DNA of 64,000 nucleotides from Elusimicrobium minutum (GTDB lineage Bacteria; Elusimicrobiota; Elusimicrobia; Elusimicrobiales; UBA9959): positions 1 through 64,000 of the forward strand of contig DYIF01000011.1 in NCBI GenBank assembly GCA_020723765.1, in the 5' to 3' direction. The notes beneath the pieces were generated by a model that saw only the letters and a program-made list of their open reading frames with translations, searched no databases and was not told where the DNA came from. The translations under genes and the position numbers were made by a program. This document shows positions 1 through 64,000 of this stretch, piece after piece (within the stretch, counting starts at the first letter, position 1; every line of letters begins with the position of its first letter).

Positions 1-122
1 TATTTTTTATCTAACGACTTTATCTTCGATGACATTTTTTATTATCTAATGCGAAATATTCATAACCTCGATATAATTTTGTATATTATATTTTTGATTT
101 TATTATTTTATAAGGAGCGGTT

Positions 123-1586
123 ATGAATAAAATTCTTAATAAAGAAAGAAAAGATTTTACCAAAAAGGACATAATAAAGATAATTAAATCCAAGGGAATA
201 AGAGCCATAAATTTCAGATATGTGGCCGGAGACGGAAGATTGAAAACGCTAAATTTGCCCGCTTGCGATATGAAATATGTCGATAGGATACTTTCTTGCG
301 GAGAAAGGGTCGACGGTTCAAGCCTTTTTAAATCCATAGACACATCTTCCAGCGATCTGTATGTCATTCCGAGATATTCCACCGTTTTCGAAAATCCTTT
401 TTCATCGGTGCCTTCGATCGATATAATATGCAATTTTTTTACCAAAGACGGAAATCCCTTCGATTTGGCTTACGATTATACGCTTTTAAAAGCCGAAAAA
501 AAATTCAAGGAAATGACCGGTTATGAAATTATGACATTCGGAGAATTGGAATATTACGTCATATCTTCTAAAAACGATCTTTATCCGATGAGCGCTCAGA
601 AAGGGTATCATGAAAGCTATCCCTTCAATAAATGGGAGATGTTGAGAGTCGAAGCTATGGATTTGATATCCGGAGTCGGCGGAAAAGTCAAATACGCCCA
701 TAGCGAAGTCGGTTTTATAAGAACCGAGGATAAAGAGATGAGTCAAAACGAAATAGAGTTTCTCCCATCCTCTCCTTTAGATAGCGCGTATCAGCTTCTC
801 GTTTCCAAGTGGATACTTCATTCTTTGGGTCTTAAATACGGCGTAATAATAACGTTCGCTCCCAAAATATCGGTCGGCCATGCGGGTTCGGGATTACATA
901 TACACAGCTGTATAACCAAAAACGGCAAGAATGTTATGATAAAAGATTCCTCTCTTTCGGCGGAAGCGAAAAAGCTTATAGCGGGTTTTTTAACCGTTTC
1001 CAAATCCGCGACGGCTTTCGGAAATACTCTTCCCACATCCTATCTCAGGCTCGTCCCTCACCAGGAAGCGCCGGTCAGGGTTTGCTGGGGTTATAGAAAC
1101 AGAAGCGCTCTTATAAGGGTTCCTTTAGGCTGGACGATAGACAAAAATATGTCGGATCAGATAAATCCAAGCTCTGGCCCTAAAACTTCGTATCCTCATT
1201 CGCAAACCGTTGAGTTTAGAGCCGGAGACGGTTCCGCCAATATACCGCTTTACATAGCTTGTTTAGTATGCGGGGCGTTAAACGGTTTTGAAATGAAGGA
1301 TTACCAGAACTTTACCGACAGGCATTTCCTGGACAAAAATTTATTTCATCAGGAGCACAAAAGCATAAGGGATAAATTCGAATCTCTTCCGAGTTCCTGT
1401 TACGAGTCTTCTTTGGAACTCATAAAGTCCAGAGAAATATACGAAAGACATAAAATTTTTTCTCCCGTTTTGATAGATTCCTTCGTTAAAAAATTACAAT
1501 CTTACAACGATAAGAATTTAAGCGAAAGATTATACGGAAAAGAAGAAGAAATAAAAAGGATAGTGGAAGAATATCTTTACTGTTAG
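123..1586 (+). CDS. Glutamine synthetase family protein (divergent GlnA-like)
   Basis: A 487-residue protein with the glutamine synthetase fold motifs in order: DGSS near residue 65, the metal-binding GELEYY near 140, HSEVG near 198, GSGLHIH near 260, EAPVRVCW and NRSALIRVP around 320-340, and TVEFRAGDGSAN near 370. Known family chemistry is ATP-dependent ligation of ammonia to glutamate, in the cytoplasm. The sequence differs from textbook GlnA: the usual GQxEI element reads SQNEIEF after a short insertion, and the adenylylation-site tyrosine region is not recognisable. It may therefore be a GlnA3-like or gamma-glutamyl-amine ligase. The start is fixed by AAGGAG six bases upstream of ATG. 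The next gene follows after eight bases, so the two are probably co-transcribed. The fold is near certain; the exact substrate is not. Confidence 0.85.
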   Translation: MNKILNKERKDFTKKDIIKIIKSKGIRAINFRYVAGDGRLKTLNLPACDMKYVDRILSCGERVDGSSLFKSIDTSSSDLYVIPRYSTVFENPFSSVPSIDIICNFFTKDGNPFDLAYDYTLLKAEKKFKEMTGYEIMTFGELEYYVISSKNDLYPMSAQKGYHESYPFNKWEMLRVEAMDLISGVGGKVKYAHSEVGFIRTEDKEMSQNEIEFLPSSPLDSAYQLLVSKWILHSLGLKYGVIITFAPKISVGHAGSGLHIHSCITKNGKNVMIKDSSLSAEAKKLIAGFLTVSKSATAFGNTLPTSYLRLVPHQEAPVRVCWGYRNRSALIRVPLGWTIDKNMSDQINPSSGPKTSYPHSQTVEFRAGDGSANIPLYIACLVCGALNGFEMKDYQNFTDRHFLDKNLFHQEHKSIRDKFESLPSSCYESSLELIKSREIYERHKIFSPVLIDSFVKKLQSYNDKNLSERLYGKEEEIKRIVEEYLYC

Positions 1587-1594
1587 GAGAAAAA

Positions 1595-2758
1595 TTGTTA
1601 AACAATCGCCACCCAAAAATACTCGTCGTTTTCTCCGTTTTTGTTTTTTCGCTATTCTCGCTTACCATATTGTATTTTAAAAATAAAAAGATAGAGGTTG
1701 AAGTTTCAGACAAAAAATTCGCTTATTTTGAGGGTAATTTTAAGACGACTCTGGAAAAAGAGTTAAGGGATAAAAAAATATCCGAATACGATATTAGGAA
1801 AATAATAAACGCATACTCGAAGCTTAAAATAGATTTTAGAAAACTTTCCGAAAAAGACGATTATTCTATAACGCTTTCCTCTTCCGGAGATTTTATATCT
1901 ATGCATATAGACAGAGGGGATTTGTCTTACTCGGTTTGGAAGTCCTCTTCGGAATTTTTATCCGAGAAAAGCATAAACTCCGTTAAAATTTCCACTTATG
2001 CCGCCGAAGGAGAGATAAAAAATATATTGTGGACTTCGATGACCGACAAAAACATTCCTCCCGATATAATACTTAACTTCGCGGATATGTTCGGATGGGA
2101 GATCGATTTCTTGACCGAGGTTAGAGACGGGGATAAATTTAAAGTGATTTATTCGGTTAAAGAAAACCTTAAAGGTAAAATAATAGAAAGAAAAATTCTT
2201 TTCGGGGTCTATGACGGAAAAGAAACCGGCAAAAAAATAATGGCGTATTTCGACGGAGATTATTATAACGAAAAGGGAGAAGGAGCCCGGTCCATGTTTT
2301 TAAAAGCTCCTTTGCAGTATAGAAGGATATCTTCTTATTTCACATACAAAAGGTTTCATCCGGTTTTAAGATACGTAAGACCGCATTTGGGGATAGATTA
2401 TGCCGCTCCATCGGGCACCCCGATTTCTTCCGTAGCCGACGGGGTAGTGGTTTATAAAGGCTGGAAAGGAGGATACGGCAATTATGTAGAAATAAAACAT
2501 CAGATGGGTTATGTAAGCTCGTACGGGCATCTATCGAGGTTTGCTTCCATATATGTAGGAAAAAGGGTAAAACAGGGAGATTTGATTGGATATGTCGGAG
2601 CCACCGGAATAGCGACCGGTCCGCATTTGGATTTTAGGATAAAACAGGACGGGAAATTTATAAATTATCTTAAAATAAAAAGAACATCGAATAAGAAACT
2701 TGCTACGGACAAAATCCCATTATTAAAAGAAAAAATTAACTTTTATCTTAATAACTGA
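1595..2758 (+). CDS. M23 (LytM) family metallopeptidase, membrane anchored
   Basis: A 387-residue protein with an N-terminal hydrophobic segment (about residues 9-29), a long middle region and a C-terminal M23 domain (about 250-360). Zinc-site motifs are visible: HLGIDYAA (HxxxD), YGHLS and GPHLDFRI. In most active LytM enzymes the last motif is HLHF; here the second histidine is Asp, a variant also known in some Gram-negative members. The expected role is cutting peptidoglycan cross-bridges, or regulating amidases, in the periplasm. The start codon is TTG: TAGGAGA lies four bases before it and no in-frame ATG lies near. It follows the glutamine synthetase-like gene closely and ends nine bases before a convergent gene. 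Confidence 0.88.
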   Translation: MLNNRHPKILVVFSVFVFSLFSLTILYFKNKKIEVEVSDKKFAYFEGNFKTTLEKELRDKKISEYDIRKIINAYSKLKIDFRKLSEKDDYSITLSSSGDFISMHIDRGDLSYSVWKSSSEFLSEKSINSVKISTYAAEGEIKNILWTSMTDKNIPPDIILNFADMFGWEIDFLTEVRDGDKFKVIYSVKENLKGKIIERKILFGVYDGKETGKKIMAYFDGDYYNEKGEGARSMFLKAPLQYRRISSYFTYKRFHPVLRYVRPHLGIDYAAPSGTPISSVADGVVVYKGWKGGYGNYVEIKHQMGYVSSYGHLSRFASIYVGKRVKQGDLIGYVGATGIATGPHLDFRIKQDGKFINYLKIKRTSNKKLATDKIPLLKEKINFYLNN

Positions 2759-2766
2759 TTTAAAAA

Positions 2767-3867
2767 TCAAAATAACATCGGAATTATTTCTATGGCTATG
2801 AGAAGTATTATTATTATTTCGAGTATATGTCCTCTGATGGCGTTTAATTCGGCTTGAATTACCTGAGTTATTTGAAAAAGGGTATTCATTTTTCTTGTTA
2901 TGGAATTGTGCCAGTCGTCGAACCTGAACTGCTCGGCGCAGGTTCTAAATACGGTCGCTATATATGGATCTCCGACCGTTTTAAAAGAATTTTCTATTTT
3001 ACCCAATAAATCCGAAAATTCTATGTAGTTTTTTGTAGCCTCTTCGGATATTTTGGAATAATTAAACTTAAATATTTTGGTAAATTTTTTGTTTTCGTTT
3101 TCGAGCGAATCGTATAATATGTCGAGTTTTTTATCTATCAGATAATCGTAATATCTAAGTTCCAAAAGATGGGTTAAAGAAAATTCTATTCCGTCGGGTA
3201 TATCTCTGCTTCCGTTAGGCTCTATTACGATGGCCGCATCCCAGTCTATTATCGCCATGTCGTTTTCGTAATATTGTATGTAATTTTCGGTTATGGGGAC
3301 GGATGCTATGGATGATAATTTCGCGTCCGATTCCCCCAATATTAAAGAGGCGACGTCGACCTTATCGAATATTTCTCTGGGATTTTTAAGTCCTTCTACG
3401 GATTCGAAAAAATAGGTTATGTAATCTTCAAACTGTTCCCATTCCTGCGGAAGTTTTATCGAGTCTATTATTATGTTTTTAATTTCGTCTTTTATTTTTT
3501 TTGCCAATAACTCTATATCCTGGGTTTCTTCCAGATATTTTCCCAGAGATACAATCTCTTTCCAATCGGTATTTTCGCTTAGAACTATTTCCGAGGTTAT
3601 GCTTATGGCTCCGTAGTCCCATATTTTGGCGTGAAGTTTTAAGTCGTAATTTTTTTCGTTTATCTTTATCGTTTCGTTCCCCACGTTAATTTCCAGAGGG
3701 GCTTCTTTTATTATTATGGCTTTTCTCGGGTCTTTTGAAAATTTAAATCTTAAGCTGTTTTTTTGTTTTGAAAAAAACAAAGCTTCCGCTCGGGATAGAT
3801 TTATTTCCCATCCGACGTCGAAAACGTTATGTATAAGTATGGAGCCTTTTTTAATCGATATCGACAT
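2767..3867 (-). CDS. RMD1/DUF155 family membrane-tethered protein
   Basis: A 366-residue protein with a soluble, mixed alpha/beta body and one C-terminal hydrophobic helix (about 345-366) preceded by the family's typical ELNAIRGHILE segment. This matches the RMD1/RMND1/Sif2-Sif3 (DUF155) family, whose eukaryotic members act at the mitochondrial inner membrane in translation or microtubule-linked roles. The bacterial function is unknown. The gene is last in a cinA-tlpA-RMD1 unit: its ATG overlaps the stop of the thioredoxin-like gene (TAATG). A C-terminally anchored cytoplasmic protein is the likely topology. The family call rests on the C-terminal pattern and overall architecture. Confidence 0.75.
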   Translation of the reverse strand: MSISIKKGSILIHNVFDVGWEINLSRAEALFFSKQKNSLRFKFSKDPRKAIIIKEAPLEINVGNETIKINEKNYDLKLHAKIWDYGAISITSEIVLSENTDWKEIVSLGKYLEETQDIELLAKKIKDEIKNIIIDSIKLPQEWEQFEDYITYFFESVEGLKNPREIFDKVDVASLILGESDAKLSSIASVPITENYIQYYENDMAIIDWDAAIVIEPNGSRDIPDGIEFSLTHLLELRYYDYLIDKKLDILYDSLENENKKFTKIFKFNYSKISEEATKNYIEFSDLLGKIENSFKTVGDPYIATVFRTCAEQFRFDDWHNSITRKMNTLFQITQVIQAELNAIRGHILEIIIILLIAIEIIPMLF

Positions 3868-4397
3868 TAGAGTTCTAAAACCTTCGATGCGGACTGGTCT
3901 ATCTCGGACTCGTAGCTTTTATCGTAACCTGCCCAGAATTTGTAAAGGTTATGTTTTTTGTCGAGTATGTAAACGTAGGGTACGCCGGCTATTCCGTAAT
4001 TTCTGGCTATATCCACTCCCTTATAGGCAAGCTGAAATTTTACTCCGGTTTTTTTCTCAAATTCTATGGCGCTTTCTATATTCCCCCTTGTGGATATGCC
4101 TATTACTTCAAGGCCTTTGGGTCCGTATTTTTGGTATATTGTTTCTATAAATCCGGAAGCTCTTAAGCAGTAAGGGCAGTTTTCGGTAAAAAACATTACC
4201 ATAACCGGTTTTCCTTTGTAATTTGAAAGGTCTATCTCCCCTCCGTTTTTAGAAGGCAGTTTAAAATAAAAATCGGTTTTTGAATAATCTCCGGATACCG
4301 TTTGGGTTTCTTGATTTTGAGATGCCGATTTTTCTTCGTTTTTAGAGCATCCTAAGACGAAAAAAAACAAGGCCGCTAATATTCCTATTTTTTTCAT
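3867..4397 (-). CDS. TlpA/ResA-like thiol-disulfide lipoprotein
   Basis: A 176-residue protein. It has a lipoprotein signal peptide with the lipobox FVLGC around residues 13-17, a low-complexity linker rich in S, Q and E, and then a thioredoxin-fold domain of the AhpC/TSA-Redoxin type. The active site is ENCPYC near residue 77 (CxxC with Pro-Tyr). A cis-proline context, GIAGVPYVYILD, is visible further on. The expected role is thiol-disulfide exchange on exported proteins or on c-type cytochrome maturation partners, from the outer face of a membrane. AGGAGGAG lies just upstream of ATG. It sits 15 bases after cinA and overlaps the RMD1-like gene by one base. Confidence 0.9.
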   Translation of the reverse strand: MKKIGILAALFFFVLGCSKNEEKSASQNQETQTVSGDYSKTDFYFKLPSKNGGEIDLSNYKGKPVMVMFFTENCPYCLRASGFIETIYQKYGPKGLEVIGISTRGNIESAIEFEKKTGVKFQLAYKGVDIARNYGIAGVPYVYILDKKHNLYKFWAGYDKSYESEIDQSASKVLEL

Positions 4398-4412
4398 GTC
4401 TCCTCCTGAAAA

Positions 4413-5609
4413 TTATTTTATCATTTTATAAAGCAAAAACATAGCAGTATTGGCCGCGGCTTCTTTTATGTAAGATCTATCTTTTTTTAAAAAGATCCTT
4501 TTTTCGGTTAAAGTTTTTTCTTTGCCCGATATCCCAAACCACACAAGTCCCACCGGTTTATCTTCCGTTCCGCCCTCCGGGCCGGCTATTCCGGTTACGG
4601 ATACTGAGTAATCCGAGTCGAATATTTTTCTCGATTTTAACGCCATTTCGTAAGCGGTTTGCTCGGATACCGCTCCGTATTTTTTTATCGTTTTCTTGTT
4701 AACCTTAATCATCTTTGTCTTAATTTCGTTTGAATATGCGTTAATTCCCCCCAGGTAATAAGCTGAACTTCCGGGTATGTCGGTTATTCTGCTGGATACA
4801 AGTCCCCCGGTACAGGATTCGGCTATAGAAAGAGTTTTTCCTTTTTGTTTTAAAAGCTCTCCCAATTTTTTTTCTATCGTATCTTCCTCGTATCCGTATA
4901 TATTCGGGCCTATTATTTTTTCTACTTTTATTTTAAGTTTTTCTATTTTTCTTTTATCGTATCCTCTCAATATGAATTCGCAGATATTTGGACCGGAAAG
5001 TATTGTAAAATCTTTTTTTGTTATCGGTTTTAAAGCTTTTTCAAGCTCGGATTCTTTTAAGTCCGCGATTTTAAATCTTACCGAATATATTCTTTTTTTT
5101 GAGTTCAACTTTTTCGATAAAAAATCTTTAATCTTATCCCACATGCTTAGCCACTCGTTTAAAGGTCCGGGGATAAGTATTATGATTTTTCCGTTAAATT
5201 CTATTATTTCCCCAAAGGCGGTCCCGTTTGGGTTTTCGAGCAGCATGGCATTTTCCACCGCCATGCATTGATTTTTTAAATTTTTCTTTAATCTTTTGAA
5301 TCGGTATTTTTGTTTTAAAAAATCGTATATGTAGTTGGAAAATATCAATTTCCTTTTTGTTAATATCGAAACGGCTTTTCTCGTTAAATCGTCGAAAGTG
5401 GGGCCTAACCCTCCGCAGATTATTATAAGTTCCGAGCGGGATAAAGCGTATTTCGTAGCGGATAATATTTCGTCAAAATCGTCCTCGACAGTCGCCTCAT
5501 GATTAAGCTTTATTCCCATTTCTCCCAACTTGTTCGAAAGGATTTGAGTATAGGTATTTAATTTAAAATCTAAAAGTTCCGAGCCTACGGCTATAAAAAA
5601 AGCTTTCAT
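4413..5609 (-). CDS. cinA: CinA: competence/damage-inducible protein, NMN amidohydrolase
   Basis: A 398-residue, two-domain protein. The N-terminal MoCF-type domain (about 1-170) carries GSELLD and CGGLGPTFDDLTRKA. The C-terminal CinA deamidase domain (about 245-395) carries AESCTGGLVSSRI and SVTGIAGPEGG. CinA-family C-terminal domains deamidate nicotinamide mononucleotide to nicotinate mononucleotide in pyridine nucleotide recycling, and the MoCF domain has ADP-ribose pyrophosphatase activity in characterised members. Length and domain order are normal. There is no ribosome binding site: a TATAAT box ends six bases before the ATG, so the transcript probably begins at the start codon. It is the first gene of the cinA-tlpA-RMD1 unit. 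Confidence 0.95.
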   Translation of the reverse strand: MKAFFIAVGSELLDFKLNTYTQILSNKLGEMGIKLNHEATVEDDFDEILSATKYALSRSELIIICGGLGPTFDDLTRKAVSILTKRKLIFSNYIYDFLKQKYRFKRLKKNLKNQCMAVENAMLLENPNGTAFGEIIEFNGKIIILIPGPLNEWLSMWDKIKDFLSKKLNSKKRIYSVRFKIADLKESELEKALKPITKKDFTILSGPNICEFILRGYDKRKIEKLKIKVEKIIGPNIYGYEEDTIEKKLGELLKQKGKTLSIAESCTGGLVSSRITDIPGSSAYYLGGINAYSNEIKTKMIKVNKKTIKKYGAVSEQTAYEMALKSRKIFDSDYSVSVTGIAGPEGGTEDKPVGLVWFGISGKEKTLTEKRIFLKKDRSYIKEAAANTAMFLLYKMIK

Positions 5610-5644
5610 ATTAAAATTATACAGATTAGCAAAATAACTTGCAA
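5610..5644 (-). promoter_or_regulatory. Predicted cinA promoter giving a leaderless mRNA
   Basis: On the minus strand: TTGCAA (5639-5644), a 17-base spacer, TATAAT (5616-5621), six bases, then ATG at 5609. With normal sigma-70 geometry the first transcribed base is the A of the start codon. No Shine-Dalgarno is present. This is seen directly; the leaderless reading is inference. Confidence 0.65.
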
Positions 5645-5699
5645 ACCGAAAAATTATTTATTTAAACTCAAATAATGTAAAATTTCTAAAAGAGGTTTT

Positions 5700-7787
5700 A
5701 TGTTTAAGTTTTTTTTGTTTTTTGTTTTCGCGTTTTGTTCGAATTTCTTAAAAGGAGAAGATATGAAACCGCCTAAAGCTAAAAAAATGGAATATATTAT
5801 CGAAAAACATAACGATAAAAGAATAGATTATTATTACTGGCTTAAAGAAAGAGACTCGAAAGATGTTTTAGATTACTTAAAAAAAGAAAACGAATACGCC
5901 GAATATGTCTTGAAAGACTCTCAAAAAACGAGAAATAAAATTTATAAAGAACTTAGAAGCAAAATAAAAGAATCTTATTCCACAGCTTTGACAAAATATA
6001 AAGATTATTTCTATTACGCCGAGTATTTAAAGGGAAAAGAGCACCCCGTTTATTACCGGAAAAACGTTAAAAGCGGTAAAACCGAAAAAATTCTGGATGT
6101 TAATTTTATAGCTAGAAAAAAAGAGTTTTGTCACGTCACTTCTTTAAAAGTAAGCCCGGATCAAAATCTTTTGGCCTATGCCGCCGATTTTGTCGGAAGA
6201 AGGTTTTATACTATCTATTTAAAAGATTTAAAAACCGGAAAAACGATGGAAGAAAAAATAGAGAACGTGACTCATAATTTCGTCTGGGGAGCCGATTCGA
6301 AAACTATTTATTACGTTAAACAGGACTTGGAAACACTGAGATGGGACAGTTTGTTTTCTTACGAGATAGGGAACAAAAACGCTAAGGAGATATACCGGGA
6401 AAAAGACGAGACTTTTTCCGTTGAAATTTCGAAATCCAACACAGAAAGATATTTGTTTTTAAATATAGCCTCGACCCTGCATAACGAAGTTAGATATTTA
6501 GATTTGTTCCAAAAAGAAGTGGAATTTAAGATTTTTAAACCGAGAGAAACCGAATTGGAATATTCGGTGGAGGACGGAGAATATGTTTTTTATGTATTAC
6601 ACAACAAAAACGCGAAGAATTTCAAGTTGTCTTATGTGGCCAAGAATTTAGATTTTTCCAAAATTGAAAATTGGAAAGATCTGATAGGACATAAAGACGA
6701 TGTTTTGATTGAAAATTTCGAGGTATTTAAAAATAGATTGGTTGTACAGGAGAGAAAAAACGGAGTCGTGATGTTTAAGGTTTTAAATAGAGATAACGGG
6801 GATATTAAATATATAGATTTTAAAGACGAAGCTTACTCGGCGTCGTTCGGCGAAAATCTGGAATATGAAACCGATTATTTTAGGTACTACTACGAATCTA
6901 TGGTTATCCCTCCCACCGTATACGATTATTCTTTTAAAACGGGAGATTCTTTGTTGGTAAAACGAAAAGAGGTCCCCAATTACGACCCTTCTTTATACGA
7001 AACGAAAAGGTTGTGGGTGGATTCGAGAGACGGGACGAAAATTCCCGTAAGCGTAGTTTATAAGAAAGATAAAAAAGATAAGGTTTACGTTTACGGTTAC
7101 GGTTCTTACGGCTATCCTTTAGACGCGGATTTTAATTCCTCAATCTTTCCTCTGGTCGACAGAGGATTTGTTTATGCCGTAGCGCATGTAAGAGGCGGAA
7201 GCGAGTTGGGAAGGAAATGGTATGAGGACGGAAGGCAACTTAAGAAAAAAAATACTTTTTACGATTTTATAGACGTATCGGAAAGTTTAAAAAAAACGTA
7301 CTCTACAACAGGTATCGTTGTCGCGGAAGGGGGTTCGGCCGGAGGGCTTTTAATGGGGGCGATAGCCAATATGAGCGAAGATTTATATACCGCCATAATA
7401 GCGGAGGTTCCTTTTGTGGATTGCCTTACTACGATGCTCGACCCTACGATTCCTTTGACCACTTCCGAATATGACGAATGGGGCAATCCTGATATAAAAG
7501 AATACTACGATTATATAAAATCTTATTCCCCTTACGATAACGTTGAAAAAAAGTGCTATCCAAATATGCTGGTTACCTCGGGGTATTATGATTCTCAGGT
7601 TCAGTACTGGGAGCCGGCAAAATGGGTAGCAAAATTAAGGGAGTATAATACTTGCCGGGACAGGTTGATAATACTTAAAACCGATATGAGAAGCGGTCAC
7701 GGCGGAAAAACCGGAAGGTACGAGTATTTAAAAGAGTTGGCTTTTAAGTATTCCTTCGTATTAAAAGTTGCCGACATAAAAGATTAG
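5700..7787 (+). CDS. Prolyl oligopeptidase family serine peptidase (oligopeptidase B-like, S9A)
   Basis: A 695-residue protein with a short hydrophobic N-terminus (about 1-18) that could be a signal peptide, a beta-propeller region (about 60-410) and an alpha/beta-hydrolase domain (about 430-695). The catalytic triad is visible: Ser546 in GGSAGG, Asp631 in SGYYDSQV and His667 in SGHGG. RGGSELGRKWYEDGR is the hallmark of the oligopeptidase B/PtrB group. These enzymes cut short peptides after basic or proline residues. If exported, it would act in the periplasm on peptides made by the secreted proteases in this window, ahead of the POT importer. The start has AGAGG six bases before ATG. Confidence 0.92.
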   Translation: MFKFFLFFVFAFCSNFLKGEDMKPPKAKKMEYIIEKHNDKRIDYYYWLKERDSKDVLDYLKKENEYAEYVLKDSQKTRNKIYKELRSKIKESYSTALTKYKDYFYYAEYLKGKEHPVYYRKNVKSGKTEKILDVNFIARKKEFCHVTSLKVSPDQNLLAYAADFVGRRFYTIYLKDLKTGKTMEEKIENVTHNFVWGADSKTIYYVKQDLETLRWDSLFSYEIGNKNAKEIYREKDETFSVEISKSNTERYLFLNIASTLHNEVRYLDLFQKEVEFKIFKPRETELEYSVEDGEYVFYVLHNKNAKNFKLSYVAKNLDFSKIENWKDLIGHKDDVLIENFEVFKNRLVVQERKNGVVMFKVLNRDNGDIKYIDFKDEAYSASFGENLEYETDYFRYYYESMVIPPTVYDYSFKTGDSLLVKRKEVPNYDPSLYETKRLWVDSRDGTKIPVSVVYKKDKKDKVYVYGYGSYGYPLDADFNSSIFPLVDRGFVYAVAHVRGGSELGRKWYEDGRQLKKKNTFYDFIDVSESLKKTYSTTGIVVAEGGSAGGLLMGAIANMSEDLYTAIIAEVPFVDCLTTMLDPTIPLTTSEYDEWGNPDIKEYYDYIKSYSPYDNVEKKCYPNMLVTSGYYDSQVQYWEPAKWVAKLREYNTCRDRLIILKTDMRSGHGGKTGRYEYLKELAFKYSFVLKVADIKD

Positions 7788-7939
7788 AAAAATATTTTTC
7801 TATTTATAATCCGAAATGCGAAACGTCCAACATATTCGCTTTTTTGGTATAATATTATATATATGGCTTTTCTCTTGATACTTTCCGAAAAAGTCGATTA
7901 ATATTTTAATATGTCGGTTTTAAATTAAGGAGGAATTGA

Positions 7940-10717
7940 ATGAAAACTCAGTTAAAATCAAAAAAAACAGCAAAAGAAACCAAACTCCCGAAAAAATTAG
8001 TTTATTTTTTCGGCGGCGGTAAAGCCGAAGGCAACGAATCTATGAAAAATACTCTGGGAGGTAAAGGAGCAAACTTAGCCGAAATGGCCGGTCATCCAGC
8101 TTTAAAACTTCCGGTTCCTCCGGGGTTTACGATTACCACGGATGTTTGCACTTATTACTGGGCAAATAACAGGAAATATCCCGCGCAATTAAAATCGGAG
8201 GTTGAAAAAAATTTAAAAAGAGTCGAAGAGCTTACCGGTAAAAAATTCGGAGATCCCAAAAATCCTCTTCTCGTATCTGTAAGATCCGGAGCCAGAAAAT
8301 CAATGCCTGGCATGATGGAAACGATTTTAAATGTCGGTCTTACCACAAAAACTATACCGGGTTTTATAGAGCTTACTCAAAATCCGAGGTTTGTGTGGGA
8401 CTCTTATAGAAGGCTTATAATGATGTATGCCGATGTCGTTATGGAAAAAGCCGCGGGGATAGAACCCGAAGACGATATGGGAATAAGAAAACAATTGGAT
8501 AGAATGATGGAAGAAAAAAAGAAAGAAAAAGGCGTTCATAACGATACCGAGCTTGATGCAGAGGATCTAAAAGAACTTTCCGAAAAATTTAAAATTAGAA
8601 TAAAAGAAGTACTCGGAAAAGAATTTCCCGATAACCCGATGGATCAGTTATGGGGAGCGATAGGTGCGGTTTTCGCTTCATGGAACGGAAAAAGAGCCGT
8701 TTCTTACAGAAGAATAGAAGGAATCCCTGACGAGTGGGGTACCGCCGTAAACGTTCAAACTATGGTTTTTGGAAATATGGGTAACGATTCGGCGACCGGA
8801 GTCGCTTTTACAAGAAACCCGGCGACCGGAGATAATAAGTTTTACGGCGAGTTTTTGATTAACGCTCAGGGAGAAGACGTGGTAGCCGGAATTAGAACTC
8901 CAAATCCGATAAACCAGGACAGCAAAAACGAGCATTCGAAAGATTTGCCTACTCTTCAGGAACTTATGCCTTCCGTTTATAAACAATTGGACGAAATAAG
9001 AAAAAAACTTGAGAAACATTACAGAGATATGCTCGATATAGAGTTTACGATAGAAAAGGGTAAGCTTTATATGCTTCAGTGCAGAGTAGGAAAGAGAAAC
9101 GGTTTTGCCGCGGTTAAAATGGCCATGGATATGCTTAAGGAGAAGTTAATAAAAAAAGAGGAAGCGGTAATGAGAGTTTCCCCCGCTCAGCTTGACGAGC
9201 TTCTACACCCGATATTGGATCCCAAAGACGAAGCTACCAAGAAACCCATAGCTAAAGGTCTTCCCGCCGGTCCCGGAGGAGCGGTAGGCAGGATAGTTCT
9301 TACCGCTAACGACGCGGTAGAATGGGTAAAAAAAGGCGAGAAGGTGGTTCTGGTTAGAGAAGAAACCAACCCGGAAGATATAGAAGGGATGAGAGCCGCA
9401 GAAGGAATACTTACCGCAAGAGGAGGCATGACATCTCACGCCGCATTGGTTGCAAGAGGCTGGGGTAAGTGCTGTATAGTCGGAGCCTCCGCCGTTAGCA
9501 TAGATATTAAGAACAAAACCGTCAAAATAGCGGACAAAGAGTTTAAGGAAGGAGATTGGATTACTTTAAACGGAACCAAAGGAAACGTTTACGAAGGCAA
9601 AATCAATATGCTCGACGCCGGAGAAAACAAGCTATTGAAGGATTTTTTGAATGTCTGCAATAGCATAAGAAAATTGGGCGTAAGAACAAACGCCGATACC
9701 CCGGACGATTCCGCCAAAGCCAGAGACTTCGGAGCTGAAGGAATAGGGTTGTTTAGAATAGAGCATATGTTCTATGGGAAAAATTCCGACGAGCCTTTGT
9801 TTAAATTGAGGAAGATGATAGTTTCTAAAACTCAGGAAGAGAGAGTAAAAGCCTTAAACGAATTGTTCCCTTATATGAAAAAGGACATAAAAGAAACGTT
9901 GAAGGTTATGAAAGGTCTTCCCGTAACGATAAGGCTTATAGATCCTCCGCTTCACGAGTTTGTTCCTCATAACGAAGAAAAGTTGAGAGCTTTAGCTAAC
10001 GATTTGGGCATTTCATACGAGGAATTGAACCAGAGAGCCGAATCTTTGAGAGAGTCCAACCCGATGATGGGTCATAGAGGAGTAAGGTTAGGTATTACAT
10101 ATCCGGAAGTAACCGAAATGCAGGCAAGAGCCATACTCGAGGCCTCCGCCGAGCTTATAAAAGAAGGGGTTAAGGTTTATCCGGAGATAATGATACCCGT
10201 CGTTTCTCATGAAAAGGAAGTGGAGTTTATAACTCCGATAATAAGAAAAGTTTACGAAGAGGTCGTTAAAAAAACCGGGGTTAAAAAAATAGAATATAAG
10301 ATAGGTACCATGATAGAAATCCCGAGAGCGTGTCTGGTAGCCAACAAATTGGCCGAGACAATGGAGTTTTTCTCGTTTGGAACCAACGACCTTACCCAGA
10401 TGGGGTTCGGATACTCAAGAGACGATTCCGGAGTATTTTTGAAAGAATATGTCGAAAAGAAAATACTGCCCTCCGATCCTTTCCAGACCATAGACCAGGA
10501 AGGCATAGGAGAGTTTATTAAAATGACGGTATCGCGAGGAAGAAGCGTAAGAAAGGATCTTAAGATAGGAATATGCGGAGAACAGGGCGGAGATCCAGCT
10601 TCCGTTGAGTTCTGTCATAATGCGGGGTTAAATTATGTTTCCTGCTCCCCGTTTAGAGTTCCGATAGCGATACTCGCTTCGGCTCAGGCTCAGGTAAAGT
10701 CCGGTAAGAAAAATTAA
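7940..10717 (+). CDS. ppdK: Pyruvate, phosphate dikinase
   Basis: A 925-residue PPDK, slightly longer than the usual 870-890. The nucleotide-binding domain is N-terminal (GGKGANLAEM near residue 42). The swivelling phosphohistidine domain carries GGMTSHAALVARGWG with His500 as the phospho-acceptor. The C-terminal PEP/pyruvate barrel ends with the catalytic cysteine in NYVSCSPFRVP. It interconverts ATP, Pi and pyruvate with AMP, PPi and PEP, and in anaerobic fermenters it often works in glycolysis to make extra ATP from PPi. AGGAGG lies seven bases before ATG. It has a 152-bp leader region of its own and is followed by a strong hairpin, so it is probably monocistronic or only partly read through into gmk. 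Confidence 0.97.
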   Translation: MKTQLKSKKTAKETKLPKKLVYFFGGGKAEGNESMKNTLGGKGANLAEMAGHPALKLPVPPGFTITTDVCTYYWANNRKYPAQLKSEVEKNLKRVEELTGKKFGDPKNPLLVSVRSGARKSMPGMMETILNVGLTTKTIPGFIELTQNPRFVWDSYRRLIMMYADVVMEKAAGIEPEDDMGIRKQLDRMMEEKKKEKGVHNDTELDAEDLKELSEKFKIRIKEVLGKEFPDNPMDQLWGAIGAVFASWNGKRAVSYRRIEGIPDEWGTAVNVQTMVFGNMGNDSATGVAFTRNPATGDNKFYGEFLINAQGEDVVAGIRTPNPINQDSKNEHSKDLPTLQELMPSVYKQLDEIRKKLEKHYRDMLDIEFTIEKGKLYMLQCRVGKRNGFAAVKMAMDMLKEKLIKKEEAVMRVSPAQLDELLHPILDPKDEATKKPIAKGLPAGPGGAVGRIVLTANDAVEWVKKGEKVVLVREETNPEDIEGMRAAEGILTARGGMTSHAALVARGWGKCCIVGASAVSIDIKNKTVKIADKEFKEGDWITLNGTKGNVYEGKINMLDAGENKLLKDFLNVCNSIRKLGVRTNADTPDDSAKARDFGAEGIGLFRIEHMFYGKNSDEPLFKLRKMIVSKTQEERVKALNELFPYMKKDIKETLKVMKGLPVTIRLIDPPLHEFVPHNEEKLRALANDLGISYEELNQRAESLRESNPMMGHRGVRLGITYPEVTEMQARAILEASAELIKEGVKVYPEIMIPVVSHEKEVEFITPIIRKVYEEVVKKTGVKKIEYKIGTMIEIPRACLVANKLAETMEFFSFGTNDLTQMGFGYSRDDSGVFLKEYVEKKILPSDPFQTIDQEGIGEFIKMTVSRGRSVRKDLKIGICGEQGGDPASVEFCHNAGLNYVSCSPFRVPIAILASAQAQVKSGKKN

Positions 10718-10729
10718 ATATTAGATAAG

Positions 10730-10760
10730 CTCTCCCCGGGAAGAACCCGGGGAGAGTTTT
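10730..10760 (+). terminator. Terminator-like hairpin after ppdK that overlaps the gmk ribosome binding site
   Basis: CTCTCCCCGGG (10730-10740), loop AAGAA, CCCGGGGAGAG (10746-10756), then TTTT: an 11-bp perfect stem. It begins 12 bases after the ppdK stop. The 3' arm holds GGAGAG, which is also the only plausible Shine-Dalgarno for gmk at 10761 or 10767. The T-run is short, so this may be a leaky terminator or a translational control hairpin. Confidence 0.8.
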
Positions 10761-11405
10761 ATGATTATGCGATATAAACCTTTCCCCGTTATACTATCTT
10801 CGCCGAGCGGCGGAGGTAAAACGACTATAAAAAAAGAGATAATATCTAAAAGCGATTTGTTCGATTTTAGCATAACCTGCACCACAAGACCCAAAAGAAA
10901 AGAAGAAATAGACGGCAAGGATTATTACTTCGTTTCCGATAAAGATTTCGAAAGAATGATAAAAAACGACGAGCTTATCGAATGGGCTTACGTCCATAAT
11001 CATAGATACGGTACGCCCAAATCTTCCGTAATGAAGATTGTAGATAACGGCAAATTTCCGATTATGACGATAGACGTGGTCGGCGCTATGAACGTAAAAA
11101 AAATAATGCCTAATTCCGTTTTAATATTCGTCATTCCCCCCGATTTTAATATGCTCGTCGAAAGGTTAAAAAATAGAGGAGATTTGATATCGGATATAAA
11201 CATAAGAATGAATACCGCGTTAAAAGAAATGGATTTTGCAGAAAAATTCGATTATCTCGTTTTAAACGAAAAATTGGAAGATACGGTTAACTCCGTAATC
11301 AATATAGTCTTATCTGAAACTCAAAGAGTTTTTAGGAATCAAAATATTTTAAAAGATTTTAAATTTCAGATTAAGAAAACGATAGAAAGTGGAGGAGTAA
11401 AATGA
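10761..11405 (+). CDS. gmk: Guanylate kinase
   Basis: A 214-residue protein with the P-loop SSPSGGGKTT near residues 13-22, the GMP-binding TTRPKRKEEIDGKDYYF segment near 40-58 and the lid region after it. It phosphorylates GMP to GDP with ATP. Two in-frame starts exist, at 10761 and 10767 (ATG ATT ATG); the GGAG in the hairpin's 3' arm is about six and twelve bases away respectively, so the first is preferred. It overlaps rpoZ by four bases (ATGA). The gmk-rpoZ pairing is widespread in bacteria and links nucleotide pools with RNA polymerase assembly. Confidence 0.94.
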   Translation: MIMRYKPFPVILSSPSGGGKTTIKKEIISKSDLFDFSITCTTRPKRKEEIDGKDYYFVSDKDFERMIKNDELIEWAYVHNHRYGTPKSSVMKIVDNGKFPIMTIDVVGAMNVKKIMPNSVLIFVIPPDFNMLVERLKNRGDLISDINIRMNTALKEMDFAEKFDYLVLNEKLEDTVNSVINIVLSETQRVFRNQNILKDFKFQIKKTIESGGVK

Positions 11406-11725
11406 CAAAACAAAAAACAAAAGAGAAAAATGTCAATGAAAATGCGGAGGTTAATCTCGACGAGCTTATAATGAACGCTGGTACCGAAAAATATACGGCG
11501 CTTGTTCTTGCGATGAAATGGGTTTATCACTTAAAAAATACCGAGGAATATAAAGATAAAACCACGGCCGAGATAATAGAAAAAGCTTTAAAAGACGTTC
11601 TTACCGGTAGTGTAAAACCCGAAGAGATAGCCAAAGCTATGGAAAAAGACGAAGAAATAAGACTTGAAAAAATAGCCGAAAGAAAAAGAGAAAAAGCGGC
11701 CAAGAAAGCGGCTAATGATAAATAA
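11402..11725 (+). CDS. rpoZ: DNA-directed RNA polymerase omega subunit-like protein
   Basis: A 107-residue, highly charged protein. The central part (about 28-75) has the omega-like pattern of a KYTALVLAMKWVYHL helix followed by TTAEIIEKALKDVLTG. It ends in a long Lys/Glu/Ala tail that is probably helical and is longer than in standard omega. Omega helps fold and hold the beta-prime subunit. The match is weak in sequence but strong in position, directly after gmk with an ATGA overlap and GGAGG four bases before ATG. The 3' end overlaps the next gene by 11 bases. Confidence 0.7.
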   Translation: MTKQKTKEKNVNENAEVNLDELIMNAGTEKYTALVLAMKWVYHLKNTEEYKDKTTAEIIEKALKDVLTGSVKPEEIAKAMEKDEEIRLEKIAERKREKAAKKAANDK

Positions 11726-12509
11726 AAAGATAATAAAATATATAAAAGAAGAAATAATCGACGAGGAGGATTACATTCCTCCTCGCTATTTTTTAAAAAC
11801 GAAATGGGAGTCCGATTCTTCGAATTTTAAAATAGAAGAGAAGGTTTTAAAAAAGGAAGTCCCCAAAGAAATAAGCGAGGAAATTACGAAAAAAATAGAT
11901 TCAAAAGAAGAAAGCCTTGAAATACTTAGAAAGAAGGTATCCGATTGTAAAAAATGCAAATTGGGATTTTCAAGGAATAACGCGGTTTTCGGCGTAGGAA
12001 ATCCCTATTCTTCGGTTATGTTCGTCGGCGAGGGGCCGGGTTGGGATGAGGACCACAAAGGAGAACCTTTTGTGGGAAGAGCGGGTCAGCTTTTAGATAA
12101 AATACTCCTATCGATAGAACTCGACAGAACTAAGGTTTACATAGCTAACATAGTCAAATGTCATCCTATGATAAACCCCGAAACTCCGGAAGCGCGTGGA
12201 AACGATAGGCCTCCGACCGAAGAAGAGATTTCGGCATGCAGATTTTACATAGAAGAGCAGATAAGAATAATAAAACCCAAATGCATAGTTACACTCGGAA
12301 ACACCGCCACAAGATTCATACTTAACGAAAAAACTGGCGTATCTAAACTCAGAGGCAAATTTTACGACATACCTCAGAATTTTTTCTTCGATTTTGAGAT
12401 AAAGGTCCTTCCCACATACCACCCGGCGGCGTTACTTAGAAATCCTTCTTTAAAGAAGGAAACATGGGAAGACATGAAAATGCTTAGAGATTGGCTTAAA
12501 TCCCAATGA
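11715..12509 (+). CDS. Family 4 uracil-DNA glycosylase (iron-sulfur type)
   Basis: A 264-residue protein. The first 75 residues are a charged extension; the UDG domain follows. Motifs: SDCKKCKL near 75-82, GEGPGWDEDHKGEPFVGRAG near 105-124, and HPAALLRNPSLK near the C-terminus. The four cysteines expected to bind the 4Fe-4S cluster are present (CKKC, VKCHPM, SACRF). The enzyme removes uracil from DNA after cytosine deamination. Family 4 enzymes are typical of thermophiles and many anaerobes. The start overlaps the rpoZ 3' end and lacks a clear Shine-Dalgarno, so the first codon is uncertain. Its stop overlaps priA (ATGA). Confidence 0.92.
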   Translation: MINKKIIKYIKEEIIDEEDYIPPRYFLKTKWESDSSNFKIEEKVLKKEVPKEISEEITKKIDSKEESLEILRKKVSDCKKCKLGFSRNNAVFGVGNPYSSVMFVGEGPGWDEDHKGEPFVGRAGQLLDKILLSIELDRTKVYIANIVKCHPMINPETPEARGNDRPPTEEEISACRFYIEEQIRIIKPKCIVTLGNTATRFILNEKTGVSKLRGKFYDIPQNFFFDFEIKVLPTYHPAALLRNPSLKKETWEDMKMLRDWLKSQ

Positions 12510-14335
12510 TAGCCGAAGTCCTTTTTCCGGTAGCTTTGGATAAAACTTTTTATTATAAGGTCCCCGAAGATTTAAAATCTAAAATAAAAAAAGGATTAAG
12601 GATATATTCTTCTTTTGCCAACAGGGAAAAGGTTTTGGGATATGTTATAGATTTAAAAGAAGAAGATGGTTTTGAAAATCGATTCGAGCTTAAAGAAATA
12701 GAAGAAATAATAGACGAAAATCCCATATTTATCGTCGAGAAATTCATGGAGCTTAGCGAATTTATGTCCCAAAGATGGGTTTCTCCCTTAGGTATGGTTT
12801 TGGGCGAGTTTTTAAGATTTATTCCTAAAAAAATAGAATCCTACAAACTATTCGATAATTCCGATTTAAAGATTTGGAAAAACGAAAGAAAAATAATAGT
12901 ATCTTCGGATCCAAACGCGTTAGTTAAAAAAATTAAAGATTTGGGTAATAGTTGCGTCGTAGTTTTTTTCCCGAATATATTGTCGCTTGAAATCTTTTCA
13001 AAAAAATTAGAGTCGCTTAAAATGCCTTTTTTGAAATACTCTTCCGAAGAAAAAATATCTGAAAGAAAAAAAATTTCAAGCCTTTTATTGGCAAATAAAG
13101 TCGGTTTGGTTTTAACGACCAAGGCCGGAGTATTTCTTCCTTTTCCCGCCGATTCTTTTTTTATCGTTACGGATCCTTTAAATCCCATGTATAGACAGTT
13201 TGATAGACACCCTTATTATTCCACGGTTGAAGTCCTTGAAAAAATATCCGAAATATTTTCTTATTCTTTATGCCATTTTTCCGCTTCCCTTTCTCCCAAT
13301 TTATTAATAAAAAAAGAAAAAGGATGGGATACGGAGACTTTGAATGAACCAAAAACGGGTTTTGAATTAAGAGATATAAAAAAAGACGGTTTTGATTCGG
13401 ATGCTTTTTTAAAAGAAATACAAAATCTTTTGATTCAAAATAAAAAGATACTTATAATGAGTTATTCCAAATATATGGCGAGTATGGTTTATTGTCCCAA
13501 ATGCGGATGGATTAAAAGATGCGATAAATGCAGGACGGCGATGAAGGTCGAGATTTTCGATTTTCACAAAAAATATTTATGTTCTTACTGCGGTCGTAAA
13601 GAAGAATATTCGAATATCTGTCCGCAATGCAAAACAGTAATAAGCGAAAAGGGAAGCGGGACTCAAAAAATATACGACATATTGGTATCCAATTTCCCCG
13701 ATAAAAAGATAAATGAAATAGACGGAAGATGTCTTTATTCTAAAAAAGTTTTTAATCAAACAATAGAGGTTTTATCTAAAGAAGACTACGATGTTTTGAT
13801 ATCCACCGACATTATAGCATCGACGGCCATAGATATAAAATTCGATAATATTTATTTGGCGGTATATGAAAATCATAACGACTACGATTATTCTTATTCG
13901 GAGAGATTCGCCGACAAAATCGCCGTATTGTCATCAAAGCTGAAAGAGGACGGTAAATTGACAATATACGCTTATAATCCCGAAAGCTATGTTTTTTCGG
14001 CTTTAAAATCCAAAGATTATTTGACGCAAGAAGCGGCTTTGAGAAAAGCGTTTAATTACCCCCCTTACGCCTATCTTTATAAATTTGAAATAATCGGAAA
14101 AGACAAAAAAATATTAAAAGAAAAGATAAAAGATTTTATTAAATCGGTTGAGGATAAAAAAAACGATTTGGGAGTAATAGATTATATTCCCGGACTTAAA
14201 ATTAAAAAAATAAGAGGAGAAGAATTTTATTCGCATTCTTCCTGGGTGAAACTCTCAAATTACAAGCAATTTTTCGATTTTCTAAAAAAATATTGCAAAG
14301 AAAATAAATTTAAATTTAACGCGATAGAAAAATAA
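12506..14335 (+). CDS. priA: Primosomal protein N' (PriA) with degenerate helicase motifs
   Basis: A 609-residue PriA-like protein, shorter than the usual ~730. The N-terminal 3'-DNA-binding domain is recognisable. The paired zinc-binding cysteines are intact around residues 330-375 (CPKCGWIKRCDKC, CSYCGR, CPQC). The helicase core is eroded. Where Walker A (GxxGxGKT) should be, the segment reads IIVSSDPNALVKK. The DEEH motif II position reads VTDPLNPMYRQ. SATP is replaced by SASLSP, and the GRAGR motif VI is absent. It therefore probably binds forks and restart partners without unwinding DNA, as proposed for actinobacterial PriA. It is the last gene of gmk-rpoZ-udg-priA. Identity as PriA is secure from the zinc region and its surroundings. 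Confidence 0.85.
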   Translation: MIAEVLFPVALDKTFYYKVPEDLKSKIKKGLRIYSSFANREKVLGYVIDLKEEDGFENRFELKEIEEIIDENPIFIVEKFMELSEFMSQRWVSPLGMVLGEFLRFIPKKIESYKLFDNSDLKIWKNERKIIVSSDPNALVKKIKDLGNSCVVVFFPNILSLEIFSKKLESLKMPFLKYSSEEKISERKKISSLLLANKVGLVLTTKAGVFLPFPADSFFIVTDPLNPMYRQFDRHPYYSTVEVLEKISEIFSYSLCHFSASLSPNLLIKKEKGWDTETLNEPKTGFELRDIKKDGFDSDAFLKEIQNLLIQNKKILIMSYSKYMASMVYCPKCGWIKRCDKCRTAMKVEIFDFHKKYLCSYCGRKEEYSNICPQCKTVISEKGSGTQKIYDILVSNFPDKKINEIDGRCLYSKKVFNQTIEVLSKEDYDVLISTDIIASTAIDIKFDNIYLAVYENHNDYDYSYSERFADKIAVLSSKLKEDGKLTIYAYNPESYVFSALKSKDYLTQEAALRKAFNYPPYAYLYKFEIIGKDKKILKEKIKDFIKSVEDKKNDLGVIDYIPGLKIKKIRGEEFYSHSSWVKLSNYKQFFDFLKKYCKENKFKFNAIEK

Positions 14336-14338
14336 TCT

Positions 14339-15790
14339 TCAATGTATTCCGTGCATCCATTTCCTTAACTTCGGAGTTATTATTATTAGAAGTATCGCGG
14401 ATAAAAACGCCGTAGTCGTAGGTATTAGGAAAAACTTTGAATGGTCCATCGCGTCGTAATTTCCGGCAAAATATCCTCCCACAAAGTTTGCGGCAAAAGA
14501 CGATAAGAACCAAACCCCCATCATTAGAGAGGCAAATTGGGCCGGGGCCAGTTTTGTTACAAGCGATAGCCCCACCGGCGAAAGACATAATTCTCCGAGA
14601 GTGTGGAAAAAATATGCTCCGCAAAGCCATAAAATGCTTACGGGTCCCGAGGCTTGATATACCTTTGCGGCTATAATCATTATGACAAACCCTACTCCGA
14701 GTAACGCAAGCCCCATCGAAAATTTGGCCGGAGAAGATGGTTCTTTTCCCATTTCGCCCAATTTTACCCAAAGTTTCGAGAAAAAGGGCGCCAGTATGAA
14801 TATAAGAAGGGGATTTAACGATTGGAAGTATCCCGCCGGCATTTCCCATGAGAAACCGAAAATGTTTATTATTCTGTTGGTTTCTCTATCGGCAAAAAGA
14901 GTCAAAGAGCTTCCGGCCTGTTCAAACGCCGCCCAGAAGAATATTGAAAAGAAAACCATTATGAATATTACGGCTATTCTTTGTTTTTCTATTTTTGTTA
15001 AGGTAGAGTTTTTGGAGTTTGAAAGGTATGCGTATATAAGCCCGAATAATACTATTATCGCGATTATCCAGTAAACGTAATTGGGAATCGATTCTTTTAT
15101 TTTATAACCGGAAAACTGGAAAGCGCTTAATACCAAAAAAGTAATTATGACCGAAAGGATTATGATTGGCGGATAATAGTTTTTGCTCGGGTTTGAGGGT
15201 TTTATGCATTTGTCTCCAAGAAAAGTTTTATTTCCCCAAAGATACATACTAAGCCCTATTACCATCCCTATTCCCGCCGCTCCAAATCCCCAGTGCCAGC
15301 CCACTTTTTCCCCCAGGGTTGAGCAAACAAGAGGCGAAAAGAATGCCCCTAAATTTATTCCCATATAAAATATGGTAAAACCTGCGTCTCGTCTGGGATC
15401 GTTTTGTTCGTATAAAGAACCGACTACCGTGGATATGTTCGGTTTAAAAAAACCGTTCCCTAAGATTAATAGTATTAAAGCCGAAAAGAAAAACGGAAGA
15501 GCCGGGAAAGCCATGGTAAAGTGTCCTAAAGCCATAAGTATTCCGCCTATGACTATCGCTTTTCTTTGGCCTAAGTACCTGTCGGCTATATATCCGCCTA
15601 TTAAAGGGGTCAAATAAACCATCCCGGTATACCACCCGTATATCTGGCCCGATTTCTCGGTTGAGAATTGTAAAAATTTTATCATATATAAAACCAAAAG
15701 AGCTCTCATACCGTAATATGAAAATCTTTCCCACATCTCCACAAAAAACAATAAGAATAATCCTTTGGGTTGATTTTTGTGTATGCTCAT
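14339..15790 (-). CDS. POT/PTR2 family proton-dependent oligopeptide transporter
   Basis: A 483-residue, polytopic protein with about 12-14 hydrophobic segments. The N-terminal EMWERFSYYGMRALL matches the POT ExxERFxYYG proton-coupling signature, and the PTR2-type segment GGYIADRYLGQRKAIVIGG follows near residue 65. Members import di- and tripeptides with protons across the inner membrane. It is transcribed alone, convergent with priA, four bases from its stop. It complements the peptidases of this window as the uptake step for peptide-derived carbon and nitrogen. The start is supported by AAGGAGA just upstream. Confidence 0.95.
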   Translation of the reverse strand: MSIHKNQPKGLFLLFFVEMWERFSYYGMRALLVLYMIKFLQFSTEKSGQIYGWYTGMVYLTPLIGGYIADRYLGQRKAIVIGGILMALGHFTMAFPALPFFFSALILLILGNGFFKPNISTVVGSLYEQNDPRRDAGFTIFYMGINLGAFFSPLVCSTLGEKVGWHWGFGAAGIGMVIGLSMYLWGNKTFLGDKCIKPSNPSKNYYPPIIILSVIITFLVLSAFQFSGYKIKESIPNYVYWIIAIIVLFGLIYAYLSNSKNSTLTKIEKQRIAVIFIMVFFSIFFWAAFEQAGSSLTLFADRETNRIINIFGFSWEMPAGYFQSLNPLLIFILAPFFSKLWVKLGEMGKEPSSPAKFSMGLALLGVGFVIMIIAAKVYQASGPVSILWLCGAYFFHTLGELCLSPVGLSLVTKLAPAQFASLMMGVWFLSSFAANFVGGYFAGNYDAMDHSKFFLIPTTTAFLSAILLIIITPKLRKWMHGIH

Positions 15791-15878
15791 AAACTCTCCT
15801 TATTTAATTTTTTCACCTTATTAAATTATATATTTTTTTAAAAAAATTTTATATAATAAAAAAACTGAGGGTGGTTTT

Positions 15879-16418
15879 ATGAAAAAAGACATAAACAAAG
15901 AAAAAAAACTTTACGATTTTTTACGCTTTCTCGATTCCGAACAATTCGAGAAAGCCGAAGAGTTGCTGGACAATGTAAAAGATCCGAAGATGCTTTTGTG
16001 TTTCGCCATAAAAACACAAAAGAGGCTTCCATGGGACAAAGAGGCTATAATCGTAAAAAATCCCGTTGCGGCTTTGATATATGTAAAAGATATTTTGAAG
16101 AAAAGATGGGAAGAGGCCGAAAAAGAGATATTTAAGCATGAGGAGTTGAAATTTGAATATTACAGAGACATTTTGAAAATGTCGGAGGTTGAAACTGCTG
16201 CCGCTATGAGAAGAGAAGAAATAGATAAGGCAAAAACGCTTATAAAAAAAGAAATACTCAAAACCGCGCGAGAATTAAACCGTAAAAAGTTTTCGGCTAA
16301 GATAGTAAAAGAGAGGTTTGAAAATTCGGATGTTAAGGTAAAAGAAATAACTTTAAAATATAAGATAGACAACGAAACTTTAAAAAGCATTCTAAAAGAT
16401 ATAGCCGAAGGCAGATAG
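15879..16418 (+). CDS. Uncharacterised cytoplasmic helical protein
   Basis: A 179-residue protein that I do not recognise. It has no signal peptide and no membrane segment. It is rich in Lys and Glu, and nearly all of it is predicted by eye to be helical. The last third (about 140-178) alternates in a way that could be a small helix-turn-helix-like C-terminus (VKEITLKYKIDNETLKSIL), but this is weak. GAGGGTGG lies before ATG, and TATAAT is 21 bases further up, so it has its own promoter. It is convergent with the next gene, five bases apart. Confidence 0.7.
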   Translation: MKKDINKEKKLYDFLRFLDSEQFEKAEELLDNVKDPKMLLCFAIKTQKRLPWDKEAIIVKNPVAALIYVKDILKKRWEEAEKEIFKHEELKFEYYRDILKMSEVETAAAMRREEIDKAKTLIKKEILKTARELNRKKFSAKIVKERFENSDVKVKEITLKYKIDNETLKSILKDIAEGR

Positions 16419-16423
16419 GTATT

Positions 16424-17515
16424 TTATTTGTTTGATTGGTTGGAGTAATACTGCCCGGTTCCCAAAGCCGATTTTACCGTTATTAAAGCGAATTCTTTTC
16501 CGTATTGTTTTACCACGCTTACGTTTTGAACCTCAAGTCCGTCTCCGAAAAAATGTTTGACCCATTTGGAGGCCTCGGAAGTAGTCGCGCTTTTTATAAA
16601 TTTGTCGGCGAAAACCCCCGCGACGTTGTCCGATTTTATTATCGGGACCTTCATAACAAGTTTAGTAGCCGCGCTTAATCCGCCTTTAATCAATATGTTT
16701 CTAACGCTTATGTTGCACTGAAAAGTTTCTTCTCCTATGGGAAGACCGGTCAAAACCACAAAACCGGCGGGTCCGCTTAAAGCTATCAAAGGAGAAAAAT
16801 ATTCGAAATTTGAAAACATAAACTCTCCAACCGCGTTTATTACGACGTTAACGTTATAAACTCCGTATTTTTCGCTTAAAAGTTTCGCAAGTTCCTTTCT
16901 CATCTCATACATATCTCCCCAGCTTAGCCTTACCTGCTCGAATGGATTATCGGCCAATTTCTTAGCGACCTTTTTAGATACTATTTCCTCGGCCGCCGCC
17001 ATGGCTTTCTCTCTTACTTTTTTTACGTGTTCCAAGGCTTTTTGGTCTCTTTCTTTGATCATGCGGGAGTATATTTGAGCAAGTTTATATCTATCCGTTT
17101 CTATCGCGCAGTTTGATTCGGAGTATCCTTCATAGCCGTTAGAGCATTCTCCCCCAAGCCTATAACATACCAGATCCGGCGAACCCGGATTTTTAATTTG
17201 AGCGGGAATATATTTAAACGGACCGCAGTCTTCTTTTACTTTTGAGGCGTAATGCTCCAAAAGTCCGGAATCGGAAAATCCCAGGGTATTGCTGTTTGAA
17301 AGCCTTAAAAGTTTATCGGCGGCTTGTTCTACGGAACAAAATCCTCTTGCCGACTGTTCGGTTTGTTTCTGAGAAGATTCTACTACGGTCGGAGCTTTCA
17401 CCGAGGGAACCGAAACCCTTGTGGCGTCCTGCCTTACCGTATTAAAATCGTATAAATCTTGAGAAAAAATATAAATCGGGGTCATTAAAAATAAGATTAG
17501 GGATATTTTTATCAT
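16424..17515 (-). CDS. Uncharacterised secreted protein with cysteine-containing N-terminal half
   Basis: A 363-residue protein from the ATG at 17515, chosen because AGGAG lies five bases before it and a signal peptide (MIKISLILFLMTPIYIFSQ) starts there; the frame is open further upstream. The mature N-terminus (DLYDFNTV...) is followed by a Pro/Val/Ser linker, a region with six or more cysteines (about 75-155, likely disulfide-bonded), a helical Lys/Glu/Ala segment (about 165-220) and a C-terminal half with hydrophobic stretches. I recognise no family. The short linker after the signal peptide resembles the propeptide of the trypsin-like gene at 25.7 kb in style only. It stands alone, with a long non-coding region upstream. 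Confidence 0.75.
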   Translation of the reverse strand: MIKISLILFLMTPIYIFSQDLYDFNTVRQDATRVSVPSVKAPTVVESSQKQTEQSARGFCSVEQAADKLLRLSNSNTLGFSDSGLLEHYASKVKEDCGPFKYIPAQIKNPGSPDLVCYRLGGECSNGYEGYSESNCAIETDRYKLAQIYSRMIKERDQKALEHVKKVREKAMAAAEEIVSKKVAKKLADNPFEQVRLSWGDMYEMRKELAKLLSEKYGVYNVNVVINAVGEFMFSNFEYFSPLIALSGPAGFVVLTGLPIGEETFQCNISVRNILIKGGLSAATKLVMKVPIIKSDNVAGVFADKFIKSATTSEASKWVKHFFGDGLEVQNVSVVKQYGKEFALITVKSALGTGQYYSNQSNK

Positions 17516-17589
17516 AATTTCTCCTAATATAGTTTTAATATAGCCATATTGACTTGTCAAGGGCCATTCAGGCATAATTTTAAATAGTT

Positions 17590-17840
17590 GGAGAAAATTA
17601 GATGTATAGAAGCATAGATGTATGGATGTATAGAGAAAACTTTAGACATTTGGTTCCGCTCGTTCAACATTAAACTTTGAACATTTAACTTTAAACTTAC
17701 GACATTTTGTTCTTGTCGTGCAACTTTCAACTTTAAACATGCAACTTATGGTCTCTATCCCCTATTCTCTCCTCTCTATTCTCTGACATATGACATTAAA
17801 CATTGAACTTTGAACATTAAACTTTAGACTTTAAACTAAT
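17590..17840. repeat. Non-coding stretch of degenerate short repeats (AACTTTNAAC/GATGTATAG-type)
   Basis: The 380 bp between 17516 and 17896 hold no gene. Within it, GATGTATAG-like units recur at 17601-17635, and about ten variants of AACTTTAAAC, AACTTTGAAC and AACATTAAAC fill 17665-17835. Two longer related blocks start at 17645 (GACATTTGGTTC) and 17701 (GACATTTTGTTC), 56 bases apart. A CT-rich segment (17752-17784) separates the two repeat clusters. It encodes no plausible peptide. It looks like an expanding or decaying simple-repeat patch and may be a dispersed intergenic family. Confidence 0.7.
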
Positions 17841-17896
17841 AGGTCGTCTTTCATTAAATATATATAAAAATTGTAAAATATTGTTTTGAGGTTATT

Positions 17897-19057
17897 ATGG
17901 AAAAACAAATTGAAATAATAAAAAGAGGAACGGTAGACATAGTAAGCGAAAGCGAATTGATAGAAAAACTTAAAGAAAAAAGACCCCTTATAGTTAAGTT
18001 GGGAGTAGATCCCACAAGCCCCGATTTGCATCTGGGACATAGCGTGGTTTTAAATAAATTGAGAGCTTTTCAAGATTTGGGTCATAAAGCCGTTTTAATA
18101 ATAGGCGATTTTACTTCTCAGGTAGGGGATCCGAGCGGCAGAGACACTACAAGACCGGTTTTGCCTCTTGAAAAAATAATGGAAAACGCGAAAACTTATA
18201 CCGATCAGGCTTTTAAAATATTGGATAAAAATAAAACGGAAGTCAGATTTAATTCCGAATGGCTTAAAAAATTCGTAAGTTACGACTCGGATAAAATAGA
18301 GCTTTTCGGCGTAGCCAAAAACATAACTATTTCCAGGTTGCTCGAAAGAGAAGACTTTAAAAATAGGATGAAAAACGAAAATCCGATAAGCTTGCTGGAA
18401 ATACTTTATCCCATTTTTCAGGGTTACGATTCGGTCGCGGTAAAAGCGGATGTGGAGCTCGGAGGGCAGGACCAGATTTTTAATTTGCTTGTGGGAAGAG
18501 ATTTGCAAAAAATGTACGGTATGAAACCTCAGATATGCATAACCGTCCCCCTTTTGATAGGAACGGACGGAGCCAAAAAAATGTCCAAATCTTATAAAAA
18601 CTATATCGCTTTCAACGACACTCCCGCGGATATATTCGGGAAAATCATGTCTATTCCCGACGAGCTTATGTACGATTATTACGAGCTTCTGACAGACGCG
18701 GATATGAAAGAAGTAAAAAACAAACATCCTATGGAGGCAAAAAAGGAATTGGCTTTTATTATGGTGGAAAGGTTTTACGATAAGGAAAACGCGTTAAAGG
18801 CCAAAGAAAACTTTGAAAAAGTTTTTTCCGCAAATAAAATCCCGGACGATATTCTCGAATTTAAGTTGAACACTCCTTCCAAGCTTTCTCAGCTTATAGT
18901 ATTTAGCGGAGGAGCAAAAAGCAATAACGAAGCGAGAAGGCTTATCTCAAGCGGAGCCGTGAGAATAGACGGAGAAAAAGTATTGGAAGACAAGTTAATA
19001 GATAAAGGCGGGTTTGTACTTCAATGCGGGAAAAGGCATTTTAGAAAAATAGTTTAA
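17897..19057 (+). CDS. tyrS: Tyrosyl-tRNA synthetase
   Basis: A 386-residue class I synthetase. The HIGH-type motif is HLGHS near residue 48, preceded by LGVDPTSPDLHLGH. The KMSKS loop is KKMSKSYKN near residue 230. The C-terminal ~65 residues form an S4 RNA-binding domain (NNEARRLISSGAVRIDG). It charges tRNA-Tyr with tyrosine. Length and KMSKS-loop form fit the TyrRZ-like shorter subtype. GAGG lies six bases before ATG. No T-box leader is visible upstream. It is the first gene of tyrS-fecR-thpR-mltG. Confidence 0.97.
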   Translation: MEKQIEIIKRGTVDIVSESELIEKLKEKRPLIVKLGVDPTSPDLHLGHSVVLNKLRAFQDLGHKAVLIIGDFTSQVGDPSGRDTTRPVLPLEKIMENAKTYTDQAFKILDKNKTEVRFNSEWLKKFVSYDSDKIELFGVAKNITISRLLEREDFKNRMKNENPISLLEILYPIFQGYDSVAVKADVELGGQDQIFNLLVGRDLQKMYGMKPQICITVPLLIGTDGAKKMSKSYKNYIAFNDTPADIFGKIMSIPDELMYDYYELLTDADMKEVKNKHPMEAKKELAFIMVERFYDKENALKAKENFEKVFSANKIPDDILEFKLNTPSKLSQLIVFSGGAKSNNEARRLISSGAVRIDGEKVLEDKLIDKGGFVLQCGKRHFRKIV

Positions 19058-19065
19058 GGGGGCGT

Positions 19066-19890
19066 ATGAAAACCTTATTAATTTTATTCGTTTTTTGTTT
19101 TCCGGTTTTCGGCCAAAACGATATCAATCAGTATAAAAAAATGCTCGACCAGGCCCTTAAAATGCAGGAGTCTCAAAACGCTTCATCGGGAGCTATGGAT
19201 ATAAGGATAGAAAGAATAGGCGGAAACGTAAAAGTAATAACTTCATACGAAGAAGAAGCGGATTTGACGGATAATTACCAGTATCCTTTGGAGGCCGGGG
19301 ATACGATAAAAACCGGATACGACGGTTACGCCAACATATACATAAACAATATAGGCGTTATAAGATTGGAAAGAAATACGGAGCTGGAAATAACGGAACC
19401 TTCAAACGATATGGTGTTTAGTTTGTCTTTAGGCTCCGTAGTCTCAAAAATGGAAAGTTTGAATAAAAGTAAAATGTCTTTAAAAATAAAAACCCCTTCG
19501 GCTCTCGTTGCGGTCAGAGGGACGGAGTTTGCCGCGGAATATTCAAAGTTTCAGGATGAAACATCCGCCGCGGTGTTCGACGAAGGCGAGGTTTTTTTAT
19601 ATCCGGGAGAAAACGAGGATGAAACCAAAGCGATTAAAATAACCAAAAACTCCGAAACTTCGTTAACTTCTTCTTCCAAAAGAGTAAAAGTAACCAAACT
19701 TTCCAGGTTTTTAAAATACAAAAGAAGCTTAACCGAGACCAAAAAAAACCTTATAGCTCATAAGAAGAAATGGAAGAAATTCGATAACGAGCATAGACAA
19801 AAATTTAGGGAAGCTCTTTTTAAAAAAAATGTCGGTCAAACAAAACAAAAGAAACAAAATATTAAAAATACCGGCACTCTTAAAAAATGA
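19066..19890 (+). CDS. FecR-domain secreted protein
   Basis: A 274-residue protein with a signal peptide (about 1-16, cut after VFGQ or nearby). It contains a FecR/beta-helix-like domain (about 55-185): RIGGNVKVI, the LEAGDTIKTGYDGYANIYI segment, and KTPSALVAVRGTEFA, which is the classic FecR 'VRGTEF' box. The C-terminal ~70 residues are very basic and probably helical. FecR domains sense or bind at the cell envelope. No sigma factor or TonB receptor is adjacent, so this is the standalone type often found near envelope genes. It overlaps thpR by four bases (ATGA). Confidence 0.88.
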   Translation: MKTLLILFVFCFPVFGQNDINQYKKMLDQALKMQESQNASSGAMDIRIERIGGNVKVITSYEEEADLTDNYQYPLEAGDTIKTGYDGYANIYINNIGVIRLERNTELEITEPSNDMVFSLSLGSVVSKMESLNKSKMSLKIKTPSALVAVRGTEFAAEYSKFQDETSAAVFDEGEVFLYPGENEDETKAIKITKNSETSLTSSSKRVKVTKLSRFLKYKRSLTETKKNLIAHKKKWKKFDNEHRQKFREALFKKNVGQTKQKKQNIKNTGTLKK

Positions 19891-20450
19891 GATTTTTTAT
19901 AGCTTCAAAGATAAACGATGAATATATAGATGTTTTGTTAAAATTCAACTCTTTCGTTAAAAATTCTAAATTTGAAGTTTATAATAAATTAAAGTTTGTG
20001 GAAAAGGAAAATATTCATTTGACCTATTTTTTTTTAGGAGACATAATAGACGACGAACATAAATATAATTTGATGAAATCTTTTGAAATTTTTAAAAACC
20101 TAAACAAAATTAAATTTTTTTCAACTCGATTGGGGTATTTTCCCGATAAAGAAAAAATTAAAGTAATATGGGCCGATGTGGATAAAGAAGCTTCCGAAAT
20201 GCTTAACGATATCCATTTGAAAATAAAGGATATTCTTAATCGAAATAAAATTTATACCAACGAGAATTTCGTTCCTCATATAACTCTGGCGAGAGTCAAA
20301 TCGTTGCTTTTTAAAGACGAAGTATCGCATATATCGCAATTTCAATTCGACAAAGCTTTCGGTTTTTTTGAAAACATAGCTTTAATGAATTCCGTATTGA
20401 GTTCAAGGGGTCCGAAATACGAAACCGTTTTTGAGGTAAAACTTTTATGA
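19887..20450 (+). CDS. thpR: RNA 2',3'-cyclic phosphodiesterase (2H family)
   Basis: A 187-residue protein of the 2H phosphoesterase superfamily. Both catalytic HxT motifs are visible: HLT in ENIHLTYFFLG near residue 50 and HIT in VPHITLARVK near 131. The family (formerly LigT) opens RNA 2',3'-cyclic phosphates to 2'-phosphates and takes part in tRNA-end repair. The enzyme is cytoplasmic. It is tightly coupled by ATGA overlaps to fecR before it and mltG after it. Length is normal. Confidence 0.93.
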   Translation: MRFFIASKINDEYIDVLLKFNSFVKNSKFEVYNKLKFVEKENIHLTYFFLGDIIDDEHKYNLMKSFEIFKNLNKIKFFSTRLGYFPDKEKIKVIWADVDKEASEMLNDIHLKIKDILNRNKIYTNENFVPHITLARVKSLLFKDEVSHISQFQFDKAFGFFENIALMNSVLSSRGPKYETVFEVKLL

Positions 20451-21400
20451 AAAAAATTATTTTAGCTATTTTTATTTCGGTCTTTATTATGGCGGCTTTA
20501 ATCTGGATTTATGTTTATATGCCGAGAGAAACCGTTAAGATATTCATACCTGAAGGGTCGAATGCCATAGAAATATCGAAAATACTTAAACGAAATAATA
20601 TAATAATTTCATCTTTTTATTTTAAAGCCCTTGTAAAGCTGACAAAAACGGATAAAAAAATAAATCCGGGCGAATATGTTTTTATGAAATATACTCCGCA
20701 TGAAATAGTTTTATATAAAATGATAAATCAAAAATATTTAAACTCGATAAAAGTCTCTATACCCGAAGGATGGAGGGCCGAACAAATAGCCGAAAGACTA
20801 TATAAAAACGGGGTTATTAGAAGCGAAAAAAAGTTTATGGAAATAGTAAAAAAAGAATCTCTGGAAGGATATCTTTTCCCCTCCACTTATTATTTTAATA
20901 AAAATATGAGCGAAGAAGAGGTGATAAAAGTCTTTAAAGATACCTTTGATAAAAACATAAGGCCTTTGTTTTCCGTTTATAAAATACCGGATTGGCTTGA
21001 CGAGTATAAAGTAATGATAATAGCCTCGATAGTTGAAAGAGAAGCGGTTTTCGACGAGGAAAGAGGTCTTATAGCCGCGGTATATTTAAACAGGCTTAAG
21101 AAAAAAATGCCTTTGGAAGCGGATCCTACCGTTCAGTACGCTTTAGGATATTGGAAAAAAGGGCTTACATATAAAGATCTCGAAATACCTTCCCCTTATA
21201 ATACTTATTATGTCGGAGGGCTTCCTCCTACCCCGATATGCTCTCCCGGGAAAAAATCGGTAGAAGCCGTTTTAAACCCGGCTCAGATAGACGCCATATA
21301 CTTTGTTGCGGATAATACCGGCAAACACGTTTTCAACGTCAAATACGAAGAACACTTAAAAGCCAAAGAAAAAGCCAAAAGGGAAAGAATGGGAAGATAA
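20447..21400 (+). CDS. mltG: Endolytic murein transglycosylase MltG
   Basis: A 317-residue protein with one N-terminal transmembrane helix (about 4-24), a LysM-like subdomain (about 28-110) and a YceG catalytic domain. The active-site glutamate lies in IASIVEREAV near residue 200. LEGYLFPSTYYF and ADPTVQYALG are family hallmarks. It cuts nascent glycan strands at the membrane and is thought to set strand length. It closes the tyrS-fecR-thpR-mltG unit and is convergent with the DUF454 gene, three bases apart. Confidence 0.96.
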   Translation: MKKIILAIFISVFIMAALIWIYVYMPRETVKIFIPEGSNAIEISKILKRNNIIISSFYFKALVKLTKTDKKINPGEYVFMKYTPHEIVLYKMINQKYLNSIKVSIPEGWRAEQIAERLYKNGVIRSEKKFMEIVKKESLEGYLFPSTYYFNKNMSEEEVIKVFKDTFDKNIRPLFSVYKIPDWLDEYKVMIIASIVEREAVFDEERGLIAAVYLNRLKKKMPLEADPTVQYALGYWKKGLTYKDLEIPSPYNTYYVGGLPPTPICSPGKKSVEAVLNPAQIDAIYFVADNTGKHVFNVKYEEHLKAKEKAKRERMGR

Positions 21401-21402
21401 AA

Positions 21403-21771
21403 TTATCTTTTGCTTCTTAATTTGATTATATGCAAAGTTACCGCAATAGCTATAAATAAAAGCAATATTTTTAGATAATATTTATTTATAGATGCCGCGG
21501 ATATTATTATCGTTATCCATAGAATAGATATGCTCGATATTTTTACTTTTATGGGTATTTCTTTTTTCTCAACATAGTCTTTTATATATTTGCCTAAATA
21601 TCTGCTATTGATAAGCCGGTCGTAATGTTTTTGAGAGCTTTTTAGATAACAGTACGACGCTATTAGAAGGAAAGGGGTTGTAGGAAGCAAAGGCAAAAAA
21701 ATCCCTATTACGCCTATAACTACAAATAAGCTTCCTAAAAATACCAAAAAATATTTTTTAATATCCTTCAT
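21403..21771 (-). CDS. YbaN/DUF454 family small membrane protein
   Basis: A 122-residue protein with a typical DUF454 profile: an N-terminal hydrophobic pair (FLGSLFVVIGVIGIFLPLLPTTPFLLIASYCYLKSS), a central soluble stretch with SRYLGKYIKDY, and two closely spaced C-terminal helices. The PLLPTTPFLLIA motif is diagnostic. The function is unknown in the family; it is probably an inner-membrane protein. No clear Shine-Dalgarno precedes the ATG; TATATT lies five bases upstream, again consistent with a very short or absent leader. Confidence 0.9.
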   Translation of the reverse strand: MKDIKKYFLVFLGSLFVVIGVIGIFLPLLPTTPFLLIASYCYLKSSQKHYDRLINSRYLGKYIKDYVEKKEIPIKVKISSISILWITIIISAASINKYYLKILLLFIAIAVTLHIIKLRSKR

Positions 21772-21889
21772 AACTAAATATATTTTAATAATTATAGATT
21801 TAAATTTTTAAGCCGAAAAATAAAAAGTTCATTAATCCAGATTATTTAAATCTTTAATTCGAAATATCGTTCTATTATTTTTCAATGCT

Positions 21890-21950
21890 TAGCGTAGTAG
21901 AATGGACGAGATGGGGAGCAAACCCTCTGACCTCCTCGTTGCTCACTCGG
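21890..21950 (-). pseudogene. Decayed partial copy of the tRNA-Ala gene (3' half plus downstream flank)
   Basis: From GTAGTAGAATGGACG (21893-21907) to CCTCCTCGTTGC the sequence matches the true tRNA gene at 22048 with a fixed offset of about 145 bp. It covers the acceptor 3' strand, T-arm, variable region and anticodon 3' stem. The T-arm and anticodon loop carry substitutions and one insertion that break base pairing. The 5' half is missing. On the opposite orientation, AGCGCCTCGTTC at about 21992-22003 repeats 12 bases of the anticodon arm. The remaining parts of the 478-bp gap (21772-22250) hold nothing else that I can support. Confidence 0.75.
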
Positions 21951-22047
21951 GTTCGGTGACTTAGCAAATCAAGAAGCAAAAATGGCGTCACAGCGCCTCG
22001 TTCTTAAAATACTTATGATTATTCTACGAAGCTTTAGTGTAGTAGAA

Positions 22048-22120
22048 TGGACGTGATGGGGATCGAACCCACGACCTCCTCGTTGCGAACGAGGCGCTCT
22101 CCCAGCTGAGCTACACGCCC
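22048..22120 (-). tRNA. tRNA-Ala (anticodon CGC)
   Basis: A 73-base cloverleaf on the minus strand. The acceptor stem GGGCGTG/CACGTCC contains the G3-U70 wobble pair that identifies alanine tRNAs, with A as discriminator. The anticodon stem CCTCG/CGAGG closes the loop TTCGCAA, giving anticodon CGC (codon GCG). D-arm AGCTCAGCTGGGAGAGC and T-loop TTCGATC are standard. CCA is not encoded. A 7-bp inverted repeat (ATTCTAC/GTAGAAT) follows the 3' end. Confidence 0.97.
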
Positions 22121-22250
22121 AAAATATGCCCTTATCTTTATTTTACTAAAAATGACGGGGGTTTTTCTATATATGATAATTTTATTTATAACCCTTATAT
22201 CATTTTTTGTATAATTGAATTTATAGAGGTTTTTATTATAAGGAGCGAGT

Positions 22251-22790
22251 ATGCCAAAAGACTATTTTCCGTTAAAAGAAAAAACAAGATATGAGTATGA
22301 GTTTAAAAGTTCGGAATTTGACGGGATAGCCAGGGTATATATAGATATAATTAAAATAAATAAAAAAGGAAAAAATGCCGTGGCCGACGCCAGAATGAAG
22401 TTTGTATTGAGAGACGAACATACGACCGAATTTAAAATAAAAAAAGATTCCAAATGGGTTATTACTACCGACGGCATAGTCGTTGGAGGAAGAAAAGAGT
22501 TTCCCATACCTCCGAAAGAAGGTGTTAAGTGGGACGAGTATCCGGATTCCAACGAGATAGTATCTATGACAGACAAACTTTCCATTAAAGCCGGAAAATT
22601 TACCAACTGTCTTAAAGTTCTTACAAAAATAGCCGGCGGAGACGCCGGGATGGCGACAAGATATTACGCTCCGGGCGTCGGATATGTTATGGAAGATTAT
22701 ATGGCGGAAGATAAAAATTGTTTCGTTGAACTCGTTTCGGTTTCAAAGCTTAGCGACGAAGAGCTCTCTGAAAAAAGGAGAAGGAAATGA
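22251..22790 (+). CDS. Uncharacterised protein, beta-rich
   Basis: A 179-residue protein without a signal peptide or membrane segment. The pattern (YFPLKEKTRYEYEF at the start, alternating beta-like strands, and RYYAPGVGYVMEDY near residue 147) is common in bacterial DUF3108-like or lipoprotein-derived 'pre-toxin' proteins that end in an 'APGVGxV' segment. Here, unlike those, no export signal is visible. I cannot assign a function. AAGGAG sits five bases before ATG, and a TATAAT box lies about 35 bases further up. It overlaps asnS by four bases (ATGA), so the two are co-expressed. Confidence 0.75.
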   Translation: MPKDYFPLKEKTRYEYEFKSSEFDGIARVYIDIIKINKKGKNAVADARMKFVLRDEHTTEFKIKKDSKWVITTDGIVVGGRKEFPIPPKEGVKWDEYPDSNEIVSMTDKLSIKAGKFTNCLKVLTKIAGGDAGMATRYYAPGVGYVMEDYMAEDKNCFVELVSVSKLSDEELSEKRRRK

Positions 22791-24187
22791 AAACGGCTAC
22801 GATAAAAGAAATCCTTTTAAACGATAAAACGGTTAACGATATTACTTTGATGGGATGGGTAAAAACGAGAAGAGACCTTAAAAGCCAATCTTTTGCGGAG
22901 TTAAACGACGGTTCAACTAGACAGAATCTTCAAATAGTAATAGATAATTCCGATCCCAAATTTCAATCCGTACTTGCCAAAATAGTAAACGGAGCTTCGG
23001 TTAAAGTTATCGGAGATTTGGTCCAATCCCCCGCCAAAGGCCAGAAATACGAAGTTAAAGTGAAAGAAATATTAGTTTTGGGAGAATGCGATCAGGAAAA
23101 ATATCCCATTCAAAAGAAAAAGACATCCGACGAGTTTTTGAGAACCGTCGCTCATTTAAGACCGAGAACCAACAAATACGCTTCCATGTTAAGAATAAGG
23201 TCCGAGCTTAGTTTTGCGATACATAAATATTTTAGAGATAACGGTTTTTTTTATGTACATACCCCCATTATAACCTCTTCGGATTGCGAAGGCGCTGGAC
23301 AGATGTTTAGCGTATCGGCTTTCGATATAGGCAACATAAAAAATCTTCCTATAGACAAAGACGGCAATGTGGATTTTTCCAAAGACCTTTTCGGAAGAAG
23401 AACTTATCTTACAGTTTCCGGGCAGTTGGAGGGCGAGACTTTGGCTTTGGGATTGGGCAAAATTTACACATTCGGTCCAACTTTCAGAGCCGAAAACTCA
23501 AATACTTATAGACATGCGGCGGAGTTCTGGATGGTAGAACCCGAGATGGCGTTTTACGATATATACGACGATATGGATCTCGCCGAAGATTTTGTTAAAA
23601 ACATAACAAAACATGTTATGGATAACTGCTCACTCGATATAGAGCTTTTTGCTAAGTTCGTCGAACCCAATCTTATTAATAACTTAAAAAATGTAATCGA
23701 AACAAAATACGAACGGCTTACTTATACCGACGCGGTTAAAATTTTGGAAAAGGAAAACGAAAGATTTGAAAATAAAGTAAGTTGGGGAACTGATCTTGCA
23801 AGCGAACATGAAAGGTTTTTAGTCGAGCATTATTTCAAAAAACCGGTGATAATGTATAATAAACCCAAAAATGTCGCCGCTTTTTATATGAAACTAAACG
23901 AAGACGGTAAAACGGTAAGAGGTATGGACCTCTTGGTCCCGAGAATAGGAGAGCTGGTCGGAGGAAGCGAAAGAGAAGAAAGACTCGATGTTTTAATCGA
24001 GAAAATGAAAGAATTTAATATGAACATAGATTCTTACTGGTGGTATCTGGATTTGAGAAGGTTCGGTACCGTTCCTCACAGCGGTTTCGGTTTGGGATTT
24101 GAGAGAATGATGATGCTGGTCACGGGTATAGGGAATATAAGAGACGTTTGTGCATATCCCAGAGTTCCCGGATATGCGGAGTTTTAA
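22787..24187 (+). CDS. asnS: Asparaginyl-tRNA synthetase
   Basis: A 466-residue class IIb synthetase. The N-terminal OB-fold anticodon-binding domain (about 1-115) is followed by the catalytic core. Motif 2 is FRAENSNTYRHAAEFWMVEPE near residue 230, motif 3 is GFGLGFERMMMLVTG near 425, and the AsnRS-type GQLEGETLALGLGKIYTFGPT lies at about 207-227. It charges tRNA-Asn directly with asparagine, so the cell need not make Asn-tRNA by amidation. It follows the 22.25-kb gene with an ATGA overlap and is convergent with the GAF-PAS gene, one base apart. Confidence 0.97.
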   Translation: MKTATIKEILLNDKTVNDITLMGWVKTRRDLKSQSFAELNDGSTRQNLQIVIDNSDPKFQSVLAKIVNGASVKVIGDLVQSPAKGQKYEVKVKEILVLGECDQEKYPIQKKKTSDEFLRTVAHLRPRTNKYASMLRIRSELSFAIHKYFRDNGFFYVHTPIITSSDCEGAGQMFSVSAFDIGNIKNLPIDKDGNVDFSKDLFGRRTYLTVSGQLEGETLALGLGKIYTFGPTFRAENSNTYRHAAEFWMVEPEMAFYDIYDDMDLAEDFVKNITKHVMDNCSLDIELFAKFVEPNLINNLKNVIETKYERLTYTDAVKILEKENERFENKVSWGTDLASEHERFLVEHYFKKPVIMYNKPKNVAAFYMKLNEDGKTVRGMDLLVPRIGELVGGSEREERLDVLIEKMKEFNMNIDSYWWYLDLRRFGTVPHSGFGLGFERMMMLVTGIGNIRDVCAYPRVPGYAEF

Positions 24188-24188
24188 A

Positions 24189-25022
24189 TTATCTTTTAGC
24201 AAATTGAGTTATATCCTGGAATACCAGTATGACCGTGTCTTCGCCGTTTATTTTTGCGAAGTTTGCGGAATAACCTATTAATTTGCTTTTTCCGCCAAAA
24301 ATTATGTTTGTTTCCATCCTCGAAACGGATTTTTGATTTTGAACTATTTCTTTTATCAGATTTAAAAGATTTTCGTTTTTTACTCCTTCTCTTTCGGTTA
24401 TTATTTCGGCTTTTTTATTCATGAATTTTAGGTTGTTTGCCGAATATATTATTATTCCGGAGCTCATTTGATCCAATATAACCGAGAAATATTTGCATTT
24501 TTTATCCGCCTGTTCGGTCAAATCGTTTATTTCAAAGTGATAGCTTATTTGGCTTGATATTATTTTGAGAGTTTCAAATTCGTGGGGAGTAAATTTTTTT
24601 TCTTTGTTTGCGAAAAATAACAAACCGTAATTGTTTTTATCGTAGGATATGGGAATCGAAATGATGGAGTCCAATTTATATCCCAAACCGGGTAAAACCA
24701 GATAAGTATTTTTCAGGTTTTTATCCTGAATTAAGGAATCCGTTTTTATGGGAAGAGAATATTCAATAGTTTTAGAAATTATTCCGTCTTTTTCCCAATC
24801 TATTTCTTTTATTTTTTCTATTTCTATGCCCTGAGATAAAAAAGGCTTTAACTTGTTTTGCTCGTCGTATAAGAACAGTATCGATAAATCTGGATTTATG
24901 GAAACCGTTATTTTATAAAAACAATCGGAGATCGTATTTTTTATTAATTTCGAACTTTCTAAAATGGTTACTATCGAATATATAAGTTTATAATGGTACA
25001 AACCCAATTCTATTTCCGCCAT
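24189..25022 (-). CDS. GAF-PAS sensory protein without an output domain
   Basis: A 277-residue protein. Residues about 20-165 read as a GAF domain (GYKLDSIISIPISYDKNNYGLLFFANK, then PHEFETLKIISSQISYHFE). Residues about 180-275 read as a PAS domain (ILDQMSSGIIIYSANNLKFMNKKAEI; the end is VILVFQDITQFAKR). This is the start of a sensor histidine kinase, but the reading frame stops immediately after PAS and the next gene is convergent. There is thus no kinase, GGDEF or other effector. It may signal through protein contacts, or be a truncated kinase. No Shine-Dalgarno is visible; TAAAAT lies seven bases before ATG. Confidence 0.8.
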   Translation of the reverse strand: MAEIELGLYHYKLIYSIVTILESSKLIKNTISDCFYKITVSINPDLSILFLYDEQNKLKPFLSQGIEIEKIKEIDWEKDGIISKTIEYSLPIKTDSLIQDKNLKNTYLVLPGLGYKLDSIISIPISYDKNNYGLLFFANKEKKFTPHEFETLKIISSQISYHFEINDLTEQADKKCKYFSVILDQMSSGIIIYSANNLKFMNKKAEIITEREGVKNENLLNLIKEIVQNQKSVSRMETNIIFGGKSKLIGYSANFAKINGEDTVILVFQDITQFAKR

Positions 25023-25067
25023 ATTTATAATTTTACAAATTTTATAAAATAATTTTAAGGAGAGTTT

Positions 25068-25622
25068 ATGACAAGAAACGAGGCTCTGGATTTATTAAGA
25101 AAATACGTTAAAAACGAAAATTTAATAAAACATTCGATAGCCGCCGAAGCCGTTATGAAAAAATTGGCTTTAAAACTAAACGAAGACCCGGAAAAATGGG
25201 GTCTTTGCGGTCTTTTACACGATATAGACGTGGAGCTTACGGCTCAGGATATCAAAACTCATACTCACAAGGCCGTAGAGATACTTAAAGAAAACGGGAT
25301 ATCGCAAGATATTATAGAAGCCGTTAAAATGCATAATCCCGTTGCATGGGAAAAAGTTTCCGAAGAGCCTTTTCATATAGCTTTAAGAGCCGGAGAAACG
25401 GTCACGGGATTGATAATAGCCACCGCTCTGGTATATCCCGATAAAAAACTTTCAAGCGTAAAGCCGGAATCGGTAATTAAAAGATTTAAGGATAAAAGAT
25501 TTGCGGCCGGGGCGGACAGAAGTGTAATAATGGAGTGCGAAAAAATAAATATTCCTTTGAAAGATTTTATAGATTTGTCGTTAAACGCGATGAGAGAAGT
25601 AAGCTCGGAGTTGGGGCTTTAA
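25068..25622 (+). CDS. HD-domain (HDIG type) phosphohydrolase
   Basis: A 184-residue single-domain protein. Metal-binding residues of the HD superfamily are visible: H in NLIKHSIAAEAVM near residue 22, the HD pair in GLLHDIDVEL near 50, and H in HTHKAVEIL near 68. The family hydrolyses nucleotide or cyclic nucleotide phosphate bonds; the substrate here is unknown. AAGGAG lies seven bases before ATG. The gene is monocistronic and ends in a bidirectional terminator. Confidence 0.88.
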   Translation: MTRNEALDLLRKYVKNENLIKHSIAAEAVMKKLALKLNEDPEKWGLCGLLHDIDVELTAQDIKTHTHKAVEILKENGISQDIIEAVKMHNPVAWEKVSEEPFHIALRAGETVTGLIIATALVYPDKKLSSVKPESVIKRFKDKRFAAGADRSVIMECEKINIPLKDFIDLSLNAMREVSSELGL

Positions 25623-25625
25623 AAT

Positions 25626-25660
25626 AAAAAAAGCGGAGAAGATTTTCCCCGCTTTTTTTA
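25626..25660. terminator. Bidirectional intrinsic terminator between convergent genes
   Basis: A-rich AAAAAAAGCGG, a central GA...TTCC mini-stem, then CCGCTTTTTTT: a GC-cored stem with an A-tract on one side and a T-tract on the other. It starts a few bases after the HD gene's stop and lies between that gene (+) and the trypsin gene (-), so it can end both transcripts. Confidence 0.85.
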
Positions 25661-25678
25661 TTAATGTTTATCGGTATA

Positions 25679-26545
25679 TCAATAATCGAGTATAAGTGAG
25701 CTTGAACTTCCCGTTTTTACGGTGTTTTCTATCCAGTTTTTAACGGCGCTTACCTTTGAATAAATTCCATATTTCCCTTCTCTCGCGCATCCCTCACCCC
25801 AGCTAACCACACCGACAAGATACGCTTTTGAAGAGGTTTTGTATACCAAAGGACCGCCGCTATCTCCCTGACATGAGTCTTTCCCGCCGGTGGCGTAACC
25901 CGCGCATATCATTCTGTCGGTTATGGCGTTAGGATAAGCTTTTAAGCAGGTTGTTTTGGATACGAGCGGAAGAGTTACTTTTTGAAGCGTATTGGAGATG
26001 TCTCCGTTTTCTTTGGTAAGTCCCCACCCCGCTACCGTTAGATTGGTTCCGGCGTTTAATTCCAGCGTGTTTAATTCTATAATCGGAGCGGAGGATTGTC
26101 CGCTTAATTTGATTAAAGCGTAGTCGTAGTCCATTGTCTGGGAATTCCAGGAAGGATGTTTTATTATTTTAACCGGAGTAAATCTTTGACCGACGGTATC
26201 CGTGAGCTTGCTTATGCCCGTTACTATGTAAGAAGGAGTTATTCCGTCTACGCAGTGAGCCGCGGTTAAAACCCAATCCTTTGCTATTAATGAGCCTCCG
26301 CAGAAATGGCCGTAGTAAGAATGTTGTAAGGAAACTATGAAAGGAAATTCCGAGTTTGTCGTTGTCACTCCGCCGACTATTTTCGAAACCTTTTCTTCGG
26401 TTCCTATGGCCGGTTGAACGTTGGGAAGTTGCAATTGAGGTATGTTTAATTTGGATTGGTTGTCAAAATCTATATTTTGAGAACTTAAATATAAACCGTT
26501 TGCTATCGTTAACAGTAACATTATTATCTTTTTTATGTTATTCAT
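25679..26545 (-). CDS. Secreted trypsin-like serine protease (S1A)
   Basis: A 288-residue protein with a signal peptide (about 1-22), a 30-residue propeptide rich in Q, L and P, and a complete chymotrypsin-fold domain starting at IVGG (activation site, after SK). The triad is visible: His in LTAAHC, Asp in DYDYALIKL, Ser in CQGDSGGPL. The residue six before the catalytic Ser is Asp (DSCQGDSGGP; Asp189 in chymotrypsin numbering), and SWGEGC and KYGIYSKV supply Gly216 and Gly226, so trypsin specificity for Lys/Arg is expected. Cysteines fit at least three disulfides. AAGGAGGAG precedes ATG. Its promoter carries a palindrome shared with the protease gene at 33.2 kb. Confidence 0.95.
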   Translation of the reverse strand: MNNIKKIIMLLLTIANGLYLSSQNIDFDNQSKLNIPQLQLPNVQPAIGTEEKVSKIVGGVTTTNSEFPFIVSLQHSYYGHFCGGSLIAKDWVLTAAHCVDGITPSYIVTGISKLTDTVGQRFTPVKIIKHPSWNSQTMDYDYALIKLSGQSSAPIIELNTLELNAGTNLTVAGWGLTKENGDISNTLQKVTLPLVSKTTCLKAYPNAITDRMICAGYATGGKDSCQGDSGGPLVYKTSSKAYLVGVVSWGEGCAREGKYGIYSKVSAVKNWIENTVKTGSSSSLILDY

Positions 26546-26561
26546 ATCTCCTCCTTTTTAT

Positions 26562-26627
26562 ATTATAAAGATATTTGAGCTATTTTCAATTACGATTTGC
26601 CTAATTCGAATTAGGACTTATGTCCTA
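26562..26627 (-). promoter_or_regulatory. Trypsin-gene promoter with upstream palindromic operator
   Basis: On the minus strand: palindrome TAGGAC-TTAT-GTCCTA (plus 26612-26627; the symmetry extends to ATTAGGAC...GTCCTAAT), -35 TTGAAA (26584-26589), 16-base spacer, -10 TATAAT (26562-26567). The operator centre is 74.5 bases from ATG and about 64 from the predicted start of transcription, the usual place for a class I activator. A second, overlapping palindrome CTAATTCGAATTAG lies at 26601-26614. The operator overlaps the last codons of the upstream radical SAM gene. Confidence 0.7.
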
Positions 26628-27792
26628 ATCTTATCTGATTTTCCCACTGGCCGAAAGCTATGTTTTTTGAAGTAAGAGAGGATAGAAATCTTCTGGTTTT
26701 TAAATCGATCGGCTTTGGTTTTAAATTTTCAAAAGGCGTGTTAGGAAGAGGGATAAAATAATGGAGATGAATTCTGGCCGAGTATTTTTGAGTCAATATT
26801 TCTATTATTTTTTTAGATTCGTTTAAATCTTTTTCGGTTTCGAAAGGAAAACCGAATATAAAATCCACATCCGCCTCTAAATCGTTTTTTCTTAATATGG
26901 ATACGGCTTTTATTATGTCGGATGAGGTGTGAGCTCTATTTATTTTTTTTAATATCTCGTCGCTTCCGCTTTGTCCTCCTATTATTATCCTTTTGGCCGA
27001 AGTTTTCCCCTTTAATATTTTAACGATATCTTCGGTTATATGTTCGGGCCTTATTTCCGAAGGAAAGCTCCCCAAAAAAACCCTTCCTTTCCCTTTTACC
27101 GCTTTGTTTGTCTCGTTAACCAGCGATTCGAATTCTTTTAGATTTAAATCTTTTCCGTTTACCGAACCGTAAGAGGCGAGGTCCGGAGTAATAAATCTTA
27201 TGTCGGTAAAATCGTTTTTTAAAAGTATTTCTATTTCTTTTATTATGTTTTCTATTTTTTTGTGCCTTTGAATCTTTCCCATATTAAAAGGGTTCTGGCA
27301 ATAAAAACAACTGTAAGGGCATCCTCTCGTAATCTCAATCGAACCGAATCTTTTAAATTTATCCGAAACCGATTGATATGAGTTTATGTCTATGTTTTTA
27401 AAATTTTTAATAACCTTATTTTTTGGAAGTAAGCCGTTTGTTAAGTTTTTTATAAATTCTTTAAACGTTTCTTCCCCTTCCCCTATAAAAACATAATCGA
27501 AATGGTTTGATATTTCCGATGAGTTTTTGTCGTATATATGAGGCCCGCCCGCGATGGTTAAAGATTTCGGGTATTTTGTTTTTAAGTAAATAGAAAGTTT
27601 TTTTTCTTTTTCATAAAAAGGGGTCATAAAAGAAAACACGAATATGTCGGTTTCTTTTTTATTTATTATGTTTTCTATTTCGGAAATTTCGTAAAAAAAA
27701 CGGACTTTTAAATCTTTTAAATCTTCTACGACAAAAGACAGGGAGTTTATCGAATATTTGTTGGCTTTGGTATTATGGAAAAAAAGATTCAC
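26611..27792 (-). CDS. Radical SAM protein with N-terminal B12-binding-like domain
   Basis: A 393-residue protein. The N-terminal ~135 residues form a Rossmann-like cobalamin-binding-type domain (SLTIAGGPHIYD, YVFIGEGEETFKEF), without an evident DxHxxG. The radical SAM domain begins with EITRGCPYSCFYCQNP, giving the CxxxCxxC cluster near residue 160. This layout matches the MJ1487-type B12-binding/radical SAM group, whose reaction is unknown. It follows lipA with one base between and is the last gene of the crp-hisS-aspS-lipA unit. The end of the gene contains the operator of the downstream protease gene. Confidence 0.85.
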   Translation of the reverse strand: MNLFFHNTKANKYSINSLSFVVEDLKDLKVRFFYEISEIENIINKKETDIFVFSFMTPFYEKEKKLSIYLKTKYPKSLTIAGGPHIYDKNSSEISNHFDYVFIGEGEETFKEFIKNLTNGLLPKNKVIKNFKNIDINSYQSVSDKFKRFGSIEITRGCPYSCFYCQNPFNMGKIQRHKKIENIIKEIEILLKNDFTDIRFITPDLASYGSVNGKDLNLKEFESLVNETNKAVKGKGRVFLGSFPSEIRPEHITEDIVKILKGKTSAKRIIIGGQSGSDEILKKINRAHTSSDIIKAVSILRKNDLEADVDFIFGFPFETEKDLNESKKIIEILTQKYSARIHLHYFIPLPNTPFENLKPKPIDLKTRRFLSSLTSKNIAFGQWENQIRLGHKS

Positions 27793-27793
27793 T

Positions 27794-28669
27794 TTATGTT
27801 ACCGCTTTTTTGTAAGCCTCGTAGGCCGTGTAAGATGTTCTTGCAAGCGGAGAAGATACTACCGCTTTAAATCCGATTTGTAGGGAGTAGTTTTCAATTT
27901 CTTTAAACTCTTTTGGGGAGTAAAATTTAATTATAGGATAATGTTCTTCCGTCGGATTTAAATACTGTCCTATTACTATTATATCGCATAAATTGTTTTT
28001 AATGTCGGTCAATGTCTTTTTGATTTCTTCCATATTTTCGCCCAAACCGATTATTAAAGAAGATTTGGTTATGGTTTTTGGAGATTTTTCTTTTATATAT
28101 CTTATTGTTTCAAGGCTTCTTTTATAATTTGCTTTGGGTCTTATCTCCTTATATAATCTTTCCGGCATTTCTATGTTGTGAGAGATAACCTCCGGATTTG
28201 CCGACAATATTGAGTCTAAGGACTTAGTATTTCCTTTAAAGTCGGGAATTAGCGGCTCAATTATAGTATCTGGAGATAGCTTTTTTATTTGAGTTATAGT
28301 TTCTTTAAACTGTTCTGCTCCCCCGTCTTTTAAGTCGTCTCTCGTTGGAGACGTAAAAACTACGTATTTAATTTGCCATTTTTCCACAAGCTTTGCTATT
28401 TTTTCCGGTTCTTTCGGGTCCGGAGGTTTTGGTTTATCTTTCGAAACCGAGCAAAATTTGCAATTTCTTGTGCATTCGGTCCCCAGTATTAAAAAAGTGG
28501 CGTGTTTTTCTTTAAAGCATTTTCCTTTGTTGGGGCATTTCGCTTCGTAACATATGGTGTTTGCTCTATACTCTTTAAGGTCTTCGTCGGTTTCTATGGC
28601 GTTTTCTTCTTTATGAAAAAATCTTTTTTTTTCTCCCACTTCTTTTACTATCCAATCGGGATATTTCAT
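27794..28669 (-). CDS. lipA: Lipoyl synthase
   Basis: A 291-residue radical SAM enzyme with both clusters visible: the auxiliary cluster CYEAKCPNKGKC near residues 36-47 and the SAM cluster CTRNCKFC near 65-72. The C-terminal serine-bearing tail reads SSPLARTSY (canonical RSSY). It inserts two sulfur atoms into octanoyl chains on lipoyl domains of dehydrogenase complexes or the glycine cleavage H protein. No lipB or lplA is adjacent. The gap from aspS is ten bases and no Shine-Dalgarno is visible, so it may depend on translational coupling. Confidence 0.95.
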   Translation of the reverse strand: MKYPDWIVKEVGEKKRFFHKEENAIETDEDLKEYRANTICYEAKCPNKGKCFKEKHATFLILGTECTRNCKFCSVSKDKPKPPDPKEPEKIAKLVEKWQIKYVVFTSPTRDDLKDGGAEQFKETITQIKKLSPDTIIEPLIPDFKGNTKSLDSILSANPEVISHNIEMPERLYKEIRPKANYKRSLETIRYIKEKSPKTITKSSLIIGLGENMEEIKKTLTDIKNNLCDIIVIGQYLNPTEEHYPIIKFYSPKEFKEIENYSLQIGFKAVVSSPLARTSYTAYEAYKKAVT

Positions 28670-28679
28670 ATTTTATTTT

Positions 28680-30431
28680 TTATTTTTTAATTTGTATTTT
28701 CAATTCGTTTAATTGTTTTTCTCCCACTTCCGACGGTGCTTCGGTCATAGGACATATTCCGCTTGTGGTTTTTGGAAAAGCTATAACCTCTCTTATGGAA
28801 TCGTATCCGCATATTACCGCTATAAGCCTGTCGAATCCTATTCCTATTCCTCCGTGAGGCGGAGCGCCGTATCCCAAAGCTTCGACCAGCATTCCGAATT
28901 TTTCATAAATTTCTTTCTCGGAGTATCCCATAAGTTTAAATATTTTTTCCTGTATTTCCCTTCTATGGTTTCTAACCGAACCCGATCCCAACTCCACCCC
29001 GTTTAATACCAGGTCGTACTGGCATGATTTTATGTTTTCAAGTTCCTCTTTTTTGTCCAATTTATATAGTTCCTCGGGTAAAGGAGCGGTAAAAGGGTTG
29101 TGTGTGGCGTCGTATCTGTTTTCGTCGGCTTTCCATTCTAAAAGTGGGAAATGTCTGACCCATAAAAAAGCCCATTTCTTTTTTGGATTCTGGTCTCTTT
29201 TTATTATTTCGTTTCTTAAAATCCCTATGTAATTAAGTATGTTTTTTTTGTCGTCGCTTAATATAAATACGGTATCCCCTTCTTTTATGTCGAAAGACTT
29301 TTTAAGAGATTCGACCTCCATTTCTTTCAAAAACTTTGAAATAGAAGAATCTATTTTGCCGTCTTTCATCTTTAACCACACAAGTCCCTTGGCGCCGTTT
29401 GATTTTAAAGTCTCGGTGAGTTTGTCTATTTCGCTTCTTGAGTATTGATGGGCGTTTTTCGCGTTTATCCCTCTAATCGTTCCGTTAGATTCCACGGTTT
29501 GCCTAAATATTTTAAATTCGGTATTTTTGAATATCTCGGTTACCTCTTTTATTTCGTAATCGTATCTCAAATCCGGTTTGTCCGTTCCGTATTTTAACAT
29601 CGCCTCTTCGTATTCCATATCCATAAAAGGGGTTTCTATGTCGTAGCCGGCAAACTTAAAAACCTCTTTCATCATCCCCTCTACAATCAAAGCCACATCC
29701 CTTTCGTTTACAAAACTCATTTCCAGATCTATCTGAGTATGTTCCAACTGCCTATCGCTTCTTAAATCTTCGTCTCTAAAGTTTCTGGCAAGCTGAAAGT
29801 ATCTGTCCATACCGCTTACCATAAGAATTTGCTTAAACATTTGAGGAGATTGCGGAAGAGCGTAGAATTTTCCGGGGTTTATCCTTGAAGGAACCAAAAA
29901 GTCTCTGGCGCCTTCCGGGGTGGATTTGGTAAGTATCGGGGTTTCCACTTCGTTAAAATTATTCGAGTAAAGATAGTTTCTTACAACCTGGGCTATTTTG
30001 CTTCTAAATACCAGATTTTTTTTCATGGTTTCTCTTCTTATATCCAGGTATCTGTATTTTAATCTGGTTTCCTCGTTTACGTTTATGTATTCGGCTATGG
30101 CAAACGCGGGCTCTTTGGAAGTATTTAGTATTTCCAGATTTTCAAGGTAAACCTCTATTTCTCCGGTCGGTATGTTTTTATTAGCGTTACCTTCGGGTCT
30201 TTTTCTTACCGTTCCTTCAGCTTTTATCACATATTCGTTTCCTAAATTCTCGGCAGAATTAAAATGCTTGTTGGAAGGTTCGACGACTATCTGAGTTATT
30301 CCGTATAAATCTCTTAAAACTATAAAAAGAACTCCTCCGTGATTTCTTTTCGAGTCCACCCATCCGCATAAACTGACCTTTTGGCCTTCGTTTTTTAAAT
30401 TTAATTCTCCGCAGGTATGTGTTCTCATCAT
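28680..30431 (-). CDS. aspS: Aspartyl-tRNA synthetase (bacterial type)
   Basis: A 583-residue protein with an N-terminal OB-fold (about 1-105), the catalytic core with motif 2 FRDEDLRSDRQLEHTQIDLEM near 220, an inserted GAD domain (about 290-400, typical of bacterial AspRS) and motif 3 GGIGIGFDRLIAVICG near 535. It charges tRNA-Asp. With asnS also present, the enzyme may be discriminating. GGAG lies six to nine bases before two adjacent ATG codons; the first is used here. It follows hisS by 19 bases. Confidence 0.97.
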   Translation of the reverse strand: MMRTHTCGELNLKNEGQKVSLCGWVDSKRNHGGVLFIVLRDLYGITQIVVEPSNKHFNSAENLGNEYVIKAEGTVRKRPEGNANKNIPTGEIEVYLENLEILNTSKEPAFAIAEYINVNEETRLKYRYLDIRRETMKKNLVFRSKIAQVVRNYLYSNNFNEVETPILTKSTPEGARDFLVPSRINPGKFYALPQSPQMFKQILMVSGMDRYFQLARNFRDEDLRSDRQLEHTQIDLEMSFVNERDVALIVEGMMKEVFKFAGYDIETPFMDMEYEEAMLKYGTDKPDLRYDYEIKEVTEIFKNTEFKIFRQTVESNGTIRGINAKNAHQYSRSEIDKLTETLKSNGAKGLVWLKMKDGKIDSSISKFLKEMEVESLKKSFDIKEGDTVFILSDDKKNILNYIGILRNEIIKRDQNPKKKWAFLWVRHFPLLEWKADENRYDATHNPFTAPLPEELYKLDKKEELENIKSCQYDLVLNGVELGSGSVRNHRREIQEKIFKLMGYSEKEIYEKFGMLVEALGYGAPPHGGIGIGFDRLIAVICGYDSIREVIAFPKTTSGICPMTEAPSEVGEKQLNELKIQIKK

Positions 30432-30450
30432 AATTTTCTCCGTTTTTGTT

Positions 30451-31680
30451 TTAAATAATCTTTAAAAGCTCTTTTATAAGATTGTCTTTTTCTTTTTTGG
30501 ATTGTTCTCCGGTTGAAAGGTCTTTAATCGTAACCGTATTGGAAATAAATTCCTCTTCTCCTATTATTAAAGCGTATCTCGCGCCGTTTGAGTTTGCGCT
30601 TCTCATTTGAGATTTTAAACTTTGGTGAAAGCTTGAAAAATCCGACTTGATTCCGCTATTTCTGAGGCTTGATAGCAACTCGAAAGCGTATTCGGAATAT
30701 TTTTGGTCGGCGGTTATTACGAAACATAAAGGCTTATTTTTAAAAGATATGTTTTCTTTTTCGCATAGCATTAAAATTCTTTCCGCTCCCATAGCCCAGC
30801 CGACGCTCGGCGAATTTGGACCTCCCATGGATTTTATAAGATCGTCGTATCTTCCTCCGGCCGCTATGGCATCCTGGGAACCTAACTCAGCGGTTTTAAA
30901 CTCGAAAACCGTTCTTGTATAATAATCAAGTCCTCTTACCAGAAGTTTGTTTTCTTTATAATCTACGTTAGATTTGGTAAGCAATTCTTTCAAAGTTTTA
31001 TGGTGATCCTGGCAGTTTCCGCATAGATGTATGGAAGGGATGGATGAAAATTTTTCTTTGTCGATTTTGCAGTCCAGAACTCTCAACGGATTTCTCTCTA
31101 TTCTTTGTTTGCATAAATCACACAATTCAAGCTTCTTTAAGTTTTCTATTAATACTTCTCTGTATTTTTTTCTGCATTCAAAGCAGCCTATGGAGTTTAT
31201 TTCTATTTGATAAGATTTGATCCCTATTTTTTTAAGTATCGTATCCAGCATTATTATAACCTCAGCGTCCGAAAAAGCGGAGTTCGTTCCTATGTATTCC
31301 ACCCCTATTTGCTCAAATTCCCTAAACCTTCCCGCCTGAGGCCGTTCCGCCCTGAACATGTTGCCGATATAGAAATATTTTGTATTTTCTCCCTTTATGT
31401 TAAGGTTGTTGTTTATATAAGCTCTTGCTACCCCGGGAGTTCCTTCGGGCCTTAAAGCTAAAATTCTTTTTGATGCGTCTTCAAATTTATACATTTCTTT
31501 TTCTACTATGTCCGTCGTTTCTCCGGTGGATTTTATGAATAATTCTTGATATTCTACCGTCGGTATTCTTATTTCCTTATAATTGAAAATTTCAAAAACC
31601 TCTCTCGATATCCTTTCTATCTCCGAAATTTTGAAAGACTCTGGATATATTATATCTTTAAATCCTCTTACGGTATTCAT
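30451..31680 (-). CDS. hisS: Histidyl-tRNA synthetase
   Basis: A 409-residue class II synthetase when started at the ATG at 31680 (MNTVRGFKDI), which matches the family N-terminus; the frame is open for 23 more codons upstream, inside the preceding gene. Motif 1 lies near residues 50-60, LALRPEGTPGVAR and FRAERPQAGRFREFEQIG (motif 2) follow, and the histidine-specific LVRGLDYYTRTVFEF lies near 248. The C-terminal anticodon-binding domain is complete. It charges tRNA-His. The start codon overlaps the stop of the Crp/Fnr gene (TAATG), so the two are translationally coupled. Confidence 0.97.
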   Translation of the reverse strand: MNTVRGFKDIIYPESFKISEIERISREVFEIFNYKEIRIPTVEYQELFIKSTGETTDIVEKEMYKFEDASKRILALRPEGTPGVARAYINNNLNIKGENTKYFYIGNMFRAERPQAGRFREFEQIGVEYIGTNSAFSDAEVIIMLDTILKKIGIKSYQIEINSIGCFECRKKYREVLIENLKKLELCDLCKQRIERNPLRVLDCKIDKEKFSSIPSIHLCGNCQDHHKTLKELLTKSNVDYKENKLLVRGLDYYTRTVFEFKTAELGSQDAIAAGGRYDDLIKSMGGPNSPSVGWAMGAERILMLCEKENISFKNKPLCFVITADQKYSEYAFELLSSLRNSGIKSDFSSFHQSLKSQMRSANSNGARYALIIGEEEFISNTVTIKDLSTGEQSKKEKDNLIKELLKII

Positions 31681-32342
31681 TATCTCATTCCTTCGACTAT
31701 CTTTTTTATTTTTTCCGGCTTTAATATGCAAATCATTTCTCTTTTGCATTCTATTATACCTTTGTTTTTTAAGTGAGAAATTATCCTGTTTACCGGAACT
31801 CTCGTAGTACCTATATTTTTGGCTATTTCCTGCTGGCTTATTTTTATTTTCTCGTTTTTTTCTTGAATATATCTTTCGTATATGAACTTTGTCACTCTTC
31901 CGAACATGTTATGAAATATAAGATTTTCTATTTCCTCATCCGCTCTTTTCAATCTTTCGGCCATTATGTATAGCATTTTAATCATAAAATCTTTATGTTT
32001 AAACAAAAAATTTTGAAACTCGTTTGCGCTTATTACATATAACTCCGAGTCTTTTTCGCATACGGCGGAGGCAGTTCTATATTTCACACCCAAAAGCGCG
32101 AGTTCTCCGAAGAAATTTTTTTCCCCTATTAAAGATAAAATCTTGTTTTTTCTTCCTATACTCGTAAATATCTTTACTTCTCCGCTTTTAACTATGAAAA
32201 AAGTTTTGCCTATTTCGTTTTTATTAAAAATTATATCTCCTTTTTTGTATTTTTTTATTTTACCTATCTTTTGAAGTTTTTTAATGTCCGAATCGGATAG
32301 TTTATTGAATAGTTCTATGTTTTTAAAAACCTTGGAAATCAT
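31680..32342 (-). CDS. Crp/Fnr family transcriptional regulator
   Basis: A 220-residue protein from the ATG at 32342, chosen because AAGGAG is eight bases upstream and MISKVFKNIELF is a typical family start. The cyclic-nucleotide-binding-like domain (about 10-120) has KKGDIIFNKNEIGKTFFIVKSGEVKIF. A dimer helix follows. The C-terminal winged helix (about 150-215) has QQEIAKNIGTTRVPVNRIISHLK. The recognition helix reads TTRVPVNR, in which the Glu used by CRP and FNR to read TGA is Val, so the DNA target should differ from TGTGA and TTGAT. There are no N-terminal FNR-type cysteines, so it is probably not an oxygen-sensing Fe-S protein. It heads the hisS-aspS-lipA operon and lies between two proteases that share an AGGAC-N4-GTCCT palindrome. 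Confidence 0.9.
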   Translation of the reverse strand: MISKVFKNIELFNKLSDSDIKKLQKIGKIKKYKKGDIIFNKNEIGKTFFIVKSGEVKIFTSIGRKNKILSLIGEKNFFGELALLGVKYRTASAVCEKDSELYVISANEFQNFLFKHKDFMIKMLYIMAERLKRADEEIENLIFHNMFGRVTKFIYERYIQEKNEKIKISQQEIAKNIGTTRVPVNRIISHLKNKGIIECKREMICILKPEKIKKIVEGMR

Positions 32343-32403
32343 ATCGTTTTCTCCTTGAGATAAAAACATAGCAAACTCCATAATCAAAGATAAATCGCCG
32401 AAT

Positions 32404-32428
32404 TCGAGTTAAAAACACTTAAACTCGA
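32404..32428. promoter_or_regulatory. Inverted repeat in the divergent crp/fnr-nitroreductase region
   Basis: TCGAGTT (32404-32410), 11 bases, AACTCGA (32422-32428): perfect 7-bp arms in the 193-bp gap between the divergent regulator and nitroreductase genes. Its centre is 74 bases upstream of the regulator's ATG. It could be an operator for either gene. Nothing else in the gap stands out apart from a TATAAT box for the nitroreductase. Confidence 0.4.
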
Positions 32429-32535
32429 CCATTTGTCTCTGCCAGTCGGTTTGCTTTACCTTAATAGATATATTTTATATAATTTTGTTAGGGATTTCTC
32501 AGGAAAAAAATAAAATGTTTTTTTGAGGAGGTTTT

Positions 32536-33162
32536 ATGGAATATATAGATGTTGTAACGGAAAGGCGTTCGGTCGCCAACTTCGACCCTTCTTTCGTTAT
32601 TTCGGACGAAGAAATAAAAAAGATTTGCGATTATGCAGCTCTTGCTCCTTCTTCAATGAATTTACAACCGTGGAAGGTTATAGCGGTAAAATCCAAGGAA
32701 AAAAAAGAGATACTTATGAAAGCGGCAATGAATCAAAGAAAGGTTGTCGACGCTTCGGTAGTTTTTATAGTAATAGCCGATACCAAAGCTCTGGAAGAGC
32801 ATATAGATAGAGTTTTGGAAAACTGGGTGAATTTGGGGTATCTAGACAAAAAAACCGCCGAAGGATATAAAAACTTTTCAACCGCATTATACGGAAAAGA
32901 AAATACCGAACTTAAAAGAAAATTATTCGCGATTAAAAACGCTTCTTTTTTTGCAATGAACTTGATGATTTGTGCAAAATCTCTGGGTTTTGACTCTCAT
33001 CCGATGGACGGATTTGACGAAGAGGCGATAAAAAAGAATTTTTCGATACCCGAAGATAATATCGTCCCTCTAATAATAGCGGTCGGAAAACACGACAAAT
33101 CCAAAAAACTTTTGCCCAGAGCCATGCGTTTTAAATTCGAAGAATCAGGCAAGATAGTCTAA
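32536..33162 (+). CDS. Nitroreductase family flavoprotein
   Basis: A 208-residue protein of the nitroreductase fold. The N-terminal RRSVANFDPSF and the FMN-contact segment ALAPSSMNLQPWKVI (about residues 34-49) are characteristic, as is the central AMNLMICAKSLGFDSHPMDGFD (about 137-158). Members reduce nitro compounds, quinones or enones with NAD(P)H and FMN; the native substrate is not predictable. GAGGAGG precedes ATG. It is divergent from the Crp/Fnr gene and may be controlled by it. A bidirectional terminator follows. Confidence 0.92.
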   Translation: MEYIDVVTERRSVANFDPSFVISDEEIKKICDYAALAPSSMNLQPWKVIAVKSKEKKEILMKAAMNQRKVVDASVVFIVIADTKALEEHIDRVLENWVNLGYLDKKTAEGYKNFSTALYGKENTELKRKLFAIKNASFFAMNLMICAKSLGFDSHPMDGFDEEAIKKNFSIPEDNIVPLIIAVGKHDKSKKLLPRAMRFKFEESGKIV

Positions 33163-33169
33163 TAAAATA

Positions 33170-33204
33170 AAAAACCCCCCTCGGTAAAAACCGAAGGGGG
33201 TTTA
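33170..33204. terminator. Bidirectional intrinsic terminator
   Basis: AAAACCCCC, CTCGGT, loop AAAA, ACCGAAG, GGGGGTTT: a long GC-rich stem with an A-tract before and T-tract after. It lies 8 bases after the nitroreductase stop and 20 before the convergent protease stop, so it can serve both. Confidence 0.88.
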
Positions 33205-33223
33205 AGCCTGGGTAATTTTAAAA

Positions 33224-34234
33224 TTATCTGTCGAAACTGAAGTTTAGGGCTTTAGAGGTGTCGAAAGAATCAAAATTGGTTTCGACTCTTACGCTTTTTA
33301 CAGCGCTTTGAGTTCTAATTTCCGGAACTATTCCCGAGAGATATTTATATAATACCGATATTTTTGTAACATCCTCTCCCCTTCCTCCGTTATTATCTAC
33401 TCTGTTGGATATAGTACATCCTGCCGGGGATTGAACAAAATCATTGTCCCCTCTTACCAGTATTCCCTCTATAAGTTTAGTTTGCTGGTTAAATACCGGA
33501 GATCCCGAGTTTCCTCCATAGGTATCCAGATTGGCTACGAAGTAGCCGTTCGGAGAAGGATCTCTTACCACGGCCCCGTCCGCTGATTTAACCGGAAGTC
33601 CGACCGGGTATCCTATTACAAACATCTGCTGACCGGCGGATAACTTCTGGTTCGTGTTTATTTTTAAAATTTTCTTGTTTGTAACTTTTCTGTCCAATTT
33701 GACTATCGCGTAGTCCGGTCCCAATCCGGTTCCCTGAGGGTTATCCGGCGTAGGTTCAGGGCCTACATTTGTTTTTACTATGTTTTTGCATTGGTATACT
33801 TCGGAAGAATCGAACTCGGTCTGAGGGGTATTCGGGTTATTTCTGTTTTTTACCGCATATCCGAACACGAAATAAGTCGAATCGCATTTTGATTGATTGG
33901 TTATGCAGTGTCCCGCGGTAATTACGGTATCTTCTGATATCAAAGCTCCGGAACAAAAAGCCCCTATGGTTTGTTCCCTGAAAGGTTCGTCTTCGCATAA
34001 ATTTAATCTATCACCGAATTTCATTGTGGTCAAAACGTATTTGTTTTTGGAGGAGTCGAATCTTACGTTTGACTTATCCCATAAAGAAACAACCGAGTTG
34101 GCTAATTCTTTTATGTCGGTTGTCATTTGAAAGTAATCTTTTCTGTTGTCGTCTCCGTATATTACTTTATTTGCGGAGAATAAGTTTGCGACTAAGGTTA
34201 TCGCCGCGACGAAGATTAAGGTGGTGTTCTTCAT
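33224..34234 (-). CDS. Secreted chymotrypsin-fold serine protease
   Basis: A 336-residue protein with a signal peptide (about 1-21), a pro-region (about 22-85) and a protease domain. The triad is visible: His in ITAGHCITN near 118, Asp in DYAIVKLDR near 178, and Ser in GGNSGSPVF near 243. GNSGSP instead of GDSGGP places it with bacterial glutamyl-endopeptidase/V8-like S1 enzymes rather than the trypsin group. Several cysteine pairs suggest disulfides. It is expected outside the cytoplasm. CAGGAGG lies six bases before ATG. The promoter region carries the same palindrome, at the same distance, as the trypsin gene at 25.7 kb. Confidence 0.93.
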   Translation of the reverse strand: MKNTTLIFVAAITLVANLFSANKVIYGDDNRKDYFQMTTDIKELANSVVSLWDKSNVRFDSSKNKYVLTTMKFGDRLNLCEDEPFREQTIGAFCSGALISEDTVITAGHCITNQSKCDSTYFVFGYAVKNRNNPNTPQTEFDSSEVYQCKNIVKTNVGPEPTPDNPQGTGLGPDYAIVKLDRKVTNKKILKINTNQKLSAGQQMFVIGYPVGLPVKSADGAVVRDPSPNGYFVANLDTYGGNSGSPVFNQQTKLIEGILVRGDNDFVQSPAGCTISNRVDNNGGRGEDVTKISVLYKYLSGIVPEIRTQSAVKSVRVETNFDSFDTSKALNFSFDR

Positions 34235-34250
34235 ACTTCCTCCTGAATAT

Positions 34251-34317
34251 AGTTTAACGCTATCTTGATTAAAGTCAAATATTTTTGGTCCTATTTGAGT
34301 ATAGGACTAAAGTCCTA
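34251..34317 (-). promoter_or_regulatory. Protease promoter with palindromic operator and extra half-site
   Basis: On the minus strand: palindrome TAGGAC-TAAA-GTCCTA (plus 34302-34317), an additional half-site GTCCTAT at 34289-34295, -35 TTGACT (34273-34278), 16-base spacer, -10 TAAACT (34251-34256). The operator centre is 75.5 bases from ATG and about 65 from the predicted transcription start. The layout matches the 26.6-kb promoter to within one base. Confidence 0.7.
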
Positions 34318-35274
34318 TTAAAATGCGGTAAAGGTTTTTACCGTAAATTTGTCTATAAGGTTAATGGATAATATGGATATGAGTATTACGGATACGATAA
34401 TTATCAGATAGAAATATTTTTTAGTTTCTTTAAATATCGGGGTTTGGGTATCTTCTTCCCAGGATATCCCTTTCTTGAAATAACTTAAAAGATTATAGAA
34501 TGAATAGCATTCGAGGGCAAAGAAGACAAATCCGATATAGCCGTATACCGGCATTTCAAATAGCTTCGGTTCGTTTAAAAAAGGAAGATGATAAACCCAT
34601 TTGGCGCCGGATTTGAAATTCCAAAACTCCCATAACAGGCCGCAGATTAAACCGGCTAAGGATATGTTTAAAACCTTTTCCATATTTCCGCCGGATATCT
34701 CTCTTATGAAAGACCTTGTCCCCAATTTCAGATTAAGAGGTTCGGTTATTAATAACGGGAAAAACCATATGAATGGAAATAAATATTTGGGTATTATTAA
34801 AACGAATAATGTCGATAATATACCCGCCCATATAATATTATCAAATTTAATTGGATTTGTTTTGAAATTTTTTGTTTTTATTTTTTTAAATATGCCTATA
34901 GTTTCTATCAATTCGGATGTCTCGAATATCGCAGGTAAAACCGTGGCGTATGCGAAAATATATCCGAAGTATCTTAAAGAGTTGTCGTAAGGCAACATTA
35001 CATAAGACCAGTTTTTTAAAAATATATTGAATATTTCGAATAAAAACCACCATCCGAAAGAAACGAATAGCATATAAAAAAATTCGGATGTTCTTGAAAT
35101 TATAAGCGAATTTCTTTTAATTGAGTATATGATACCATCGACTATAAATATGTAAGAATACCACGTGAATATGTAATATAGACGATAAAAAGGATCTATT
35201 TCGAAAGAAGCGAAAAAAGAGGATACAAAATAAACTATGAATCCCACTGATATGAAAATGATATTAACGCTCAT
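34318..35274 (-). CDS. Polytopic membrane protein of unknown function
   Basis: A 318-residue protein with about eight to nine hydrophobic segments spread over its length and short polar loops. Aromatic-rich motifs occur, such as LLWEFWNFKSGAKW near 238 and FFALECYSFYNLL near 275. I recognise no family. It is the last gene of the thiSGHFE run and overlaps the methyltransferase by four bases (ATGA), so it is co-transcribed with thiamine synthesis. A link to thiamine is possible only by position. Confidence 0.75.
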   Translation of the reverse strand: MSVNIIFISVGFIVYFVSSFFASFEIDPFYRLYYIFTWYSYIFIVDGIIYSIKRNSLIISRTSEFFYMLFVSFGWWFLFEIFNIFLKNWSYVMLPYDNSLRYFGYIFAYATVLPAIFETSELIETIGIFKKIKTKNFKTNPIKFDNIIWAGILSTLFVLIIPKYLFPFIWFFPLLITEPLNLKLGTRSFIREISGGNMEKVLNISLAGLICGLLWEFWNFKSGAKWVYHLPFLNEPKLFEMPVYGYIGFVFFALECYSFYNLLSYFKKGISWEEDTQTPIFKETKKYFYLIIIVSVILISILSINLIDKFTVKTFTAF

Positions 35275-35906
35275 TTCTCCCCCCTTATTACAACCACCCC
35301 GCCCTTATCGTGTCCATTCCTCGGTTTCTCTATGATTTTTGAGTTTTTTATTAGCCCGGGATCTGTAAAAAGCGTCTGATATGTTTTGATTTTTTTAATT
35401 CCGGTTCGTTTAAGAATATTTATTATCGTTTTTGGCGAATAAAACTTCGCTTTTTTATAAAAAATATTTTCTTTTCTTTTTTTCTTGTAATATCTTCCCA
35501 TATCGCTGTTTCCATTTATCATGGCTATTATTATTTTCCCTTTCTTTCTTAAAACCCTTACCGATTCTTTTACGGCTTTTGAAGGATTTTTTAGAAAACA
35601 AGCGGTAAATATAATAAAAACGGAGCCGAATTTTTCGTTTTCAAAAGGTAAATTATTGGCGTTAGATTTATAGGTTTTAATTCCTCTTTTTTGCGCTATT
35701 TTAAGGGCGTTTTCCGATATGTCTATGCCGTACTTTATCCCTAAGGCTTTCGCAAATCTTCCTGTCCCAACTCCTATTTCAATAGAGTCGTTTGTTTTAA
35801 AGTCTATCGCTTTTTTTATGGACTCAACTTCTGATAAAAAAATAAATTTATTTTCATCGTACCATCTATCGTACTCTACGGCGTATTTATCGAATGGGTT
35901 TTGCAT
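35271..35906 (-). CDS. SAM-dependent methyltransferase (class I, Methyltransf_11 type)
   Basis: A 211-residue protein with the Rossmann motif I IEIGVGTGRFAKAL near residue 41, the acidic motif II around GIDISENA, and the post-motif LPFENEKFGSVFIIFTACFLKNP near 95. The tail is basic. The substrate is unknown; the fold family covers quinone, small-molecule and lipid methyltransferases. It begins one base after thiE and overlaps the next membrane protein gene. TATACT lies three bases before ATG and no Shine-Dalgarno is seen. Confidence 0.9.
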   Translation of the reverse strand: MQNPFDKYAVEYDRWYDENKFIFLSEVESIKKAIDFKTNDSIEIGVGTGRFAKALGIKYGIDISENALKIAQKRGIKTYKSNANNLPFENEKFGSVFIIFTACFLKNPSKAVKESVRVLRKKGKIIIAMINGNSDMGRYYKKKRKENIFYKKAKFYSPKTIINILKRTGIKKIKTYQTLFTDPGLIKNSKIIEKPRNGHDKGGVVVIRGEK

Positions 35907-35907
35907 T

Positions 35908-36555
35908 TTAGTATATAAAATTCTTTTTGAGTTTTTCTATTTTTTCTTTTATGTTCGGAGATTGGGTTATCTCGGTTACAAGGCATACGCATTTCGCACC
36001 GGCTTTGATTACATCCTTTATGTTATGCTCTTTTATTCCGCCTATGGCTACGAAAGGTATTTTTTTGTTTTTTACAACCCAGTTAAGATATTTTAATCCG
36101 ACGGGCGGCATGACATCGTCTTTTGTATGGGTTTCAAATAGCGGGCCGACTCCGGCGTAATCCGCTTTTTCCTTTACCGCCTTAATATATTGTTTCGGTT
36201 CGTGAGTCGATACTCCTATTATAAAATCTTTCCCAACAAGTTTCCTTACCGCTTCTACTGGATAATCCTCCTGGCCTAAATGGACGCCGTCCGCTTTTAC
36301 CATAATCGCAAGGTCCGGGTGGTCGTTTATTATGAAAACGGCGCCGTATTTTTGAGTAAGTTTTCTTATTTCGAGGCATTCTTTATATTTTTCTATCGGG
36401 TCTTTGTATTTTTCCCTATACTGAATAATTTTTATCCCGGCTTTAAGCATTTCTTTGACAACCTCTATGTTATTCCTTCCGTTGGAGTGTTTTTCGTCGG
36501 TTATGCAGTATATGTTTTGAGTTTCAAAAAGTTTTATTTTTTCCTTTTTATTCAT
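35908..36555 (-). CDS. thiE: Thiamine-phosphate synthase
   Basis: A 215-residue TIM-barrel protein. Family motifs: IQYREKYKD near 43 (the pyrophosphate-site region), INDHPDLA and ADGVHLGQED near 80-100, VSTHEP near 117, GVGPLFETHTKDD near 133, and VAIGGI near 173. It joins HMP pyrophosphate to thiazole phosphate to give thiamine phosphate. It overlaps thiF by eight bases. No thiC or thiD is in the window, so the pyrimidine half must come from elsewhere on the genome or from salvage. Confidence 0.95.
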   Translation of the reverse strand: MNKKEKIKLFETQNIYCITDEKHSNGRNNIEVVKEMLKAGIKIIQYREKYKDPIEKYKECLEIRKLTQKYGAVFIINDHPDLAIMVKADGVHLGQEDYPVEAVRKLVGKDFIIGVSTHEPKQYIKAVKEKADYAGVGPLFETHTKDDVMPPVGLKYLNWVVKNKKIPFVAIGGIKEHNIKDVIKAGAKCVCLVTEITQSPNIKEKIEKLKKNFIY

Positions 36556-37168
36556 ACTCTTCTCCTTTTAAAACTCTTCTTAAAACCTCATCCGCCTGCA
36601 TCGATGCCACCACGCAGACCTTGGGCGCTAAAGGTTTAAATTCTTTAATTGATTTTTTAAGATCTCCTATTATCGTATAATCTTTTTTTCTTATTATTTT
36701 TATGTTTTCTACGTCTCCAAAATCCGCTATGCCGCTTGCGGTAATCAACTTTTTTTTCATCTTTACGGCCGTTTCAAATATAAACATTTTAGTTTCTTCT
36801 TTGTCCACCGCCTCCACGACTATATCCGGCTCGTATTTCCCGATTATTTTTTTCAAATCGTTTTCGTTTATCTTTTTGTTTAAAGCTTTTATTTTGGCTT
36901 TGGGATTGATTTTTAAAAGATTGCTTTTTAAAACGTAAACCTTCGGTTTTCCTATGTCCGATGGGAGAAAATTTTGTCTATTTAGATTTTTTAGTTCCAC
37001 CGAATCGAAATCTATTATGGTTAGATTTAGAAATCCGGTTCTTAATAAAATATGGGCTATGTTTGACCCTAACCCGCCGCATCCTATTATAAGTATCTTG
37101 GAGTTTCTTATTTTTTTAATTTGTTCTTTATCGAAGTAAATTTCAAATATTTTGTTTATGTCTCCCAT
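36548..37168 (-). CDS. thiF: ThiS adenylyltransferase ThiF (short form)
   Basis: A 206-residue E1-like protein with the nucleotide-binding LIIGCGGLGSNIA near residue 27, the DxDxVELKNLNRQNF segment near 53, and the adenylation-site Lys in IGKPKV. The length matches the short ThiF group seen in anaerobes, without the C-terminal rhodanese or zinc-finger extension. It adenylates the C-terminal glycine of ThiS before sulfur transfer. It follows thiH by two bases. Confidence 0.93.
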   Translation of the reverse strand: MGDINKIFEIYFDKEQIKKIRNSKILIIGCGGLGSNIAHILLRTGFLNLTIIDFDSVELKNLNRQNFLPSDIGKPKVYVLKSNLLKINPKAKIKALNKKINENDLKKIIGKYEPDIVVEAVDKEETKMFIFETAVKMKKKLITASGIADFGDVENIKIIRKKDYTIIGDLKKSIKEFKPLAPKVCVVASMQADEVLRRVLKGEEYE

Positions 37169-37170
37169 AA

Positions 37171-38250
37171 TTATATTTTTACCCAGTTGGTAAATTCCGG
37201 TCTATATCCTTTTTTTTCTATGATTTTTATTATTTCGTTTAAACTTCTCGAATCTTCGATCTCAAATTGTTTTAAATCGGAGGAATTTTGAAAATATCCC
37301 CCTACCGTCGTCTTTGATTCGGCGCTCATCTTAGTTATCCCGATGCCTATAAGGTTGTCTCTTATATAAGCGTTTTCTCTTGTAGATATGTTTATCCCGA
37401 CTCTTTCTAAAAATAATCTTGAAAGACATATTATTTTTACAAAATCTATGTCGGTAACCGGGTATGTTTTTATTTTTGAAACCGAGCTTCTCATTCTCGG
37501 GTATGATATGGATACTTCGACCTCGGGGTAGTTGTTTTGAATATGCTTAGCGTGCATAAGAGTCATATAAACGTCAAAATCGAAGTTTTTGTTTAATCCT
37601 AAAAGAGGCCCTATGTTTACTTCTTTTATCCCGGCTTTAACCGCTCTTTCTATGGCGTTAAGCCTGTATTCAAAATTTTTCTTTGGACCGAATTTGTGAA
37701 GTTTAAAATAAAGATTTTTATCGTAAGTTTCCTGATAAAGAGTAACCCCGCAAAGCCCGTTGTCTATAAGTTTTTTGTATTCGTCTTGTTCAAGAGGGTA
37801 TGTTTCTATCAATATTTCCGAGAAATATTTTCGAGCGATTTTTATCGCTTTTAATATGTATTCCACGCCGGATCTTATTCTATCCTCTCCGGTGAGTATT
37901 AAAATAGTGTCGAATCCTTTTTCTTTTAACGCAATCATTTCTTTTTCTATTTCTTTATCTTCGAGTTTGTCTCGTTCTATGCGATTTGTCGCGGAAAAAC
38001 CGCAATAAGCGCATCCGTTTACGCAGTAATTGGATATATATAAAGGGGCGTATAATAATACGGTTTTACCGAAAAAGGAATCCGTTATTTCTTTCGACTT
38101 TAACGCAAGCCTTTCCAATTCGAGTTTAGAGTTTAAGTTTTTTAATAAGCTTTTTTCGTTTATTTCTTCGTATGAAACGGAAACGCGGTTTAAATCCCTT
38201 TTTATTTTTTTAAATTTTTTTAATTCAAGGCTTATTATGTCGGAAAACAT
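37171..38250 (-). CDS. thiH: Tyrosine lyase ThiH (2-iminoacetate synthase)
   Basis: A 359-residue radical SAM enzyme. The cluster motif is CVNGCAYCGF near residue 80 (CxxxCxxC). A BATS-type C-terminal region includes GIGITKMSAESKTTVGGY. It splits tyrosine to p-cresol and dehydroglycine (2-iminoacetate), which feeds the thiazole ring. Use of ThiH instead of the oxidase ThiO indicates oxygen-independent thiamine synthesis. It begins one base after thiG. Confidence 0.95.
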   Translation of the reverse strand: MFSDIISLELKKFKKIKRDLNRVSVSYEEINEKSLLKNLNSKLELERLALKSKEITDSFFGKTVLLYAPLYISNYCVNGCAYCGFSATNRIERDKLEDKEIEKEMIALKEKGFDTILILTGEDRIRSGVEYILKAIKIARKYFSEILIETYPLEQDEYKKLIDNGLCGVTLYQETYDKNLYFKLHKFGPKKNFEYRLNAIERAVKAGIKEVNIGPLLGLNKNFDFDVYMTLMHAKHIQNNYPEVEVSISYPRMRSSVSKIKTYPVTDIDFVKIICLSRLFLERVGINISTRENAYIRDNLIGIGITKMSAESKTTVGGYFQNSSDLKQFEIEDSRSLNEIIKIIEKKGYRPEFTNWVKI

Positions 38251-38251
38251 A

Positions 38252-39022
38252 TCAGTTGTTTAAGAAATCGGTCAGAGGAGAGCTCGGTTTGGCGTAGTCT
38301 TCTTCTTTTAATATGCCTGTCTCGTAAGCCATTCTTCCGCTTTCAACGGCTTTCGACATGGCCTCGGACATTTTTACGGGGTCTTTGGATATGGCTATCG
38401 CGGTATTTACCAAAACCGCATCCGCCCCCATTTCCATAGCCTGGGCCGCATGAGAAGGTCTGCCTATTCCGGCGTCTATTATAACCGGTATTTTTATTTC
38501 TTTTATTATGGGTTCTATAAGAGTTTTTGCCGTTATCCCTTTGTTCGTGCCTATAAAAGATCCCAAAGGCATTACCGAAACCGCTCCGGCATCCTGTAAT
38601 TTTTTTGCGGTTATAAGATCAGGCGTTATATAAGGAAATATCTTAAAACCTTTTCTGGATAATTCTTTTGTGGCTTTAACCGTTTCTTCGTTGTCCGGAG
38701 CTAAATACCTCGTATCCGCCTCTATTTCTATTTTTATCCAGTCCGTTTTCGTTATTTCGGCCCCTATCTCGGCTATTCTTACCGCTTCCTTTGCGTTTCT
38801 GGCCCCGGATGTGTTTACCATTATTACGGCGTTTTTTGGTATATAATCCAGTATGTTTTCTACTTTTGAATCGGGATTTATTCTTCTCACGGCCACAGTT
38901 AAGACCTCAGCTTTGGATCTTGAAAGCATTTGGGGTATTATCTTATAGGTGGGAAGCTTTCCGGTTCCTATAAAAAGCCTCGATTTAAGTTTTTTCCCGG
39001 CTATTTCAAAGTGTTTTTGCAT
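38252..39022 (-). CDS. thiG: Thiazole synthase
   Basis: A 256-residue TIM-barrel protein. Visible features: SRLFIGTGKLPTY near 15, the Schiff-base lysine in TKTDWIKIEIEAD near 92-102, MPLGSFIGTNKGI near 147 and VIIDAGIGRPSHAAQAMEMGADAVLVNTAIA near 174-205. It builds thiazole phosphate from deoxyxylulose 5-phosphate, ThiS thiocarboxylate and dehydroglycine. It starts eight bases after thiS. Confidence 0.96.
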   Translation of the reverse strand: MQKHFEIAGKKLKSRLFIGTGKLPTYKIIPQMLSRSKAEVLTVAVRRINPDSKVENILDYIPKNAVIMVNTSGARNAKEAVRIAEIGAEITKTDWIKIEIEADTRYLAPDNEETVKATKELSRKGFKIFPYITPDLITAKKLQDAGAVSVMPLGSFIGTNKGITAKTLIEPIIKEIKIPVIIDAGIGRPSHAAQAMEMGADAVLVNTAIAISKDPVKMSEAMSKAVESGRMAYETGILKEEDYAKPSSPLTDFLNN

Positions 39023-39030
39023 AAATTATA

Positions 39031-39219
39031 TTATCCTCCGCCCACAAATCCTACAATTTCTATTTTATCGCCGTCTTTGATTTCGGTTTTTTCCCATCGG
39101 TCTTTTTTTATTATTTTGCCGTTTAATATTACGCATACTCCGTCTTTGATTTCCATTTTTTTTAAAAGTAAAGAAATTTTTTTGGGATTTGGTATTTTTT
39201 TGTCGTTAAGGACGATCAT
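39031..39219 (-). CDS. thiS: Sulfur carrier protein ThiS
   Basis: A 62-residue ubiquitin-fold protein from the ATG at 39219. The C-terminus GFVGGG provides the di-glycine tail that is adenylated by ThiF and converted to a thiocarboxylate; there is one extra Gly relative to the canonical GG end. The chosen start gives the standard family length; an in-frame ATG 15 bases upstream would add five residues. TATAAT lies exactly six bases before the chosen ATG, with no Shine-Dalgarno. It is the first gene of the thi operon. Confidence 0.92.
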   Translation of the reverse strand: MIVLNDKKIPNPKKISLLLKKMEIKDGVCVILNGKIIKKDRWEKTEIKDGDKIEIVGFVGGG

Positions 39220-39231
39220 AAAAATATTATA
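39220..39231 (-). promoter_or_regulatory. Predicted -10 of the thi operon (leaderless thiS)
   Basis: TATAAT (39226-39231, minus strand), six bases, ATG at 39219. No good -35 is seen 16-18 bases further up. There is no TPP riboswitch between this box and the divergent gene, and there is no room for one in a leaderless transcript. Confidence 0.5.
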
Positions 39232-39302
39232 CAAAATAGGATATCGTCTTTTTTTAATGGACTTTCCAAAAGCGATTTAATATTTAAGATTCTAATTTTT
39301 TA

Positions 39303-39314
39303 TATAATTTCATT
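39303..39314 (+). promoter_or_regulatory. Predicted -10 of the divergent flavoprotein gene (leaderless)
   Basis: TATAAT (39303-39308), TTCATT, ATG at 39315, without Shine-Dalgarno. The spacing is the same as for cinA and thiS. The -35 is weak. Confidence 0.5.
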
Positions 39315-40544
39315 ATGAGAACCGAAATTTACGATGTGGCTATAATCGGAGCGGGTGCCGGAGGTTTGATCTCCGCCTGCGTTTTGGCCGAAAAAGGATT
39401 TAAAACCATTTTGATAGAAAAGAATTCGAAAATAGGAAGAAAAATTTTATCTACAGGAGCCGGCAAGTGTAACATATCCAATTCGAATATATCTTCCCGA
39501 TTTTATATAACGGACGATTATCCGAAATTGGATCGTATTTTTTCGTCCTGCGGTCCCGAAAAAATCGTTTCGTATATTAACGATAAATTAGGTATTATGA
39601 CCGTAGAAAAAGAAAAGGGAAAGATATTTCCGGTTTCTCAAAAAGCGGAGAGCGTGGTAAACGCTTTCGATATTTTTTTAAAAACCAAAAAAGCGGAGAT
39701 ATTAAAGCTTTGCGAGGTATTAGATATAGAAAAAAAATCGGATATTTTTGAAATCGGTTTTAAAACTCTTCCGCATCAATACGAAAAGAAAGATTTTGTT
39801 TCCAAAAAATATCGAATAAAATCCAAAAAAATTATAATCGCTTGCGGAGGTCCTTCTTACCCTCAGATCGGAGGAACGGATTTCGGAATGAAAATAGCGC
39901 GGAAATTCGGACATAGAATAATCCCTCCGGTCGGAGTTATAACTCCTTTTAAGGTTTTAAAGCCCGATCTTTCCGCTTTAAACGGCATAAGAATGAACGC
40001 AAAAACCAAGCTTTTTGACGGAAAGATTATAGAAGACGAAATTTTATTTACAGACTACGGCATTTCCGGGCCGTTCGCTTTGGAGCTTTCGTTTTATTTG
40101 GGAGAAAAAATAGACGAGATAACGATAGAACTTATTTCGGAAGTTTCCGAAAAAAAGATGAAAGATTTTTTTCTAAACAGGCCTAAAAATTTGAAGGTCT
40201 TTGAGGTTTTAAAATCGATGTTTGATCCGAAATTCGCGGATTTTTTATCGGAATATTGCGAGATTAATCCTGATTTTCAATTTGACTCATCCGTCGCTTC
40301 GTCTATAATAGATAAAATTAAAAACTTTAAGCTTTCGGGGCTTTCGGCTATGGGATTCGATTACGCCATGACTAAAAAAGGCGGAGTTCCTCTTGCCGAG
40401 GTTAGCGATAGTTTCGAATCTAAAAAAAACAAAGGGATGTATATAATAGGCGAGGTTTTAAACGTCTGCGGTAAAACCGGAGGTTATAATCTTCATTTCG
40501 CTTTTACATCCGGATATGTAGCTTGCGAGTCGATAGATTTATAA
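39315..40544 (+). CDS. HI0933/BaiN-like NAD(P)/FAD-dependent oxidoreductase
   Basis: A 409-residue flavoprotein. The dinucleotide-binding GAGAGGLISACVLAEKG is near residue 12. The family signature KILSTGAGKCNISN lies near 45-58, and the C-terminal GEVLNVCGKTGGYNLHFAFTSG near 374-395 is diagnostic of the HI0933 family. The reaction is not known for most members; one branch reduces bile-acid enoyl-type bonds. It is divergent from thiS and convergent with murG; the two stop codons overlap by six bases. Confidence 0.92.
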   Translation: MRTEIYDVAIIGAGAGGLISACVLAEKGFKTILIEKNSKIGRKILSTGAGKCNISNSNISSRFYITDDYPKLDRIFSSCGPEKIVSYINDKLGIMTVEKEKGKIFPVSQKAESVVNAFDIFLKTKKAEILKLCEVLDIEKKSDIFEIGFKTLPHQYEKKDFVSKKYRIKSKKIIIACGGPSYPQIGGTDFGMKIARKFGHRIIPPVGVITPFKVLKPDLSALNGIRMNAKTKLFDGKIIEDEILFTDYGISGPFALELSFYLGEKIDEITIELISEVSEKKMKDFFLNRPKNLKVFEVLKSMFDPKFADFLSEYCEINPDFQFDSSVASSIIDKIKNFKLSGLSAMGFDYAMTKKGGVPLAEVSDSFESKKNKGMYIIGEVLNVCGKTGGYNLHFAFTSGYVACESIDL

Positions 40545-41636
40545 ATCGGTTATTTCTTTTAATATCAAATCTAAAGTTTTTTGTCCGGATGGAATCTCTA
40601 TTCTTTCGTAACCTTTTGTCATAACGCTAAGACGATTCCCCTTTAAAAGAAAAGAAATGTTTTTAATCAAATTGTGCCTTAAGTTTTCGTCGTCTTTTAT
40701 TATTAAAGCGCATTCTTTTTCGAATAGGAATCTTGCGTTTTCATGCTGATGGTTTTGAGCGGATGATGGAAGAGGTATGAGTATGGCCGGTTTTTTTACT
40801 TTTATTAATTCCGATATGGTGGAAGCTCCGCTTCTCGATATTATCAGGTCGCTTATCGCATATATCTCTTGCATATTTTCATAATACTCGAAGAGTATCA
40901 AGTTTTCGTCGATAAGCTCGAACTCTTCGTATCTTTTTTTTGTTTCATTAAAATTTTTTTTGCCGGTTATCTGTATTATCGTATAATTCGTTTTTTCTGT
41001 TTTGTTTTTTAAAACAAAATAATATGCGGCCTCGTTTATGTTTTTGGAACCCTGACTTCCTCCGAAAATGGTTATTATCGTTTTTTGATTTTTTATTTTG
41101 AGTTTTTCTTTTATCTTTTCGATATCGGGTTTTTCTTCGAAGCTTTTTCTTATCGGCGTTCCGGTAAGTATGCTTTTGGATTTGAAGGGGTTGTTTCTTA
41201 CGGGAAGGCCTAAAAAAACTTTTTTTGCGAAAATTCCGCATATCCTGTTGCCTATTCCGAAGATCGAGTTTGATTCGTGAATGAAAGATTTGATTTTTTT
41301 AATTTTTGCTCCGATTACTATTGGAAAAGCGACATAACTTCCCATTCCCATTACGGCGTTGGGATTATAATCTTTTAAAACTTTTAAAGATAAAAATAAA
41401 GATTTTGCGAATTTATAAATGAAAATTAAAAATCTTATCGGATTTAACGAGCGCGGCAAAGGAACCATATCCAGTTCGAAAAAAGGGATATCGTTTCTTT
41501 TGAGAATATCTATGGATATGTCGTTTTTTTTAACGGCAAAAACGACCTCGTGTCCTTTTAGTTCAAGCTCTTTCGCTATTACATATCCGGGATAAAAATG
41601 TCCGCCGGTTCCCCCGCCCGCTATTATTAATTTCAT
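40539..41636 (-). CDS. murG: UDP-GlcNAc:lipid I N-acetylglucosaminyltransferase
   Basis: A 365-residue GT28 enzyme. GGGTGGHFYPGYVIA near residue 6 is the first glycine-rich loop, and HESNS near 120, GGSQGSKNINEA near 190 and SRSGASTISELI near 255 follow. It turns lipid I into lipid II at the inner face of the membrane. It overlaps ftsW by four bases and is the last gene of the mraZ cluster here; the next gene is convergent, so murC, murB, ddl and ftsQAZ are not linked. Confidence 0.96.
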   Translation of the reverse strand: MKLIIAGGGTGGHFYPGYVIAKELELKGHEVVFAVKKNDISIDILKRNDIPFFELDMVPLPRSLNPIRFLIFIYKFAKSLFLSLKVLKDYNPNAVMGMGSYVAFPIVIGAKIKKIKSFIHESNSIFGIGNRICGIFAKKVFLGLPVRNNPFKSKSILTGTPIRKSFEEKPDIEKIKEKLKIKNQKTIITIFGGSQGSKNINEAAYYFVLKNKTEKTNYTIIQITGKKNFNETKKRYEEFELIDENLILFEYYENMQEIYAISDLIISRSGASTISELIKVKKPAILIPLPSSAQNHQHENARFLFEKECALIIKDDENLRHNLIKNISFLLKGNRLSVMTKGYERIEIPSGQKTLDLILKEITDL

Positions 41637-42763
41637 ATTCGTTTTCTCCTTAATGAAGCGTTTAGAATAAAACCGGATAAAATCATGTTTGTTATTATTG
41701 AAGAACCGCCGTATGAAAAGAAAGGAAGGGGCAGTCCTTTGGTGGGAACAAGGCCCGCGGTCATGGCTATGTTAAATAGAGCCTGGGCGGTTATTATCAG
41801 AACCGAAGAGTATGAAAGTATCGATAGGAATGAGCTTGAAGAATTTTTGGATATTTTATATCCTTTCATAAATATAAAAACAAAAGCGAAAACTATTCCC
41901 GCCACTCCTATAAACCCGATTTCTTCGGCTATTATTGGAAATATAAAGTCGGTGTGAGATTCCGGTAGGTAATTTAGTTTCATAATGGAGTTTCCCGGAC
42001 CTTTCCCCAACCACCAACCGCTTCCGATGGCTACCAGAGATTGGACCAGCTGAAAACTTTTTCCGGTGGGATCGTCCCAGGGAGACAAAAAAGTTTTTAT
42101 CCTTCCTATTCTATAAGGATGTCTTATTATTTCTATCGCGGCGCCTATAACTCCTATTATGAAAGGTATCAAGATATGTATCAAATTCGCTCCGTATGAA
42201 AAAAGAATTATTATGGCGGATCCGAATATCAACGCTGGAGTTCCCAAATCGGGCTGCAGAGCTATTAAAAATATCATAAAACCTATTATAAAAATAGGTT
42301 TTAAAAAATATTTTATGTTTTTTAATCTGGAAAAATTTCTGTCTATGTAGTCGCTTATAAAAAGCGCGAAAGCTATTTTGGCAAGTTCGGAAGTTTGCAG
42401 ATTCATAAAACCCAAAGGGATCCATCTTCTGGTGTTTTGTATCTTTGGCATAAAAAGAGTCAAGATCAAAAGAATTATGACGAATATTACTACGGCGGGT
42501 ATGTATCTCCTTAGTTTTTCAATCTCTATAAAAGATATAAAAAGCATTATCCCGACCGAGCCCATGGTCCATAAAAGCTGTTTTTTAAAATAATAAGCCG
42601 TATCGTTAAACCTGGATATGCCTATGGCGGAGCTTGAGGAGTAGAGAAACGAAAGTCCGGTTATTACGAGTATTATTATGGCGGTAAAAAGTTGATAGTC
42701 GAAGAATCTAAAATTTATTTTCGTGGGAAAAACGGAAGAAAAAGGATCTCTTCTTTTTTTCAT
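41633..42763 (-). CDS. ftsW: SEDS glycosyltransferase FtsW
   Basis: A 376-residue polytopic protein with about ten hydrophobic segments. SEDS hallmarks: QPDLGTPALIFGSAIIIL near 168, the large loop PESHTDFIFPIIAEEIGFIG near 268-287 and LPFFSYGGSSIITNM near 345-360. It polymerises septal glycan from lipid II together with the neighbouring FtsI. It overlaps both murD and murG by four bases. Confidence 0.95.
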   Translation of the reverse strand: MKKRRDPFSSVFPTKINFRFFDYQLFTAIIILVITGLSFLYSSSSAIGISRFNDTAYYFKKQLLWTMGSVGIMLFISFIEIEKLRRYIPAVVIFVIILLILTLFMPKIQNTRRWIPLGFMNLQTSELAKIAFALFISDYIDRNFSRLKNIKYFLKPIFIIGFMIFLIALQPDLGTPALIFGSAIIILFSYGANLIHILIPFIIGVIGAAIEIIRHPYRIGRIKTFLSPWDDPTGKSFQLVQSLVAIGSGWWLGKGPGNSIMKLNYLPESHTDFIFPIIAEEIGFIGVAGIVFAFVFIFMKGYKISKNSSSSFLSILSYSSVLIITAQALFNIAMTAGLVPTKGLPLPFFSYGGSSIITNMILSGFILNASLRRKRI

Positions 42764-44091
42764 AGCATATTTACCGCTTTTTTAAATTTTCTTCCCCTGT
42801 CCTCGTAGTTTTTAAATTGGTCGAAAGAAGCGCATGCGGGAGACAAAAGAACAATATCTCCTTTAGAGGCGTTTTTAAAAGCGTATCTAACCGCGTTTTC
42901 AAGCTTTTCGCATCTTACGGTTTGGGATTTATCCAAATCTTTTTCTATTATGGAGGCCGATTCTCCTATCAAAAGTATTTTTTTAACATATTTTTTGACG
43001 GGGCTTAAAAGAGGAGTATACGGCGCGTTTTTATGCACCCCTCCCATAATAAGCCATATGTTTTTCTTTTTCCCCAGCGCTTTCAATGCTATAAGAGTGG
43101 AATCTACGTTTGTGGCTTTGGAGTCGTTTATATAAGTTACGCCGTTTATCTCTCTGACAAATTCTATCCTGTGTTCAAGCCCTTTAAAAAGATTGAGGGT
43201 GTTTTGTATCGTTTTATAATCCGCTTCGGCTTCGATTGCGGCTATTATAGCGGCCATTTGATTTTGAAGATTGTGTTCTCCCGGTATTTTGGCCGGGTTA
43301 AGTTTGTATGTCTTTTCGTTATGTTTTAAAATTATCTTTCCTTTTTCAAAATAAGAGTTTGCTTTTTTGTCTTTGAGCGAGAAAGACAAAATTTTAAATT
43401 TTTTGTTTCTTAGCTTATTTAATATTTTATCGTCTTTGTTTATTATAAGGGTATCGTTTCGGTCCATAAAAGAAAATATTTTGAATTTTGCGTTTATGTA
43501 ATTTTCCATGTTTCCGTGATGTTCTATGTGGTCGGGGGTTATGTTTAATATCATTGCGATTTTGGGTTTTATATATGTGGAGTCTTCTATCTGATAGCTT
43601 GAGATTTCGGCTACAACCCAATCGTCCTTTTTCGATTTTAATATTTCTTTAGATATGGGTTTTCCTATGTTTCCGCACAATATGGCTTTACTATTGCGTT
43701 TTTTTAGATAATTGTCCAGTATAAGCCAGGTAAGATATGTGGTGGTACTTTTTCCGTTTGTGCCGGTTATCATTATTATATTTTCGGTTTTGGAAAAAGA
43801 AAGAGCCACTTCGACTTCGGAAAATATCGGAATTTCAAGTTCTTTTAATTTTTTTAAAACGACGTTTTCGTTTCCTATTCCCGGGCTTTTTACCGCGAAA
43901 TCTACGGTATTTATTATTTTGTTGGCTTCGGTTTCCATTATCGTTTTAAATCTCGTATTTAACGGCTTTGAGTCGGATATTATTACGTCGCATTTTAAAC
44001 GAGAATTTAAAAGCTTTGCGGCGCTTAGTCCGCTTTTTCCCCCGCCTATTATCAGGCACTTTTTCCCTATAAAATTTTCTTTTAAGAACAT
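42760..44091 (-). CDS. murD: UDP-N-acetylmuramoyl-L-alanine--D-glutamate ligase
   Basis: A 443-residue Mur ligase. The N-terminal UMAG-binding Rossmann motif IIGGGKSGLSAAKLL is near 14, the ATP P-loop TGTNGKSTTTYL near 108, and NITPDHIEHHG near 185 and INDSKATNVDST near 318 are also visible. It adds D-glutamate to UDP-MurNAc-L-Ala. It starts two bases after mraY and overlaps ftsW. Confidence 0.96.
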   Translation of the reverse strand: MFLKENFIGKKCLIIGGGKSGLSAAKLLNSRLKCDVIISDSKPLNTRFKTIMETEANKIINTVDFAVKSPGIGNENVVLKKLKELEIPIFSEVEVALSFSKTENIIMITGTNGKSTTTYLTWLILDNYLKKRNSKAILCGNIGKPISKEILKSKKDDWVVAEISSYQIEDSTYIKPKIAMILNITPDHIEHHGNMENYINAKFKIFSFMDRNDTLIINKDDKILNKLRNKKFKILSFSLKDKKANSYFEKGKIILKHNEKTYKLNPAKIPGEHNLQNQMAAIIAAIEAEADYKTIQNTLNLFKGLEHRIEFVREINGVTYINDSKATNVDSTLIALKALGKKKNIWLIMGGVHKNAPYTPLLSPVKKYVKKILLIGESASIIEKDLDKSQTVRCEKLENAVRYAFKNASKGDIVLLSPACASFDQFKNYEDRGRKFKKAVNML

Positions 44092-44093
44092 AT

Positions 44094-45179
44094 TTACCTT
44101 ATTTTAAGCGAAGAAAGAGCCAATAACATTAACATTATCCCGCATATCCAGAATCTTACGGTTACCTTCGATTCGGCTATGCCTTTCAGTTCGAAATGAT
44201 GATGTATGGGAGCCATTAAAAAAACTCTTTTTTTGTTTCTTAATTTGTAAGATGCCATTTGTATGATTACCGAAAGGGTTTCTATTACAAACATGCCTCC
44301 GGCTATGGGAAGCAATAGTTCGTGTTTTATCATTATGGCCGATATTCCTATGGTTCCTCCTAAAAATAAAGAGCTTGTGTCTCCCATAAAAATTTCGGCC
44401 GGATAAGAGTTGAACCATAGAAATCCGAGGCATGCTCCGACCATAGAGCCTAAAAATACCGATATTTCTCCGGCGCCTTCAACATATATAAGCTTCAAAT
44501 ATGTGGCCCATTTGATGTTTCCCGAACAGTAAGCCATTATTATGAATGTCAGTGCGGTAAATATGACAAGCCCGCTTGCAAGCCCGTCCTGTCCGTCGCT
44601 TAAATTTACGGCGTTTGAAGAGCCTATTATTACAAGCATTTCGAATATGAAATAAAAAATCCCCAAATTTATTATTATATTTTTGGTATAAGGGATTAGA
44701 AGATGAGTGGGATATAAAGAAGACGGTGGCTCTATCGCAAGATACCCTACCGCTATTATCGCGGTTATTATTTGAAGTAGAAATTTTACCCAGCTCGGAG
44801 CACCTTTGGGGTCTTTTTTTATGAGTTTCGTGTAGTCGTCAAGCCACCCAGCAAAAGCGAGTATCAAAGTGGATATTAAAAGTATTATTATGAATCTGCT
44901 GTCCAGTCTCGCCCACAAAATCGTCGAAACCAACATGGATATTAAAATTATTATTCCTCCCATGGTCGGCGTTCCGGATTTAGAGAGATGAGTTTTCGGT
45001 CCGTCTTGTCTTTGTATTTGTTGAATCTTGTATTCCCTTAATTTTTTTATTATAAAAGGACCTATTATCATGGCTATTAAAAAAGATGTTATTATCGCGC
45101 CGCTAAGTCTTACCGATATGTAGTAAAAAAGATTAAGCGGAGAAAACTGCTCTTTTAAAAAATGAAGGTAGTATAGCAT
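44094..45179 (-). CDS. mraY: Phospho-N-acetylmuramoyl-pentapeptide-transferase
   Basis: A 361-residue polytopic protein. KTHLSKSGTPTMGGIIIL near 62-79, the catalytic GWLDDYTKL near 115, NAVNLSDGQDGLASG near 188 and the PIHHHFELKG triple-histidine loop near 324 are present. It couples the soluble UDP-MurNAc-pentapeptide to undecaprenyl phosphate, giving lipid I. GAGG lies about six bases before ATG. It follows murF by 21 bases. Confidence 0.97.
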   Translation of the reverse strand: MLYYLHFLKEQFSPLNLFYYISVRLSGAIITSFLIAMIIGPFIIKKLREYKIQQIQRQDGPKTHLSKSGTPTMGGIIILISMLVSTILWARLDSRFIIILLISTLILAFAGWLDDYTKLIKKDPKGAPSWVKFLLQIITAIIAVGYLAIEPPSSLYPTHLLIPYTKNIIINLGIFYFIFEMLVIIGSSNAVNLSDGQDGLASGLVIFTALTFIIMAYCSGNIKWATYLKLIYVEGAGEISVFLGSMVGACLGFLWFNSYPAEIFMGDTSSLFLGGTIGISAIMIKHELLLPIAGGMFVIETLSVIIQMASYKLRNKKRVFLMAPIHHHFELKGIAESKVTVRFWICGIMLMLLALSSLKIR

Positions 45180-45200
45180 ATAACCTCTTTTACTTAAAAA

Positions 45201-46541
45201 TTATTTTTCGACGAACTTTTCAAATCTCATAGAACGCGAGGCTTTTATGAGAAAATCGGTAGTTTCGTTTTCTCTTATGTGTTTTTTTAAATCCGATAAA
45301 GCGTCTTCGGTACTACTATAATATTTTACATTTTTCATTTTGTTTTTTAAAAAATCGTAAGTCGTCTTTATTTCCGGTCCTATTAGAAACGTGTTTTTAG
45401 GTTTTAGTTTTAATATTTGCTCGGCCAGTTTTTTATGGTAGATTGCGGAATACTTTCCGAGTTCCTTCATATCTCCGAGTATCAAAGAATATTTTTTTGA
45501 ACCGGATATTTCGTTTAAAGCGTATTCCATGGATTGCGGGTTTGCGTTATAAGCGTCGAGTATTATTTTCGATCTCTTCCTTTTTATTATTTGCATTCTT
45601 AAAGGAACTCCTTTGAATCGTTTTATGGCTTTAAAAAATACCGATGAAGGGATTTTTAATAACGCGCTTACGATAAACGCCGCCGCGGCGTTTAGATAAT
45701 TATGTTTTATATGATTGGCCAGTTTAAACCTATATTTTTTATTTCGATATTGAAAAAGCGAATAATTTTTTTCAAAATTTATTACCAGATCGTTTTCTTT
45801 TTCAAACCCGAAGGATAAAACGTTTTTTAGCTTTTTTAACTTTTTAAGATAATCGTTGTCTCCGTTTATTATTATTTTCCCGTCTTTTTTTATTTCCTTT
45901 ATAACCTCCGTTTCGGTTTTATATATGTTCTCCATTGTCTTGAAAAATTCCAAATGTTCAGGAGCTATGGTGGTTATTACCGCCATATGGGGATTTATTA
46001 TTTTAGCAAGTTCCCCAACCTCTCCTTTTTTTGAAGAACCTATTTCAAATACCCCGTATTTATGAATTTTAGCCGCGTTTAAAACGGAAATCGGAAGTCC
46101 GTACTCGTTATTAAGGTTTCCGGGGTTATATACGGTAGGTTTATGAGAAGATAAAACCGCGTATATCATTTCCTTCGTTGTGGTTTTGCCGTTTGAGCCC
46201 GTTACAGATATAAGTTTTATATCGAATCTTTTTAAATGCCATTCGGCCAGAGTATGCAGCGCCTTTAAAGTATCTTTTACATATATGAAAAAATCCAATT
46301 TTTCGATGTGTTTTTGATCTAATTTTTTTGAAGATATAACCCCTCTGGCTCCTAAACTTACGGCCTGTTTAACGAAATCGTTTCCGTCGAAATTTTTGCC
46401 TTTTAGAGCCCAAAAAATCTCCCCTTTTTTTAATTTTCTTGAATCCGTGACGAAAAAATCTATTTCTTTGTCTTTTTTTAATATTAAGATTTTTCCTTTT
46501 ACGATTTCGCATAGTTTGGAAGGCTTTATTTCAAGATTCAT
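45201..46541 (-). CDS. murF: UDP-MurNAc-tripeptide--D-alanyl-D-alanine ligase
   Basis: A 446-residue Mur ligase with the P-loop TGSNGKTTTKEMI near 113-125, YNPGNLNNEYGLPISVL near 136-152, and the C-terminal DAYNANPQSMEYAL near 330. It adds D-Ala-D-Ala to the UDP-MurNAc-tripeptide. It overlaps murE by four bases (ATGA). Confidence 0.96.
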   Translation of the reverse strand: MNLEIKPSKLCEIVKGKILILKKDKEIDFFVTDSRKLKKGEIFWALKGKNFDGNDFVKQAVSLGARGVISSKKLDQKHIEKLDFFIYVKDTLKALHTLAEWHLKRFDIKLISVTGSNGKTTTKEMIYAVLSSHKPTVYNPGNLNNEYGLPISVLNAAKIHKYGVFEIGSSKKGEVGELAKIINPHMAVITTIAPEHLEFFKTMENIYKTETEVIKEIKKDGKIIINGDNDYLKKLKKLKNVLSFGFEKENDLVINFEKNYSLFQYRNKKYRFKLANHIKHNYLNAAAAFIVSALLKIPSSVFFKAIKRFKGVPLRMQIIKRKRSKIILDAYNANPQSMEYALNEISGSKKYSLILGDMKELGKYSAIYHKKLAEQILKLKPKNTFLIGPEIKTTYDFLKNKMKNVKYYSSTEDALSDLKKHIRENETTDFLIKASRSMRFEKFVEK

Positions 46542-48022
46542 TTTTTCTCCTTTTTCTTTTTTGAATTTATAGCCTCTATGACCGTTTCTTTATCGCTGAA
46601 AACAAATTTTTCTTTACCTATTATTTGATAGTTTTCGTGACCTTTCCCCGCTATAAGTATTATGTCGTTCTTTTGAGCCATATTTACGGCGTAATTTATA
46701 GCCTCTTTTCTGTCGGGTATTACCGAATAATTGGTTTTACCCAAATCCTTAATTCCTTTTTCTATTTCTCTTATTATTTCCAACGGATCCTCGGTTCTCG
46801 GATTATCGTTTGTTATGACGACGAAATCGCTTAAACTTGACGCGGCTTTGCCCATAAGGGGTCTTTTGGTTCTGTCTCTATCTCCCCCGCATCCGAAAAC
46901 CGTTATTATTTTAGAATGCGGTATGGAATTAAGAGTTTTTAAAACCTCTATCAAAGATTTTTCGGTATGAGCGTAGTCTATATATGCGAAAAAACCTTCT
47001 TCCGATTCTATTTTTTCGACTCTGCCCGGAACGGTTTTGATTTCTAAAATCGCTTCGGATAGTTTTTGAAAATCTATTTTTCGACATATACCGACCGCAA
47101 GGGCCGCGAGAATATTATATATGTTATGCTTTCCTATAAGCTCGGTCTTAAACTCGTATTTTTCGCCTTCATATTCTATATAAAAAGTTGAGCCCCAGGG
47201 ATTTAGTTCGATGTTTTTAGCTTTTATATCCGAGTTTTTTTCTATCGAGTATGTTAAAATTTTTATTTCTTTGCTTAGAACTTTCTTTATTTCGGTTGAA
47301 AAAGGATCGTCTTCGTTTAATATCGCCGTTTTGTTTTTTTTGTCGGATTTATTTAAAAGTTCAAATAAAATCAATTTGGATCGGGAGTAATCTTCCATTG
47401 TTTTGTGGAAATCCATATGATCGCTTTGAAGGTTTGTAAAGACGGCAGAGTTAAATTGGATATCCTCCACTCTTTTTAATTTAAGCGAATGGGAAGATAC
47501 TTCCATTACCGCGGCTTCGTCCCCGTCTTTTATTATTTCGTCGAGCAACATGTTCAGTTTGCAAGCTAAAGGCGTTGTGTTTTCCGCTTCGGAGATTATC
47601 CTTTTGCTGCTTCTGTAATTAATCGTTCCTATTACTCCCGTTTTTATGCCGTTATAATTTAATATCTTTTCTATTATAAAAGAGGTGGTGGTTTTCCCTT
47701 TTGTCCCCGTTATGCCTATTAAGTTAAGTTTTTCGGAGGGATTTGAGTAAAAATTTTTCGAAGAAACGGAAAGGGTTTTTAGAATATCTTTGGTTCTTAA
47801 AACTATTGCGTCTTTCCTGCTTATCTCTTCTTCGGTTATTATAACCTTCGCTCCGTTTCTTATCGCTTCGTCTATAAAAAGATTCCCGTCGCTTTCCCTT
47901 CCTTTAATCGCAAAAAATATGTAATCGGACTTAATATCTTTTGAATTTAACGATATTCCTTTTATTTCAATTTCCGAATAGCACTCGATATCCGTGTTTT
48001 TTAAAACTTCAGATAGTCTCAT
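46538..48022 (-). CDS. murE: UDP-MurNAc-L-alanyl-D-glutamate--2,6-diaminopimelate ligase
   Basis: A 494-residue Mur ligase. The P-loop GITGTKGKTTTSF is near 104, SSHSLKLKRV near 175, and DNPRTEDPLEII near 405. DNPR at this position is the signature of enzymes that add meso-diaminopimelate rather than lysine, so the peptidoglycan is probably DAP type. KGHENYQ near the C-terminus is conserved. It lies 13 bases after ftsI and overlaps murF. Confidence 0.96.
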   Translation of the reverse strand: MRLSEVLKNTDIECYSEIEIKGISLNSKDIKSDYIFFAIKGRESDGNLFIDEAIRNGAKVIITEEEISRKDAIVLRTKDILKTLSVSSKNFYSNPSEKLNLIGITGTKGKTTTSFIIEKILNYNGIKTGVIGTINYRSSKRIISEAENTTPLACKLNMLLDEIIKDGDEAAVMEVSSHSLKLKRVEDIQFNSAVFTNLQSDHMDFHKTMEDYSRSKLILFELLNKSDKKNKTAILNEDDPFSTEIKKVLSKEIKILTYSIEKNSDIKAKNIELNPWGSTFYIEYEGEKYEFKTELIGKHNIYNILAALAVGICRKIDFQKLSEAILEIKTVPGRVEKIESEEGFFAYIDYAHTEKSLIEVLKTLNSIPHSKIITVFGCGGDRDRTKRPLMGKAASSLSDFVVITNDNPRTEDPLEIIREIEKGIKDLGKTNYSVIPDRKEAINYAVNMAQKNDIILIAGKGHENYQIIGKEKFVFSDKETVIEAINSKKKKEKK

Positions 48023-48035
48023 AATAACTCCGGTT

Positions 48036-49712
48036 TCAGTTAAGTATCTCGACGCTTTTCTTTTTCTTTATTTTGGAATAATCTATTTCTCTTTCCGGTT
48101 TTATGTTTTTTAGGCTTATTATTTGTCTTGCAATTTCCTGGAATATCGGGGCTGCCGTCTGCCCGCCGTACTTATATTTTTTTGACGAATCCACTATTAC
48201 CAGTATGGAATATTTGGGATTCTTTGCCGGGAAAAAACCGCAAAATGAAGTTATGTTTTCCCCTTTTATATACTTCCCGGTTTTTAAATCCAGTTTGTTG
48301 GCTGTTCCGGTTTTGCCGGCTACAAAGTACCCCGGTATCTGGGCGTTTACCCCGGTTCCAAATTCCACTACGTTTATCATCATCTCCGTAACTCTGCGGG
48401 CTGTTTGTTCGGATACGGTTCTTCTTATTTCTTCTCTTTTAAACTCTATTTCTTTTTTTTCATCTTGAATTTTATAAATCACATGAGGTTTTAGCAAAAT
48501 TCCTCCGTTGGCTATGGAAGTGTATGCGTTTATGAGTTGAAGAGGGGTTACCGCTATGCCGTAGCCGTAACTTGTGGTTATAACGTCTATATCCTTATAT
48601 TTTTTAAAATCTTTCACTATTCCTTTGGACTCTCCGGGGAAGTTGGTATATTTTGAGTCGAAACCGAATTTTTTTATATAAGGATATAGTTTTTCTATTC
48701 CTATTTTTAAACCTATTTTCGCAAAACCTATGTTTGAAGAGTGAGCGTAAACTTCCGTGAGTTTGGTATTTCCCAAAGGCTCGTGATCCGTTATCGTATG
48801 CTTTTGGTTTACTTTCCAGGATCCCTTTTCGCAATCTATGTAATCGTCTTCTTCTATTTTATTTTCTTCAAAACCCGCGGAAAGAATTATGGTTTTGAAA
48901 GTGGAGCCCGGCTCGTAAACAAATTCGAAAGGTTTCAAGTTTACGTAATCTTTAGGGTAAGCTCCCAATGCGGACAAGAATCCGTTTTCTATATTTTGAA
49001 CTAAAATTATTATGTTTTTGCAGTTGAGATCCGCATAATATTTTTCAAGAGCCGATTCCACAAAACTTTGAATCTCTTCTTCTACGGTGAGATATATTTT
49101 GGAAGGAATTTTATCCGAAAATTCGCTTATGGTTTTTATTATGTTGCCTTTGCTGTCTTTTATCACTTCTTTTGTCACTATGTTTCCTTTCAAATAATCG
49201 TTCATTACGGCTTCGGTTTGTGTAAGCCCGGTGTTTTCGTTAGATACTCCTATTATTTCTCTGGCAAGTTCGGTGGGGTAGATTCTTGTTTGATGGGGCT
49301 CTAACAAAACCCCTTTTAAATTTAAAGAAGAAATCTGCTCGTATGCGTCTTTTTCCACAAGCTTTTTTATTTTTATGTAATTTTTGCCTTTATTTATTTT
49401 GTCTTTTAGTTCTTTTAAAGGTATTGAAAGTATTTCCGAAAGCTTGTCCAGCTCTTCGTATTTATTAAATTCTTTTTTCATTATAACCACGTCCCATTTG
49501 ACTATGGACGATGCCAGAAGTTTTCCGTTTATGTCGTATATCTCACCTCTCGGCATTATCTCGGTGGTTTTTCTTTCATATTCGTTTTCGGCGTATTTTT
49601 TTAGTTTTTCGTGGCTTATTATCTGAATATAAAAAAATCTTGAGAGTATTACGAAAGAGGATACTATTACCAGAAAATTGACAAAAACGATCCTTTTGTT
49701 TATAGTGTTCAT
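48036..49712 (-). CDS. ftsI: Septal peptidoglycan transpeptidase FtsI (penicillin-binding protein)
   Basis: A 558-residue class B PBP. One N-terminal membrane helix (about 8-27) is followed by a dimerisation/pedestal region (about 45-200) and a transpeptidase domain. Active-site motifs: SxxK in PGSTFKTI near 273, SxN in HSSNIGF near 328 and KTGT in AGKTGTANK near 458. It cross-links septal peptidoglycan with FtsW. There is no Shine-Dalgarno; TAAAAT ends six bases before ATG in the 46-base gap after ftsL, so an internal promoter and a leaderless message are possible. Confidence 0.95.
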   Translation of the reverse strand: MNTINKRIVFVNFLVIVSSFVILSRFFYIQIISHEKLKKYAENEYERKTTEIMPRGEIYDINGKLLASSIVKWDVVIMKKEFNKYEELDKLSEILSIPLKELKDKINKGKNYIKIKKLVEKDAYEQISSLNLKGVLLEPHQTRIYPTELAREIIGVSNENTGLTQTEAVMNDYLKGNIVTKEVIKDSKGNIIKTISEFSDKIPSKIYLTVEEEIQSFVESALEKYYADLNCKNIIILVQNIENGFLSALGAYPKDYVNLKPFEFVYEPGSTFKTIILSAGFEENKIEEDDYIDCEKGSWKVNQKHTITDHEPLGNTKLTEVYAHSSNIGFAKIGLKIGIEKLYPYIKKFGFDSKYTNFPGESKGIVKDFKKYKDIDVITTSYGYGIAVTPLQLINAYTSIANGGILLKPHVIYKIQDEKKEIEFKREEIRRTVSEQTARRVTEMMINVVEFGTGVNAQIPGYFVAGKTGTANKLDLKTGKYIKGENITSFCGFFPAKNPKYSILVIVDSSKKYKYGGQTAAPIFQEIARQIISLKNIKPEREIDYSKIKKKKSVEILN

Positions 49713-49758
49713 AGATTTATTTTATAAAATATGCGAGATAATAACGATAGTTTGGACG

Positions 49759-50094
49759 CTAAATATTATCCTGTTTCGTTACGCTTTTTGTAATTCTTGC
49801 AAAAAAAGTTTCCTTTTTTTCTTTTGTTTGGTTTAAAGAACCGTCGATTATAACTATAGTATAAGGTTCGGCTATTTTAAAGCCCATGTTAAATGCTTGT
49901 TTTCTTATTTTGGGAAGAGAAGATAAGGAGTATAAGTTTTTCTTTAAATACTGGTTTTCGGTTTCAAGCTTTTTAAGTTCTTTTTTCGTGGAATTTATCT
50001 GATATGTAAGTTTAAGATTATGAGATTTTATTAAAACCGGGACAAAAAACATTATTATCGTAAAAATGATCGCCCTGTTATTTAAAAATTTCAT
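49759..50094 (-). CDS. ftsL: FtsL-like division protein
   Basis: A 111-residue protein: a short basic N-terminus, one transmembrane helix (about 6-24), a heptad-like coiled coil (about 30-60, KKELKKLETENQYLKKNL) and a short C-terminal domain. Sequence identity in this family is low everywhere; the call rests on topology and on position between rsmH and ftsI. The ATG at 50094 is preferred over that at 50100, because AAGGAGG directly abuts the latter but is six bases from the former. It would form the FtsQLB-type scaffold with a DivIC/FtsB partner not seen here. Confidence 0.8.
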   Translation of the reverse strand: MKFLNNRAIIFTIIMFFVPVLIKSHNLKLTYQINSTKKELKKLETENQYLKKNLYSLSSLPKIRKQAFNMGFKIAEPYTIVIIDGSLNQTKEKKETFFARITKSVTKQDNI

Positions 50095-50110
50095 CTTCAT
50101 CCTCCTTATA

Positions 50111-50257
50111 TTATATCGAAAAAGTTTCGATTTTGGTAAGGTTATTCCTGTCCCAAATGTAGAAAACCTTGTTCGGAGTTATTCCGGTTTTAAAACCCGC
50201 CCATTTCCTTGTTTTTTTTATGAGTCCGTTTAACATTTTTATTTTATTTTTTTTCAT
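50111..50257 (-). CDS. Small basic protein (48 aa) between rsmH and ftsL
   Basis: A 48-codon ORF with a very good ribosome site: GGGGGAG five bases before ATG. The peptide begins MKKNKIKMLNGLIKKTRKW and continues to a WDRNN-containing tail ending KIETFSI. It is strongly basic in the first 20 residues, has no membrane segment, and fills the gap exactly: ten bases after rsmH and ten before the ftsL Shine-Dalgarno/start region. I recognise no family. It is too well placed to be chance, and may be a lineage-specific division peptide. Confidence 0.7.
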   Translation of the reverse strand: MKKNKIKMLNGLIKKTRKWAGFKTGITPNKVFYIWDRNNLTKIETFSI

Positions 50258-50267
50258 AACTCCCCCT

Positions 50268-51176
50268 TTATTTTATTTTTTCTATAACCCTTAGTTTGGC
50301 GCTTCTGGCTCTCGGATTTGAGTTTATTTCTTCTTCCGAAGCGCTCAACGGCTTTTTGTTTACGAGTTTCCAGCCGCCCATTTTAGCCATAAATCTGAAG
50401 GTTTCTTTTACTATCCTGTCTTCGAGAGAATGAAAAGTTATAACCGCTATTCTTCCTCCGGGAGCCAGAACATGTATGGCTTTTTGCAAAGCTTTTGTCA
50501 GGTTGTCAAATTCGTAATTTACAGCCACTCTCAAGGCCAAAAATGTTTTTGTGGCGGGATGGGAAGACCGGGTGTTTTTGGCCTTAAAAGGTATCGCTTT
50601 TTCTATTACCGAGGCAAGTTCCGTGGTAGTTTTTATTTCCGAGTTTTGCCTGTGTTCTATTATGGCTTTGGTTATTTTATGAGAAAACCTTTCTCCGCAT
50701 ATCCTGATGAGATGTTCTATCTGTTCGTAAGGCCATGTATTTATTATGGTATATGCGGTTAACGGGTTTGCGGGATTGATTCTCATATCTAACGGCCCCT
50801 CTTTTCTAAAACTAAAACCTCTTGAAGGTTTATCGAAATGCAAAGAGCTTACTCCGAGGTCCAAAAGAAGGCCGGATATGTGAAGTATCCCCTCTTTTCT
50901 CAATATCTCATCCAAATTTGCGAAGTTCCCGCCTATAAGTTTTATTTGAGAAGAAAATTCCGATAGATTATTCGACGCGATATTCAGCATCTCCGGATCC
51001 CAGTCTATGCCTATTAGTTTTCCGCTCGGTTCCAATTTTTCAAGAATTTTTTTCGCGTGTCCCCCCATTCCGATGGTACCGTCTAAGTATATTCCGCCTT
51101 TATCTGTTATCAAAAGCTCCGCGACTTCCCTGATCATTACCGATGTATGAGTATATTTTTCTTCCATAACTATCAT
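50268..51176 (-). CDS. rsmH: 16S rRNA m4C1402 methyltransferase
   Basis: A 302-residue protein. YTHTSVMIREVAELL near 8, the SAM-site YLDGTIGMGGHAKKIL near 30-45, LLLDLGVSSLHFDKPSRGFSF near 105-125, and VITFHSLEDRIVKETFRF near 247-264 are all family hallmarks. It methylates N4 of C1402 in 16S rRNA. Two starts (ATG at 51176 and 51167) are possible; the first lies two bases after the mraZ stop, so coupling is likely. It is the second gene of the cluster. Confidence 0.96.
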   Translation of the reverse strand: MIVMEEKYTHTSVMIREVAELLITDKGGIYLDGTIGMGGHAKKILEKLEPSGKLIGIDWDPEMLNIASNNLSEFSSQIKLIGGNFANLDEILRKEGILHISGLLLDLGVSSLHFDKPSRGFSFRKEGPLDMRINPANPLTAYTIINTWPYEQIEHLIRICGERFSHKITKAIIEHRQNSEIKTTTELASVIEKAIPFKAKNTRSSHPATKTFLALRVAVNYEFDNLTKALQKAIHVLAPGGRIAVITFHSLEDRIVKETFRFMAKMGGWKLVNKKPLSASEEEINSNPRARSAKLRVIEKIK

Positions 51177-51178
51177 AT

Positions 51179-51628
51179 TTATATGTCTAATATCTTAGAA
51201 AACTTTTTTAAGGAAGATTTTATCGCCGATTTGTTGTATTCTTCCCATTTTTCTTTCGACCATATTTCGATTTTATTCCCCACTCCTATTATAAAAACCT
51301 CTTTTTTTATTTCCGCGTAATTTTTATGATTTTGCGAAATAAGTATTCTTCCCTGAGGGTCTACGGAAATCTCTTGAGCGTTTGAAAAGAAAAATCTTTT
51401 AAAGGCTCTCTCTTCCTCGCGGTTGTCCGCTCTAAATATTTCCATATTGTTTTTTATAAGCTCGTTCCAGACAGATGGAAGAAACATGTAAAGGCAGCCG
51501 TCTAAGCCTATCGTTATCATAAAGTTTTTGCTTTTTTCTTTTTTTAGTTCGTCTCTAAATTTTGACGGAACGAACAACCTGTTCTTTGAGTCTATGACGA
51601 ATTTGTATTCTCCGTAGAAGGAACTCAT
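51179..51628 (-). CDS. mraZ: Transcriptional regulator MraZ
   Basis: A 149-residue protein made of two tandem AbrB-like (SpoVT/MraZ) halves. The first half shows FVIDSKNRLFVPSKFRDEL and the second ISVDPQGRILISQNH. The ATG at 51628 gives MSSFYGEY and is preferred over one 18 bases upstream, because AGAGGAG lies directly before it. MraZ is a ring-forming DNA-binding protein that represses its own division cluster; its expected boxes are visible just upstream. It is the first gene of the 11-kb operon. Confidence 0.96.
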   Translation of the reverse strand: MSSFYGEYKFVIDSKNRLFVPSKFRDELKKEKSKNFMITIGLDGCLYMFLPSVWNELIKNNMEIFRADNREEERAFKRFFFSNAQEISVDPQGRILISQNHKNYAEIKKEVFIIGVGNKIEIWSKEKWEEYNKSAIKSSLKKFSKILDI

Positions 51629-51643
51629 TTCTCCTCTTTTATA

Positions 51644-51680
51644 CACTTTAAAACACTTTTAACCACTTTTAACCACCTTA
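51644..51680 (-). promoter_or_regulatory. MraZ operator: four 10-bp-phased boxes
   Basis: On the minus strand, AAAGTG-type hexamers repeat at exact 10-base steps: AAGGTG, AAAGTG, AAAGTG, AAAGTG (plus-strand CACTTT at 51644, 51654, 51664 and CACCTT at 51674). This is the AAAGTG(T/G)N3 array known as the MraZ box in other bacteria. The array starts at the predicted transcription start and runs to 16 bases from ATG, so bound MraZ would block RNA polymerase. Confidence 0.88.
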
Positions 51681-51687
51681 AAAAGAT

Positions 51688-51716
51688 AGTATAATCCAAT
51701 TTTTTTATTTTGTCAA
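51688..51716 (-). promoter_or_regulatory. Strong sigma-70-type promoter of the mraZ operon
   Basis: On the minus strand: TTGACA (51711-51716), a 17-base spacer, TATACT (51688-51693). This is the best-matching promoter in the window. The predicted start is at about 51681, immediately before the MraZ boxes. Confidence 0.85.
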
Positions 51717-51762
51717 GAGTTTGTTTTGATTATTGTCAGATTTTTTTTTGAGTTTGTTTTGA
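51717..51762 (-). repeat. Pair of 13-bp direct repeats upstream of the mraZ -35 box
   Basis: GAGTTTGTTTTGA occurs at 51717-51729 and 51750-51762 (plus-strand reading), 33 bases apart, about three helical turns. A degenerate third copy, GAGTTGTATTGA, follows at 51761. The first abuts the -35. The placement at about -42 and -75 resembles activator sites. Confidence 0.5.
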
Positions 51763-51807
51763 GTTGTATTGAAAGCGAGAGGAAGATTTAAGAAGATTTA
51801 ATATTTT

Positions 51808-52905
51808 TTAATTGGTTACTCCAGTAATGTTTCCTGTTTTAACGTCCATTCTCCATATGCTTTCAAGCGCCGATATCGTGGTATAGGGTTTGCCGTAAGC
51901 GTTAAAAAGAGCCTTAGACGGAGAGTCTCCGTCTCTTATCCTTTTGCAGAATTGATAGAAACTATCTCCTCTTTGAACTTTCAAAAGAAAATTTACAAGA
52001 GAATAGCTTTGCGCATACCAGAGTTTTACGCTTCTCTCATCCGCATCTTCGAGTGATTTTATTTTAATAAGATCCGATATGTTATATCCGCTTCCGTTTT
52101 TTATATGTCCTATGTTTTCTTTAAGCCAGTTCGGATAGGTTTTAGCTCTCTCAACCTGTATATATACCGCAACGCCTTCGCTTAACCATAAAGGGCTTTT
52201 GTCGTACCCTCCGAAGAAACTGTCGAAGTATATATGAGTAAGCTCGTGAGCCAGTATCCCGAACCACTCATCGCTTTTATAAAGATATATTTTTTTCTCT
52301 CTCAGGTTTGCCGCCCCCCCCGACCATGCGGGACGGCCGGAAAGTTGCTGGTATTTCTCCGGAGTAGATGTCAAATATATATGAACCTTGTCGTCCCTTG
52401 TCCAGGGAGAAAATGCTATCAGGTCTATCATTATTTCTCCGTGCAGCATTTCTATTTCTTTTTCTATTTCTTCAATGTCTATTTTCGAATCTACGTATAG
52501 GTAAAAATGCCTGGTTTCTTTAAATTTGAAACCTTCCGGGACGGTTAAAGAAGGTTTTTTTTCCTTTATCGGTTTGGTTTCTATCTCGGGTTCGGTTTTG
52601 TAGTGTTCCTGCGGCAATGAAATGCCCTGGGTTTTGGATATCATTATTCTTTCTTTCGGAGTATCTTCTTTAGTTTCCGCGGTATTGGAGTCGGTGGTTA
52701 TTATCACTGTTTGGGGAATCGAATAAGAAGTGTCATTTTTTTTTTCCGTTTTTAAGTTATACGATTGTTTTTTTTCTTTGGTTAAAATTATTTTGTTTTT
52801 TTGCGATTCCTTCATATCCTCCGATATGTATTGGTAAAGGTATACCCCCCATATCAAAACTATTAAAAACCAGAATAATATTCTTAACCTGTATATTATA
52901 TCCAT
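51808..52905 (-). CDS. Membrane-anchored peptidase of the MA-like (gluzincin) type
   Basis: A 365-residue protein from the ATG at 52905 (MDIIYRL), which overlaps the stop of the upstream gene (TAATG); the frame is open for 33 more codons. It has an N-terminal membrane helix (about 9-27), a long polar linker (about 35-130) and a metalloprotease domain. The zinc motif is LAHELTHIYFD near residue 225, with the third ligand in LSEGVAVY about 20 residues later. This matches peptidase MA-like domains. The active site is expected outside the inner membrane. The substrate is unknown. Confidence 0.87.
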   Translation of the reverse strand: MDIIYRLRILFWFLIVLIWGVYLYQYISEDMKESQKNKIILTKEKKQSYNLKTEKKNDTSYSIPQTVIITTDSNTAETKEDTPKERIMISKTQGISLPQEHYKTEPEIETKPIKEKKPSLTVPEGFKFKETRHFYLYVDSKIDIEEIEKEIEMLHGEIMIDLIAFSPWTRDDKVHIYLTSTPEKYQQLSGRPAWSGGAANLREKKIYLYKSDEWFGILAHELTHIYFDSFFGGYDKSPLWLSEGVAVYIQVERAKTYPNWLKENIGHIKNGSGYNISDLIKIKSLEDADERSVKLWYAQSYSLVNFLLKVQRGDSFYQFCKRIRDGDSPSKALFNAYGKPYTTISALESIWRMDVKTGNITGVTN

Positions 52906-53414
52906 TAACCGTTGGACCTCATTTTTATCATGGTTTCGGACATGTTGTTTATAAATATCGAGATTGTCAGTATAAAAAGTCCGTGAGATAAAGCCATAGC
53001 CCACATTTGCAGCGAAATATCCAGTTGTAATAATAGGCTTCTAAGCCAATAAACGAAAAACATAGAAAATACCGATAGTGTTGAAATTAAAATAGTTTTT
53101 TTTCTGTTTAGAAATGTGGCCGCAAAAGACGAAGGCATGGCGTATAAAAGCCAGCTTGGAGCCCAGTATGCGGTTATAAAATAAAAAACGACCGAAGCGG
53201 TAAGTATATTAAATATTACAAGCCAGACCCTCGCCGTGTTCATGTTTTTTTGGAATTTGTATATGTTTTTAAATACGTAAAAGTTTACGATAAACTGGAT
53301 AGCTAAAGTAAAAAGACTTATTAGAGTATCCGTTTTGTCCGGAGAAGACAGAGTTATAGCGAAAATTACGGTTATTACGCCGAAAGGCGTAAATGTATAA
53401 TTAAAAAAATGCAT
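52905..53414 (-). CDS. Small polytopic membrane protein, unknown function
   Basis: A 169-residue protein with five to six hydrophobic segments and short loops (KFQKNMNTA and LNRKK are the main polar parts). I recognise no family; the pattern resembles the sensor-like N-terminal membrane domain of some histidine kinases, but no kinase follows. It overlaps the MA-like peptidase by one base (TAATG), so the two products may work together in the membrane. Confidence 0.7.
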   Translation of the reverse strand: MHFFNYTFTPFGVITVIFAITLSSPDKTDTLISLFTLAIQFIVNFYVFKNIYKFQKNMNTARVWLVIFNILTASVVFYFITAYWAPSWLLYAMPSSFAATFLNRKKTILISTLSVFSMFFVYWLRSLLLQLDISLQMWAMALSHGLFILTISIFINNMSETMIKMRSNG

Positions 53415-53428
53415 TGAACCTCCGGATA

Positions 53429-54049
53429 TTAAAAATCTTTTTTACGCCATAAACCTAAAGAACGTTTTATCCCGTCCTTCAAATAATAATTATATATAAA
53501 ATCTGGTTTTTTATCATCTTTTATTTTTGTTATATCTTTTTCGCTCATCCATGAAACGAAGGCTCCGTTTTCGTTTAAAAGTGAATACGCTATGGGGTAT
53601 ATTTCTTCAAATTGAGCCGCGGCTCTTTGAGTGACCATATCGTATTTTAGTTCGTTTTTTCTATCCATTCTTTTGTTTAATATCTCGATATTATCGAGCT
53701 TTAATTTTTGTTTTATCCAAATCAAAAACATCGCTTTTTTTTCTCTCTGTTCGCAAAGTGTTATTTTAATCTCAGGATAGATTATCCCGATTACCGCTCC
53801 CGGAAAACCCGCTCCGCTTCCTATGTCTATTATGTTATTTATTTTTTCGGATATAAATCCGGATTTTAAAACCATGGCCGAGTCTATTATATGTCTTTCT
53901 ATTATGTTCTTTTCGTCTGATTTCGATATTAAATTTATTTTTTGGTTTTTATCCAGTATTTCTTTTGCAAACTCCGATAATAGATTTATCGAGTCGTCAT
54001 TTATGTCTAAAGAATATTCTTTAATCGTTTTTTCTATCTGTTTTAGCAT
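53429..54049 (-). CDS. rsmG: 16S rRNA m7G527 methyltransferase
   Basis: A 206-residue SAM enzyme. NLISKSDEKNIIERHIIDSA near 39-58, the motif I region IIDIGSGAGFPGAVIGI near 70-86, CEQREKKAMFL near 98-108 and TQRAAAQFEEI near 138 match RsmG. It methylates N7 of G527 in 16S rRNA. The first 29 bases overlap the 3' end of mnmG, the typical partner gene. Confidence 0.95.
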   Translation of the reverse strand: MLKQIEKTIKEYSLDINDDSINLLSEFAKEILDKNQKINLISKSDEKNIIERHIIDSAMVLKSGFISEKINNIIDIGSGAGFPGAVIGIIYPEIKITLCEQREKKAMFLIWIKQKLKLDNIEILNKRMDRKNELKYDMVTQRAAAQFEEIYPIAYSLLNENGAFVSWMSEKDITKIKDDKKPDFIYNYYLKDGIKRSLGLWRKKDF

Positions 54050-55814
54050 ATTTTCTTTTTTCTATCAAAACCCATATCAGCTGTATGTCAGTTACGGTTA
54101 TCCCGGGAATTCTATAAGCCTGAGCCAAATTTTCCGGTTTTATCTTAGAAAGTTTTTGTTTTGTTTCTATGGATAGTTCCTTTATGGCGGAGTAGTCGAA
54201 GTTTTTGGGTATTTTTACCTCTTCCAATTTTTTAAACTTTTCCGCCTCCCTTTTGTATCTTTCTATATATGCCGAATAAAAAATTTCGTTTTCCGCCGCT
54301 TCTTTCGCGTTTTCTGCTTTCCACGGTTCTATTTCTTTTCCCGAGCAGTTGGCGTAAGCGGAATTTTTTAGGAAATTAAAATATAGCTCTTCATATTTTT
54401 TGAATTTAGGCTCGTAATAATCTTCTATCGTTTTTAGTTTAAAAGCGTATTTTGTAAGCCTTAAATCGGCGTTATCCTGTCTTAACGCTATTCTAAATTC
54501 GGCTCGCGATGTAAATATTCTATAGGGTTCGTCCACACCTCTGGTTATTATGTCGTCTATCATTACTGCTATATATGATTCTTCTCTTTTTAAAATAAAA
54601 GGTTCTTCTTCTCTTAATTTTAAAACGGCGTTTATTCCGGCTATCAAACCCTGGGCGGCCGCTTCCTCATATCCTGTGGTGCCGTTTATCTGTCCGGCTA
54701 AAAAGACGTTTTCCACTATTTTGGACTCTAAGGTATATTTTAGGTCGGATGGATTTGAAAGGTCGTATTCTATGGCGTAACCCGGTCTTATTATCTGAGC
54801 GTCTTTCAGCGCGTCTATGGATTTTATTATTTCTATTTGAACGTCTTCGCTTAAACTGGTCGATAGGCCGTTTACGTAGTATTCGTTGGTATTAAATCCT
54901 TCCGGTTCCAAAAATATATGATGGGTCTTATGATGAGGGAATTTATATATCTTATCTTCTATCGACGGGCAGTATCTCGGACCTATCGTTTTTATTTTAC
55001 CGGAATATAAGGCGCTTTTTTTGAGATTTGAGTTTATTATTTCAAACGTTTTTTCGGAGGTTCTCGTTATCCAGCATGGAAGGAAATTTCTCTTGTTAAG
55101 TTCTATGTTGTCAGTGAATATGGAAAAACCTATCGCGGGGTTATCCGAAGGTTGTTTTTCGCATAGTTCGAATTTTATGTCTTTTGAGTTAAGCCTCATG
55201 GGGGTTCCGGTTTTAAGCCTCAGAATGTTAAATCCCAATTTTTTTAATTCGTCCGAAAGAGTATTTGAAGGAGGGTCGTTGTATCTTCCGCCCGGAGCGG
55301 TAAATTCTCCTATGTGTATGAGTCCTTTTAAAAATGTTCCGGTAGTGATTATTACGATTTTAGACGAATAAAATACGTTTCTTGCGGTTAATACTCCTTT
55401 AAGTTTCGAGCCTTCTATTTTAATATGAGATACCTCGTCTTGAATTAAAAACAAATTCTTTCGCTCTTCCAGCATTTTTTTTGCGTTTATATGATATAGT
55501 TTCTTGTCGCATTGAGCCCTTGGGGACCTTACGGCCGGTCCTCTTGAAGTATTTAGCATATGATAATTTAACGCGGAAGCGTCCGCTATTTTTCCCATAG
55601 CCCCGCCTAAAGCGTCTATTTCTTTAACTATCTGTCCTTTGCCGACTCCGCCTATCGAAGGGTTGCAGCTCATTTGGGCTATGGTGTCTAAGTTTTGAGT
55701 TAATATTAATGTTTTCGCCCCCATTTTGGAAGCTATTAACGCGGCTTCCACTCCTGCATGTCCCGCACCAACCACTATTATGTCGAATTTTACTGGATAT
55801 TCGAGTATGGCCAT
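54021..55814 (-). CDS. mnmG: tRNA uridine-5-carboxymethylaminomethyl modification enzyme MnmG
   Basis: A 597-residue FAD protein. The FAD motif VVGAGHAGVEAALIASKMG is near 14, SCNPSIGGVGKGQIVKEIDALGG near 48-70, and GPRYCPSIEDKI near 272. With MnmE it installs the cmnm5 group at U34 of several tRNAs. The C-terminus (LSKIKPENLAQAYRIPGI) is the MnmE-binding helical part. It overlaps rsmG. A membrane protein gene is inserted between it and mnmE. Confidence 0.96.
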   Translation of the reverse strand: MAILEYPVKFDIIVVGAGHAGVEAALIASKMGAKTLILTQNLDTIAQMSCNPSIGGVGKGQIVKEIDALGGAMGKIADASALNYHMLNTSRGPAVRSPRAQCDKKLYHINAKKMLEERKNLFLIQDEVSHIKIEGSKLKGVLTARNVFYSSKIVIITTGTFLKGLIHIGEFTAPGGRYNDPPSNTLSDELKKLGFNILRLKTGTPMRLNSKDIKFELCEKQPSDNPAIGFSIFTDNIELNKRNFLPCWITRTSEKTFEIINSNLKKSALYSGKIKTIGPRYCPSIEDKIYKFPHHKTHHIFLEPEGFNTNEYYVNGLSTSLSEDVQIEIIKSIDALKDAQIIRPGYAIEYDLSNPSDLKYTLESKIVENVFLAGQINGTTGYEEAAAQGLIAGINAVLKLREEEPFILKREESYIAVMIDDIITRGVDEPYRIFTSRAEFRIALRQDNADLRLTKYAFKLKTIEDYYEPKFKKYEELYFNFLKNSAYANCSGKEIEPWKAENAKEAAENEIFYSAYIERYKREAEKFKKLEEVKIPKNFDYSAIKELSIETKQKLSKIKPENLAQAYRIPGITVTDIQLIWVLIEKRKYAKTDRKND

Positions 55815-55817
55815 AAG

Positions 55818-56543
55818 TTAATAAAGAAGCAATTTAATTATATTTGAAGAAAAAATGTTTGAACGATATATTATAAATCCGTATATTAAAGAAAAAACCG
55901 CCGATGTTAAGGAATAAAATATTATTTTATTTATTGAAATGTCGAATTTCGATTTGATAAGTTTTACGAAATATATTACGTATAAAATGGCGAAAAACAA
56001 ATTTATCGAAGTAAATAGAAACTCGCTTTTTACCGATTCCGAGACGAACATAAAGGGTTCCGAAATTGTTGATATTATCTGAGTGGATATGGCCAATTTT
56101 AAAAGAGTATAATATTTTTCTTTGTTTATTCGAGATATTAGAAACCATATAATAATCGGAGTCGTTATTGCGAAATATATATGATAATCTTTTAATAAAA
56201 AAGGAATTGATAAAAACAAAACTCCCGTCAGATTAAAGAGAACGAATTTAAAAAAATAGCTGTCTTTTATTATGTTGAAAAGCATAATCGGAATAAATAT
56301 GGAGAAGTTTATAAATAATATCAAAAGATACGATGTTAGATACTCCAGTATGGTCGGAGAAAAAATTCCCGCGGTTTCATATGAAAATTCTTTGGGAAAG
56401 TCGTGAGGAGATAACATATCGAAGGTCAATTTTACGAAAATCGATATCGCGATTATCCAGATAAAAAAACTCGGATTTATTTTTTCTATTTCTAAAGAGT
56501 ATTGGGAAGGTTTTTTTATGAATTTGATAAAATTTTTTATCAT
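55818..56543 (-). CDS. Yip1-like polytopic membrane protein
   Basis: A 241-residue protein with about five to six hydrophobic helices. The N-terminal PSQYSLEIEK...NPSFFIWIIAISI segment and overall size resemble Yip1-domain proteins, but the match is weak. It starts one base after the mnmE stop and ends three bases before the mnmG start, so it is built into the tRNA-modification operon although its role is unrelated or unknown. Confidence 0.6.
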   Translation of the reverse strand: MIKNFIKFIKKPSQYSLEIEKINPSFFIWIIAISIFVKLTFDMLSPHDFPKEFSYETAGIFSPTILEYLTSYLLILFINFSIFIPIMLFNIIKDSYFFKFVLFNLTGVLFLSIPFLLKDYHIYFAITTPIIIWFLISRINKEKYYTLLKLAISTQIISTISEPFMFVSESVKSEFLFTSINLFFAILYVIYFVKLIKSKFDISINKIIFYSLTSAVFSLIYGFIIYRSNIFSSNIIKLLLY

Positions 56544-56544
56544 A

Positions 56545-57906
56545 TTATTTGCCTATGCAAAAATTTTTAAAAATTTTAGACAAAACGTCTTCCGGAGTGG
56601 TTTTGCCGGTTATGTCTTCTAAAGCGTTTAAAGCCTGCCTTAAATGCTCGGATATTATTTCGTAATTTTTTTCGTTTATTATTTTTAAAAGCGAATTTAT
56701 TTCGTTTAGGGCGTTCGATAAGCATTGATAATGTCTGTAAGAAGTTATTATTTCGTCGTAAAAACCGTCTATGACTTTTTCTTCTTTATCCGATATTAGA
56801 GAGAGAAGCTTGTCTATGTTTTCCCCCGTTTTTGCCGAAACTTTCAAATAATTATATTTCGGTTTAATATGGGAGAGGTCCGATTTGGAGTAAACTTTTA
56901 ATATAAAAGCGGAGTCTTTAGCGTTATTTTCTATTATCTCAAGAGCCATTTTGTCGTCTTCTGATTGGTTTTGCGATATGTCTTTAAGATATATTATTAC
57001 ATCCGAATTTTTTACGGCGTTTTTTGTCCTTTCCATGCCCTCCAGTTCTATGGGGTCGTTCGTTTTTGCTCTTATTCCCGCAGTATCGGTAAAAACCGCT
57101 TTTATGCCGCCTATTTCGCATACCGCTTCTATAGTGTCTCTGGTCGTTCCGGGAATATCCGAAGTTATCGACCTTTCATATCCCAATATCCTGTTTAAAA
57201 GAGAGGATTTCCCGGAGTTTGGCGCCCCTACAAGCGCAATTTTAATCCCATTTTTTATAAACTCCGATTTTGAGTAAGTATCTGTCATTTTTTTTATGAT
57301 ATTTGAAAGGTTTTTAAGTCTTTTCTCAAAATCGGATATCGATATATCGTCTATCTCCTCGTAACTGTCGTCTATTCTTACTTCGACCTCTGAAAGAGTT
57401 TCTATCAGTTCTTCTTTTATTAAATTAATTTTTTTGGAAAGATTTCCGTTTACTTGATTTATCGCTATTTTGTGTTGTTTTTCGGTTTCCGCTTTTAAAA
57501 GTTCGTTTATTCCCTCCGCCTGAGACAAATCCATTTTCCCGTTTATGAAAGCCCTAAAAGAAAACTCCCCTTCCCGAGCCTGTCTGGCTCCATTTTTAAT
57601 AAAAAGCTCTACGCTTTTTTTTATTATATAAGGCGAGTTGTGGCAAAATATCTCGACCATATCTTCCCCGGTGTAGCTTTTGGGAGCCAGATAAGTTATT
57701 ACCATGGCTCTATCTATTAAATTATTGTTTTCATCGGTTATTTTCAATAGATATGAAGCGTTGGGTTTTGGCTCCAAAAATGCTTTTTCCGGTTTTAATA
57801 TTTTTTTTGAAATAGAAAAGGAATCCTTTCCGCTTATTCTTATTATGCCTATCGCTCCCTTCGGTCCAGTCGCTATGGATACTATGGTATCATTGGGATT
57901 GTACAT
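56545..57906 (-). CDS. mnmE: tRNA modification GTPase MnmE
   Basis: A 453-residue protein. The N-terminal folate-binding domain begins NDTIVSIATGPKGAIGIIRISG. The G domain has GAPNSGKSSLLNRILG near 229, IPGTTRDT near 252 and DTAGIR near 273. The C-terminus is FCIGK, the conserved CxGK that is required for modification. It works with MnmG at U34. The start lies inside the last 17 bases of jag in another frame. Confidence 0.96.
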   Translation of the reverse strand: MYNPNDTIVSIATGPKGAIGIIRISGKDSFSISKKILKPEKAFLEPKPNASYLLKITDENNNLIDRAMVITYLAPKSYTGEDMVEIFCHNSPYIIKKSVELFIKNGARQAREGEFSFRAFINGKMDLSQAEGINELLKAETEKQHKIAINQVNGNLSKKINLIKEELIETLSEVEVRIDDSYEEIDDISISDFEKRLKNLSNIIKKMTDTYSKSEFIKNGIKIALVGAPNSGKSSLLNRILGYERSITSDIPGTTRDTIEAVCEIGGIKAVFTDTAGIRAKTNDPIELEGMERTKNAVKNSDVIIYLKDISQNQSEDDKMALEIIENNAKDSAFILKVYSKSDLSHIKPKYNYLKVSAKTGENIDKLLSLISDKEEKVIDGFYDEIITSYRHYQCLSNALNEINSLLKIINEKNYEIISEHLRQALNALEDITGKTTPEDVLSKIFKNFCIGK

Positions 57907-58693
57907 TTTGATTGTCCGTCGCCTCTTCTTTTTTCTCTTCGGTTGTTTCCGATAAATCGGCCTGGCCGGACGAGTCTTTTGTTTGTTGCTTTTTTTGGTA
58001 TCTTATTACGACTCTCCTAAATCTTCCGTGACCTTGAGAAAAAGTGGAGTACTCAGGATATTTTTCGTGTACTATATCGTGAACTATCTTTCTGAATGTC
58101 GAAGGCATCGGTTTCATTCTGTAAGGCCTTCTGGTTCGGTTTATGAAATCTATGGCGTGTTCCACATCTCTTTTAATCCTGTTTTCGGTCTTATTCCAGA
58201 ACTCCTCGGTGTCGAGTCTTACGACTATTTTTTTATTGGGATCTTTGTTTATTATTATGCTCACTATTTGTTGAAGAGATAAAAGACCTTTGGCTCCGTC
58301 GTATAACAAAAGCCCGGCGTCTTTGCTCTGAAAGTTTAAATAAACCGTGGATTTCGATTCGTCGTAGGCTTCTTCCAGAATTTTAAAGTCGATTTTGGAT
58401 CTGGAAAGAATATCCGAAAATATTTTTTTAACGTCTTCTATTATGTTTCCGCTCGGTTTAAAACCTTCTTCTATCGGTATTTCCGTTTTTTTCTCTTTTT
58501 TGCCTTCATGGGCTTCGCCCCATATTTTTTCCCTGATTATTACGCATGCGTCCTGGGAACCTATTCCCAAAATTCCTCTTTTTTCTTCTCGTATAATTTC
58601 CACCTCGACCTGTTCTCTCGTAACTCCCAATTGCATAAGCCCTTTTTCTATGGCTTCTTTTGTGGTTTTGGCTTCTATTTTAATCTCTCTCAT
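57890..58693 (-). CDS. jag: Jag/KhpB-type RNA-binding protein (Jag-N, KH, R3H)
   Basis: A 267-residue protein. The N-terminal Jag domain (about 1-50: IEAKTTKEAIEKGLMQLGV...VEIIREEKRGILGIGSQ), a KH domain (about 120-195; the usual GxxG loop is in LLLYDGAKGLLSLQQIV) and an R3H domain (about 195-240; RKIVHDIVHEKYP) occur in order. The tail is low-complexity and acidic. It is an RNA-binding partner of the YidC-neighbourhood, linked in other bacteria to cell elongation. GAGGGAGG precedes ATG. It is adjacent to yidC. Confidence 0.94.
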   Translation of the reverse strand: MREIKIEAKTTKEAIEKGLMQLGVTREQVEVEIIREEKRGILGIGSQDACVIIREKIWGEAHEGKKEKKTEIPIEEGFKPSGNIIEDVKKIFSDILSRSKIDFKILEEAYDESKSTVYLNFQSKDAGLLLYDGAKGLLSLQQIVSIIINKDPNKKIVVRLDTEEFWNKTENRIKRDVEHAIDFINRTRRPYRMKPMPSTFRKIVHDIVHEKYPEYSTFSQGHGRFRRVVIRYQKKQQTKDSSGQADLSETTEEKKEEATDNQNVQSQ

Positions 58694-58709
58694 TTTTCCT
58701 CCCTCGTAG

Positions 58710-60239
58710 TTATATTTCGGAAGTTTTTTTAAGATAGTAATTTTGTCCCATCGAAAAAATGCTGTTTACTATCCAGTAAAGCACCAAGCCGCTTGGGAAA
58801 GTTAAAAACAAAAACGTAAATATTACGGGCATCCATTTCATTATCATTGCCTGAGACTGATCCTGAGTCGGTTGAGGAGTCATATAATTTTGTAAAAACA
58901 TAAGAGCGCCCATAAGTATCGGCAAAACGTAATAAGGGTCCTTATCTGATAAGTCTTTTATCCATAATATAAATCCGGCTCCGTGTAAGTCCCATGAATT
59001 TCTTAAAGTGGTAAAAAGAGCGAAAAATATCGGTATCTGAAGCAACATCGGCCAGCATCCCGAGAAAGGGTTTGCCCCGTATTTTTTATATAACTGCATA
59101 AGTTCCATATTCATTCTCTGCGGATCTTTTTTATATCTTTCTTGTATGGATTTCATCTCCGGCTGCATTTTTTTCATTATTGCCATGGCTTTATAAGATT
59201 TCATGGAAAGAGGGAGCATTATTATCTGTATCAATACGCTTAAAAGTATTATGGCGGTGCCGTAATTTTTTGTTATTCCGTAAAAGTATTTTAAAAGGGA
59301 ATTGGCTATTTTAGCTAACGGAGCGAAAAAACCGAAGTCTATGCTTAAATGCAAGCCGTTGCCTAAACCTTTTAAAAGTTTATAATCCTTCGGTCCGGAG
59401 TAGAATTTTATCTCTATTTTTTTAGAAGAGTTAGGCTCTACCGTTATGTTTGATACGAGTTTAATGCGAGGCGCGGTATGCTCGTCTATTTTATCGTCAA
59501 TGTTCTTTATCGATGAAAATATCCCGTCGTTCATAACCGCGAACAGAAAATATCTGTTGTCTATCGCGGACCACAGCCAGTCTCCCATCGAGTAATCGGA
59601 TTTTATTTGTTCTATTACGGGATTTTTTCTTCCTTCTCTCTGATATGAGTATATGGCTCTCCAGAGTTTTGGGTTTTCCTTTTCCTCGCTTTTTACGGTA
59701 TTAAGTCCAGGGCCTAAGGAAAGTTCGGAGTTTATTTTGTATGCGTTTTTCGTTTTGTTTTTTAATTCTATCTCAAGGACATTCATCTTTGCGTCTTTTG
59801 AAATCGTTAATCTTTTGATTATATCCATTTCCCTTGTTTTGGCTTCTACCGTTACGGAATTTTCCGAGGATGAAATCTTTTCGTATTTATATTCCGAAAG
59901 TATCGATAAGAAAGGATTCGATTTGTCTATTATTAAATCTATCTCCTGTACCGGGCCTTTATATAATATGCTTTTAATTCCGAGGTCCGAAGTCAATATG
60001 TATTTTGCCTTATCAGATGTTATTGCGTATTCTTTTTCTTCGGATTTTAAATTATTATTTGTCGACTGGTTCGGTTTAAAATCTTTCAATTCATTTTCCG
60101 GTTTTATGTTTTTTTCCGAAGTTAAAGATTTGGCTGGCTGATTTTCATGTTGAGTTTTCGGAGGCGGAGTTACCCAGGTAAACCACACTATGTATATTAA
60201 AGACGATAAAACAAGAGCAAGTACTAAATTTTTTTGCAT
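58710..60239 (-). CDS. yidC: Membrane protein insertase YidC
   Basis: A 509-residue protein of the long, Gram-negative type: an N-terminal membrane helix (about 4-20), a periplasmic beta-sandwich domain (about 60-300) and a C-terminal five-helix insertase core (about 320-500: YGTAIILLSVLIQIIMLPL, MKKMQPEMKSIQERYKKDPQRMN, FSGCWPMLLQIPIFFALF, FPSGLVLYWIVNSIFS). It inserts proteins in the inner membrane. It is 19 bases downstream of yidD. Confidence 0.96.
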   Translation of the reverse strand: MQKNLVLALVLSSLIYIVWFTWVTPPPKTQHENQPAKSLTSEKNIKPENELKDFKPNQSTNNNLKSEEKEYAITSDKAKYILTSDLGIKSILYKGPVQEIDLIIDKSNPFLSILSEYKYEKISSSENSVTVEAKTREMDIIKRLTISKDAKMNVLEIELKNKTKNAYKINSELSLGPGLNTVKSEEKENPKLWRAIYSYQREGRKNPVIEQIKSDYSMGDWLWSAIDNRYFLFAVMNDGIFSSIKNIDDKIDEHTAPRIKLVSNITVEPNSSKKIEIKFYSGPKDYKLLKGLGNGLHLSIDFGFFAPLAKIANSLLKYFYGITKNYGTAIILLSVLIQIIMLPLSMKSYKAMAIMKKMQPEMKSIQERYKKDPQRMNMELMQLYKKYGANPFSGCWPMLLQIPIFFALFTTLRNSWDLHGAGFILWIKDLSDKDPYYVLPILMGALMFLQNYMTPQPTQDQSQAMIMKWMPVIFTFLFLTFPSGLVLYWIVNSIFSMGQNYYLKKTSEI

Positions 60240-60258
60240 TAAATCCTCCTTTTTAAAT

Positions 60259-60525
60259 TCATTTTAACGGGTCGTAACCACCCTTTGAAAACGGATTGCA
60301 CCTTACGATTCTCCAAACAGAAATAATGGTCGCTTTTAAAGGGTTATATTTTTTAAAAGCCTCTCTGGAATACTCGGAACAGCTCGGGTAATACCTGCAT
60401 GACGAAGGCCCTATTATCAATCTTATCGATTTCCAGCTAATCCATAGCAGGTCTATCGTCGCTGAAAAGATTTTTTTTATAAAAAAGTTTTTCAAATTCT
60501 TCTCTGACATCTTTATAGTCTTCAA
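60259..60525 (-). CDS. yidD: Membrane protein insertion efficiency factor YidD
   Basis: An 88-residue protein with the YidD core [28 protein letters not shown] (positions about 33-60) and ending [13 protein letters not shown]. Known YidD helps insertion through YidC. The first codon at 60525, or the in-frame ATG at 60510, lies well inside rnpA, giving an unusually long out-of-frame overlap of 74-89 bases with its last codons. Confidence 0.92.
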
Positions 60526-60808
60526 CTTTGCATTTGGATTTAGGCTTTATTAAAAATACGACTCCTTTAATTATCCGTTCTCTGTTTAATCTAAAGAACT
60601 CTCTTACCAGTCTCTTTATCCTGTTTCTTCTAAAAGCCGTTCCTACCTCTTTGTTTGTTAATAACCCTATTTTAAAAGCGGAATTGTCCGCTATTGAGAG
60701 AACATAAATCAAAAAGTTCGGAGATTCAAACCTCCTTCCTTTTTTTAGCGTAGTGGAAAAAAGACTTGAGTTTTTAAGCCTTAAATCGGAAAAAGCGAAT
60801 TTTTTCAC
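60437..60808 (-). CDS. rnpA: Ribonuclease P protein component
   Basis: A 123-residue protein with the RnpA-specific [22 protein letters not shown] near 54-75 and a phe/leu-rich N-terminus. It binds the RNase P RNA for tRNA 5' processing. The start codon is GTG at 60808, one base after the rpmH stop codon. The 3' end overlaps yidD. Length is normal. Confidence 0.94.
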
Positions 60809-60809
60809 A

Positions 60810-60947
60810 TCACTCTGGAATAAGATTCCATCTGCCTTTTCTTCTTCTGGCGGATAAAACCTTTCTTCCGCCTTTGGTTTTCATTCTGGCTCTAAAACCT
60901 ATTGTCTTTTTTCTTCTTCTTACGTTTGGTCTATAAGTCGGTAACAT
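60810..60947 (-). CDS. rpmH: Ribosomal protein bL34
   Basis: A 45-residue protein starting [20 protein letters not shown] and ending [12 protein letters not shown], with [18 protein letters not shown] in the middle: a canonical L34. It is highly basic and is part of the 50S subunit. No Shine-Dalgarno is present; TATAAT lies nine bases before ATG, which gives at most a three-base leader. It heads the rnpA-yidD-yidC-jag-mnmE-mnmG-rsmG operon. dnaA is not beside it; a PorV-like gene lies upstream instead. Confidence 0.96.
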
Positions 60948-61001
60948 AATAAATATATTATATCAAATTATTTTGAATTCGGTATTAATTTGTTTTTTTG
61001 G

Positions 61002-61925
61002 TTAAAAATTTAAGCTTATTCCGAACCTGTTTATTCCGTCCAGATCTCCCATTGAAGAATATGAATAATCAAATTTGATGGATTTATAATAAATTCCAAA
61101 TCCGCCCGAAAATCCCGAACTTTTTAAATCTTTGGATATGGTATTGTACCCCGCTCTAATCGCTCCTTTTGTATTCTCTCCGAAAGAATGAAAATACTCT
61201 ACTCCTAAGGCCGTATAAGATTGGGCGTCTTTCGGAGATCCGATATCCGCAGATAATATCAAATTATTTGTTATTTCATATCCTGCGCCTAATTTTAAAG
61301 TAATCGGAAGGGTTTCGGATATGTCCGAATACTTGATTTTTGTTCCTAAATTCTGAGCGACAAATCCTATTTTAAGTTTTTTATCCAAGAGTTGTTTATA
61401 TTGCGCCCCGATATCCAGTGCGAAAGCCGTCGCGGAGTTGTCTATTTTGGAATATATGTATTTTATGTTTATTCCCAGATATACGGATTGTATTTCTTTG
61501 GCTAAGGATAATGTCGCCGCCATATCCTTGGGGGTTATTTTGCCGGTGGCCGCTCCTGAAGTATCTCTTGTGATTATATCGTCGTAATTCAAATATTGAA
61601 GGCCTATTCCCATGGCGCCCCATTTTGTAGCTTTTGCATATCCGAGCCAGTCGTAATTTATATCTTCAAAAAGAGAGGCGTGAGTGAAACCTATTTCTTT
61701 TGTTTTTATATTTAAAAGACCGGCCGGATTCCAATAAATAGATGAGGAGTCGTCGGTTATCGCGGTAAATGCGGTTCCCATACCGTTAGCTCTGGGGCCT
61801 GGTCCTATTTTAAGAAACTGGACGGAAGATGTGCCGGCATAATCCGATGAAAAGTTAGCGTTAGCTTTTATAATTATCGCCGGAGATATTAAAACAATCA
61901 ATAAGATTTTTGTTGTATTTTTCAT
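61002..61925 (-). CDS. PorV/PorQ family outer-membrane barrel-like protein
   Basis: A 307-residue protein with a signal peptide (about 1-23) and a FadL-like PorV/PorQ (UPF0164) signature: FLKIGPGPRANGMGTAFTAITDDSSSIYWNPAGL near residues 38-71 (the canonical 'GPGARAMGMGGAFVAxADDAxAxYWNPAGL'). Alternating strands follow, and it ends in Phe (GISLNF), as outer-membrane barrels do. PorV in Bacteroidota shuttles type IX secretion cargo. GGGG lies before ATG. It follows, ten bases downstream, a BNR-repeat protein with a FlgD-like C-terminal domain. Confidence 0.92.
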   Translation of the reverse strand: MKNTTKILLIVLISPAIIIKANANFSSDYAGTSSVQFLKIGPGPRANGMGTAFTAITDDSSSIYWNPAGLLNIKTKEIGFTHASLFEDINYDWLGYAKATKWGAMGIGLQYLNYDDIITRDTSGAATGKITPKDMAATLSLAKEIQSVYLGINIKYIYSKIDNSATAFALDIGAQYKQLLDKKLKIGFVAQNLGTKIKYSDISETLPITLKLGAGYEITNNLILSADIGSPKDAQSYTALGVEYFHSFGENTKGAIRAGYNTISKDLKSSGFSGGFGIYYKSIKFDYSYSSMGDLDGINRFGISLNF

Positions 61926-61935
61926 TTTTTCCCCT

Positions 61936-64000
61936 TTATCTTTCGACTGCTATTTTTATTTTTTTTGTAGAGTTAGACTGGTCTTTTAATAAAACCACAT
62001 AGATTCCGCTTGCGACCTCTCTGCCCCAATCGTTTTTGCCATCCCATAAGGCTTTACCGTTTGAATCCGCCTTTATCTTTCTTACCAGCTGTCCCAATAT
62101 AGTGTATATTTTGGCTTCGGATTGAGGCATAATGTTTTCAATGCTCATTCCGGCAGTATGTTTTTTGGGATTAAAAGGAATCGGATAGGCTATCGGGGCC
62201 GGTACGGTCGAAAGAGGATTATACTGGGCTACTATAAAAGATGAAAAATGGTCTATCGTAGCCGTTAGCTCTTTGTTTATTTTGTCTATTATCGTTTCTA
62301 TTACCACATATCCGGAGCCGCTTTCGTTTAATCTTAAAACCGTGAGTTTATCCTCGTTAAGCCCAGGAATATCGGCCAAATTGTATTTTATTTTTACCGT
62401 AATCGGTTTAGAAGGTTGAGATCCGGTGTTTGTGGTTATGTTAAAACCTAATTTTGAGGGTATTATTTTAGAGTCCGACGGAGTTGTAGGTATAAAAGGA
62501 GCAGAAAATAAAAATGTTCCTGATGGAAATGCTCCTGGCGGTATTTGTATATTAAAAACCGAACCGTATGCGGATGTCGTTATTATTATCGTATCTTCGG
62601 TGTCGGATACCGTTATCGGCGAGATTTCGGCTTTATATAAACCTTCCGATGTTCCCGCAAAAACGGAACCTCTGGCAAAAGCTCTCGTTCCGTTAAAACC
62701 GCTTCCCACTAAAATCCAGTTTTTCCCATCGTCTATGCTTGTATATATCTTATCGTCCACTCCTAAATACATTATTCTACCTCCGTTGTCGGTTTTAAAC
62801 AAAGCGAACTTTTTTATTCCTCCTCCGGAGCTTGTATAAAGCTTTGTCCATGTATTGCCGGAATCTGTGCTTTTTACCAGATTCCAATCGTTTGATACAT
62901 ATAGGATATTATTGTTATCGGGGTCTAACTGCATGCTGTTTATCCATCCAGTTCCTGAACTCCCCGAGATTGCGGTATCAAGAGACTCAATTTTGGACCA
63001 AACCGATCTGTCTTCGTCTACACTTTTATAAAGATGCGAGTTTTCGTCGTTTGCAAAATCTTCAAACGCCACAACATACATTGGATATGGAGGAATTGTC
63101 GATATCGCTATAAAAGTTACTGTGGGCGTCGATTCGTTTAAAAAATCGACTCTTGACCAGTCTTGACCTAAATTAGGACTTTGATAAAGTCCCGGACCGT
63201 CCATCTGGTCTTTTGACATACCCGTTCCTAAATAAAAAGTTCCTGTATTGTTAGGGTCTTCTATCATCGCTATTAAGTTGCCTATATTGCCGTTTCCTAT
63301 TTCCGAATTATTAATTTGATTCCAGCTAAAACCGTCGTCTTCCGTTTTGTAAATATTCCCGGCTATTGCGGCGTAAGTCGCATCTCCTCTCGATATTATT
63401 CCGTTATAGTTATGTGTTATTCCGTATCTTAATTCGTCTATTTTTATGTTTTCCCAGGTTTCCCCTTTGTCTTTAGTTATATAAATATCGCTATAGCTTC
63501 CGGCATAGATAATACTTGAGTTTAAGGGGTTATTATAAAGCGAATAAAAAGCGAGATTATAGAGCCCCTTGTTGGAAGGAGAAAATTCCGTAATCGGATT
63601 TCCATCTCCTTTATATATCGCCGAGTCTCCATATAAATAAATTTTATCGTCGGATTTGGAGTAAAGAATATTGCCTTGAATATAAGGGGATAGCGAATAA
63701 TTTGCAAAAGTAGAGTCTATTTCGATATTATCAGACCAGTTGTTGCCGTCGTCTTGAGTATCTGTACAATAGTGTCCGGAACATAATATTAAGGAGTTAT
63801 TTCCTCTTACCGCTATTTTGAAATATTTATTTGGGTCCGGTGTCATATCGGGTAAATTTAATAATTCGCTCCATGTTTCTCCGCCGTCGGAGCTTTTTAA
63901 AACCATTTCGTCTCCAGAGGCGTATATTTCCGAAGGGTTATCGGGGTTGAAAGATAAAGAATAGATTTCATACAAATTGCCCGAATCGTCGTATTCGTAT
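61936..64000 (-). CDS. BNR/Asp-box repeat protein with FlgD-like C-terminal domain (5' end outside the window)
   Basis: The frame stays open to the window edge, so the N-terminus is missing; at least 688 residues are seen. Asp-box (BNR) motifs recur: SSDGGETW, TKDKGETW, TEDDGFSW, STDSGNTW, SIDDGKNW, typical of sialidase/sortilin-type beta propellers. A ZU5-like region (about residues 450-590 of the visible part) precedes the final ~75 residues, which form a FlgD-Ig/T9SS-type sorting domain: PIPFNPKKH, AKIYTILGQLVRKI, LWDGKNDWGREVASGIYVVLL. The protein is probably secreted or surface-exposed, and may be delivered by a PorV-linked pathway. Confidence 0.85.
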   Translation of the reverse strand, partial: YEYDDSGNLYEIYSLSFNPDNPSEIYASGDEMVLKSSDGGETWSELLNLPDMTPDPNKYFKIAVRGNNSLILCSGHYCTDTQDDGNNWSDNIEIDSTFANYSLSPYIQGNILYSKSDDKIYLYGDSAIYKGDGNPITEFSPSNKGLYNLAFYSLYNNPLNSSIIYAGSYSDIYITKDKGETWENIKIDELRYGITHNYNGIISRGDATYAAIAGNIYKTEDDGFSWNQINNSEIGNGNIGNLIAMIEDPNNTGTFYLGTGMSKDQMDGPGLYQSPNLGQDWSRVDFLNESTPTVTFIAISTIPPYPMYVVAFEDFANDENSHLYKSVDEDRSVWSKIESLDTAISGSSGTGWINSMQLDPDNNNILYVSNDWNLVKSTDSGNTWTKLYTSSGGGIKKFALFKTDNGGRIMYLGVDDKIYTSIDDGKNWILVGSGFNGTRAFARGSVFAGTSEGLYKAEISPITVSDTEDTIIITTSAYGSVFNIQIPPGAFPSGTFLFSAPFIPTTPSDSKIIPSKLGFNITTNTGSQPSKPITVKIKYNLADIPGLNEDKLTVLRLNESGSGYVVIETIIDKINKELTATIDHFSSFIVAQYNPLSTVPAPIAYPIPFNPKKHTAGMSIENIMPQSEAKIYTILGQLVRKIKADSNGKALWDGKNDWGREVASGIYVVLLKDQSNSTKKIKIAVER

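Follow-up and report, generated by a model that had tools for sequence, protein, structure and literature searches.

The locus raises two questions: why two genes for secreted serine proteases should share the same palindrome upstream of their promoters, and which protein would read it. Direct inspection of the window (the whole stretch of 64,000 nucleotides analysed here) bore out the description given in an earlier note: TAGGAC-N4-GTCCTA occurs twice, both copies being perfect and at the coordinates claimed, with centres 74.5 and 75.5 bases upstream of the ATG start codons of the trypsin and V8-like genes, respectively, and with 16-base spacers between the -35 and -10 hexamers. The claim that the window holds no further copy was also correct, as zero other matches were found when as many as 2 mismatches were tolerated; with a limit of 3, the 12 matches obtained, versus 15.2 expected, are background, from which the two perfect copies alone stand out. 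Both downstream genes are, as proposed, predicted to encode secreted serine proteases, on the basis of their Pfam matches (Trypsin and Trypsin_2) and signal-peptide-like N-termini. The relevant features are as follows:

26612..26627, minus strand: trypsin promoter, distal (primary) box, centred at about -66; in gene orientation it reads TAGGACATAAGTCCTA
26588..26603, minus strand: trypsin promoter, putative proximal (secondary) box; its half-site, TAGGC, is weak alone and follows the distal box 24 bases downstream
26562..26589, minus strand: predicted -35 TTGAAA and -10 TATAAT of the trypsin gene, 16-base spacer
25679..26545, minus strand: trypsin-family protease of 288 aa, predicted to be exported, Pfam Trypsin E 5e-66, signal-peptide-like N-terminus
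31680..32387, minus strand: Crp/Fnr-family regulator of 235 aa, encoded between the trypsin and V8-like genes; a candidate for reading the Fnr-like palindrome
34302..34317, minus strand: V8-like protease promoter, distal (primary) box; in gene orientation it reads TAGGACTTTAGTCCTA
34278..34293, minus strand: V8-like promoter, putative proximal (secondary) box; its half-site, TAGGAC, follows the distal box 24 bases downstream, and the box abuts the -35
34265..34278, minus strand: Fnr-like palindrome TTGACTTTAATCAA of the V8-like promoter, enclosing the -35 hexamer
34251..34278, minus strand: predicted -35 TTGACT and -10 TAAACT of the V8-like gene, 16-base spacer
33224..34234, minus strand: V8-like serine protease of 336 aa, predicted to be exported, Pfam Trypsin_2 E 1e-15, signal-peptide-like N-terminus

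Two of these elements were absent from the earlier note: the half-site that each promoter has exactly 24 bases inward of its distal box (TAGGC for trypsin, TAGGAC for the V8-like gene), and the Fnr-like palindrome over the V8 -35. A chance origin of the two TAGGAC palindromes can be ruled out, given that base composition predicts only 0.0023 perfect copies per window (0.076 per 2.1-Mb genome) and given the genome-wide excess and class-wide conservation described below.

The closest regulator homologs that carry a name come from Elusimicrobia metagenome bins, which places the window in an uncultured Elusimicrobiota bacterium. Scans of the whole genome (2.1 Mb, 32 contigs), run against a reversed-motif control, identified 6 sites with a relaxed pattern versus 1 for the control, to which a mismatch scan added 2 sites with one or two mismatches. 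Matches with 3 mismatches were at control level (26 versus 30), and two of them (L044 and L045) were retained post hoc on their promoter geometry and exported product; a gapped pattern performed no better than its control in this genome. The sixth relaxed site (L006) was left out of the regulon because of its ill-fitting promoter geometry and because the radical-SAM-like protein next to it lacks a signal peptide. Nine sites were thus kept. In eight of them the -35 is at +31 to +33 relative to the centre of the box, the sole exception being L039, whose -35 is not clear, and the start codon lies 74.5-83.5 bases from the centre in 8 of the 9 promoters. The distal boxes at 26611-26627, 34302-34320, L003, L004 and L005 overlap or directly follow the stop codon of the upstream gene. 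The nine products comprise the trypsin, the V8-like protease, two clostripains (C11), a PLD-like protein, an L,D-transpeptidase, an amylase and two proteins without a Pfam match. Using a simple hydrophobicity rule, rather than SignalP, export is predicted for 7/8 of the strong-site targets compared with 24% of the window genes (p 0.0003), and for 18/21 targets sampled across the class. The regulon excludes some exported enzymes, since no box was found at the secreted prolyl oligopeptidase (5700-7787) or at a second trypsin (L174, contig C21). On this evidence the operator and its regulon are real, and the idea that the shared operator would place secreted enzymes under joint control is well supported; what does not hold is the restriction to proteolysis made in the earlier note, as the targets include the amylase, the PLD-like protein and the L,D-transpeptidase and, in relatives, also nuclease and carboxypeptidase.

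The motif also recurs before protease genes of relatives. Within the family, GGnC-N4-GnCC is present no more than 180 bases upstream of 19 of the 30 trypsin-search matches, versus 3 for the reversed motif, and of 19 of the 30 V8-search matches, versus 1, the fifth base of the half-site drifting among relatives (TAGG[A/T/C]C). In the sister genome G001, the V8, Crp, hisS and trypsin genes are all on one contig. The targets in relatives are also predicted to be exported, and include clostripains (8/32), trypsins, PLD-like proteins, endonuclease I, amylases, a carboxypeptidase and a subtilase; the wider sample gave clostripain, PLD-like, ankyrin-repeat or unknown proteins. In these genomes the boxes are paired 24 bp apart, with the inner box abutting the -35: a second half-site occurs at +24 in 36 and at +23 in 17 of the 77 oriented records, and in 0-9 at the other offsets from 16 to 39, the records being not independent, as they contain orthologs and some promoters twice. 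Across the class the tandem pattern was found in 100 of 147 genomes, with a single match for the reversed control. In our own genome the V8 gene has a full second half-site and the trypsin gene TAGGC, while several other promoters show a weak trace. In the genus g15 (L251, L253 and L258), tandem boxes precede a recurrent protein of ~468 aa with a hydrophobic N-terminus, the first of which (L251) has no Pfam match.

Which protein, then, would read these boxes? The sole NarL-family response regulator of the genome is a protein of 217 aa (contig C32, 4921-5574), the other GerE match being a sigma-factor-like protein. All 79 readable orthologs of this regulator carry the phosphorylatable Asp and the helix KT[VI]KNH, which spans the DevR contacts K179, K182 and N183, and a REC-HisKA-HATPase kinase gene is directly upstream in 52 of the 75 loci with enough flank. 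Tandem boxes are present in 98 of the 124 genomes with an ortholog, versus 2 of the 23 without (ortholog cut-off of E 1e-60, chosen after the values had been seen), an association with a Fisher p of 1e-10, or 0.007 by family, in tests that ignore shared ancestry. The two box-bearing genomes without the regulator are incomplete assemblies (77% and 86%). In families f3 and f7 (3 genomes) and in much of the gut genus g15 the regulator is present and the strict tandem box was not found. Whole-sequence comparison puts the regulator nearer to VraR and DesR than to DevR, and by identity its HTH resembles DevR no more than it does VraR or DesR. General self-regulation was discarded, as just 5 of the 80 regulator loci have a box. 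Directly downstream of the regulator gene (L211:5840-7535) are two small proteins whose N-termini include a hydrophobic segment and which, judged by eye, resemble proteins of the pilus/TadE type. Among the possible readers of the boxes, a DevR-like two-component activator has the strongest support and is in our judgement quite probably the right one.

The comparison with characterised systems involves both similarities and divergences: (i) The TAGGAC box is of the DevR/DosR type, a palindromic GGNC-N4-GNCC with the consensus GGACTWWAGTCC, and this core is also that of the DosR consensus oligonucleotide used in vitro, TTGGGGACTAAAGTCCCTAA, in the same register (PMC5999986); the outer flank, by contrast, is TA here and GG there. 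(ii) The GGGCC/GGTCC variants and the TAGGCC forms of relatives match the Streptomyces OsdR box, AGGGCCGATCGGCCCT, and its listed targets (PMC5069765), and the half-site has a variable base in the Elusimicrobiota boxes as it does in OsdR. (iii) DevR binds paired sites cooperatively, the proximal one overlapping the -35, and activates from that layout (PMC3029386). The boxes described here resemble these sites in being paired and in having the proximal one at the -35, although it abuts this hexamer rather than fully overlapping it, and the distal box is the best preserved. (iv) The KTVKN contact residues and two-component control are common to DevR and our regulator. However, the kinase is of the REC-HisKA-HATPase type and the sensory part of DevS/DosT was not found in it by Pfam, and in most relatives the regulator gene, unlike devR, lacks a box. 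(v) The targets here are predicted exported hydrolases and not dormancy genes, and the Fnr-like palindrome over the -35 is a further difference from DevR/DosR. (vi) The ComA box of Bacillus subtilis, TTGCGG-N4-CCGCAA, is also served by a NarL-family regulator and has the same 6-4-6 geometry, whereas its half-site sequence differs.

The earlier note had instead related the palindrome to Crp/Fnr-family sites, which would make the TAGGAC box a divergent site of this type read by the Crp protein (31680-32387) or by another Crp/Fnr regulator. The 6-4-6 geometry is indeed that of TTGAT-N4-ATCAA, the Crp-family gene lies between both targets, 16 genomes of the family have it no further than about 11 kb from the V8 gene, and a second, Fnr-like regulator is encoded on contig C24 (L216, with an N-terminal C-x2-C-x5-C and a VETVVR recognition helix). 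However, the half-site of the strong boxes is TAGGAC and not of the TGTGA/TTGAT type, and core, register, tandem layout and regulator co-occurrence all favour the NarL/DevR type. Furthermore, the boxes are not confined to genomes encoding the candidate Crp regulator: the Crp protein is an unlikely reader because the genus g7 keeps 4 boxes in G007 and 6 in G017, two genomes (assemblies 89% and 86% complete) in which the window Crp protein has only partial cNMP-domain matches and no full-length homolog. A separate palindrome with canonical Fnr spacing and half-site is found in the same promoters, and we consider a Crp/Fnr identity of the TAGGAC box improbable. This other palindrome, TTGAY-N4-RTCAA (TTGA-N6-TCAA), encloses the -35 in many promoters of the regulon, with 24 exact records versus 0.1 in shuffles; TCA follows TTGA at exactly the palindrome gap in 30 of 58 words, and in at most 3 at any other gap. 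Our genome has it at the V8 and L004 genes but not at the trypsin gene, and either the Crp protein (31680-32387) or the Fnr-like protein of contig C24 could read it.

Even with a NarL-type regulator as the reader, binding might repress, so that the boxes would switch the secreted enzymes off, since the direction of control is unreadable from sequence. Nevertheless, box centres near -66 and -42, upstream of the -35, are typical activator positions, and DevR activates from such an arrangement (PMC3029386); we consider repression slightly less probable than a Crp/Fnr site. The contact with the upstream stop codon in five promoters of this genome also invites the idea that the palindromes are RNA hairpins, acting as terminators of the upstream genes, rather than protein-binding sites. 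This was rejected as highly improbable: no T-run was found after the palindrome, the bases themselves are conserved beyond what pairing alone would need, the downstream -35 lies at a fixed distance, and the half-site is repeated at +24.

We therefore return to the DevR-like activator. We propose that each of the two palindromes is the distal member of an operator pair recognised by a NarL/DevR-type response regulator, most likely the 217-aa protein of contig C32 under its adjacent REC-HisKA-HATPase kinase. In response to a signal, a phosphorylated dimer would occupy the distal box, whose centre is near -66, and would recruit a second dimer to the weaker box 24 bp downstream, near -42, abutting the -35 of a sigma-70-type promoter; the outcome would be activation of a regulon whose products are exported and in many cases hydrolases. 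A Crp/Fnr-type protein probably exerts additional control, through the -35 palindrome, at many of these promoters, that of the V8 gene included. We give roughly even chances to the complete scheme, that is, a class-wide regulon of exported enzymes in the Elusimicrobiota in which a DevR-like regulator acting from boxes at -66 and -42 is integrated with a Crp/Fnr protein at the -35 palindrome.

A literature search did not find a report of such a regulon in the Elusimicrobiota. For a phylum known mostly from metagenomes, these results provide a regulon at the sequence level, with a candidate regulator, its kinase and nine candidate target promoters named in this genome. They place a DevR-type box and its tandem promoter layout outside the Actinobacteria, tied to exported enzymes and not to dormancy, and the shared boxes can place unknown exported proteins (L003, L044 and others) in a secreted-enzyme programme.
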